This document shows positions 1 to 33,452 of a stretch of 33,452 nt of DNA, piece by piece; positions within the stretch are counted from its first letter, which is position 1, and each line of letters starts with the position of its first letter. Made by a program: the position numbers and the translations under genes. This DNA comes from a virus. The notes under the pieces are model-generated. The model saw only the letters and a list, made by a program, of their open reading frames with translations, was not told where the DNA came from and did not search any database. The stretch spans positions 1-33,452 of IMG/VR virus record IMGVR_UViG_3300000318_000089; one strand, given 5' to 3'.

Positions 1-1233
1 ATGAAAATCGAGATCAAACTATTTACAAATGAGAATCTAACGGCTGAAGGTTATCCGTTAGTGGTTCAGCTTTCGCACCAGGGGAAACGCAAGCGTAAGA
101 ACTTGGCTTTTTGCCACGAAAAACATTTTATTGCTGATGGAAGTACGATTTCGGAAAAGCATCCCGATTATGATATGCTGGCGCCGATTTTGATGAATTT
201 GAAATTAAAGGCTCGCAAACTGATTTTGCTGAATTATACCGATATTGAAAAAGCCTATGAAGAACTTTTTGCGGTGGATTTTTCGCAAATTGGGTTTGTG
301 GATTACGCAAAGGATTTGATTGCAGAAATGGAACAAATGGCGGCGCAAATGAAAAAATTTGACCTAAAAGGCTCGAATAAAATTTCGGGAAATGTAAAAG
401 TGTATAGTAATGTGATTGCGCAATTTGGGAATTTTGCTCAAAATACCTCTTTGCAAAACTTAGATTATGAAACTTTGTTGCGTTTTAAGAACTATAATAT
501 TAGTATTGGGAATTCTAAAAGTACGATACATTTATACTTGCGGACTTTACGGACCATATATAATAAAGGCATAATGATGCACCGCTTGGTGGACGAAAAG
601 CCATTTGCACGGCTTTTTGATGGTTTAAAAACCCGTTCTTATGATTCTCAAAAAAAGTATCTGGATCGTGAAGCGATTTATGAGTTGGAAACTACTAAAT
701 TATTTATGGGCACGGCAAAGCAAAAGTACCTGGATCTATTTTTATTGCAATTTTACTTTGGTGGCTGCGATTTGATAGATATTTATTACCTAAAAGAACG
801 CCAATTGCGAAAAGGACGTGTGGTTTTTGAGCGGACAAAAACCAATACCGGAACCCGAATTGATTTAAAGCTGCACCCGAATGCGGTGAAAATTATTGAT
901 AGAAATAAAACCGCTGGCGAATGGCTTTTTCCTTGGGGAAAAGAGAAAAACGAGTATGAAATTTTTAGACGTACTTACCAGCGCGCGCTGATTTATATAC
1001 AGCAAAAACTAGCCATTGAAGTACAGCCTGATGGTGGCCATATTGCGGTGAAAGTTGCCCGACATTCTTTTGCCAACCGTGCTAAAACCCTGATGATTGA
1101 AACGGATATTACCCGCGAACTTATGGGCCATGAACGTGATGATGTGGATAATTATTATAAAGACAAATACCCCGAAAAAGTGCGGGATTTGGCTTTATTT
1201 GAAATTATTAGTCCTTTTGTGTGTTTGAAGTAG
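1..1233 (+). CDS. int: Phage tyrosine integrase (Bacteroidetes type)
   Basis: This 410-residue protein should catalyse phage integration and excision. It has an N-terminal arm-binding region, a SAM-like core-binding domain (about 95-200) and a C-terminal catalytic domain (about 215-400). Visible catalytic elements are the conserved Arg354-His355 in VARHSFANRA, His377 in LMGHERDD and the nucleophile at Tyr385 or Tyr386 in DNYYKD. Two canonical positions differ: the first catalytic Arg is not where expected (residues 253-260 read FGGCDLID), and the first His of HxxR is Lys351. Such changes are seen among Bacteroidetes integrases, so activity is still likely. The start is the first base of the window, so its promoter and any attachment site on that side are unseen. 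It converges with the lysogeny operon, with a shared terminator between. Confidence 0.9.
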   Translation: MKIEIKLFTNENLTAEGYPLVVQLSHQGKRKRKNLAFCHEKHFIADGSTISEKHPDYDMLAPILMNLKLKARKLILLNYTDIEKAYEELFAVDFSQIGFVDYAKDLIAEMEQMAAQMKKFDLKGSNKISGNVKVYSNVIAQFGNFAQNTSLQNLDYETLLRFKNYNISIGNSKSTIHLYLRTLRTIYNKGIMMHRLVDEKPFARLFDGLKTRSYDSQKKYLDREAIYELETTKLFMGTAKQKYLDLFLLQFYFGGCDLIDIYYLKERQLRKGRVVFERTKTNTGTRIDLKLHPNAVKIIDRNKTAGEWLFPWGKEKNEYEIFRRTYQRALIYIQQKLAIEVQPDGGHIAVKVARHSFANRAKTLMIETDITRELMGHERDDVDNYYKDKYPEKVRDLALFEIISPFVCLK

Positions 1234-1279
1234 TGATTTTTTGTATATTTAAGTTTCCAAAAATAAATACCAAAGAACG

Positions 1280-1315
1280 AAAAACCCGTTTACTTTAATT
1301 AGTAAACGGGTTTTT
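1280..1315. terminator. Bidirectional intrinsic terminator
   Basis: A perfect 15-bp stem (1280-1294 with 1301-1315) encloses the 6-base loop TTAATT. It has an A-run on its left and a T-run on its right, so it can end transcription from both sides. It sits between the converging integrase gene and the leftward lysogeny operon. Confidence 0.85.
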
Positions 1316-1348
1316 TTATTTTTTTAACTTGTAAGTTTTGTTTACAAG

Positions 1349-1885
1349 TTACCAATCGTTTTTCTTGGTGATTATTTCGTTGGTATTTATGAAATCGTTA
1401 AGGCTTTTATTTAGATTGTTGAAGTAGTTAGGAATTACAATAGAATAGTATTTGTAGCCACTTTTTATTTCTCCATTTTTTTTATAGTAACCGCTAGTGT
1501 TGTTGATATAAAATTCTTTCCATGTTGATGGAATATATTGATATCCGGGTGTGAACTGACTAATATTAAGGACGTCAAATTTATATTTACCATCTTTAAA
1601 TGATATTTCAATCATGTATTTTGCAGGTTGATAATTAACTCCTAAGCTTTTTTCAGCACCTTCAATTCTGATGTATTCGTTTTCAATTTGTCCTTTGATT
1701 ACTTCTTTTGGGGTATTGTAAATTGTGTTTATCCAATCAAGTGTTTTTTTGTAAAGTTCCTGTTGTGTTTTTCCTTGGCAATCAGTCACTATATAGTCTG
1801 TGAAGCCGTCTTTTGTAAAGGTAAAATTGGTTTCTTGCGCAAATCCTGAAAAGCTTATCAGTAAAATAAGTATAATTTTCTTCAT
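1349..1885 (-). CDS. Secreted DUF4468-like protein, probable lysogenic-conversion gene
   Basis: This 178-residue protein begins with a clear signal peptide (KK, then ILILLISFSGFA, with cleavage likely just before QETN at about residue 17), so it is exported to the periplasm or envelope. The mature part (about 24-85) has the look of the Bacteroidetes DUF4468 family: a DG/TD start, a KTLDWINT helix, and NTPKEVIKGQIENE followed by IRIEG. The function of that family is unknown. It is the last gene of the leftward operon headed by the repressor, so it should be expressed in the lysogen. That fits a cargo ('moron') gene rather than a virion or replication role. The family call rests on pattern resemblance only. 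Confidence 0.7.
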   Translation of the reverse strand: MKKIILILLISFSGFAQETNFTFTKDGFTDYIVTDCQGKTQQELYKKTLDWINTIYNTPKEVIKGQIENEYIRIEGAEKSLGVNYQPAKYMIEISFKDGKYKFDVLNISQFTPGYQYIPSTWKEFYINNTSGYYKKNGEIKSGYKYYSIVIPNYFNNLNKSLNDFINTNEIITKKNDW

Positions 1886-1894
1886 TTTTGTGAT

Positions 1895-2230
1895 TTAATA
1901 AAATTTAATAAAAATTGAATTCTCTGTGATGTTGTTTATTACTGCGTGTAATTCATCGTTTTCTAATTTTTTAGCATCTGGAATAGAATGAATTTCTCCA
2001 ATTTTACCATCACCGCCTGAAGATCCTTTAACGTAAATTTGAATTTTGTTATTTCTTGGATTTAACCAAAATTTAACATCATCGCCAATTTTGGGGTTGT
2101 AAGTTGTGATTAGTTTTTTTGGTACATTGTATTCTATACCATTTTTGTTTGTGTTTGAAACTGATTTTATAACAATTGCTAATACGATAATAATTATAAA
2201 TATTATGAATATACCTAGAATTGTTCCCAT
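1895..2230 (-). CDS. Small membrane-anchored protein, unknown function
   Basis: This protein of 111 residues has one N-terminal membrane segment (about 4-23, rich in Ile, Phe and Val). A soluble domain of about 85 residues follows, containing a GDDVKFWLNPRNNKIQIYVKG stretch that looks like a small beta fold. No family is recognised. It lies 9 bases upstream of the DUF4468-like gene and 2 bases downstream of the 60-residue membrane gene, inside the repressor operon. Two adjacent small envelope proteins expressed in the lysogen could modify the cell surface or exclude other phages, but that is inference from position. Confidence 0.6.
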   Translation of the reverse strand: MGTILGIFIIFIIIIVLAIVIKSVSNTNKNGIEYNVPKKLITTYNPKIGDDVKFWLNPRNNKIQIYVKGSSGGDGKIGEIHSIPDAKKLENDELHAVINNITENSIFIKFY

Positions 2231-2232
2231 AA

Positions 2233-2415
2233 TTATAAGTTTTCTGTTTTATAATGATGCTGATTTAATTTTATTTCTTCTAGAAGAAAAATTATTTTCT
2301 TCTGATTTTCTAAATGTTCATTAATTTTAAAATACCATAACGATACAAATCTAAAAATAAAAAATATTGCTACTGAGCCGATAATTGATACTAAAAATAT
2401 AAATCTTTTGTCCAT
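2233..2415 (-). CDS. Small single-pass membrane protein, unknown function
   Basis: It has 60 residues with one hydrophobic segment (about 6-28) followed by a short charged, probably helical tail (about 32-60). No family is recognised. Its leader just before the start codon (AAAACTTACAATT) nearly matches that of the next gene at 2230 (AAAACTTATAATT), which supports both being real translated genes in one operon. It lies between the repressor and the 111-residue membrane protein. Confidence 0.55.
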   Translation of the reverse strand: MDKRFIFLVSIIGSVAIFFIFRFVSLWYFKINEHLENQKKIIFLLEEIKLNQHHYKTENL

Positions 2416-2453
2416 AATTGTAAGTTTTAATTTATCAAATATAAATAAAATTA

Positions 2454-2807
2454 TTAAGAATCTGTTTTTATTTGGTTTTGTTTTTCTGTAAGTTCTATTT
2501 TTTCTTCTAAAAGTTTGATTATTTTATCTTTTAATTTTATTTCTGATTCAAGATTTTTTATAATTTCTTTTTTTGATGTGTAAATAGCGTTAGGTTCATT
2601 TAATACATTTTCTTCTTTTTTGCTTAAAATAGAATGTAATAATTCTTTTTTAGATTCTGGTATTACTTCTCCATTCTCGTAATTTGATATTGTTTTCACA
2701 GAAACGCCTAATTTTTTTGCTAAATCTTCTTGTTTTAAGCCTAATTCTTTTCTTTTTTGCTTTATTTCTAATGCGTTCATAACCAGTGTTTTATGTTTTA
2801 ATATCAT
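2454..2807 (-). CDS. XRE-family repressor (HTH_3), lysogeny regulator
   Basis: This is the probable phage repressor, 117 residues. Residues about 12-66 form a classic HTH_3/Cro-CI DNA-binding domain (LGLKQEDLAKKLGVSVKTIS, then NYENGEVIP). The rest (about 66-115) is a charged helical tail, probably a coiled coil for dimerisation. There is no LexA-like autoprotease domain, so induction is unlikely to be simple RecA-driven self-cleavage. The gene may instead start at Met10 (2780), giving 108 residues starting MNALEIKQ; both starts leave the DNA-binding domain whole. It reads leftward away from the operator region at 2819-2877 and heads a four-gene operon, the classic position of a lysogeny repressor. 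Confidence 0.85.
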   Translation of the reverse strand: MILKHKTLVMNALEIKQKRKELGLKQEDLAKKLGVSVKTISNYENGEVIPESKKELLHSILSKKEENVLNEPNAIYTSKKEIIKNLESEIKLKDKIIKLLEEKIELTEKQNQIKTDS

Positions 2808-2818
2808 TATTTTTTTAG

Positions 2819-2877
2819 ATTTACAGGAATTATTACTTGTTATAAAAGAAATATTACTTATATTTGTTCCTGTAAAT
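2819..2877. promoter_or_regulatory. Putative repressor operator pair in the lysogeny switch
   Basis: A perfect 11-bp inverted repeat occurs as ATTTACAGGAA at 2819-2829 and TTCCTGTAAAT at 2867-2877, with centres 48 bp apart. Between them is a direct repeat TATTACTT (2831-2838 and 2852-2859) spaced 21 bp, about two helical turns. The pair brackets the rightward promoter and lies between the divergent repressor and early genes. Binding at both arms, perhaps with looping, would block early transcription. No leftward promoter of good spacing is visible; TATCTTTG on the minus strand at 2903-2910 is a weak candidate. Confidence 0.6.
2837..2866 (+). promoter_or_regulatory. Rightward early promoter, Bacteroidetes consensus
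   Basis: TTG at 2837-2839, a 19-bp spacer and TATATTTG at 2859-2866 match the Bacteroidetes primary sigma-factor consensus TTG-N(17-23)-TAnnTTTG. Transcription would start at about 2871-2874, inside the right operator arm and about 22 bases before the ATG at 2895. It would drive the whole early region. Confidence 0.7.
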
Positions 2878-2894
2878 ATATATATGTTTTTATT

Positions 2895-3167
2895 ATGAAA
2901 ATCAAAGATACAAAAACCGAACCAAAGTTAACGATAAGGGAAACTGAAACGATAAATAGATTCGAGACATTTAATAAGTGTTCGGAAATATTACGTGAGT
3001 TTTTCTTAATGGGTTTTAAATCTTTTGAGGCTTTAAAATCTATAATGTTGTTTCATTATCCTGATATTGATTTAGTTAAGTTAAAAAGATTTTGGAATTG
3101 TCAATTAATGGATAAGGAGATTGTTGAGAAAGTAATAACTGTTTTTGAAAAATTAAAAAATGAGTAA
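2895..3167 (+). CDS. Early protein with a GF-SF-ALK/HYP/FW module
   Basis: This is the first gene under the early promoter, 90 residues. Residues about 35-88 form a helical module with the pattern GFKSFEALK, FHYPDID and FWNCQL. The C-terminal half of the next gene product carries the same pattern, so the two are probably paralogous. The ending overlaps the next gene by 8 bases. In position it corresponds to cro or early regulators of other temperate phages, but no helix-turn-helix can be read with confidence. Function unknown. Confidence 0.65.
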   Translation: MKIKDTKTEPKLTIRETETINRFETFNKCSEILREFFLMGFKSFEALKSIMLFHYPDIDLVKLKRFWNCQLMDKEIVEKVITVFEKLKNE

Positions 3168-3633
3168 TATTTCCGAAAATCATCATTTTAACATAGTAGG
3201 AGAAATTCAAAGTGCTTTTGGGTTTTATAAATTCTACTTTGCTAATCTTCAGTTTTATTCGAAACAAGAAACTTGTTTTCAATATTGTAACCAATATTTC
3301 AAAAACCAATTTGGGTATGATCGTTATGATAGTTGGGAAGAGTTTAGAGGTGAAATTGGTTTTAGACCTATGAAACCAAAATTAGTAAAAAATATTATTC
3401 CTGTTATTGATTCTGTTTCAGCAACTTCTCCTATCGAAATCATGGAGCGTGAATTTCTTATTTCATGGTTTAAACATAAAGGTTTTGATACTTGGACTTC
3501 TTTTAAAGCTTTGGTGATGCATTATTATCCTGCTCTTGCTGAGCGTGATGTTTTGAATTTTTGGAAAGGCGATACTGTTGTTTCGGATGTTTTAAAATGT
3601 GTGAGTTATGTTAAACAAATAATAGGCGAATAA
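3160..3633 (+). CDS. Early protein with two fused helical modules
   Basis: The protein has 157 residues. Its C-terminal part (about 98-157) repeats the module of the preceding gene: GFDTWTSFKALVMHYYP followed by DVLNFWKG. Its N-terminal part (about 35-75) has a different pattern, with Tyr and Asn residues and then FGYDRYDSWEEFRG. That resembles the C-terminus of the 83-residue gene at 15398 (FGKYRYSDWNSFKKM). The protein therefore looks like a fusion of two modules that also occur singly in this phage. It overlaps both neighbours, its stop sharing bases with the next start (TAATG). Function unknown. Confidence 0.65.
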   Translation: MSNISENHHFNIVGEIQSAFGFYKFYFANLQFYSKQETCFQYCNQYFKNQFGYDRYDSWEEFRGEIGFRPMKPKLVKNIIPVIDSVSATSPIEIMEREFLISWFKHKGFDTWTSFKALVMHYYPALAERDVLNFWKGDTVVSDVLKCVSYVKQIIGE

Positions 3634-3944
3634 TGGATAGCTCAACTTACATAAATGCTTACGAATTTATTGAAACCTTGAAAGAACGGGGTTTGGTAAT
3701 TGTTTCGGTTAATGAGTTTGAAGCTGGAAAAGCATTGGTTAGAAAAAAACTAATGAAACGCACGGCTTTGAGTTTAACCGAAATTGTAAAGAACGGTTTG
3801 CTGCCTGTGGGAACTACTAAGGCAGTGATAGACTGGACCATTTCGGGCAAAATTAAAAAAGACGAATGGTACCAGGAACAAAACGGACGTAAAAGAATCA
3901 TGGTATTAACGGCGGCAATTAAAAGACTTGGATATGTTGACTAA
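3633..3944 (+). CDS. Small early protein, possibly DNA-binding
   Basis: This 103-residue basic protein has several predicted helices. Its middle part (about 45-75: LSLTEIVKNGLLPVGTTKAV and onwards) reads like a helix-turn-helix. The C-terminus (WYQEQNGRKRIMVLTAAIKR) could be a wing plus helix. The start overlaps the previous stop and its end overlaps the next small ORF, so the genes are translationally coupled. A transcriptional or replication accessory role is possible but not shown. Confidence 0.6.
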   Translation: MDSSTYINAYEFIETLKERGLVIVSVNEFEAGKALVRKKLMKRTALSLTEIVKNGLLPVGTTKAVIDWTISGKIKKDEWYQEQNGRKRIMVLTAAIKRLGYVD

Positions 3945-4086
3945 AATTGTAAAAACCACGCCTGAAATAAAGGAAATCATTGTAGTAGATGAAGTGGTGG
4001 TAAAATGCGAGGGATTGAAACTTTGTTATCCTGAACTGTTTTTTGAAAAAATTGAACAATGTAAACTCTGTGGAAAATGTATATAG
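3934..4086 (+). CDS. 50-residue Cys-rich protein
   Basis: A short ORF starts inside the end of the 103-residue gene (11-base overlap) and ends inside the next ORF. Its product is 50 residues with cysteines at 25, 31, 43, 46 and 49. The last three form CxxCxxC close to the C-terminus, suggesting a bound metal. The chain of overlapping starts and stops (3944/3934, 4086/4077, 4193/4190) supports it being translated. Function unknown. Confidence 0.55.
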   Translation: MLTKIVKTTPEIKEIIVVDEVVVKCEGLKLCYPELFFEKIEQCKLCGKCI

Positions 4087-4193
4087 ATGAAACGTATTTC
4101 TTTTGGTTTTTAGTCGTGACTGATGTTTTAGTATTTAGCTTGTTTATGCGACTGCTTTGGATTGATTGTAAACGTAAAAAAGGCGGGTTATGA
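4077..4193 (+). CDS. 38-residue membrane protein
   Basis: The ORF encodes a peptide with one hydrophobic segment (about 7-29, rich in Phe, Trp, Leu and Val) and a basic tail CKRKKGG, indicating an inner-membrane protein with a cytoplasmic C-terminus. It overlaps the previous ORF by 10 bases and the next by ATGA. Its position just ahead of another membrane protein suggests a coupled pair, for example an early superinfection-exclusion function. That is inference only. Confidence 0.5.
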   Translation: MYIDETYFFWFLVVTDVLVFSLFMRLLWIDCKRKKGGL

Positions 4194-4429
4194 TAGAAGT
4201 AATGTGTTATATAGGTGGTGGTTTAGTGGTAGCTATTTTTATTTTTTGTGTCTGTTGTTTTCTTTTTGGATTGCTGCAAATATGGGTTTTAAAAAATGAA
4301 ACCCGTGGAATGACTAAAAAGCAATTGAAAAAAGCCGAACAGGAATTGTGTAAACATCATAATACTGTTTATACGGACCAACATCCTGACTATCCTTGGA
4401 CTTGCTGTGATTGCGGTAAAAGTGTGTAA
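4190..4429 (+). CDS. Membrane-anchored zinc-ribbon-like protein
   Basis: The product is 79 residues. Residues about 8-32 form one membrane helix rich in Cys, Phe and Gly. A basic linker (TKKQLKKAEQEL) follows, and then a small Cys/His cluster: CKHH at about 54-57 and CCDCG near the C-terminus, preceded by the aromatic PDYPWT. The spacing looks like a small zinc ribbon facing the cytoplasm. It is coupled to the upstream 38-residue membrane gene by ATGA. No named family is recognised. Confidence 0.6.
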   Translation: MIEVMCYIGGGLVVAIFIFCVCCFLFGLLQIWVLKNETRGMTKKQLKKAEQELCKHHNTVYTDQHPDYPWTCCDCGKSV

Positions 4430-4449
4430 ATCAATTAAATCAATATAAA

Positions 4450-4869
4450 ATGCAAAAACAAATTTTACAAGGCGAAAGCCCTGGCGAAAGACTGGAGCAG
4501 CTGAAAAATTCGGCTGATAAGGTCGAAATGTTTTCTTATCCACGGGAATTGTCTAATGGAGAAATTCAGGAGTTGCAAAGCAATTTATCACAGAATATGA
4601 TTTTTGTGGATAAGGAAGATCAAAAGTTGAAAGTAGCTAAAGAAGTTTTTAAAGCGGCTACTAAACCAGTAAAACAAACTATTGCTAAAGACTTGCAAAT
4701 GATTCGTTCGCAGGTGGAAGAAGTGAACGAAGAAGTGTATTTACTCAAGGATATTGAGGAGGGTAAAATGGGTTACTATTCTAAGGAAGGGATTTTGGTT
4801 TTTGAAAGAAATCTTCGTCCTGATGAAATGCAATATTCAATTCAGGATCATTTAAGAAAAGCGCAATAA
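4450..4869 (+). CDS. Early helical protein, unknown function
   Basis: The 139-residue protein is charged and largely helical. Residues about 60-105 (KVAKEVFKAATKPVKQTIAK and the following QVEEVNEEVYLL) are probably coiled coil. A compact C-terminal piece follows (GYYSKEGILVFERNLRPDE). It lies 2 bases before the next gene, suggesting joint function. No family recognised. Confidence 0.65.
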   Translation: MQKQILQGESPGERLEQLKNSADKVEMFSYPRELSNGEIQELQSNLSQNMIFVDKEDQKLKVAKEVFKAATKPVKQTIAKDLQMIRSQVEEVNEEVYLLKDIEEGKMGYYSKEGILVFERNLRPDEMQYSIQDHLRKAQ

Positions 4870-4871
4870 TT

Positions 4872-5582
4872 ATGGAAAAAGAGTTAAAAATCAACATCGA
4901 AAAAGGGGTTGACACAGTTACTATTTGGCACGGAACAGTTGAGCCTGAATATCATTTAAAAGCTCTTGAAGTAAAAGGCGGGGCAATTAATTCGGTTCAC
5001 GAATATTTGTCTAAAAAAGTGGTTTCTAATGAAATTATTGAGCATTCAAAAATTGAATTCTGCTATGATAAATTATACATCCATTTGCTGTATGACGCCC
5101 GCCAGCGTAATCCTGATGTTATCCAGGGAAGTTTAAAGCTGCATCCTGATTTAGAAAAATTCAATATCAATTCAGGAAAATCCTATTCCACTTTTGAATT
5201 GGCTGATTTTATCAAAATGAATCGCCATTACTTCGAGAATAAAGAGTATGCTATGAAATTGGTGAATGAATTGCGAAAATTTGAAGGTAAAGTAAATCGT
5301 GATTTGGAAGCGAAAACCGATGATCGTGGTAATAAGCGTGCTTTGATTAATCAGGTGGTGGAATCGAATATTCCTTCCGGATTTCATTTAGAAGTTCCGG
5401 TGTTTGTAGGTCAGAAAAAAATAAGACTGGAAGTTGAAGTAACTATAAACGCATCTTTCGAATGTAGTTTGATTTCTCCTGATTTAAAGGAATTGATTGA
5501 CTTAAAATCTAAAGAGATTTTAGGCGAGCAATTGGATTTAATTAGAGCCTTGCATCCTGAGTTGAAAATTTTTGAATTGTAA
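4872..5582 (+). CDS. Early phage protein resembling DUF2303 (YfdQ-like)
   Basis: This 236-residue soluble protein resembles the phage DUF2303 family in overall layout. It has an N-terminal beta-rich part, the segment TFELADFIKMNRHYF (about 107-121), a helical stretch of Lys/Glu and Asn residues, and a C-terminal beta region centred on IPSGFHLEVPVFVGQKKIRL (about 165-184). DUF2303 genes lie in early regions of many temperate phages and have no established function. The assignment comes from segment layout only and may be wrong. Confidence 0.55.
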   Translation: MEKELKINIEKGVDTVTIWHGTVEPEYHLKALEVKGGAINSVHEYLSKKVVSNEIIEHSKIEFCYDKLYIHLLYDARQRNPDVIQGSLKLHPDLEKFNINSGKSYSTFELADFIKMNRHYFENKEYAMKLVNELRKFEGKVNRDLEAKTDDRGNKRALINQVVESNIPSGFHLEVPVFVGQKKIRLEVEVTINASFECSLISPDLKELIDLKSKEILGEQLDLIRALHPELKIFEL

Positions 5583-5594
5583 AAAAATAAAAAG

Positions 5595-6029
5595 ATGAAA
5601 AATTTCAACGGAACTTTTGTTACTGTTTTTACAGAAAAGGGATATCATAAAGCGATGTTGCCAAATGGTGAAGTGATACCACATGCGGTTAAATCTATAG
5701 TTACAGATGAAGTGGGTTATGCAAATGCAAGATTTGATTTCGTTGTAAATATACTTCCTACGAAAGAAGATGCTTTGGCTAAATATAAAGAATTTGGTTT
5801 AGGTATAAAGAGTCCTTGGGTTAAGGCTATTGAGGAAAAACCAAACGGTAAAGGTTTTTTTAAATGTTTTGGTACCCTTAATAAGGGTACTAAGCATGAA
5901 AAAAGAACTTATTTTGATGCTTTTTATGATGGTGATCGATTTGTTGATAAGGATGGCGAAGATTTAATAGGTATTAATGAATCTGTTGAATATTGGTTTG
6001 ATTTTTCAACAATCAAAAATCCTGAGTAA
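5595..6029 (+). CDS. Early hypothetical protein
   Basis: The protein has 144 residues and appears soluble and mixed alpha/beta. It has no signal peptide or membrane segment. Features include an N-terminal strand pair (FNGTFVTVFTEKGYHKAML), a central GIKSPWVKAIEEKPNGKGFF, and an acidic aromatic C-terminus. I do not recognise a family. It lies 12 bases after the previous gene and 2 before the next. Confidence 0.6.
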   Translation: MKNFNGTFVTVFTEKGYHKAMLPNGEVIPHAVKSIVTDEVGYANARFDFVVNILPTKEDALAKYKEFGLGIKSPWVKAIEEKPNGKGFFKCFGTLNKGTKHEKRTYFDAFYDGDRFVDKDGEDLIGINESVEYWFDFSTIKNPE

Positions 6030-6031
6030 CT

Positions 6032-6340
6032 ATGAAATCCATCACTTTTGATACCGAAAAAGCTAACAGAATTGAAAATGCTGTGTGTAGTGAATTTGGA
6101 TTTAGTATCTCTGAGATTGTAAGCTATCGGGATGCTATGGCTAAAAAAGTGGTGGTTTTTCTATTGGTAAAATACTTTGGTTGGGATAAACGAATGATAG
6201 GCAGGAAATACCAAATGTCTTATTTATACGTGCCTACTGTGGTGTTGGAAATGGAACAAATGGAAAAGGTAGTTGCTGTTTTTAAAGTGAAAATATGTTT
6301 AATTCTAAATCAATTTAATAATGAGGAAATTTTGGACTGA
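6032..6340 (+). CDS. DnaA C-terminal-like DNA-binding protein
   Basis: The 102 residues are nearly all one domain that reads like DnaA domain IV (the dnaA-box-binding helix-turn-helix). It begins with a first helix (VCSEFGFSISEIVSYRDAMA), then KKVVVFLLVKYFGWDKRMIG, then RKYQMSYLYVPTVV at about 61-74, where DnaA has the DHTTV-type recognition segment. There is no AAA+ ATPase domain. Stand-alone proteins of this type lie near phage replication genes and may bind host dnaA boxes or the phage origin. The gene is upstream of the initiator and helicase and overlaps the HNH gene by 20 bases. Confidence 0.6.
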   Translation: MKSITFDTEKANRIENAVCSEFGFSISEIVSYRDAMAKKVVVFLLVKYFGWDKRMIGRKYQMSYLYVPTVVLEMEQMEKVVAVFKVKICLILNQFNNEEILD

Positions 6341-7067
6341 AGCCGAAAATGAATTAATCAGGCTGCATTATCCTGATAAAAAAACGGATGCTATTGTTTG
6401 TTTTTTTAAAGATAGAACGGCTAGAGTGATTCAACAACATGCAGCAGCTATTGGAGTGAAAAAAAGTGAAGCTTTTATGAAAAGCCCTGAATCTGGAAGG
6501 ATTTCGAAACAAAATGATATCGGGGTTAATACTCGGTTTTCACATCAAATGCCAGGATGGAATAAAGGGAAAAAGCAGGCTGATTACATGAGTGCTGAAG
6601 CGATTGCAAATACGGCTAAAACCCGATTTAAAAGAGGACAGGACCCGCATAATACACAGCCTATAGGTTACGAACGAATTACTAAAGATGGTTATGTTGA
6701 AGTAAAAGTGCGTCATCTGAAAGATGGTGATGGTAAGAATAAGAATTTCGAACTAAAACAGCGGTTGATTTGGGAACAAAAAAACGGTCCTATTCCTGAT
6801 GGCGGGATTATTGAATTTCTGGACGGTGATAAATTGAATTTTGAAGATTCTAATTTGGTTTTACGAACCCGAAAAGAAAATTTACTTCGAAATCGAAATT
6901 CTGATTCGGCTATTGTGAGAAAACTGTTTAAGGTTAAAGAGCCGGAATTGGTGGCTGAGATTATTAAAAAAATACCTGCTGTAATTGAGTGTAAAAGAAA
7001 AATATTAAAAATTAAATCTGATTTAAATGAATCCAAACGAAAAATTAACCCAGTTACTAACGGATAA
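6321..7067 (+). CDS. HNH-fold phage protein with SANT/GcrA-like N-terminus, active site degenerate
   Basis: This 248-residue protein starts with a Myb/SANT- or GcrA-like helical region (about 3-50: WTEAENELIRLHYP through RTARVIQQHAAAIGV). A Gly/Asn/Lys linker (PGWNKGKK, RFKRGQ) follows, then a HNH_3-like core at about 145-195: LKQRLIWEQKNGPIPDGG, EFLDGDKLNFEDSNLVL. In related phage proteins His occurs in the HR-hVWE position, after the P-x-G turn, and before the DG. Here those positions read Gln, Gly and Phe. Asn of the NxxxSNL segment remains. It may bind DNA without cutting, or cut using other residues. It overlaps the next gene by 41 bases. Confidence 0.7.
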   Translation: MRKFWTEAENELIRLHYPDKKTDAIVCFFKDRTARVIQQHAAAIGVKKSEAFMKSPESGRISKQNDIGVNTRFSHQMPGWNKGKKQADYMSAEAIANTAKTRFKRGQDPHNTQPIGYERITKDGYVEVKVRHLKDGDGKNKNFELKQRLIWEQKNGPIPDGGIIEFLDGDKLNFEDSNLVLRTRKENLLRNRNSDSAIVRKLFKVKEPELVAEIIKKIPAVIECKRKILKIKSDLNESKRKINPVTNG

Positions 7068-7521
7068 GTTTTTTAAGCATGAAGGCGATGATTATGCTTT
7101 TATGAGTTGTAAAACTGTTGGTTCAAATTTAATGATTCTAACGAATAAAAAAACAATACAAATTCCTGTAGATCGGTTTGTGAGTTTTTACGAAAAAGTG
7201 GAATCTAATTGCTATGCTGCGGGCGATGTGATTAAAAAAGAATTTGTACCCACAAATCTGCCTGTAAAAAAGCCTGATGGTGAGACTTTGCCAACTGAAT
7301 TTAAACCGAGAGATTCTGTAATAGTTATTCCTGAATCGCCAAAGGTTTTTGATAAACTAAATAACAGTTTTGAAAGCCTGATTGATGCTATAGATAATGC
7401 TTCGGAGGCTGATTTAAAAAACTTAGAGATAAAGGCAAAAATGCTGACTTCGGTGGCTCAAACCGCTATTAATATGGAAAACAGCCGTAATAGTCTGATT
7501 AGGATAATTTCAGGGAAATAA
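7027..7521 (+). CDS. Early hypothetical protein
   Basis: The product of 164 residues has a small N-terminal beta-rich domain (about 12-60: DDYAFMSCKTVGSNLMIL, IPVDRFVSFYEKV), a Pro-rich linker (about 72-108) and a C-terminal helical region (about 112-160) that could be a coiled coil. The start overlaps the HNH gene by 41 bases. An in-frame start further downstream cannot be excluded, but the first Met is followed directly by ordered sequence. No family recognised. Confidence 0.6.
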   Translation: MNPNEKLTQLLTDKFFKHEGDDYAFMSCKTVGSNLMILTNKKTIQIPVDRFVSFYEKVESNCYAAGDVIKKEFVPTNLPVKKPDGETLPTEFKPRDSVIVIPESPKVFDKLNNSFESLIDAIDNASEADLKNLEIKAKMLTSVAQTAINMENSRNSLIRIISGK

Positions 7522-7529
7522 TTGTAGTT

Positions 7530-7763
7530 ATGGATATAATAATAAAGCAGGAGTTTGTTTTAAAGTATCATTTAAATAGAGATGAAATGTTAGTTTTTTC
7601 TTTGCTTCAAACGTTTAAGAATGTTTTGAGTTTAAGTGAAATTACTAATTACTTGATGGTTGTTGATGCGTTTTCAATTTGTATAAGCTTAGATTCTTTG
7701 TTAGAAAAGGAGTTGATTTCTGTAGAAGAAATTGATGGTAATCAGTATTTTAAAATTAAATAA
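7530..7763 (+). CDS. Small winged-helix-like protein
   Basis: The 77 residues read as three helices and a short wing: FVLKYHLNRDEMLVFSLLQT, LSLSEITNYLMVVDAFSICI, SLDSLLEKELISVEEIDGNQ, with a terminal strand YFKIK. That is the pattern of a minimal winged helix-turn-helix. It lies directly before the replication initiator, 7 bases upstream of that start, so it could regulate or help it. Not matched to a named family. Confidence 0.6.
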   Translation: MDIIIKQEFVLKYHLNRDEMLVFSLLQTFKNVLSLSEITNYLMVVDAFSICISLDSLLEKELISVEEIDGNQYFKIK

Positions 7764-7770
7764 TAACTCT

Positions 7771-8451
7771 ATGGATCAGCCTAATTTCTACGCTATCATT
7801 CCTGCAAATGTTCGGTATGATAAGAATTTAAAGCCAAATGCAAAATTATTGTATGGTGAAATTACGGCTTTGTGCAACCGTGACGGCTTTTGCTGGGCTG
7901 CTAATGATTATTTCGCTGAATTGTATAATGTTGATGCTGTCACTATTTCTCGATGGATTTCTCAGTTAGTTTCGGGTGGTTATGTATCGACTGAAATTTT
8001 GAAAAATGAAGGAAATAAACGTAAGATTTATATTGCCGACCTATTGACTAAAAAGTCAAGACCTATTGACAAAAAAATCAATAGGGTATTGACAAAAAAA
8101 TCAATAGCTATTGACAAAAAAGTCAATTCTAATATAAGGATTAATAATACAATTAATAATACAGAGAATAAAGAAGATTCTTCGCTCGCTTTTTTCGAAA
8201 AAAATTATCCTTCTAGATTTGAGTCTTTGATGATGCAGTATAAAAACCAAATTAATGACTTCGTCAGGTTTTCGGAAAGTTTTGAGGCAACTGTGATGCA
8301 GGAAAAATTAGAGTACGATGGGAATGTTCTTGAAGGTAGATTTCGAAAATATGCGATGAACTGGGTCGCTAATCAAAATAAGTTTGAAAAGCCAGTGATA
8401 GAATTGAATTCGAATGCAAATCAACCACAACGTAAATTTTTTAAAGGATAA
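7771..8451 (+). CDS. Replication initiator-like protein with winged helix (lambda O analogue)
   Basis: Residues about 1-90 are a winged-helix domain of the phage replication-protein type: FYAIIPANVRYDKNLKPNAK, LLYGEITALCNRDGFCWA, VDAVTISRWISQLVSGGYVS. A repeated basic segment follows (about 91-120), in which a 15-residue unit (LTKKSRPIDKKINRV, LTKKSIAIDKKVNSN) occurs twice. The C-terminal part (about 135-200) probably contacts the helicase. I chose Met at 7771 rather than an in-frame Met at 7732, because the extension lies within the previous gene and adds unrelated sequence. The next gene is DnaB, so initiator plus helicase mirrors lambda O/P. Four iterons lie inside this gene. Confidence 0.8.
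   Translation: MDQPNFYAIIPANVRYDKNLKPNAKLLYGEITALCNRDGFCWAANDYFAELYNVDAVTISRWISQLVSGGYVSTEILKNEGNKRKIYIADLLTKKSRPIDKKINRVLTKKSIAIDKKVNSNIRINNTINNTENKEDSSLAFFEKNYPSRFESLMMQYKNQINDFVRFSESFEATVMQEKLEYDGNVLEGRFRKYAMNWVANQNKFEKPVIELNSNANQPQRKFFKG
8043..8175. other. Putative phage replication origin: four iterons and an AT-rich segment
   Basis: Four 18-bp imperfect palindromes lie at 8043-8060 (ATTGACTAAAAAGTCAAG), 8065-8082 and 8088-8105 (both ATTGACAAAAAAATCAAT), and 8110-8127 (ATTGACAAAAAAGTCAAT). Start spacings are 22, 23 and 22 bp, about two helical turns. An AT-rich stretch follows (8128-8175) with an 11-bp direct repeat ATTAATAATAC at 8140-8150 and 8152-8162. Spacings that are not multiples of three mean neighbouring copies are read in different frames, so the likeness is at DNA level. 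The layout parallels the lambda origin inside gene O. Confidence 0.7.
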
Positions 8452-9956
8452 TGGAAAAATCGAATAAATATCAAGCTAAAAAAGTAGATAGAACTCCGGT
8501 GATAAATCTTGAAAAAGGGAAAATTCCACCTCAGTCAATCGAATTGGAAGAAGCTGTTTTGGGTGCGTTGTTAATCGATTCAAATTCGATTGATGAATGT
8601 TTGATTGTTTTGAAAACTGCTGAAGTTTTTTATAAAGAAGCGCATAAATATGTTTTTGAAGCGATTTCTGATTTGTATGCCAATAATGAATTGATTGATT
8701 TGTTAACTGTAAGTGCTCGTTTGCGTTCCATGAGTAAATTAGAATTGGCTGGAGGCGATTGGTATTTGATAAGCTTAACGCAAAAGATTGCTTCGAGTGC
8801 GCATATTGAAATTCATTCAAGATTGTTGCAGCAGTTTTATATTAAAAGGCAGTTGATTCGGGATGCTGCAATGATGCTTTCAATGGCTTATGATGCTGAT
8901 AAAGATTCTTTGGAATTGTTGAATGAATGGGGTGATTCTTTGGATAATTTGAATGAGCAAATTTCGTCTGGTAGAAAGAATATTAGTTATGCTGAAGGAT
9001 TGGATTTGGTTGAAAAACGTGTTGAATTCTTAACGCATAAATCACCAGAAGAAGTGACAGGTGCTCGCACTGGCTTTAATGTGATAGATCAGTTTACAGG
9101 CGGTTATCAACCTGGTGAATTGATTGTGGAAGCGGCTCGCCCTGGTATGGGAAAAACGGCAAAGATGTTGAAATGTGCGTTGGAAAATGCTCGAATTGGT
9201 AGCGGTGTTGGGATTATTTCGGCTGAAATGTCGGCGGTGCAATTGATTACAAGAACCGTGGCAATTGATACGAACTTTCACTTAACACAGCTAACTAAAA
9301 AAGGATTCGAAAAGAACGAATACTTTGCAACATTGAGTGTTAATAAGCATCGAATGAAAGGATTCCCAATCTATATTGATGATGCTGCATCGCCTGACAT
9401 TAGGCACGTACAAGCAACGTTGCGAATGTGGAAACGAAAGTTTGATATTAAAATAGCAATCGTGGATTACTTGCAATTGCTTTCGGATAGTACTAAGTCG
9501 GGCAATAGAGAGCAGGAGATTGCTTCTATTTCCCGAAAGTTAAAAGGATTGGCAAAAGAATTAAACATTCCTGTGATTGCATTGTCTCAGTTGTCTAGAG
9601 CTGTAGAGACTAGAGGTTCGAGCAAGCGACCAATGTTATCTGATTTACGTGAGAGTGGAGCAATAGAACAAGATGCTGATATGGTTACGTTTATCTATCG
9701 TCCTGAATATTATAACATTGAAGTAGATGAAGAGCTATTAGAGATGGGCGCTAACACTGAGATAATATTTGCAAAGTATCGAGGTGGTGCGCCTGGAACA
9801 ACGATAGGGTTACATTGGGATGGGAATAAAACAAAGTTTGAAGATCCTGCCGTTATGAATAAAGATTCTCATGATGAAGAATATCTTCCTAAAGTAAGTC
9901 CTGCTGAAGCATTTGGTCCTTCGGGTAGTGAAATTAATAATGATGAACCTTTTTAA
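8451..9956 (+). CDS. dnaB: Replicative DNA helicase, DnaB family
   Basis: This is a full-length DnaB (501 residues), the hexameric 5'-3' helicase that opens the fork for phage replication. Residues about 26-130 are the N-terminal DnaB domain (PPQSIELEEAVLGALLID). The RecA-like ATPase domain covers about 200-470. It contains Walker A ARPGMGKT (about 229-236), Walker B IVDYLQLL (about 337-344), a SQLSRAVETR segment, and SDLRESGAIEQDAD. The tail (about 470-501) is acidic. No intein or frameshift is seen. The gene follows the initiator with a one-base overlap, so initiator and helicase are co-translated. Confidence 0.95.
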   Translation: MEKSNKYQAKKVDRTPVINLEKGKIPPQSIELEEAVLGALLIDSNSIDECLIVLKTAEVFYKEAHKYVFEAISDLYANNELIDLLTVSARLRSMSKLELAGGDWYLISLTQKIASSAHIEIHSRLLQQFYIKRQLIRDAAMMLSMAYDADKDSLELLNEWGDSLDNLNEQISSGRKNISYAEGLDLVEKRVEFLTHKSPEEVTGARTGFNVIDQFTGGYQPGELIVEAARPGMGKTAKMLKCALENARIGSGVGIISAEMSAVQLITRTVAIDTNFHLTQLTKKGFEKNEYFATLSVNKHRMKGFPIYIDDAASPDIRHVQATLRMWKRKFDIKIAIVDYLQLLSDSTKSGNREQEIASISRKLKGLAKELNIPVIALSQLSRAVETRGSSKRPMLSDLRESGAIEQDADMVTFIYRPEYYNIEVDEELLEMGANTEIIFAKYRGGAPGTTIGLHWDGNKTKFEDPAVMNKDSHDEEYLPKVSPAEAFGPSGSEINNDEPF

Positions 9957-9958
9957 TT

Positions 9959-10276
9959 ATGGCAAATAAACCAAAGAAGATAGTGAGAGCTTATGTCCCG
10001 GAGCGTAAAGCATTCGAGCGTGAACGATTAGAAAGTGATTTTGATTACAATGGTAGGAAGTGGCGTAAGGTTCGCTTAGAACAATTAGAAAAGTTTCCGT
10101 TGTGTTGTGATTGTGAAGCTGAAAACAAAGTAACAGCTGCTACAGTTGCCGATCATGAACCACAAGCAAAGGTATTGATAAGCCGTGGCGATGATCCTTA
10201 TGATTTAAAGTGGTTAATGTCGCGGTGTAAAAAGCATCACGATTCTAAATCTGGGCGTGAACGTCATAAAAAATAA
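9959..10276 (+). CDS. HNH endonuclease of the terminase-associated type
   Basis: The 105-residue protein is a typical small phage HNH nuclease. It has a basic N-terminus, then KFPLCCDCEAENKVTAA (a zinc-binding CxxC at about 53-56), ADHEPQAK with the core Asp-His, and MSRCKKHHDSKSG near the C-terminus with Cys and His-His. In HK97-like cos phages such a nuclease is encoded just before the terminase and is needed for end cutting during packaging. Its position directly ahead of the small terminase fits that role. It begins 2 bases after dnaB ends. Confidence 0.85.
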   Translation: MANKPKKIVRAYVPERKAFERERLESDFDYNGRKWRKVRLEQLEKFPLCCDCEAENKVTAATVADHEPQAKVLISRGDDPYDLKWLMSRCKKHHDSKSGRERHKK

Positions 10277-10401
10277 ATAAAAAATAGGGGTATGGGGTAA
10301 AATCTCAATGAAGTGAAACTAGCGTACATCGCTGTTTATTTGGAATTTTACTCGGTGTGTTAATTTAGGTAGGGGGGTGTAAATGTTTAATAATTAGTGT
10401 T
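10277..10401. promoter_or_regulatory. Structured G-rich intergenic region, candidate cos site
   Basis: This 125-bp gap carries nested inverted repeats: GTAAAAT (10297-10303) pairs with ATTTTAC (10345-10351), enclosing the hairpin AGCG-TACAT-CGCT (10321-10333). G-rich tracts flank it (GGGG at 10294-10297 and six Gs in the tract ending near 10378). The gap is unusually G-rich for this genome and lies between the HNH nuclease and the small terminase, where cos often lies in HNH-type cos phages. An untranslated structured RNA is an alternative. Confidence 0.4.
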
Positions 10402-10872
10402 ATGGGAAATTTAAAAATAGTAACTGGTGATGGTACAATTGCCAACGTAAATAAAAATCTTTATCAAATTTTAGATAAGCTTCCTACTCCAAATTCAAAG
10501 TTTGAATTGAGTGATGATCAAAAATATTGGTATAAATATTTTGGTCAGCAGTTAGTTGATACTAAAAAATTAACCAAGCCTGATCTTATTCATTTACATC
10601 AATTAGCAACTTCTGTTGATTATTACATTCAGGCTGAAAATAAAATTCGTGAAAAAGGTTTTAATGGTGGTTTGATTCAAACTTTTAAAGGTGGAGCAAC
10701 AAATGTTTCAGGTTATGTTACTATTCGAGAAAAAATGATTAAAGAAATTAATGAGCTTTCAAAACATTTTGGGTTTTCATTTAAAGATCGTAGTAAGTTA
10801 ATTGAACCTAAAGAAGTTGATAGCAACCAACCTGATTTATTTACTGCTTTTTTAAATGCTAATCATGGGTAA
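10402..10872 (+). CDS. terS: Small terminase subunit, P27 family
   Basis: The product (156 residues) should recognise phage DNA and load the large terminase. The pattern is that of P27-family small subunits: a polar N-terminus (DKLPTPNSKFELSDDQKYWY), KKLTKPDLIHLHQLATSVDY (about 56-75), a central helix (YIQAENKIREKGF), QTFKGGATNVSGYVTIREKM (about 93-112), and a C-terminal LSKHFGFSFKDRSKL. The gene follows the HNH nuclease but is separated from the large terminase by about 2.8 kb of cassette-like DNA, which is unusual. Its stop codon overlaps the left arm of the first attC-like repeat. Confidence 0.85.
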   Translation: MGNLKIVTGDGTIANVNKNLYQILDKLPTPNSKFELSDDQKYWYKYFGQQLVDTKKLTKPDLIHLHQLATSVDYYIQAENKIREKGFNGGLIQTFKGGATNVSGYVTIREKMIKEINELSKHFGFSFKDRSKLIEPKEVDSNQPDLFTAFLNANHG

Positions 10873-10998
10873 CGGAAAAGCTAACCGATGTTCAGGAAAA
10901 GTAAGAACTGAACATTCGAGTAATAACAAATCTTACAGATACAAAACGATAATTAAATTAAACCTAAAGCCTGAATAGCGGTTAACGTATGTTATCAC
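10867..10998 (+). repeat. attC-like imperfect palindrome A
   Basis: The left arm (10870-10896, beginning at the stop codon of terS) reads TAAC..GCTAACCG..TTCAGG, and the right arm (10970-10994) is its near complement, CCTGAATAGCGGTTAAC through GTTA. It ends in GTTATCAC (10991-10998). A long imperfect palindrome with inner and outer paired blocks and an unpaired centre of about 73 bases is the plan of an integron attC site. From 10991 it shares 21 identical bases with site B. Confidence 0.5.
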
Positions 10999-11022
10999 TT
11001 CGGCTTTTTAAACGCAAAGAAA

Positions 11023-11256
11023 ATGATACAAGTATTTAAATGTGACCACTGCACTCACTTTACACAAGATGCAGAAGAAATGAGAAATCACGAAATTAAA
11101 TGTTCTTTTAATCCAATAAACAAAAAATGTTACTCTTGTAAACACGCTTGTGAGGATGGATACCCTATTAGCGGACATATGGCAGGTTGTGAAATAGGAC
11201 TAAATGCTTTCGAAGGCGAAAAAAACGGAAATTGTCTTGGTTGGGAAGCTGAGTGA
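11023..11256 (+). CDS. Cys-rich zinc-finger-like cassette protein
   Basis: The protein (77 residues) contains C7-x2-C10-x12-H23-x3-C27, a C2HC-type finger, and then C36-x2-C39-x3-C43 with further cysteines at 56 and 71, so it probably binds two metals. No named family is recognised. The gene occupies a discrete unit. It begins 32 bases after the start of a GTTATCACTTCGGCTT repeat, and its stop codon lies inside an AAGCTGAGTGATAACG repeat. The neighbouring 74-residue gene has the same flanks but no sequence likeness, which looks like exchangeable cassettes. There is no obvious promoter of its own. Confidence 0.65.
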   Translation: MIQVFKCDHCTHFTQDAEEMRNHEIKCSFNPINKKCYSCKHACEDGYPISGHMAGCEIGLNAFEGEKNGNCLGWEAE

Positions 11257-11405
11257 TAACGCCCCGCAGCTAAGCGAGGATTTTCGGATGTGATATGTGT
11301 ATTTATTCCGCTTAACCAAATTTAACCAAGTACAAAAAAATCAACAAATTAATAACCAAATGCCGAAAATCTCGCTTAACTGCTGTTATCACTTCGGCTT
11401 TTTAA
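11246..11405 (+). repeat. attC-like imperfect palindrome B
   Basis: Outer arms AAGCTGAGTGATAAC (11246-11260) and GTTATCACTTCGGCTT (11385-11400) are near complements. Inner arms CTAAGCGAGGATTTTCGG (11270-11287) and CCGAAAATCTCGCTTA (11363-11378) pair with one bulged base. Extra unpaired bases separate outer and inner arms on the left (CGCCCCGCAG) and right (CTGCT). About 75 AT-rich bases form the centre. Core to core (11253-11392) it spans 140 bp, at the top of the known attC size range. Confidence 0.55.
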
Positions 11406-11417
11406 CACCAAATAAAA

Positions 11418-11642
11418 ATGAATAAAGTAATTACAATAGATAATTTTTTAAATGAAAAAGAAAAAGAAAATGAACCTACTAAAGCAAACATTAAAGAATG
11501 GATGATAGAATTTGCAAAACTTCACGTCAATGAAGCTTTAAAACAAGCCAGCGAAAAATTTAGTATTAATCTTTTTGGACCAGATATTAATGAAGTCAGA
11601 AAAGATATTTTAAACGCTTATTCTTTAGATAATGTTGAGTAA
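11418..11642 (+). CDS. Small cassette protein, unknown function
   Basis: The 74-residue protein is charged and probably helical. The N-terminus resembles a short DNA- or partner-binding piece (MNKVITIDNFLNEKEKE), followed by WMIEFAKLHVNEALKQASEK, a long amphipathic helix, and an acidic C-terminus. No cysteines, membrane segments or known motifs are present. It is organised exactly like the preceding gene: start codon 33 bases into the GTTATCACTTCGGCTT repeat and stop codon touching the AAGCTGAGTGATAACG repeat. Function unknown. Confidence 0.6.
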   Translation: MNKVITIDNFLNEKEKENEPTKANIKEWMIEFAKLHVNEALKQASEKFSINLFGPDINEVRKDILNAYSLDNVE

Positions 11643-11694
11643 GCTGAGTGATAACGTTATCTCGCTTGGCGAGGTTTGGGGCAAAAATGCCCGA
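11641..11694 (+). repeat. attC-like half-site C with nested hairpins
   Basis: AAGCTGAGTGATAACG (11641-11656) is identical over 16 bases to the left end of site B. Here it runs straight into TTATC, creating the perfect 12-bp palindrome GATAACGTTATC (11650-11661). Two further hairpins follow: CTCGC-TTG-GCGAG (11661-11673) and GGGC-AAAAAT-GCCC (11679-11692). The right-hand GTTATCACTTCGG half is missing, so this is a partial or collapsed version of site B and may act as a terminator. Confidence 0.5.
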
Positions 11695-11722
11695 TTTTTC
11701 AATTTAAAAACAATATTTCAAT

Positions 11723-12634
11723 ATGGAAAATAATAATCAAATTCAAGACCAATCCCCAAATCTTGCCAAACGAGTGTTAGGCGATGTTGAAATTGCACGT
11801 TTGTTGAAATTAGAAGAAAAAGCAATTAGTTTTATAAAAACAATCAGAAACGCAAAGCCAGATGAATATTTATATGCTGGAAATAGTGGCGGAAAAGATA
11901 GTGCAATTGTAGATTATTTATTGCAATTATCAGGTATTAATTATCATTCGTATCATACAAACACAACACTTGACCCTCCTGGAACAATACCTCATTTAAA
12001 AAAATATTATCCACATACTGAAATTTTAAAACCAAACGAAACATTCTATCAGCTTATCAGAAGAAAGGGATTGCCAACTCGATTGAATAGATATTGTTGC
12101 GAGTATCTAAAAGAATATGGTTCTGTAGCTAAAATGGTTTTTGAGGGCGTAAGAAAAGCGGAAAGTAAAAATAGAGAAGGTAGAGATTATATCCAATGTG
12201 ACAGCAGAAAATGGCAAGAAGGCGCACAACATATTTACATTATTTATGATTGGACAGATATTGATGTTTGGAATTATATTTTTTTTCGGGATATTCAGAT
12301 TGCTCCACATTATGAGTTAGCAAAAAAAGTAGGATTAACAAGATTAGGATGTGTAGGTTGTCCACTTGTGAAACCTGCTACAAGAAAAAAAGAGTTCAAA
12401 ATGTATCCTAAAATTTTAGAAAATATAACAAAAGCTATCGAAGTAGGAATGAGAGAAAATCCACAATGGAAACTTTCAGTTGCTACTAAAGGAAATGCTG
12501 AATTAGCAATACAATGGTGGTTAACAAAAAAAACAATGGCACAATTTTTTAAAGATCAAATAATAACCGGAAGCAAAAAAGATGGTTGGGTATCAGAACC
12601 TAAAATTATTAACCAAACAAATTTGAATTTATGA
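11723..12634 (+). CDS. PAPS-reductase/DndC-like PP-loop protein
   Basis: This 303-residue protein belongs to the PAPS reductase/N-type ATP pyrophosphatase group. The PP-loop SGGKDS is at about 56-61. Paired cysteines RYCCEYLK (about 123-130) and GCVGCP (about 210-215) are arranged like the cysteines that hold a 4Fe-4S cluster in related enzymes. Family members activate a substrate with ATP for sulfur transfer or reduction; phage copies have been linked to sulfur metabolism or nucleic-acid modification. No other sulfation or dnd genes are nearby, so the substrate is unknown. It lies after half-site C, in the terS-terL insertion, and overlaps a 50-residue ORF by ATGA. Confidence 0.8.
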   Translation: MENNNQIQDQSPNLAKRVLGDVEIARLLKLEEKAISFIKTIRNAKPDEYLYAGNSGGKDSAIVDYLLQLSGINYHSYHTNTTLDPPGTIPHLKKYYPHTEILKPNETFYQLIRRKGLPTRLNRYCCEYLKEYGSVAKMVFEGVRKAESKNREGRDYIQCDSRKWQEGAQHIYIIYDWTDIDVWNYIFFRDIQIAPHYELAKKVGLTRLGCVGCPLVKPATRKKEFKMYPKILENITKAIEVGMRENPQWKLSVATKGNAELAIQWWLTKKTMAQFFKDQIITGSKKDGWVSEPKIINQTNLNL

Positions 12635-12783
12635 AAGTAAAAAATCAATGGATTGTTTTTAACAGCAATCAAGACCAATTATTAGTCGAAACAGAAAATG
12701 GTAAGTTTTATTTATACACTTATCACTCAGGATTTCAAGAAGTTTCTTCTGAAAACGCAAATGCTCTTATCAATATCGCCTAA
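12631..12783 (+). CDS. 50-residue protein coupled to the PP-loop gene
   Basis: The ORF starts in ATGA overlapping the stop of the PAPS-reductase-like gene, suggesting translational coupling. The peptide is soluble with a beta-rich first part (NQWIVFNSNQDQLLVETENG, KFYLYTYHSG) and a short helical end (SSENANALINIA). No family recognised. It could be a partner of the PP-loop enzyme. Its stop codon lies in GCCTAACGTCC, which matches the RYYYAAC left core of integron attC sites, but no right-hand partner is seen. Confidence 0.55.
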   Translation: MKVKNQWIVFNSNQDQLLVETENGKFYLYTYHSGFQEVSSENANALINIA

Positions 12784-12836
12784 CGTCCCCATATCCCCAC
12801 CCACCAAAAATCCCAACAAAATAAACACTTAAGCTT

Positions 12837-13640
12837 ATGAATTCCGCAAAGTATACACAAGATTTTGAGAGAGATTTAAGGTTTATACATTTCTCAAAAG
12901 AAACAATTAAAAACTATTGCAGCCAAATAAAACTGTTTTTAGCCTACTTCGCACATAAAGACAGTCCAAAGCATATTTCGGCTGACGAGATAAAGGATTA
13001 TATGTTAAATGCAAAAGAAGTCAACTCACAAAATGCGATGCATTCAGCGATTAAGAAGTTTTATTTGATAACCATAAAGCAAACCCGAAAATTTCATTAT
13101 ATCACCTACGCTAAAAAAGAAAAGAAAATCCCTTTAGTGATCGATGTTGACGAATTGGTTTCAAAAATAGACCAAATCGAAAATAAAAAGCATAAAGCAA
13201 TTATTGCGCTTACTTCGTCGGTTGGTTTGCGAGTTTCCGAAGTTTTAAACCTAAAATTATCCGACATCAATAGTCAGCTAATGCAAATTAATATCCGTGG
13301 AGCTAAAGGAAAAAAAGACCGAATAGTACCGCTTACAGCTCGAACAAGAGAAATAATCCGACTCTATTATATTGAATATCTGCCTAAAGAATACCTTTTT
13401 AACGGTCAAGGCGAAAATTTACAATATTCAGACACCAGCTGCAATGCTATCGTTAAAAAATACATTGGTAAAAAATACCACATGCACACCTTGCGACATT
13501 CGGCAGCTACGGGATTGTACGAGAAAGGAACTGATATTAAACTTATAGGTGATTTACTCGGGCATAGTTCCCGAAAAACTACCGAAATATATACTCATAC
13601 AAGTAGTAAAAAATTACAAACCTTGCAATTCGCAATATAA
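12837..13640 (+). CDS. XerC/D-like tyrosine recombinase
   Basis: This is a second tyrosine recombinase (267 residues), unlike the integrase at the left end. It has an N-terminal SAM-like domain (about 1-80) and a catalytic domain with the full residue set: Arg132 in GLRVSEV, a Lys in AKGKKDR, His217 and Arg220 in HTLRHSAA, His243 in LGHSSRKTTE, and Tyr252 in EIYTH. It is as short as Xer proteins and lacks an obvious extra insert of the integron-integrase type. It lies between the cassette-like region and the large terminase, which it overlaps by one base. Possible roles are dimer resolution, a second integration system, or mobilisation of the adjacent cassettes. Confidence 0.9.
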   Translation: MNSAKYTQDFERDLRFIHFSKETIKNYCSQIKLFLAYFAHKDSPKHISADEIKDYMLNAKEVNSQNAMHSAIKKFYLITIKQTRKFHYITYAKKEKKIPLVIDVDELVSKIDQIENKKHKAIIALTSSVGLRVSEVLNLKLSDINSQLMQINIRGAKGKKDRIVPLTARTREIIRLYYIEYLPKEYLFNGQGENLQYSDTSCNAIVKKYIGKKYHMHTLRHSAATGLYEKGTDIKLIGDLLGHSSRKTTEIYTHTSSKKLQTLQFAI

Positions 13641-15349
13641 TGCAACCAACCCCGCAACAACTTTCTTCAATTCCTTTTCAGTACGCAGCTGATGTTCGTT
13701 CCGGTAAAATCATAACTGGAAAACGCATCAAGCAAGCCGTGGAGCGATTTTATACATGGATAGAGCAGGATGTGTATATTTTAGATCACAATGCAGGAAT
13801 GCGATTAATAAATTTCTTTCCTACATTTCTTAAACATACATCGGCAGAAATGTATGGAAAACCATTTTTATTATCACCTTATCAGCAATTCACGTTGTAT
13901 AATATTTTTTCTTGGAAACGCTATGATGATAAAGGAAATTTAGTAAGGGTAATTCGAAAAGTATATGAAAAAGTAGGGCGAAAAAATGGAAAAACAGCAG
14001 TAATGGCAGGTGTTGGTTTGTATGCTCAGGCTTTTGATGATGAAAAAGGTGCCGAAATTTATGTGGGTGCTACAATGGAAAAACAGGCAAAATTAGTTTG
14101 GCAGCAAGCGGTTAATTTCATTCAAACCAGTAAATTGTTACAAGATTGTAATTGGACCTATACACAAAGCGAGATACGATTTACCCGCAATCTTTCTATT
14201 TTCAAGCCAGTTTCTAAAGAACATAGAAATCTGGATGGATTACGCCCCTCTTTTGCTGTTATTGACGAATACCACTCCCATTCTACTGATGGGGTAAAAG
14301 AGGTTTTACAGTCTGGAATGGGAAACCGTTTGCAGCCACTTTTATATATCATTACTACTGCTGGGTTCAATATCGCATCACCTTGTAAGGCTTATGAAGA
14401 TGTTTGTAAAGAGATTTTAGACGGAATAAAAGACGATGATTCTACTTTTATAATGATTCATGATCTAGATGATGATGATGATTGGCAGGATGAAAAAAAC
14501 TGGGTAAAATCAAACCCAAATTTAGGGATTTCCGTTTCCTTAGATTTCTTAAGAACCGAATTCGAATCGGCTAAAAATCAACCATCATTAATCCCTAATT
14601 TCAAAACCAAATACCTAAATCAATGGGTAGATGCTGAAACGGTTTGGATTCCTGATGAAATTTGGATGAAAAACAAAGTCGATGAAATTCCGATGGAAAA
14701 ATTCAAAATATACAAGTCGTTTGCGGGATTAGACCTTTCAAAATCTATCGATTTAACCTCCTTTGTAGCGGTTTCTGAGCCTGATAATGAAGGTAAAATG
14801 TATGTAAAACCCTTTTTCTTTTGTCCTGAAGCTAGTATTGATCGCCGTAGTAAAGAAGATTCTGTTCCATATCGTGCATGGAGGGATATGGGATTGTTGA
14901 TTTCTACCCCTGGTGATGTAGTCGATTATTCTATTGTAGAAGCTTATGTTAAAAAATGGTACCACGAATTACATGTAAAAAGAATAGAAGTCGATGGTTG
15001 GAATTCCTCGTACATGGTTACAAATCTAATGGAGGCTGATGTTAATGTTTCTGAATTTGGTCAAGGAATTAGACAGATTTCAGGACCTACAAAAATGTTT
15101 GAAACTTTGGTTTATGAAGGTAAATTAATACATGATGGAAATCCAATATTAAGATGGATGTTGTCGGGATGCGTTACAATTACTGATGCTAACGAAAATA
15201 TGAAAATACACAAAGGTCGATCTAATAGCGGTAAAAAACGAATTGACGGAATTATTTGTACCATCATGTGTGTAGGTGCTTCTATTTCTGGTCCCGAAGA
15301 AACTAATGAATCTTATTATAACAATCCAGATGCCGAATTCACTTGTTAA
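13640..15349 (+). CDS. terL: Large terminase subunit (Terminase_1 type)
   Basis: This is the packaging motor ATPase and nuclease (569 residues). The ATPase has a Walker A-like GRKNGKT (about 113-119), Walker B FAVIDEYH (about 204-211) and a TTAGFN coupling segment (about 236-241). The RNase H-like nuclease domain follows, with acidic residues in GLDLSKSIDLTSF (about 363-375), VDGWNSS (about 453-459) and RIDGIIC (about 534-540). Length and motif spacing fit the HK97-like family. The start overlaps the stop of the recombinase (TAATG), so recombinase and terL are co-translated. Confidence 0.93.
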   Translation: MQPTPQQLSSIPFQYAADVRSGKIITGKRIKQAVERFYTWIEQDVYILDHNAGMRLINFFPTFLKHTSAEMYGKPFLLSPYQQFTLYNIFSWKRYDDKGNLVRVIRKVYEKVGRKNGKTAVMAGVGLYAQAFDDEKGAEIYVGATMEKQAKLVWQQAVNFIQTSKLLQDCNWTYTQSEIRFTRNLSIFKPVSKEHRNLDGLRPSFAVIDEYHSHSTDGVKEVLQSGMGNRLQPLLYIITTAGFNIASPCKAYEDVCKEILDGIKDDDSTFIMIHDLDDDDDWQDEKNWVKSNPNLGISVSLDFLRTEFESAKNQPSLIPNFKTKYLNQWVDAETVWIPDEIWMKNKVDEIPMEKFKIYKSFAGLDLSKSIDLTSFVAVSEPDNEGKMYVKPFFFCPEASIDRRSKEDSVPYRAWRDMGLLISTPGDVVDYSIVEAYVKKWYHELHVKRIEVDGWNSSYMVTNLMEADVNVSEFGQGIRQISGPTKMFETLVYEGKLIHDGNPILRWMLSGCVTITDANENMKIHKGRSNSGKKRIDGIICTIMCVGASISGPEETNESYYNNPDAEFTC

Positions 15350-15397
15350 TTGCTTAAATTTTAGGCATTATAAACCAAAAAAAAAACAAAACCAATT

Positions 15398-15649
15398 ATG
15401 ACACCAGCTGAAGAAAATGCCTTACGAATTTATGTTGCCAAATTAGAAAGAGAAAACCTCGAAATGCGAAACCTTTCTACGGTAAAAGGTTTTTATGATG
15501 AATTTTTCAAAAAATTAAAAACTGCTAAGACTAATATTGAAGCCTTTAATGAAGTAAACGAAAGGTACCACGAACTTTTCGGGAAATACCGCTATTCCGA
15601 TTGGAACTCCTTCAAAAAAATGACAAACTATTACAATAACAAATCATGA
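15398..15649 (+). CDS. Small helical protein with RYSDWNSFK module
   Basis: The protein has 83 residues. The N-terminal half is probably a coiled coil (ENALRIYVAKLERENLEMRN). The C-terminal half reads NEVNERYHELFGKYRYSDWNSFKKM, resembling the N-terminal module of the early protein at 3160. Proteins with this RY-S-W-SF signature are seen repeatedly in this phage, but their function is not known to me. It overlaps the next ORF by ATGA. Confidence 0.6.
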   Translation: MTPAEENALRIYVAKLERENLEMRNLSTVKGFYDEFFKKLKTAKTNIEAFNEVNERYHELFGKYRYSDWNSFKKMTNYYNNKS

Positions 15650-15828
15650 AAACAGAAACAAAAATAATTCTCGCATTTCTAATAACGTTTACTTTAGCTT
15701 TTGCAACAAGCGCACTTTTTGAATTAGAATTTATCGCAAGAAACATGGTGCGATATATTTTAGTTTGTTTATTAATTTTAATCGAAATAGTAACTGGTTT
15801 TTTTTACATAAAATCCGAAATAAAATAA
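15646..15828 (+). CDS. Small two-segment membrane protein
   Basis: The ORF encodes 60 residues with two hydrophobic segments (about 6-24 and 36-55) separated by a short loop FELEFIARNMVR. It overlaps the upstream gene by ATGA. No family is recognised. A small membrane protein within the head-gene region is unusual, and holin-like use is possible though the probable holin lies at 31654. Confidence 0.55.
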   Translation: MKTETKIILAFLITFTLAFATSALFELEFIARNMVRYILVCLLILIEIVTGFFYIKSEIK

Positions 15829-15832
15829 AAAT

Positions 15833-15985
15833 ATGCTCGAAAACAATAAAGCCGAAAACATCGCCAAAGCTATTAAACAGCTTCCAAAACCTAAAACCTA
15901 CCAAGCATCAACCGTAACCGTTGCAGTAGGAAAATTAAAATACACTTTCGAAAAACATGAAGATGAATGGTATTATAAATTTTAG
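15833..15985 (+). CDS. 50-residue basic protein, unknown
   Basis: A short ORF begins 4 bases after the membrane-protein gene. The peptide has an N-terminal helix (ENNKAENIAKAIKQLPKPKT) and a C-terminal beta hairpin-like end (TVTVAVGKLKYTFEKHEDEW). This ordered pattern and its tight spacing argue that it is a real gene. No family recognised. Confidence 0.5.
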   Translation: MLENNKAENIAKAIKQLPKPKTYQASTVTVAVGKLKYTFEKHEDEWYYKF

Positions 15986-15998
15986 TCCGATAAAAAAA

Positions 15999-16054
15999 CT
16001 AATCACTAGTTACTATTTACTATTCACTAATTACTAATTACTAATTACTAATTA
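15999..16054. repeat. Eight tandem heptamers (CTAATTA type)
   Basis: Eight consecutive 7-bp units run without a gap: CTAATCA, CTAGTTA, CTATTTA, CTATTCA, then four identical CTAATTA. They lie in the leader region before the portal gene and touch the 28-bp repeat on their right. Identical copies at one end and diverged ones at the other suggest recent expansion by slippage. Copy number could vary and alter expression of the head genes. Confidence 0.85.
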
Positions 16055-16081
16055 AAGTTGAATAATTCAACCATTTAAGCA
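16054..16081. repeat. 28-bp direct repeat, copy 1 (before portal)
   Basis: Exactly the same 28 bases occur at 22641-22668, before the tape measure gene. Each copy contains the palindrome GTTGAATAATTCAAC followed by CATTTAAGCA. The copy ends 38 bases before the portal start codon. Presence upstream of two major late genes suggests a regulatory site or processed RNA element, although a dispersed host intergenic repeat is also possible. Confidence 0.75.
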
Positions 16082-16119
16082 CCGTCACAACTCTAATTTT
16101 ACCCAAAATCTAAGGTAAA

Positions 16120-17358
16120 ATGAGTTTAAACGGTGCTTTTTCGTTAATGCTGGGTACACAAAGAAGTGCTTCTTCTGATGGTTCATACATGAGCAGCTTT
16201 GGCGGTTTCTTCTCTTTAGGAAATGGCAAAACAGGAAATGTAACCTATAAGCGTGCCTTAACCTTAATGGCGGTTTACAATGCAGTCGAACAAATCTCAA
16301 ACGACATTGCTAAAATCCCTTTTTCGGTAAACCAAAAAATTGATGGCAACCGAAAATCACAACCCAATCATCCTGCACATCGCTTAATTTCCTTTGCGCC
16401 AAATTCCTTAATGACAACCTTTGTATTCCGTAAAACAATGGCAACATCGTTGTTGTTGCGTGGAAATGCATTGGCAAAAATTAACGATGATGCTCAGGGA
16501 AATCCAATTTCTACAGATTTTATCAACTGGGATAAAGTACAGGATATTCGTAAAAAAGATGGTGAACTGCTGTATTATATCCAGGGATATGACAGGCCGC
16601 TTTTCGCTTCTGAGGTTTTGCACTGGAAACATTTTACACACGATGGAATAGTAGGTGTAGGACCTATTACTTATGGAGCGCAACAACTCGGTTTAGCAAT
16701 CGAAGTGCAGGAATTTTCCGCTACTAATTTTGCTAATAAAGGCGTTACTCAGGGAATTATTCATTCCGAAAAACAATTGAACCCTGAGGCAAAAGCTAAA
16801 ATTACGGCTGGTGTTCAAACTTCAATGGCTGCAAAATCAGTGGATAGAATGGCGGTTTTGGACGAAGGTATGAAATTTCATCCTATTGCTATAACGCCTC
16901 AGGAAATGCAAATTATCGAAACGGCAAAATTCACAGTTGAGGATATTGCCCGTATGTTCAACATCGCACCGCACAAAATCAAGTCTTTAGCCCAATCTAC
17001 TAATAACAACATCGAGCAGCAATCTTTGGATCATGTTTCTGATACTATACAACCGTATATCACAAATATCGAACAAGAATATGCGATGAAATTGTTTTCG
17101 GCTAAAGAAATCGAAAGCGGTTATTACATCCGTGGCAATATCAATGTGTTGCTTCGTGCTGATATTAAATCACGTGCACAATGGATTACTTCGATGGTGT
17201 ATTGCGGTGTGATGACAAGAAATGAAGCCCGAAAATATGAAGACATGAATGATGGTCCTGAGTTCTTAAACGAGCACTTAACACCTACAAACCAGTTTAT
17301 CGAAGCGCAAATTGAACAAAATTTAAAAGATCAAAAAGATGGAAATCAATCTAAATAA
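16120..17358 (+). CDS. Portal protein, HK97 family
   Basis: The portal (412 residues) forms the 12-subunit ring through which DNA enters the head. Family landmarks are YKRALTLMAVYNAVEQISND (about 44-63), LLLRGNALAKI (about 111-121), a VLHWKHFTHDGIVGVGPI segment (about 166-183), FANKG, and TVEDIARMFNIAPHKI (about 273-288). Length is normal for HK97-like portals. It overlaps the protease gene by 20 bases. The leader carries the heptamers and the 28-bp repeat, so it may head its own transcript. Confidence 0.92.
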   Translation: MSLNGAFSLMLGTQRSASSDGSYMSSFGGFFSLGNGKTGNVTYKRALTLMAVYNAVEQISNDIAKIPFSVNQKIDGNRKSQPNHPAHRLISFAPNSLMTTFVFRKTMATSLLLRGNALAKINDDAQGNPISTDFINWDKVQDIRKKDGELLYYIQGYDRPLFASEVLHWKHFTHDGIVGVGPITYGAQQLGLAIEVQEFSATNFANKGVTQGIIHSEKQLNPEAKAKITAGVQTSMAAKSVDRMAVLDEGMKFHPIAITPQEMQIIETAKFTVEDIARMFNIAPHKIKSLAQSTNNNIEQQSLDHVSDTIQPYITNIEQEYAMKLFSAKEIESGYYIRGNINVLLRADIKSRAQWITSMVYCGVMTRNEARKYEDMNDGPEFLNEHLTPTNQFIEAQIEQNLKDQKDGNQSK

Positions 17359-17971
17359 ACCCGTAATCCGTGAAGCTGTTGTACGTGCTTTATCAGATAA
17401 AAACAAAGAAAACCGTGAAGTTGAATTCGTGATTTCTACCGAGGCTCCGGATAGTTACGGAACGGTTTTTAAAAGCGATGGTTGGGATTTAAAACGATAC
17501 GAAAAAAACCCGGTTGTTTTTTATGCGCACCGTTCCTGGTCTGATAATCCGGATATGGTTATTGGTACTTCTGAGGTTCGAATGGAAGATAAACAACTTA
17601 TTGGTGTCTTGCGCTTCGAACCTGCCGAAATCAATCCGTTAGCCGAAAAGGTTTGGCAAAAAGTACAGGCCGGAACCTTGAGAATGGCATCCATTGGAGC
17701 GAATCCAAAAAAAGGACACTATGGTGATGAAAAACTGGGCGAAAATAGAGATCTAATCTATTTTGACGAACAGGAATTGTTAGAATGGTCCATTGTTCCA
17801 ATAGGTTCAAATCCCGAAGCTTTAAAACGTGAAGGGCAAACCATCGAAGAAATTCGCAGTTTAATCAAAAATGAAACTCCTGTTCATGCTGAGCTTGTCG
17901 AAGCACGAACAGACAACAATAAAGAGCTACAAGCTTTTGAGGCTCAATTAATTATTAACTCTAATTTATAA
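17339..17971 (+). CDS. Prohead maturation protease, S78/HK97 family
   Basis: This serine protease (210 residues) would cleave scaffold and capsid N-termini during head maturation. The catalytic His64 is in FYAHRSW and the Ser118 in RMASIGA, with the typical FVISTEAPDSYGTVFKSDGW opening and a LEWSIVPIGSNPEA ending of the core domain. Past residue 180 the tail contains HAELVEART, encoded by a palindromic REP-like sequence (17882-17910). That is probably an insertion in the tail, outside the active domain. It sits between portal and capsid, the usual order. Confidence 0.9.
   Translation: MEINLNKPVIREAVVRALSDKNKENREVEFVISTEAPDSYGTVFKSDGWDLKRYEKNPVVFYAHRSWSDNPDMVIGTSEVRMEDKQLIGVLRFEPAEINPLAEKVWQKVQAGTLRMASIGANPKKGHYGDEKLGENRDLIYFDEQELLEWSIVPIGSNPEALKREGQTIEEIRSLIKNETPVHAELVEARTDNNKELQAFEAQLIINSNL
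17882..17910. repeat. REP-like palindrome inside the protease gene
   Basis: The 29 bases have arms GTTCATGCT and AGCACGAAC (8 of 9 pairing) around GAGCTTGTCGA. CTGAGCTTGTCGAAG is, from memory, a widely dispersed bacterial repeat. Here it is read in frame and encodes HAELVEAR-like residues in the protease tail. Confidence 0.6.
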
Positions 17972-17976
17972 AAAAG

Positions 17977-19263
17977 ATGAAAAAATCATCCGTATTAAAA
18001 CAAGAACGAGCCCAAAAAATTAAGGCTCAACAAGATTTAACGGCTTTAGCAACAACTGAAAATCGTTCGCTAAATACTGAAGAAACAACGGCTTTCCGTT
18101 CTGCTCAAACTGTCATTGATGATTTGACTAGTCAAATCGAAATTGCTGAACAGGCTGAAGCTAATCAACGTTCTTTAGAAGGATCTACTCCAACTGATTT
18201 TAAACCGGAAGGTGGTGAGCAAAGAGAGCTTGAGAAGATTAAGAAAAGATTTAATATTGGTGCTGCGCTTCGTATGGCTGGTACCGGTAAATGGGATGGT
18301 GCTGAAAAGGAAGTGAATGAAATTGGTGTGAATGAATTGCGTTCGGCTGGTAAAGAGGTTAGTAATAGCTCTTTTAGCATGCCTGCTTCTATGGTTCGTG
18401 CTAGTGCTCAGACGGTTTCTGAAGATTCAGGAAATTATGGTGGTCAGTTGATTCAAAAACAAGCGCCACGTGTTGTTGATTCGTTTATTCCAAAATTATG
18501 GATTGAAGATTTGGGTGCGACCGTTTTAACTGGTTTATCTGGTGGTAAATTGCCGTTGCCTGTTCCGGCAAATTATGCTTTTTCTTGGTATGATGAGACT
18601 GAGGATGCTTCTTCTCAAAAAGCAGTTATTACTGGTCCTGAGTTAGATCCTAAAAGGGCTGCTGCTGTGGTTTTAGTTTCTAATAGATTGATAAACAATT
18701 CTTCTGTTGATGCTCAAGCGATGGTTTTAAAAAATTTAGGAAATGCAGCGGCTCAAGCTTTGCAAGGTGCTGCAATTAATGGTTTAGGAGTAAAAGACCC
18801 TTTAGGGTTGTTGAATATGTCTGGTTTAGGGGCTGGTAGTTCGGCTGCTGCTGTTTTGCCTACTTGGGCTTTGGTTAATGAATTAAAAGGGAAGATTAAA
18901 GCAGCAGATTCTACAGAAAAATCATTAGGTTATTTATGTGATCCTGAGTTAATGGCTTTGCTTGAAACAATTCAAAAAGCGAATGGAATAGGTTTTATTG
19001 CTGAAAACGATAAAATCGGTGGTATGAAGTCGGTGGCAACTTCGTTAATTAAAACAATTGCTGGAACTCCTGATTTACATACCTTGATTTTTGGAGATTT
19101 CTCTCAGTTGTTTGTTGGTCAATGGGGTGGAATTCAATTTGTTGTTGATCCACTTACTGCGGCTTCTGCTAATAGTTTGAAGGTGACAGTTAACATGGAG
19201 GCGGATGTTCAAGTAGCAAACAAAAAAGCGTTCGCTGTAAACAGCTTTTTTAAATTAACATAA
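17977..19263 (+). CDS. Major capsid protein, HK97 fold
   Basis: The 428-residue capsid subunit has a helical, charged N-terminal scaffold-like domain (about 1-85, rich in Gln, Glu and Ala). It is probably removed by the upstream protease. The HK97 core follows (about 130-428), with typical segments: RVVDSFIPKLWIEDLGATVL (N-arm and strand), VLVSNRLINNSSVDAQAMV (spine helix), LCDPELMALLETIQ, and GDFSQLFVGQWGGIQFVVDP near the C-terminus. It is followed by a strong hairpin that may protect or end its abundant mRNA. Confidence 0.93.
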   Translation: MKKSSVLKQERAQKIKAQQDLTALATTENRSLNTEETTAFRSAQTVIDDLTSQIEIAEQAEANQRSLEGSTPTDFKPEGGEQRELEKIKKRFNIGAALRMAGTGKWDGAEKEVNEIGVNELRSAGKEVSNSSFSMPASMVRASAQTVSEDSGNYGGQLIQKQAPRVVDSFIPKLWIEDLGATVLTGLSGGKLPLPVPANYAFSWYDETEDASSQKAVITGPELDPKRAAAVVLVSNRLINNSSVDAQAMVLKNLGNAAAQALQGAAINGLGVKDPLGLLNMSGLGAGSSAAAVLPTWALVNELKGKIKAADSTEKSLGYLCDPELMALLETIQKANGIGFIAENDKIGGMKSVATSLIKTIAGTPDLHTLIFGDFSQLFVGQWGGIQFVVDPLTAASANSLKVTVNMEADVQVANKKAFAVNSFFKLT

Positions 19264-19267
19264 GTTT

Positions 19268-19300
19268 TCAATAAGCCGTAAAGCTTTTACGGCTTATTGA
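19268..19300 (+). terminator. Strong hairpin after the capsid gene
   Basis: A perfect 15-bp stem (19268-19282 with 19286-19300) has a 3-base loop. It starts 5 bases after the capsid stop codon. Only a weak T-run follows (TTTAATAT), so it may be a partial terminator or a 3' stabilising structure that raises capsid mRNA relative to downstream genes. Confidence 0.65.
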
Positions 19301-19321
19301 TTTAATATAAAATTTATAATT

Positions 19322-19549
19322 ATGAAAACACTAGTTATTATTGCATTGCTTCCGCTTGCTAGATTTGGTTTTCCGCATCGTGAAGGTCAGGAATTAGAAG
19401 TTGAAAAAAAACAAGCTGAAGAAATTATTCAGGCTGGTTTTGGTAAACTTGCTGTTGATGTAAAAGCTGAGGAAGAAGCAAAAGCAAAAGCTGCTGAGGA
19501 AGAAGCAAAAGCAAAAGCCGCTGAGGAAGCTGCTGCGAAAACTAAGTAA
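19322..19549 (+). CDS. Small head-region protein with Ala/Glu/Lys repeats
   Basis: The 75-residue protein has a compact first part (RFGFPHREGQELEVEKKQAE, then EIIQAGFGKL) that resembles small proteins encoded right after capsid genes in many phages. A helical tail follows, made of AEEEAKAKA-type repeats. The tail is encoded by two 27-bp direct repeats (19466-19492 and 19493-19519). A head decoration or fibre-anchor role is possible, but no evidence in the sequence decides this. Confidence 0.65.
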   Translation: MKTLVIIALLPLARFGFPHREGQELEVEKKQAEEIIQAGFGKLAVDVKAEEEAKAKAAEEEAKAKAAEEAAAKTK

Positions 19550-19563
19550 AATAATAATCAATC

Positions 19564-20133
19564 ATGGTAAAGTATCATTATACCACCGTAACAGCAACAG
19601 CTTCAATATTGACTTTAGAAAAAGCAAAAGTTCAGTTAGCAATTGAACCTGATTTTGTTTTGCATGATGATTTGATTAAAGATCAAATTGATTCAGCACA
19701 AGAAAGTTGCCAGTTGTATATCAATCGAAGTATAGCCGAACGAAAATTGGTTCTGGAAATGGACTCTTTCGCGACACCTATTACTTTCGAACGCAATTAC
19801 GAAAATGATACCATTACGAAAATTGAATATTATGTTGTTGGCGAAACTACGTTAACGGAATTGGATCCTTCTAAATACAAACTTAGAAAGTCCAATACAG
19901 TAGAATGTTTTGATATTATCTTTTTAGCTGAAGTTTTGGCTTTGCAAACTGATAAACGTGATGATGCTGTAATAGTAACTATTGCGCAAGGTTTCACGGC
20001 TGAAAGCTGTCCTAAATCCATTATCCAGGCAATGAAGTTAAAAGTTTCCGATTATTACGAAAGAAGGGAGGACCGTGAATCTGGGAATAATTCAGCGGGA
20101 AATAATTTACTAAGACCACTCCGAAAATACTAA
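19564..20133 (+). CDS. Head-tail connector, gp6-like
   Basis: This 189-residue protein matches the HK97 gp6/phage connector type in plan. An N-terminal helical part has LTLEKAKVQLAIEPDFVLHD and DQIDSAQESCQLYINRS (about 17-58), the usual opening of that family. A beta-rich centre follows (KLVLEMDSF, KIEYYVVG). The C-terminal helix has SIIQAMKLKVSDYYERRED. It would form a ring beneath the portal. It lies between capsid and head-closure genes, as expected. Confidence 0.8.
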   Translation: MVKYHYTTVTATASILTLEKAKVQLAIEPDFVLHDDLIKDQIDSAQESCQLYINRSIAERKLVLEMDSFATPITFERNYENDTITKIEYYVVGETTLTELDPSKYKLRKSNTVECFDIIFLAEVLALQTDKRDDAVIVTIAQGFTAESCPKSIIQAMKLKVSDYYERREDRESGNNSAGNNLLRPLRKY

Positions 20134-20138
20134 ATATT

Positions 20139-20474
20139 ATGGCTGGCGAAAATCCTTTTATCGGGCAAATGGATCGTGTTGTTCAAATTGTAAAATTTGA
20201 AAAAACACGCAATCCTACAGGGGAAAAAATAGCTACTCCTGAAGTGGTTTGTAATCCCTTTGCAAAGATGGAAGATGTATCTGGCGGCGAAGATGTAGAA
20301 GGAAAAGTTCGGTATTTGGTGAATCGTAAATACACTATTCGATATAATGCTCAAGTAGATTTGTTTAAAAACCAGCTTGCTTTAATTGATGAAGGTGTTA
20401 CTTATGATGTGGTGAATGTAATTCCTATTGGCCGTAAAAAACACCTAACCTTAATTGTGAAAAATCATGAATAA
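20139..20474 (+). CDS. Head closure protein (phage head-tail joining family)
   Basis: The product (111 residues) is a small beta barrel of the SPP1 gp16/HK97 gp7-like head-tail joining family. Typical segments are MDRVVQIVKF, RNPTGEKIATPEVVCNPFAK (about 26-45), RYLVNRKYTIRYN (about 59-71) and VTYDVVNVIPIGRKKHLTLI (about 87-106). It attaches to the connector ring and closes the head after packaging. It overlaps the next gene by 8 bases. Confidence 0.8.
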   Translation: MAGENPFIGQMDRVVQIVKFEKTRNPTGEKIATPEVVCNPFAKMEDVSGGEDVEGKVRYLVNRKYTIRYNAQVDLFKNQLALIDEGVTYDVVNVIPIGRKKHLTLIVKNHE

Positions 20475-21009
20475 CATCGAGGTAACAGGTTTTCCGGAAC
20501 TAAAGGCAAAAATTAAGGAACTATCTAATGACAAGGATAAAGTTAGAGAAGTTAAATTGATTCTTCGTCAAATTGCTAAACCAACTTTAGCGGCTATCAG
20601 GGCGGCAACGCCAGTAAGTAAGAAATCGCATATTGCCCGTGGTAAAAAGATAGAACCGGGAAACCTTAAAAAGTCAATCGGTATTATCGAATCCAAATCT
20701 AAGAATCCAACTATTTTGGTTGGTCCTCGTGCTAAGCGTGGTAATGATGGTTGGTACGGTCATATGGTGCACGGTGGACACGCTGTTTATCGTAATAGTC
20801 AAAACAGTAAAAAGGTATTAAAAAGCGGTCGCAAAAAAAGTGTTTTGGCTCGTGTAACTAATAAAAGAAAAGGAAATGCAGTAGGATTTGTAGATGGGAT
20901 TCCGTTTCAAACTATGGGTTACGATAAAACAAAAGGCACGGTAACCGCTGAAGCCGAAAAACAATTTGCAAAATTCATTCAAAGAAGAATTAATAAGTTA
21001 AGTGTTTAG
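20467..21009 (+). CDS. Tail completion protein, HK97 gp10-like
   Basis: The 180-residue, strongly basic protein fits the HK97-gp10 family. It starts with GFPELKAKIKELSND, has RQIAKPTLAAIRAATPVSKK (about 38-57), GNLKKSIGI, and WYGHMVHGGHAVYRN (about 98-112), where the family usually reads YA..VE.GT. The C-terminus is helical. In HK97-like phages this protein joins tail and head. The Lys/Arg-rich stretch (about 118-143) may be an extra loop. Confidence 0.75.
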   Translation: MNNIEVTGFPELKAKIKELSNDKDKVREVKLILRQIAKPTLAAIRAATPVSKKSHIARGKKIEPGNLKKSIGIIESKSKNPTILVGPRAKRGNDGWYGHMVHGGHAVYRNSQNSKKVLKSGRKKSVLARVTNKRKGNAVGFVDGIPFQTMGYDKTKGTVTAEAEKQFAKFIQRRINKLSV

Positions 21010-21041
21010 CAAATAAACGAATAACCAAATTATCAAAAACA

Positions 21042-21383
21042 ATGTACGAACTATCAGTAGAATTAGTCGAATATTTGAAAGCTCAAACCGAATTCACTTC
21101 GGTAATGGGTGACAGGATTGCGCCTTTTGTTTCCGATGAAAACGAGGTCTATCCGTTTACTAATTACCTGGTAAAAGACGAACCGGGTTTCTCTAAAGAC
21201 GAATCTCAGTTAAGCGGTACATTGTTGTTTTATTTCACTAAGGAATCCTATTTAAAACTAGTGCAGTTCCTTGATGAAATGAAACCATTTATAGTAGAAA
21301 AATACGATTGGTTAGGATCTGATATTGAATTTGTCGAATCCGATCAATCATTTGTGGGAATTATTAATTTTAATAAAATATAG
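21042..21383 (+). CDS. Probable tail terminator (DUF3168-like)
   Basis: The protein (113 residues) has the order of secondary structure of tail terminators: an N-terminal helix (LSVELVEYLKAQTEFTSVMG), strands around YPFTNYLVKDEP and LSGTLLFYFT, a second helix (SYLKLVQFLDEMKPFI), and C-terminal strands (DIEFVESDQSFVGIINF). It lies between gp10-like and major tail genes, where DUF3168-type proteins are found. The call rests mainly on location and layout. Confidence 0.65.
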   Translation: MYELSVELVEYLKAQTEFTSVMGDRIAPFVSDENEVYPFTNYLVKDEPGFSKDESQLSGTLLFYFTKESYLKLVQFLDEMKPFIVEKYDWLGSDIEFVESDQSFVGIINFNKI

Positions 21384-21388
21384 AAATT

Positions 21389-21814
21389 ATGGCAGCAGGA
21401 AAACCTTATGCAGGTAAAAATTTAAGAATTCGTGTAGATGGAAAAACAATCTTCCATGCTACAGAGTGTACTTTTGACACTACGAGAAATATGGATTCAA
21501 TTGCATCTAAAGACACTGAGGGGGAAGAATCGTTACCAGGTAGCTATACATGGAATGTTTCGACAAATTACCTTGTAGCTGACAAGCCAGGTGCTTCAAC
21601 TACGCAATTGGGTATAAAAGAAGTTTTGGATATGTATCAGGAAGGTGCTGAAGTTGAAGTGCAATTTACAACTAATATTGTTGGTGATGTGGTTATATCT
21701 GGGCAAAGTTTTATTGAGTCTATCAATATGACGGCTGGAACTAATGGTGTTGCTACTGGATCGGCTGGATTTAAAGGAAGAGGTAATTTTACAACTGAAT
21801 TAGTAGCAGCTTAA
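21389..21814 (+). CDS. Major tail tube protein (TP901-1/Phage_tail_2 type)
   Basis: This 141-residue tube subunit matches the TP901-1-like family: GKNLRIRVDGKTIFHATEC (about 9-27), DTTRNMDSIASKDTEG (about 30-45), SYTWNVSTNYLV (about 52-63), and a C-terminal GSAGFKGRGNF strand. It would polymerise around the tape measure to give a long non-contractile tail. Next come the two tail chaperone ORFs and the tape measure gene. Confidence 0.85.
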   Translation: MAAGKPYAGKNLRIRVDGKTIFHATECTFDTTRNMDSIASKDTEGEESLPGSYTWNVSTNYLVADKPGASTTQLGIKEVLDMYQEGAEVEVQFTTNIVGDVVISGQSFIESINMTAGTNGVATGSAGFKGRGNFTTELVAA

Positions 21815-21816
21815 TC

Positions 21817-22191
21817 ATGCCACAAGTAATTTTAAAAATCAATGAAAAAAGTTTCAGGCTAGTATTTGGCTTGAAACTTTTTAGAATTTTGGGTAATAAA
21901 TGGAATGTACCTGGAATTAATGAGGTAGTAGCAAAAATGACAGTTTTAGATTCTATGTCTATAAATCCTTCATTTGAGGCTATGGATGTGTTAGAAGATA
22001 TTATAATGGCAGCTATTGAAAATGGACCCGATTGGCGTGAAGATTTAACGGATGTAGATGTTTTGGGTGAATTTTTAAAAGATCCTGAAACTTTAGAAAA
22101 CTTTAAAAATTCCTTAATCGAATCGTTGCCACAATCTAAACCTGAGAATAACGAGGGAAAGCCGAAAGCCAGGACAAGCAAAAAAGCTTAA
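21817..22191 (+). CDS. Tail assembly chaperone G-like
   Basis: The 124-residue protein is in the position of lambda G, between the tail tube and tape measure. It has a beta N-terminus (VILKINEKSFRLVFGLKLFR) and helices (EAMDVLEDIIMAAIENG, VDVLGEFLKDPETLENF). It ends in a disordered Lys-rich tail. Six consecutive As (22180-22185) lie one codon before its stop. The next ORF is in the -1 frame and is open back through the A run, so a GT-like fusion by frameshifting is likely. Confidence 0.75.
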   Translation: MPQVILKINEKSFRLVFGLKLFRILGNKWNVPGINEVVAKMTVLDSMSINPSFEAMDVLEDIIMAAIENGPDWREDLTDVDVLGEFLKDPETLENFKNSLIESLPQSKPENNEGKPKARTSKKA

Positions 22192-22553
22192 CCTGGGATG
22201 ATCTGGAAGAAATAGGTTTGGGTGAGCTCCGAATGACTTTTATTGAAATGTACAGTCTTACACCGCGTTCTTTTTTTAACGCTGTAGATGGTTTCAGGAA
22301 AAGAGAAGATAATAATTCTAAGGAACGATGGATTCAAACTCGTAAAATAATGTTTTCAGTCATGAAACCTTATCTTTCTGAAGGTGTGGAAGAATACGAA
22401 ATACAGCCTTTTGAATGGGAATTAGGATTAATCGAAACTTCTAAAAAAGAACAAGAACAAAAGGCCTTAGAAGGAGCGCAAAAAACTCGGGATTATTGGG
22501 AGGAATTCGACCGAAAACAAGCCGAAAAAAAACAAAAAACCGAACTGGATTAG
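22185..22553 (+). CDS. Tail assembly chaperone T-like portion (GT by -1 frameshift)
   Basis: The sequence after the slip reads SLTWDDLEEIGLGELRMTFI and onward, a typical T-domain, ending in a charged helix. An internal ATG at 22218 would give 111 residues but drops the conserved LTWDDLEEIGLGELR portion, so translation by slippage from the G ORF is preferred. The slip site would be the A run 22180-22185 (zero frame AAA AAA GCT TAA). It is not a classic X-XXY-YYZ heptamer, but a P-site AAA can re-pair after moving back one base. The stop codon overlaps a terminator. Confidence 0.65.
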   Translation, partial: SLTWDDLEEIGLGELRMTFIEMYSLTPRSFFNAVDGFRKREDNNSKERWIQTRKIMFSVMKPYLSEGVEEYEIQPFEWELGLIETSKKEQEQKALEGAQKTRDYWEEFDRKQAEKKQKTELD

Positions 22554-22566
22554 TTCGGTTTTTTTT
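22535..22566 (+). terminator. Intrinsic terminator after chaperone genes
   Basis: AAAAACCGAACT (22535-22546) pairs with AGTTCGGTTTTT (22552-22563) around the loop GGATT, and is followed by more Ts. The stop codon of the T-like gene lies in the loop and right arm. This ends the head-tail transcript, implying that the tape measure gene starts a new one. Confidence 0.8.
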
Positions 22567-22570
22567 ATAT

Positions 22571-22600
22571 GTCATTGCGAGCGTAGCGAAGCAATCTCAC
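22571..22600. repeat. REP-like sequence before the tape measure gene
   Basis: GTCATTGCGAGCGTAGCGAA continues into GCAATCTCAC. Its ends ATTGC and GCAAT pair. From memory this motif is dispersed in intergenic regions of many bacteria. It lies between the terminator and the second 28-bp repeat, in a 159-bp gap that seems to collect repeats. Confidence 0.55.
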
Positions 22601-22640
22601 TAAAACAAATCAAAAGCTTTTGTTTTACTGACTTCGTTAC

Positions 22641-22668
22641 AAAGTTGAATAATTCAACCATTTAAGCA
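22641..22668. repeat. 28-bp direct repeat, copy 2 (before tape measure)
   Basis: The 28 bases are identical to those at 16054-16081 and include the palindrome GTTGAATAATTCAAC. This copy ends 44 bases before the tape measure ATG, and copy 1 ends 38 bases before the portal ATG. The rest of the two leaders is not alike. A shared regulatory role upstream of late genes is possible. Confidence 0.75.
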
Positions 22669-22712
22669 AGGCTTCAAAAGTACTTTTAAACTCGAATAAA
22701 ATCCTTCTTTAG

Positions 22713-25214
22713 ATGGCGAATTTAGCGAGTATCAATGTCAAATTTAATGTCGATTTATCTGACTTCTCAAAGCAGATGCAAAACTCGTTGCGGTCCATTG
22801 ATAAATGGGGACAATCGGTACAAAAATTAGGTAGAAATCTAAGCGTAGCAGTTACTGCGCCTGTTATTTTGGCTGGAGTAGCTGCAAAAAATATGGCTTC
22901 TGATTATGAGGAATCCGTTAATAAAGTAGATACAGCTTTTAAAACGGCTTCGCCTGCTGTTAGGGAATTTGCAAAAACTACGTTAGAAGCTAACGGTATT
23001 GCCGAGGCTAGTGCTTTGGATATGGCAGCAAATTTTGGCGACATGTCAACCTCGATGGGTTTGCCTGTATCCGCTGCGGCTAAAATGTCAACTTCATTAG
23101 TGGCTTTGGCTGGGGATTTGGCTTCGTTTAAAAACATTGGCATCGATCAGGCAAACACGGCTTTAAACGGAATATTTAGTGGAGAAACCGAAAGTTTGAA
23201 GATGCTGGGAATTGTTCTTACTGAGGCAAATTTGCAGCAATATGCTTATTCGCAAGGAATAAAAACAAAAGTTAAAGACTTAGATCAGGCTTCTAAAGTA
23301 CAGTTGCGTTACAATTATATCTTATCGGTAACTAAAAATGCACAAGGTGATTTTGCACGTACACAAGCTGGTGCAGCAAATCAGGATCGTATTTTTTCAG
23401 AATCATTAAAACAAATTGGTCAACAGATTGGATCAATTATTTTGCCGTTATATACAAAAATGGTTACGGCTGTAAATGGCTGGTTAAAGTCTTTCTCTAA
23501 TCTTTCTGAAGAAACAAAAAAGGTAATTGTAGTTGTGGCTGGAGTGGCAGCGGCTATAGGTCCTTTGTTGTTTGGAATAGGTGCGGTTGCTTCAACGGTT
23601 CCTTTGTTGGCAAAAGGTTTTTTGCTTTTTTCTGGAGCGTTAGTAACTATTGCGCCTCTTATGTTAGCGGCGGTGGCTTATGGTACTGCTATGTATGGCG
23701 TGTATGCGTTGTTAGGCGGTAATGCTACTAAGGCAGCGGGTGCAACTGCTGAGTTAGCAAAAGTAACTAATGATTTAAATGATGCTGTTGCGCAAGGGAA
23801 TAAAAATGCTACTGAAGAAATTGGTAAACTAGATAAATTATACGCTACAGCAATTAATGTAAAAGCTTCTACTCAAGAAAGAAAAGCAGCTGTAGATGAA
23901 TTACAAACTTTGTATCCGGCTTATTTTAAAAATATAGATACTGAGGCATTTAAAAACGGTACAGCAAAAGTGTCTTATGATAAATTGCGTGATGCTATTT
24001 TTAATAAAGCGCGTGCTTCTGCTATTGATGCAAAATTACAAGAAAACGCAAACGCTCGTGTTGATAAGGAATTGAAATTAAGAGAGCGGCTTGAGATAGC
24101 TGAAAAAAGATATCAGGATTTAAAAGCTAAAGGAAGTAAAGCAGGAAGTGTTAGTACAACTGGTGAAGCTGTTGATTTTGCTGTTGTAAAAACTGCTAAA
24201 GAAGCAATTGATGAAGCTAGAAAGTTTTATGAAATTAGAAAACAAGATTTAAAAGAATTTTATGATATCAACAAAAAAGAAGATACTTTTTTGTTATCTG
24301 CTAAAGAAGAATATTATGCTAAAACAGGAAAATTACAAGAAAATGAAATTGCAAAAGCAAAAGCGGCCGCTGCTGAAATAGCTAAAGCAAATGAGTTTAC
24401 TTCTGGTAAATCTACTGATCCAGTAAAACGTCCTGATGTGGAATCAGTTATTAATCTGGATGCTGCTTTAGGTTCGGTAGATGAATACGATGTTCGTATT
24501 GCTAAAATGAAAGAATTCGCTAAGGCTTTTAATATTGAGCCTGAAAAATTAATAAAAACAGCTGAAACCACTGAGGAAATGGCGGCTAGAATGACGGCGG
24601 CTGTTGCTGCTTCGACTGTTGCTTTGAATTCTCATCAAAAAGAAATGTTGGCTAATGCGACTTCTTTTAATGAGCAATTTTCTTCGGTATGGCAAAATAC
24701 TATTGGTGGTTTTGCTGAAAATTTTGGTGCTTTAATTGGTCAATTTGCTTCTGGTGGAGCTTCTTTATCTAATATTGGGAATTTGTTTTTAACCACATTA
24801 GCTGATATGGCTATTCAGGTGGGTAAAATTGCTATTTCGGTTGGTATTGCGGTTTTAGGAATTAAAAAAGCTTTGCAGTCTTTAAATCCTATTGTGGCTA
24901 TTGCTGCGGGTGTAGCCTTAATTGCTTTAGGTACTATTGCTAAATCTTCATTAGCAGATGCTAGTGGTGGAAATACTCAAAAATTTGCAAACGGTGGTAT
25001 TGTTGGAGGTTCTTCTTATTATGGTGATAAAATTTTGGCTCGTGTAAATTCTGGTGAAATGATTGCTAATACCGATCAGCAAAGAAAAATATATAATTCT
25101 ATGAATGCTGCTGGTGGTGGAATTGTTACAATAATTCCGGAATTGAAAATTAAAGGATCTGATGTGATTGTAGTGTTTAACCGTGCGATGGATCGCAAAA
25201 ATCGCATTGGATAA
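22713..25214 (+). CDS. Tape measure protein
   Basis: The 833-residue protein sets tail length and probably enters the host during DNA injection. It opens with NVKFNVDLSDFSKQMQNSLR and an alpha-helical region typical of tape measures (about 30-270, including ESVNKVDTAFKTASPAVREF). Hydrophobic segments follow at about 270-345 (VVVAGVAAAIGPLLFGIGAV). A long coiled-coil part spans about 345-560, and a second hydrophobic cluster about 690-760. The C-terminus has GGIVGGSSYYGDKILARVNS GEM-like residues, common at the end of tape measures. There are no visible lysozyme or peptidase motifs. Confidence 0.92.
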   Translation: MANLASINVKFNVDLSDFSKQMQNSLRSIDKWGQSVQKLGRNLSVAVTAPVILAGVAAKNMASDYEESVNKVDTAFKTASPAVREFAKTTLEANGIAEASALDMAANFGDMSTSMGLPVSAAAKMSTSLVALAGDLASFKNIGIDQANTALNGIFSGETESLKMLGIVLTEANLQQYAYSQGIKTKVKDLDQASKVQLRYNYILSVTKNAQGDFARTQAGAANQDRIFSESLKQIGQQIGSIILPLYTKMVTAVNGWLKSFSNLSEETKKVIVVVAGVAAAIGPLLFGIGAVASTVPLLAKGFLLFSGALVTIAPLMLAAVAYGTAMYGVYALLGGNATKAAGATAELAKVTNDLNDAVAQGNKNATEEIGKLDKLYATAINVKASTQERKAAVDELQTLYPAYFKNIDTEAFKNGTAKVSYDKLRDAIFNKARASAIDAKLQENANARVDKELKLRERLEIAEKRYQDLKAKGSKAGSVSTTGEAVDFAVVKTAKEAIDEARKFYEIRKQDLKEFYDINKKEDTFLLSAKEEYYAKTGKLQENEIAKAKAAAAEIAKANEFTSGKSTDPVKRPDVESVINLDAALGSVDEYDVRIAKMKEFAKAFNIEPEKLIKTAETTEEMAARMTAAVAASTVALNSHQKEMLANATSFNEQFSSVWQNTIGGFAENFGALIGQFASGGASLSNIGNLFLTTLADMAIQVGKIAISVGIAVLGIKKALQSLNPIVAIAAGVALIALGTIAKSSLADASGGNTQKFANGGIVGGSSYYGDKILARVNSGEMIANTDQQRKIYNSMNAAGGGIVTIIPELKIKGSDVIVVFNRAMDRKNRIG

Positions 25215-28024
25215 TGAGTTATAACATCTACATAATCGACACTACTAGTCCATTGGTTCGCATTGTACCTGAATTGGCTTCGGGTGGTGGTTTAGAATTA
25301 AAATGGAACGGTGGTGACAAAAAAGAAGAGTTAGCCATTGTGTCTTCTGAATTCAATTTTAACATGCTGGACCCAACGCATCAGGATGCTGCTTTTATTG
25401 CTTTTTATACCGGCAATGAAACCAAGTGGAAAGTACAAATAGAAGATGATCGTGATAACGCTATAATTTGGCAGGGTTTTGTTTTGCCAGATTTATACAA
25501 TGAACCTTATAAAAATGGAAATCTATTTGTAAACTTCACGGCAACGGATGGTTTAGGACGTTTAAAAGGAAAGTATTTATCTGATGAATACTACATCCGT
25601 GAAAAATCGGTAATTGATATTTTTAGTCAAATTCTACGCTTAACAGGCTTGGAATTGGAGTTGTATTTTGCGCCAGCCATAGAAAATTTTTTGGTTAAAA
25701 ATTGGAACTTAATTTATATTGATACCGAAACTTTTTTAGATAAAGATAAAAAACTAGATGCTTATACTATTCTTGAAACTTTATTAAAAGATACGCTTTG
25801 TGTTTGTTACCAAGCAGATAATCGCTGGTATATTGAAGGAATCAACATGCGCCATGTGCGTAAAACGACTTATAAAAGCTATGATACTTTTGGTAACTTT
25901 TTAGCAACGGTAGTTTATGATCGCTTGGTAAAAAGAATTATGGCTCTAGATGAGCCTACGGTTACTATTATTCCGCCTTACAATGAAATCACGGTAACGC
26001 ATAAAAAAACTGCACCTGGATTGCCTAAAACAGTAGCTAAATCTGTTAATGATGGTTGGGCGCTAGTAACGGGTGTTAATGGGGAGTTATTCCCTCAGGA
26101 CTGGATGGGTAATAATGGGTATTATGGGCGTGCTGTTGCGCCAGATTATAATACTACAATGTGGAGTGGTGGTTTCTTTAATGGTGATTTAAATTACAAT
26201 TGGCCACAAGATGATACTAAATATATTTCATTAGCTAAAAAGCTGTATTTCGCTGCTTTTGATAAGGTTAAAATTGCTTTAACGTTTGACATTGTGCATC
26301 CTGAAACGGGCGAAAAAGGAAATGAAAGTACCTGGAATAACGTAATGAAGTATCAAATCCTGTTTAATGGTTCAGTGTTATTTTCAAATTTTGGAGGAGT
26401 GGTAGAAGATAGAGAAAACTTAATTTTCTCCAGTGGTGGAACTTGTAAAATAGAGATTGAGCATATTTTCACAACTGAAGGTTTATTGGATATTAGGTTG
26501 TTTCGTCCTACTGGTAACGTTACAATTAACGGTGTTTTAGGGGTAAAATTATCTACTGCAACAATTGAAATTATTGATTTTAATGAAGAAGTTTCGGTGA
26601 CTGATTTAATTAACGATGATTTTACCGTTGATGCTAAATTAGAACTGGATTACGCTGAAGATAAAACAGGATCTTCTAAAGGGTTTCGTTTGGCAAAATT
26701 AAAAGAAGATACTTCTTTTTATAATTCTGTAAATGCAACTATAATTGATTCATTTATTTTTGAGGGAAAAAATTATAGTGTAGTAAATTTAATTAATGCT
26801 CAATTAATTGATAAAAATAGATATACCGTTACTTATGGTGGTGTGGATGTTATAATTGTTGATGTTATATATAATTTTCTAGGTGGTGATAGAATGGTGA
26901 TAGAAACCTTTAATCCTTATTCGGGTGGTTTTTTTGTAGTAAAAAAATATGCTATTGCTGATGTGGTAGGGAGTAGAACGCATTGGGCGCAATGGACGGA
27001 TGCTTTTTATAAAATAGAAAATAATTCCTATTTAAAAACGGTAGCTAATATTTACCGAAGATTGTTTAATGTAGCTCATGAAAAAATTGATTGCACGGCT
27101 AAAAATGCAGTTAAGTTTAATGATATTATCCAGTTTAATTATCAGTTTTTAAAAGATTTTCAGGTGTTAAATTGTGCTTGGAATTTAGATACAAATAAAT
27201 CTGAATTGACCATTGCGAGAGGAATTTACAAAGAATTAAATGTTGAAAATCCTAATGACACTAATATTCCTCCAATAGTTGTTGCTGCTGATGATATTTA
27301 TATTGCTGAAGGGGTTACAACGGTTAATTTATCAGCAACGGCTTATGATCCTGATGGTGAAATTGTTTCGCAACAATGGACTAAAATTGAAGGTAGTGTA
27401 GGTGAATCTATTACAACGCCAACGCTTATTAATACTCCGGTAACTGGTTTGACTGGTAATTTTTACACTTTCCAAATTGAAGTAACAGATAATAATGGTG
27501 CAACTGCTCTAGATACGGTTAATGTTATTAGAACTACTAATTACACCGTTACTTTAGATTTGATTGAGAGTCAAGTAAATGATAATCCAAGAGCTGTTAG
27601 AAATAAATACAAGCTAAATATTTCGCCAGCTTTGTTATCTGGTTATGTATTGAATTTTTCAGGATTAATTTATTTATATGCACGTGGTGGGTTAAGTTGG
27701 CCTATACAGGATAATAAAAATGCAGCTACAGTATGGTATCGTATTGATCGAAATGGAGGTGTTGTAGAGCAGAAACAACTTGTTTCATCTGGTAGTGAAG
27801 AAAAGTATATTAAAGAGGAGTCTATACCGTTATTACTTAGTTATTTTCCTAGTGATCAAGTATATGTAACTATTTTTTCGGGTAAACAGCGTAAATCTGA
27901 TATATCAAATGAATTTAAAGCTATAGTTAATTTTAAAATACAAACAGTAGTTATTGCGGCTGGTGTGGGTAGTGTGATGGGTTTACCGATAGAGAAGCAA
28001 ATACAAGTATTAAGAGGTGAGTAA
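25214..28024 (+). CDS. Large tail-tip protein with PKD-like domain
   Basis: The 936-residue protein directly follows the tape measure, overlapping its stop by one base, where distal tail/hub proteins are encoded. The N-terminal part (about 1-230) reads like a distal-tail/hub region (VRIVPELASGGGLELKWNGG, DTETFLDKDKKLDAYTILET). The large middle is beta-rich. Residues about 685-785 form a PKD/REJ-like Ig-fold domain (IPPIVVAADDIYIAEGVTTV, YDPDGEIVSQQWTKIEGS, FYTFQIEVTDNNGATALDTV). Such domains bind polysaccharide or protein, so this one may touch the host surface. Exact hub assignment needs structure. Confidence 0.75.
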   Translation: MSYNIYIIDTTSPLVRIVPELASGGGLELKWNGGDKKEELAIVSSEFNFNMLDPTHQDAAFIAFYTGNETKWKVQIEDDRDNAIIWQGFVLPDLYNEPYKNGNLFVNFTATDGLGRLKGKYLSDEYYIREKSVIDIFSQILRLTGLELELYFAPAIENFLVKNWNLIYIDTETFLDKDKKLDAYTILETLLKDTLCVCYQADNRWYIEGINMRHVRKTTYKSYDTFGNFLATVVYDRLVKRIMALDEPTVTIIPPYNEITVTHKKTAPGLPKTVAKSVNDGWALVTGVNGELFPQDWMGNNGYYGRAVAPDYNTTMWSGGFFNGDLNYNWPQDDTKYISLAKKLYFAAFDKVKIALTFDIVHPETGEKGNESTWNNVMKYQILFNGSVLFSNFGGVVEDRENLIFSSGGTCKIEIEHIFTTEGLLDIRLFRPTGNVTINGVLGVKLSTATIEIIDFNEEVSVTDLINDDFTVDAKLELDYAEDKTGSSKGFRLAKLKEDTSFYNSVNATIIDSFIFEGKNYSVVNLINAQLIDKNRYTVTYGGVDVIIVDVIYNFLGGDRMVIETFNPYSGGFFVVKKYAIADVVGSRTHWAQWTDAFYKIENNSYLKTVANIYRRLFNVAHEKIDCTAKNAVKFNDIIQFNYQFLKDFQVLNCAWNLDTNKSELTIARGIYKELNVENPNDTNIPPIVVAADDIYIAEGVTTVNLSATAYDPDGEIVSQQWTKIEGSVGESITTPTLINTPVTGLTGNFYTFQIEVTDNNGATALDTVNVIRTTNYTVTLDLIESQVNDNPRAVRNKYKLNISPALLSGYVLNFSGLIYLYARGGLSWPIQDNKNAATVWYRIDRNGGVVEQKQLVSSGSEEKYIKEESIPLLLSYFPSDQVYVTIFSGKQRKSDISNEFKAIVNFKIQTVVIAAGVGSVMGLPIEKQIQVLRGE

Positions 28025-28026
28025 AT

Positions 28027-28173
28027 ATGGAAACAGATAAAAAAATAATAGGTGCTGGAAATTCTAAATTCCCAAGCCTGCAAGAAGAAGATCAAGCAAT
28101 TCCGATTCCTGAATTTACATTCGATTCGGTTGACGTAACATTTGATAGCGTAGAAAACACTTTTGACGAATAA
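28027..28173 (+). CDS. 48-residue acidic protein
   Basis: The short ORF lies 2 bases after the tail-tip gene. The peptide is acidic, with two copies of a FDSV-VTFD/FDSV-NTFD pattern at its end (FTFDSVDVTFDSVENTFDE). It could be a linker or chaperone for the neighbouring tail proteins. No family recognised. The next gene could begin inside it at 28163 or just after it at 28178; I prefer the latter. Confidence 0.5.
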   Translation: METDKKIIGAGNSKFPSLQEEDQAIPIPEFTFDSVDVTFDSVENTFDE

Positions 28174-28177
28174 TATT

Positions 28178-30046
28178 ATGGCTAGACAAATTATAAACTT
28201 AGGTGCTGTTCCTGGTGATAAAACAGGTGCTCCTGCTCATGTGGGTGGTAGGATAATCAATGAAAACTTTGAAGAGCTTTACGGCTTAATGGATGTTTTA
28301 ACGCGTATTGATATTATTTCGGCTGCGAAAGGTTTTTCTATTTCAGGTACTGATATAACGGTTAATGCAGATTGGCAATGGTATATTGATAATGTATTAT
28401 ACACTAATCCTGATGCTGCGGTGTTGTCTGTTGATTTATCTTCTTCGGGAATGTTTCGTAAAGTATACGTGGTTCCAAATGATGCTAATGGATTTGATTT
28501 AATAGAAGGTGGTGAAGCAGCTAGTAATCCGCCTACACCTGAACTTCCTTACGGTGGTATGTATGTCACTTTTTTTGAGGTTTCAGATAGTGGTATTGGT
28601 ATTCCTTCTGATCCGTACAATGGTGATTCATTAGTTAATAAAACAGATAGGGGTGGTTACACTGGTACTTCTCAAGGATTAAACAACCGTATCGATTTCT
28701 TCGAAAATTATGGATTAATCAAGCAAGATTTTGCTTGGTATGATGTGAATGAAACAGGAGTTGTAACGGATTTAGAGTTAATTGGTTCTGTAAGTCAGTC
28801 GATACGCTTTATAGGTGATGCTACCGAGTTGCAATCTTTATTTTTCGATCCTGGAGTAGTGCAGCCTTATAGTGGCTCTCTTTTTTATTTTAAGAATGCT
28901 CAGGCAAATGCTATTAAATTACCTCACGAAGAATTGGATATTGTCACGACAGCTAATCGTTACATTTGGGCTTTTCCTGATGCAACTGATTTAGTGGTGC
29001 AGCCTGGACAAATTATTCAATTCAAATTAAATTCTTCAGGTAATCGAGGTAAAATTGAGTTAGTAGGTATTTCAGGAACTGGAACAAGCACTCCACTAGC
29101 CACCGATGCTATTTCTGGAACAGTAAAGACCGACATTGAAGAAGTTGATCCTGTTGTTTATACAAAAACTACAACGGATGCTTTATTGGGTGATAAAGCT
29201 GATTTAGTAGCTGGATTTATTCCTTCTTATCAATTACCTGCTTATGTAGATGATATTATTGATGGGTATTTAGATTTGGGTATTTTTTATGAAGATGATA
29301 CTTTAACTACGGTAATAACTGGGGAAGTCGGAAAGATTTATGTTGACTTAACGAGCGGTCAAAGTTCAAAACAATACCGTTGGTCAGGTTCGGTTTATAT
29401 TCAAATTACAAATGGTTTAATTGCGAGTACTGCTGATGTTCCAGACAGCACAAATAAACGATATGTTGACGATGCTCAATTAACGGTAATAGGAAATACT
29501 TCAGGTACAAACTCAGGAAATGAAACCGCAGCTTCAATAGCTACAATTAATCATGCTGCTACTGCAAAAACAACATTAGTTGATGCAGATGAAGTGTATG
29601 GAGGAAATAGTGTGAGCTCTTTTTCTTTGATTAGAATAGTTTGGAGTGATGTGTGGACTTATATAAAAAGTAAAGCTGATACCCAATATAAAAAAGAAGA
29701 ATTAATGTTTGCTTTAAGCGATGAAGCTACCGACTTGACAGTTGGAACTCTAATAACTTTCAGAATGCCATTTGCAATGACTTTAACTTCTGTAAAAGCA
29801 AGTGTAAATACAGCACCAACAGTTAGTTCTATAATTGTGGATGTAAAAGAAAGCGGATCTTCAATATTCAGTACTCTTTTAAGTATCGATGCGACAACAA
29901 AAACAAGCGTTGGCTCAGCTGCTCCTGCTGTTATTTCAGATACGAGTTTAGCTGATAATGCCGAAATCACTATTTCTACTACTCAGGTAGGAAGTGGAAC
30001 AGTTGGAAAAGGATTAAAACTAACATTAATAGGAACAAGAACATAA
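28178..30046 (+). CDS. Tail fibre/appendage protein
   Basis: From Met at 28178 the protein has 622 residues and starts MARQIINLGAVPGDKTGAPA, a plausible virion attachment region. The opening GD-TG-P and IINENFEELYGLMD are shared by many Bacteroidetes phage appendage proteins, as I recall. The middle (about 345-420) has IPSYQLPAYVDDIIDGYLDL and GEVGKIYVDLTSGQSSKQYR, a repeatedly seen fibre segment. The C-terminal 110 residues form a beta-rich domain, perhaps the tip. The gene follows the tail-tip protein, so it probably forms side fibres. An upstream in-frame start at 28163 adds only five residues. Confidence 0.75.
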   Translation: MARQIINLGAVPGDKTGAPAHVGGRIINENFEELYGLMDVLTRIDIISAAKGFSISGTDITVNADWQWYIDNVLYTNPDAAVLSVDLSSSGMFRKVYVVPNDANGFDLIEGGEAASNPPTPELPYGGMYVTFFEVSDSGIGIPSDPYNGDSLVNKTDRGGYTGTSQGLNNRIDFFENYGLIKQDFAWYDVNETGVVTDLELIGSVSQSIRFIGDATELQSLFFDPGVVQPYSGSLFYFKNAQANAIKLPHEELDIVTTANRYIWAFPDATDLVVQPGQIIQFKLNSSGNRGKIELVGISGTGTSTPLATDAISGTVKTDIEEVDPVVYTKTTTDALLGDKADLVAGFIPSYQLPAYVDDIIDGYLDLGIFYEDDTLTTVITGEVGKIYVDLTSGQSSKQYRWSGSVYIQITNGLIASTADVPDSTNKRYVDDAQLTVIGNTSGTNSGNETAASIATINHAATAKTTLVDADEVYGGNSVSSFSLIRIVWSDVWTYIKSKADTQYKKEELMFALSDEATDLTVGTLITFRMPFAMTLTSVKASVNTAPTVSSIIVDVKESGSSIFSTLLSIDATTKTSVGSAAPAVISDTSLADNAEITISTTQVGSGTVGKGLKLTLIGTRT

Positions 30047-30064
30047 TTTTAAAAATATAAAAAC

Positions 30065-30616
30065 ATGAGTGTACCAGCAGTATTAGTTCGTAAATCAACT
30101 AAAGAAATAATTAAGCAAGCATTATACCCACGTGAGGATATGCAGCCAGTTCAAGGATTAGATCCTGATTATGAATGGTTAATAAAACACATTCCTTATC
30201 CTGAACCTGATTATGATTCTCGTATTTATATCATGGAAACCCAACTTCCTGATTTGAATTTCTTGAATGATTTTCAAGAACATCCAGATTACTCTGGGAT
30301 TCGTGAATATAGAATTACTTACAACCCTGTTAAGCGACCAAATGCGGATATTATTATTTCTATTGAAAATGCCGAAAAACAAGCTAACGCTTCTATTTGG
30401 AGTGAAGCAGCGCATAAAGACGAAACATTATTTATGATTAATAGTGTACGTAAAGAAGCTACTGGAGCAACTCTTAATACAGAAGAACAATCACACGTAG
30501 ATAAGTTATCAGGTATCAATGTGAAGTTGGCTAAAAATAGAGATACTGCCACTATTATGATTAATCAAGTCAATAACGGTCAAGAACCTAATATTGATGA
30601 AGGATGGGAGAGTTAA
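30065..30616 (+). CDS. Minor tail or fibre-associated protein
   Basis: The protein (183 residues) has an N-terminal region with aromatic and acidic residues (RKSTKEIIKQALYPREDMQP, LDPDYEWLIKHIPYPEPDYD). A C-terminal helical part follows (about 105-180). No membrane segment or catalytic motif is seen. Its place between fibre and BspA-like genes suggests a virion protein or a fibre-assembly helper. I do not recognise the family with confidence. Confidence 0.6.
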   Translation: MSVPAVLVRKSTKEIIKQALYPREDMQPVQGLDPDYEWLIKHIPYPEPDYDSRIYIMETQLPDLNFLNDFQEHPDYSGIREYRITYNPVKRPNADIIISIENAEKQANASIWSEAAHKDETLFMINSVRKEATGATLNTEEQSHVDKLSGINVKLAKNRDTATIMINQVNNGQEPNIDEGWES

Positions 30617-30657
30617 ATAAAAATCCAATACACAATGTATTTAAAGAGTATAGAAAA

Positions 30658-31587
30658 ATGAATTTAGTTAATCCCTATCGTTTTGCTCCAGCTAGTTTAC
30701 CGTTTGTTTCTACTTGGGACACTACAAAGACTTCGTCTGGTTCTAGTACTTCTACGCAAATAAAATTGCCATTGAACTCTAGCGGTACTTATAATTTCAC
30801 TGTTCAGTGGGGTGATGGTAATTCAGATATTATAACAGCATATAATCAAACAGAAGTAACCCATAATTATATTTCATCAGGAACATATGTAGTCACAATT
30901 ACAGGTATTTGTAATGGTTTTAGGTTTAATAATATAGGTGACCGATTAAAAATTTCATCAATTTCAACGTGGGGAGATTTGAATTTAGGAAATTTAGGAG
31001 GATATTTCTACGGCTGTTCTAATTTAAACTTAACGGCGGTTTCAGATGTTTTAGATTTAACAGGGACTATTTCTTTTCTTAATGCTTTTAGAGCTTGTTC
31101 AGGATTGACCACTGTTAATAATATGGAACTATGGGACATGTCTTCCGTAATTACTTTAGAAACTTGTTTCTATCAATGCACCAATTTTAATCATAATATA
31201 ACAACTTGGAGTCTACTAGCTTTATCTAGTTTGAATTATACTTTTGCATTTGCATTAAGATTTAACCAAGCTATTGGAATTTGGAATATGCCAAATTTAA
31301 TTATTATAAATAGAACTTTTGATAATGCGATTGATTTTGATCAAAACATTGGTTCTTGGAATATTTCTAAAGTAACTAATGCAACATCATTTATGAGTGG
31401 AAAAACAGCAGCTAACTTTTCAGCAACAAATCTTGATGCAATATACAATGGTTGGAGTGCTCAGATAGTTAAACCAAATTTAACTATAACGTTTGGAACA
31501 GCTAAATATACGTCAGGAGGTTCAGCAGGAAAAGCAATATTAACTGGTTCTCCGAATAATTGGACTATAACTGATGGTGGAATTTAA
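30658..31587 (+). CDS. BspA-like (DUF285) surface protein with PKD-like domain, candidate receptor binder
   Basis: From Met at 30658 the protein has 309 residues. It begins MNLVNPYRFA, a short N-terminus I take as the virion anchor. A start at 30604 (327 residues) overlapping the previous gene by 13 bases is possible. A PKD-like fold (about 40-85) has NFTVQWGDGNSD, THNYISSGTYVVTITG. About six DUF285/BspA-like repeats of some 25 residues follow: NNMELWDMSSV, FNHNITTWSLLALSSL, FNQAIGIWNMPNL, FDQNIGSWNISKV. These repeats fold as leucine-rich-like solenoids in adhesins of Bacteroidetes and others. Their use at a phage tail tip would fit host recognition. Confidence 0.75.
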   Translation: MNLVNPYRFAPASLPFVSTWDTTKTSSGSSTSTQIKLPLNSSGTYNFTVQWGDGNSDIITAYNQTEVTHNYISSGTYVVTITGICNGFRFNNIGDRLKISSISTWGDLNLGNLGGYFYGCSNLNLTAVSDVLDLTGTISFLNAFRACSGLTTVNNMELWDMSSVITLETCFYQCTNFNHNITTWSLLALSSLNYTFAFALRFNQAIGIWNMPNLIIINRTFDNAIDFDQNIGSWNISKVTNATSFMSGKTAANFSATNLDAIYNGWSAQIVKPNLTITFGTAKYTSGGSAGKAILTGSPNNWTITDGGI

Positions 31588-31653
31588 TAATATTTAATAC
31601 AATAAAAGCATGAAAGAATTTTTATCACACTTAAACATTAAACCAAATTAACC

Positions 31654-32289
31654 ATGATTTTCAACTGCTTTAAAATCTATTATACGCCTGTAATCACTTA
31701 TGTCAAAAGTGTTTTTACGTTAGCAATTCAAAATGACTACCAAGTCATTCAATTTACTATTTCGGCTTCGGCATTAAGTCAGGCTTTTATAATAGTTTCA
31801 AAAGCGAATTGGTTTGGCGTACCCATGTCTTTAATATCATTGGTAATCTTAACGGTTTTAATCGATGCTAGATATGGTATCAAGAAATCTAAAATGAAAT
31901 CTAGAGAAAACACTAAAATAGCATTAAAGAACGAAGAAGGTTCTGTTTTGCGAAAAAAGCATTTAAAGTTAGCCGAATTACAACGGTTTCAGCCTATCAA
32001 GTTGCAGTTTACTTTTTTTAAGTGTTTCACGCTTTTAGCGTATTTATTTTTTGTAAAAAATTTATTAGAATATCAGTCGGAATCAGGTACAATTTCCGAA
32101 GTAATTGGTTTTGCTACGGGAGTAATTACCAAAGCGCCTTTAGGTATTTTCTGGTATTATGATTTTAAAAGTATAGGCGAAAATACAGCGTTCATTTACG
32201 GTAAAAAAGCGCCTATTTTTTCCATTGTAGAAAAGATTTTTGAGCCGAAAATAAATAGTTTTTTTAATAACGATAAAAAAGAAGAATGA
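31654..32289 (+). CDS. Holin-like membrane protein
   Basis: The 211-residue protein has several membrane segments (about 40-55, 58-80, 125-145 and 158-175) with a basic cytoplasmic loop in between (about 84-120, KKSKMKSRENTKIALKN). It sits just before the endolysin gene, the usual place of a holin. The length and basic loop resemble phage holin proteins annotated in Bacteroidetes prophages. It would form pores that release the endolysin. Not assigned to a specific holin family with certainty. Confidence 0.65.
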   Translation: MIFNCFKIYYTPVITYVKSVFTLAIQNDYQVIQFTISASALSQAFIIVSKANWFGVPMSLISLVILTVLIDARYGIKKSKMKSRENTKIALKNEEGSVLRKKHLKLAELQRFQPIKLQFTFFKCFTLLAYLFFVKNLLEYQSESGTISEVIGFATGVITKAPLGIFWYYDFKSIGENTAFIYGKKAPIFSIVEKIFEPKINSFFNNDKKEE

Positions 32290-32369
32290 AAACTGAATTT
32301 ATTATAGGATTGCTGTTTATAGCAGCTTTGAGTATTTCGATAATTATTAATGTAAAATACAGGAAGTAA
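32286..32369 (+). CDS. 27-residue membrane peptide
   Basis: An ATGA overlap with the holin-like gene starts a short ORF encoding one membrane helix (FIIGLLFIAALSISIIINV) and a short basic tail. It ends 1 base before the endolysin start. It could be a holin partner or antiholin, or simply an unused ORF. The coupled start and clean hydrophobic segment make translation plausible. Confidence 0.4.
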   Translation: MKTEFIIGLLFIAALSISIIINVKYRK

Positions 32370-32370
32370 G

Positions 32371-32898
32371 ATGAACTACGACTATCTAAAAAAAGTAACA
32401 TCGCCACAAATATTAGTTCAAGCTTTAAAATTAGTTGGAACCAAAGAAATAGTTGGTGTCAAAAATTCTGCAACCATAATGGGTTGGGCGAAAGAATTAG
32501 GAATTGAAAAAACATACGTTAATGATGAAATTGCTTGGTGCGGTTTGTTTGTTGCTTATGTAATAAAAAAAGCAGAATTAGAAATGCCTTTTTCAGCAAA
32601 AGAAAGCCTTTGGGCGTTGAATTGGAATAAGTTCGGTACGGCTCAGAAAACTGCAATGCTCGGTGATATTTTGACCTTCAAACGAAATGGAGGTGGTCAT
32701 GTAGGAATCTATGTTGGTGAAGATAATACTTGTTATCATATTCTTGGTGGGAATCAATCTAACATGGTTTGCATCACCCGAATTGAGAAATCCCGTTGTG
32801 CTGGCATCCGAAGAACAAAATGGAAAATAGTAGAACCTGATAGTGTGAAACAAATCTTTGTTAATTCAAATGGGTTTATATCTAAAAATGAAGCGTAA
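32371..32898 (+). CDS. Endolysin, TIGR02594/NlpC-P60-type cysteine peptidase
   Basis: The 175-residue protein should cut peptidoglycan at the end of infection. It has the pattern of the TIGR02594 family: an N-terminal ILVQALKLVGTKEIVGVKNS, Cys57 in EIAWCGLFVAYV, LGDILTFKRNGGGHVGIYVG with His110, and GGNQSNMVCI. Cys and His form the catalytic pair. There is no signal peptide, so it needs the holin for export. The C-terminal 35 residues are outside the usual domain. It overlaps the next gene by one base. Confidence 0.85.
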   Translation: MNYDYLKKVTSPQILVQALKLVGTKEIVGVKNSATIMGWAKELGIEKTYVNDEIAWCGLFVAYVIKKAELEMPFSAKESLWALNWNKFGTAQKTAMLGDILTFKRNGGGHVGIYVGEDNTCYHILGGNQSNMVCITRIEKSRCAGIRRTKWKIVEPDSVKQIFVNSNGFISKNEA

Positions 32899-33452
32899 TG
32901 AGAACAATACTTTATATACTTATGATAATCACTACAATGTGGTTTATTTCCTGCAGTGCTAGACAAGCCGAAAAGAAGCGAAATGAAGAACGTTCCAAAA
33001 TGGAACTAACTGACCAGTCAAAAATTGACAAGTCCGAAAACCAAGAATCAAATGTAAAAAAGTCAGAAGTAAAAACTGAAAATAAACAAGAACAAACTAC
33101 AACGGTAAAAAAAACAGTTGAACCAATTGACCCAACAAAGCCAGCTTCTTATGTTGATGAAAATGGTAATAAAAAAGAATTGAATAATTCTAAGGAAACA
33201 ACTGAAACTACAACCGAAAATAAAAAAACAGATACTAAAGTTAAAACGGATAGTGAAGAAAATACCAAAAATGCTAAAAAAGAATCGGAGGCGAAAGACA
33301 TAAAAGCAAAAGAAGATACTGCTAAAAAAGCCGAAGAAATTCATGTTAAGCGTGATGCCTGGTCTTTGTGGAATTTGGCTTGGTTGTTGGTTCCTGTTGT
33401 GATTTATTTAGGTTGGAAAAATAGATTAAAAATATTTAATAATAAAGTATAG
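32898..33452 (+). CDS. Probable unimolecular spanin (lipoprotein with C-terminal membrane anchor)
   Basis: The 184-residue protein starts with a lipoprotein signal peptide ending in the lipobox FISC, so Cys19 would be lipidated in the outer membrane. A long hydrophilic middle (about 20-150) of Lys, Glu and Thr follows. It ends in one membrane helix (about 155-173: WSLWNLAWLLVPVVIYLGW) with a basic tail. Outer-membrane lipid at one end and inner-membrane helix at the other is the plan of T1 gp11-type u-spanins, which fuse the two membranes after the endolysin has acted. Its place after the endolysin supports this. It ends on the last base of the window. Confidence 0.7.
   Translation: MRTILYILMIITTMWFISCSARQAEKKRNEERSKMELTDQSKIDKSENQESNVKKSEVKTENKQEQTTTVKKTVEPIDPTKPASYVDENGNKKELNNSKETTETTTENKKTDTKVKTDSEENTKNAKKESEAKDIKAKEDTAKKAEEIHVKRDAWSLWNLAWLLVPVVIYLGWKNRLKIFNNKV

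Follow-up and report, generated by a model that had tools for sequence, protein, structure and literature searches.

An integron-like gene cassette array in a phage genome, probably run by the XerA-like recombinase encoded just downstream

This work describes an array of gene cassettes lying between the two terminase genes of a Flavobacterium-type phage, which is very probably a phage-borne, integron-like cassette platform run by the XerA-like tyrosine recombinase encoded just downstream. The window analyzed here is a virus record of 33,452 bases. In the proposed mechanism, the recombinase would insert circular gene units at an attI-like site (AA/C) 50 to 60 bp before its own start codon, and recombination between hairpin sites would remove them. 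Each unit would consist of an attC-like hairpin, one or more genes, and an end arm, with matching arms at both ends; the full stem would form only in the circular unit, and the gene-reading strand is predicted to fold best. Units would be inserted in the orientation of the phage operon, so that read-through from terS towards terL probably drives expression of the captured genes. The most likely use would be as a swap-in store of small host-interaction and counter-defense genes. The features of the array region are as follows.

10402-10872, + strand: terS, terminase small subunit (Pfam Terminase_4, E=1.2e-10)
10870-10994, + strand: attC-like hairpin site 1, TAAC...GTTA (scan extent 10871-10991; structure scan; covariance model R1, E=1.1e-14)
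10873-11259, + strand: mobile unit 1 (mirror model), 387 bp, comprising site 1, gene 1, and end arm
11023-11256, + strand: cassette gene 1, 77 aa, Cys-rich, no family (homologue, 62%, in locus L025)
11246-11260, + strand: unit 1 end arm, AAGCTGAGTGATAAC, complementary to its own start at 10991
11257-11388, + strand: attC-like hairpin site 2 (scan extent 11258-11385; structure scan; R1)
11260-11654, + strand: mobile unit 2 (mirror model), 395 bp, comprising site 2, gene 2, and end arm
11418-11642, + strand: cassette gene 2, 74 aa, no convincing family
11652-11779, + strand: attC-like hairpin site 3 (scan extent 11653-11776; structure scan; R1)
11655-12783, + strand: mobile unit 3, 1,129 bp, comprising site 3, PAPS-reductase-like gene, 50-aa ORF, and end arm
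11723-12634, + strand: PAPS-reductase-like (phrog_424/BrxP-like) gene of unit 3 (Pfam PF01507, E=3.9e-11)
12631-12783, + strand: 50-aa ORF of unit 3
12781-12836, + strand: attI-like recombination site and leader (TAAC followed by GTCCCCATATCCCCACC...)
12837-13640, + strand: XerA-like tyrosine recombinase, 267 aa
13640-15349, + strand: terL, terminase large subunit, a fixed neighbor (Pfam TerL_nuclease and TerL_ATPase)

The original prediction, made from the sequence of the window, placed two small genes in units of 271 and 272 bp, and both are present as described. The identical 21-base starts (GTTATCACTTCGGCTTTTTAA, at 10991 and 11385) and identical 16-base ends (AAGCTGAGTGATAACG, at 11246 and 11641) were likewise confirmed. 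The array does lie between terS and terL, but it holds three units rather than two, the third carrying the PAPS-reductase-like gene, and the near-equal size of the first two is a coincidence (unit median, 361 bp; range, 106 to 1429 bp). The borders of units 1 and 2 were inferred from junctions at AAC in the cultured phages Freya and Danklef, described below. For unit 3, the start GTTAGGCGAT (11776) is matched by its complementary end ATCGCCTAAC, and this end arm directly abuts the recombinase leader. The TAA stop codon of terS sits within the left arm of site 1, and site 3 contains the ATG of the PAPS-reductase-like ORF. A scan using only AACG, paired inner arms, and GTTA as criteria returned exactly three sites in the window, all of them on the + strand, against 0 or 1 in shuffled windows; the - strand gave none. 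Site 1 was absent from the training set of covariance model R1, which included sites 2 and 3. The window had no match in Rfam at the gathering threshold. Searches of Pfam, NCBIfam, PHROGs, and PADLOC returned nothing useful for cassette genes 1 and 2, and the PAPS-reductase-like gene matched phrog_424 (E=4.4e-21) and PADLOC BrxP (E=6e-18). The record opens at the ATG of a phage integrase (1-1233) and closes at the end of an ORF (32898-33452); these start and end points suggest a provirus trimmed at gene borders.

The same architecture recurs widely. An exact search with the 16-base start retrieved 58 viral stretches, most of which share this layout, with different genes following; approximately 10 look like chance matches. 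Across 45 scanned sequences, 185 sites were detected, and shuffles of those sequences gave none. Like attC, each site folds into an imperfect hairpin that has R and L arms and leaves bases unpaired on one side: TAAC/GTTA is followed by an internal loop (5-6 by 1-2 nt), then by an inner helix, and then by another helix that holds a conserved G-T pair. Both sides vary at 17 of the 22 hairpin pairs, a covariation that is partly circular, the sites having been picked by pairing. The outer arms played no part in picking sites, and the matching of arms is therefore an independent test. For this test, the first 5 bases after GTTA were compared with the last 5 before TAAC, with all 5 nt required to be complementary. 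In related loci, 171 of 230 units open with GTTA-N5 and close with the complement of their own start (expectation from shuffling, ∼5), and the two arms of a single hairpin are complementary in only 7 of 356 cases. Since the start arm complements the end arm of its own unit, each junction in the array is a hybrid, and the full stem is available only in the circular unit, as in integrons.

DNA folding showed the asymmetry of the hairpin across loci: of 170 matched units, 167 form their more stable hairpin on the gene-sense strand, and in 168 the circular form is more stable than the in-array form. The matched arms and this asymmetry hint at a circular intermediate and at recombination of a single strand. 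Cassette genes lie on the strand of the site in 216 of 227 cases (216 distinct proteins), and the site contains the start of the longest ORF in 62 of 222 units, as it does for the PAPS-reductase-like gene of the window.

The arrays are linked to the recombinase gene. A search with four relatives yielded 48 viral loci; where a scanned locus includes sufficient upstream DNA, the sites are upstream of the recombinase, and none was found downstream of it in any scanned locus. No array is seen on contigs that break off near the recombinase gene, and these were counted neither way. After the last end arm comes a conserved stretch, in many relatives TAAC joined to TACTATATGTA, approximately 50 bp before the recombinase start codon. 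The leader TAACGTCCC[CA]ATATCCCC is kept between the window and locus L002, in which the last unit differs; a search with the leader pattern TAACGTCCCNATATCCCC retrieved only the contig of L002 and one chance match. A constant leader next to a variable last unit is, on the evidence of sequence, what is expected of an attI site that serves as the cassette entry point next to its integrase. Close relatives of the window keep terS and the recombinase (82-88%) and carry 1 to 6 sites, without any match to the unit genes of the window. Comparison of the terS-to-recombinase interval in related phages thus found other genes there, and not the same two genes throughout, the outcome that would have spoken against exchange. 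These comparisons with related loci bear out the proposal that exchangeable cassettes bearing attC-like sites accompany a tyrosine recombinase.

Two side observations concern individual contigs. Contigs L064, L082, L085, and L100 start exactly at, or no more than 1 base from, the TAAC at the attI-like junction, a pattern that would fit assembly breaking at a point of variation in the population. In L068 (3234-3828), two pieces of terS point in opposite directions and sites run both ways, which reflects either an inversion or an assembly artifact.

In family assignment, sequence, and fold alike, the recombinase comes closest to XerA (Xer structures PDB 5hxy, 4a8e, and 1a0p). It matches NCBIfam family NF040815 (E=9.5e-48), its predicted fold is nearest to XerA 5hxy (E=1.2e-14; model pLDDT 83, pTM 0.59), and alignment with IntI1 shows that the catalytic residues R132, K157, H217, R220, H243, and Y252 are kept. 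In integron integrases, the IntI-specific segment contacts folded attC, and the domain is held to be necessary for hairpin recombination. With IntI1 of R100 as the reference, a segment of approximately 29 residues is missing from the aligned recombinases of the window, Bacteroidota chromosomes, Freya, and Leef, and the match to IntI4 in the PDB splits into two pieces around the gap. It is this extra domain that sets IntI apart (PMC9024848, PMC9668308). Its absence counts against the proposed mechanism.

Gain and loss of exact units can be followed in cultured phages. Polaribacter phages Freya_1 to Freya_10 come from one host strain; 7 of them were compared over the 1.7 to 6.7 kb before the recombinase, after the ends of the circular records had been joined. 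Inserts distinguish Freya_1 from Freya_2 (+842 bp), Freya_2 from Freya_5 (+902 bp), Freya_5 from Freya_6 (+472 bp), and Freya_9 from Freya_10 (+307 bp), and the 902-bp unit is absent inside Freya_8 relative to Freya_10. Further blocks of 2,891 and 3,198 bp are inserted, like single units, where AAC meets ACCCCTATAAC. Nested pairs show no SNP over the compared 1.7 to 6.7 kb. Junction overlaps measure 3 to 11 nt, and the minimum is AAC, which places the crossover at the GTT/AAC triplet as far as sequence comparison can do so. Danklef_1, a phage of another species from another host strain, shares with Freya_10 a 1,169-bp unit (99.6%) that has unrelated flanks and is cut at AACG at both ends. In the Freya and the Freya/Danklef comparisons alike, the unit order is hairpin, gene(s), end arm. 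The recombinases of Freya and the window share only 34% identity, so this strongest junction evidence applies to the window by homology of the system. A transposon- or IS-like unit was considered and rejected: the Pfam families of 100 cassette proteins include no transposase, and in place of a target-site duplication the junctions share only those few nucleotides containing AAC.

Homologous cassettes in different loci are few: only 6 pairs passed, of which L006/L089 supports a site that travels with its gene. The other homologous pairs looked at have the same gene with different sites. With so few supporting pairs, the point that sites travel with genes is carried by the Freya/Danklef comparison. 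In L048 (1868-2498) and L004 (340-1023), each compared with L068 (- strand), gene bodies are ∼90-93% identical, with different hairpin sites and different matched N5 arms; movement of units alone does not explain such near-identical gene bodies with other sites and arms.

Danklef phages offer a natural mutant, their recombinase lacking the first 117 codons (L165 6470-7010); the array regions of Danklef_1 and Danklef_5, the only two compared, are identical over 9,569 bp. The paper describing the isolates reports Freya genomes of 44.0 to 48.9 kb, and the words integron and cassette are absent from its text (PMC8776804). Two other cultured phages also show sites: in Leef_1 (L150 27733-28136) a site and a unit end precede a XerA-like integrase, and in Ingeline_1 (L132 4130-4318) one site lies further upstream of the phage's own integrase.

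The array system also appears in bacterial chromosomes and is, from the genomes searched, not confined to phages. The covariance model of the sites matched 35 of 41 Flavobacterium genomes at an E value of ≤1e-6, some with dozens of matches (any prophages included). At 1e-8, 17 of 41 Bacteroidota genomes had matches and 24 had none. Of 121 Flavobacterium genomes, 57 encode a relative of the recombinase, mostly a longer protein. Five stretches around this gene were read; in these, the sites are found past its 3' end on the other strand, separated from it by TAACTTGTATATA or a variant. These chromosomal cousins carry a similar attI, TAAC joined to TTGTATATA, adjoining the recombinase. Long Flavobacterium arrays of the same sites were seen in L170 to L175 and in genomes G039 and G018, on contigs that often end in or near them; here the recombinase is often 350-370 aa and convergent to the array. 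In small negative controls, the site model gave no hit in Polaribacter phage P12002L, plasmid R100, or ten unrelated viral loci. It also missed the Danklef sites at an E value of ≤1 and is therefore insensitive to marine variants.

Of 100 distinct cassette proteins, at least 74 have no Pfam family at an E value of ≤0.001. Named cargo comprises six N6/N4 and two C5 DNA methylases, one Dam, two Mom, two proteins of the Acb2/Tad1 type, a GNAT, and a RusA. The Acb2/Tad1 hairpin domain, a phage counter-defense, was seen in the records of L057 and L008. Counter-defense as the use of the cargo is a guess, because a minority of the cargo supports it.

In its logic, the platform closely follows the integron. 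Both have a tyrosine recombinase adjoining attI, with insertion beside the recombinase; arrays of gene units with imperfect hairpin sites and a GTT/AAC crossover; and matched arms within the unit, one strand of which folds better. The differences lie in the enzyme, the arms, and the orientation. Here, the enzyme is XerA-like and has no IntI-specific domain; the arms read GTTA-N6-GT instead of GTTRRRY, with spacers of 5-6 and 1-2 nt (the R' consensus G/TTRRRY fits 14 of 279 right arms and the R'' consensus RYYYAAC fits 13 of 279); the hairpin precedes the gene, whereas attC lies 3' of the cassette gene in integrons; and the recombinase is downstream of the array, codirectional in phages or convergent in chromosomes. 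When an integron is drawn with attI to the left, the better-folding strand here corresponds to its bottom strand, and only the gene is turned round. The predicted integron plan therefore stands with regard to the attC-like hairpin and its AAC/GTT core but is reversed in that the hairpin lies 5' of the gene. In the reverse integron of Treponema (PMC3607928, PMC4909258), intI is upstream and transcribed towards attI, whereas in the present system the recombinase follows the array, the genes of which are oriented towards attI. XerA, XerC, and XerD are closest in sequence and fold. Xer enzymes resolve dif-type double-stranded sites, whereas the gene described here is tied to hairpin arrays. Given the missing IntI-specific domain, the failure of GTTRRRY, and the hairpin preceding the gene, the system works like an integron and is not a member as defined.

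These same features bear on whether the phage has captured a true integron, with an IntI-family integrase and standard attC cassettes, as reported in other phages. The shared attI/attC/cassette logic, the GTT/AAC crossover, the hairpin with its asymmetric spacer, and even the NCBIfam family name (site-specific tyrosine recombinase/integron integrase) would fit that account; the absence of the IntI1 segment from every aligned recombinase, the poor fit of the arms to GTTRRRY, and genes that follow their hairpin and point towards attI make it very unlikely. Standard attC and IntI models had already detected integrons and attC clusters, likewise cassette-like arrays, in phage genomes (Qi et al. 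2023, PMC9892861). The original prediction that no phage-borne cassette system had been described for this type of phage needs correcting in that IntI-type examples in phages had been reported; P12002L, the one flavophage of that set tested here, gave no hit with the site model, and a literature search of open-access papers (no preprints and few subscription papers) found no description of the present system.

It is also improbable, though less so, that the array is real and recombined by a host enzyme (XerC/D or a chromosomal XerA-like protein), the phage gene serving, for example, genome circularization. The array lies directly upstream of the phage recombinase in scanned viral loci, which argues against such a division of labor, as do the identical arrays of the two recombinase-broken Danklef isolates, a small sample; on the other hand, Flavobacterium hosts own a related recombinase and arrays. 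Least credible of all, and almost certainly wrong, is the account in which conserved intergenic hairpins (REP-like, terminator, or regulatory) coincide with gene turnover by ordinary homologous recombination. The hairpins are intergenic and could act as short homologies, and some gene bodies do occur with other sites, but the Freya junctions, with overlaps down to 3 nt and without SNPs, already contradict it. A unit common to two species with AAC cut at both ends, arms that match across the gene and not across the hairpin, and sites confined to one side of the recombinase also count against it. Plain REP or BIME repeats, the other outcome that would have undone the original prediction, were ruled out: the palindromes are tied to gene units and a recombinase and are not scattered. 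The original observation was right, and it was understated.

Beyond the phage platform itself, we consider it fairly likely that a second integron lineage is common to Bacteroidota phages and chromosomes, in which XerA-like recombinases act on single-strand hairpins without the IntI-specific domain and with the gene turned round, and through which phages exchange counter-defense genes within one bloom. The site model and the recombinase alignment point to undescribed arrays in many Flavobacterium genomes. Cultured phages with intact (Freya) and broken (Danklef) recombinases exist, making the question directly testable. If the interpretation holds, a XerA-like enzyme acting on hairpins would test the purpose of the extra domain of IntI and the origin of integrons, and phages would own a dedicated gene-exchange machine that explains part of the turnover of small genes in near-identical phages.
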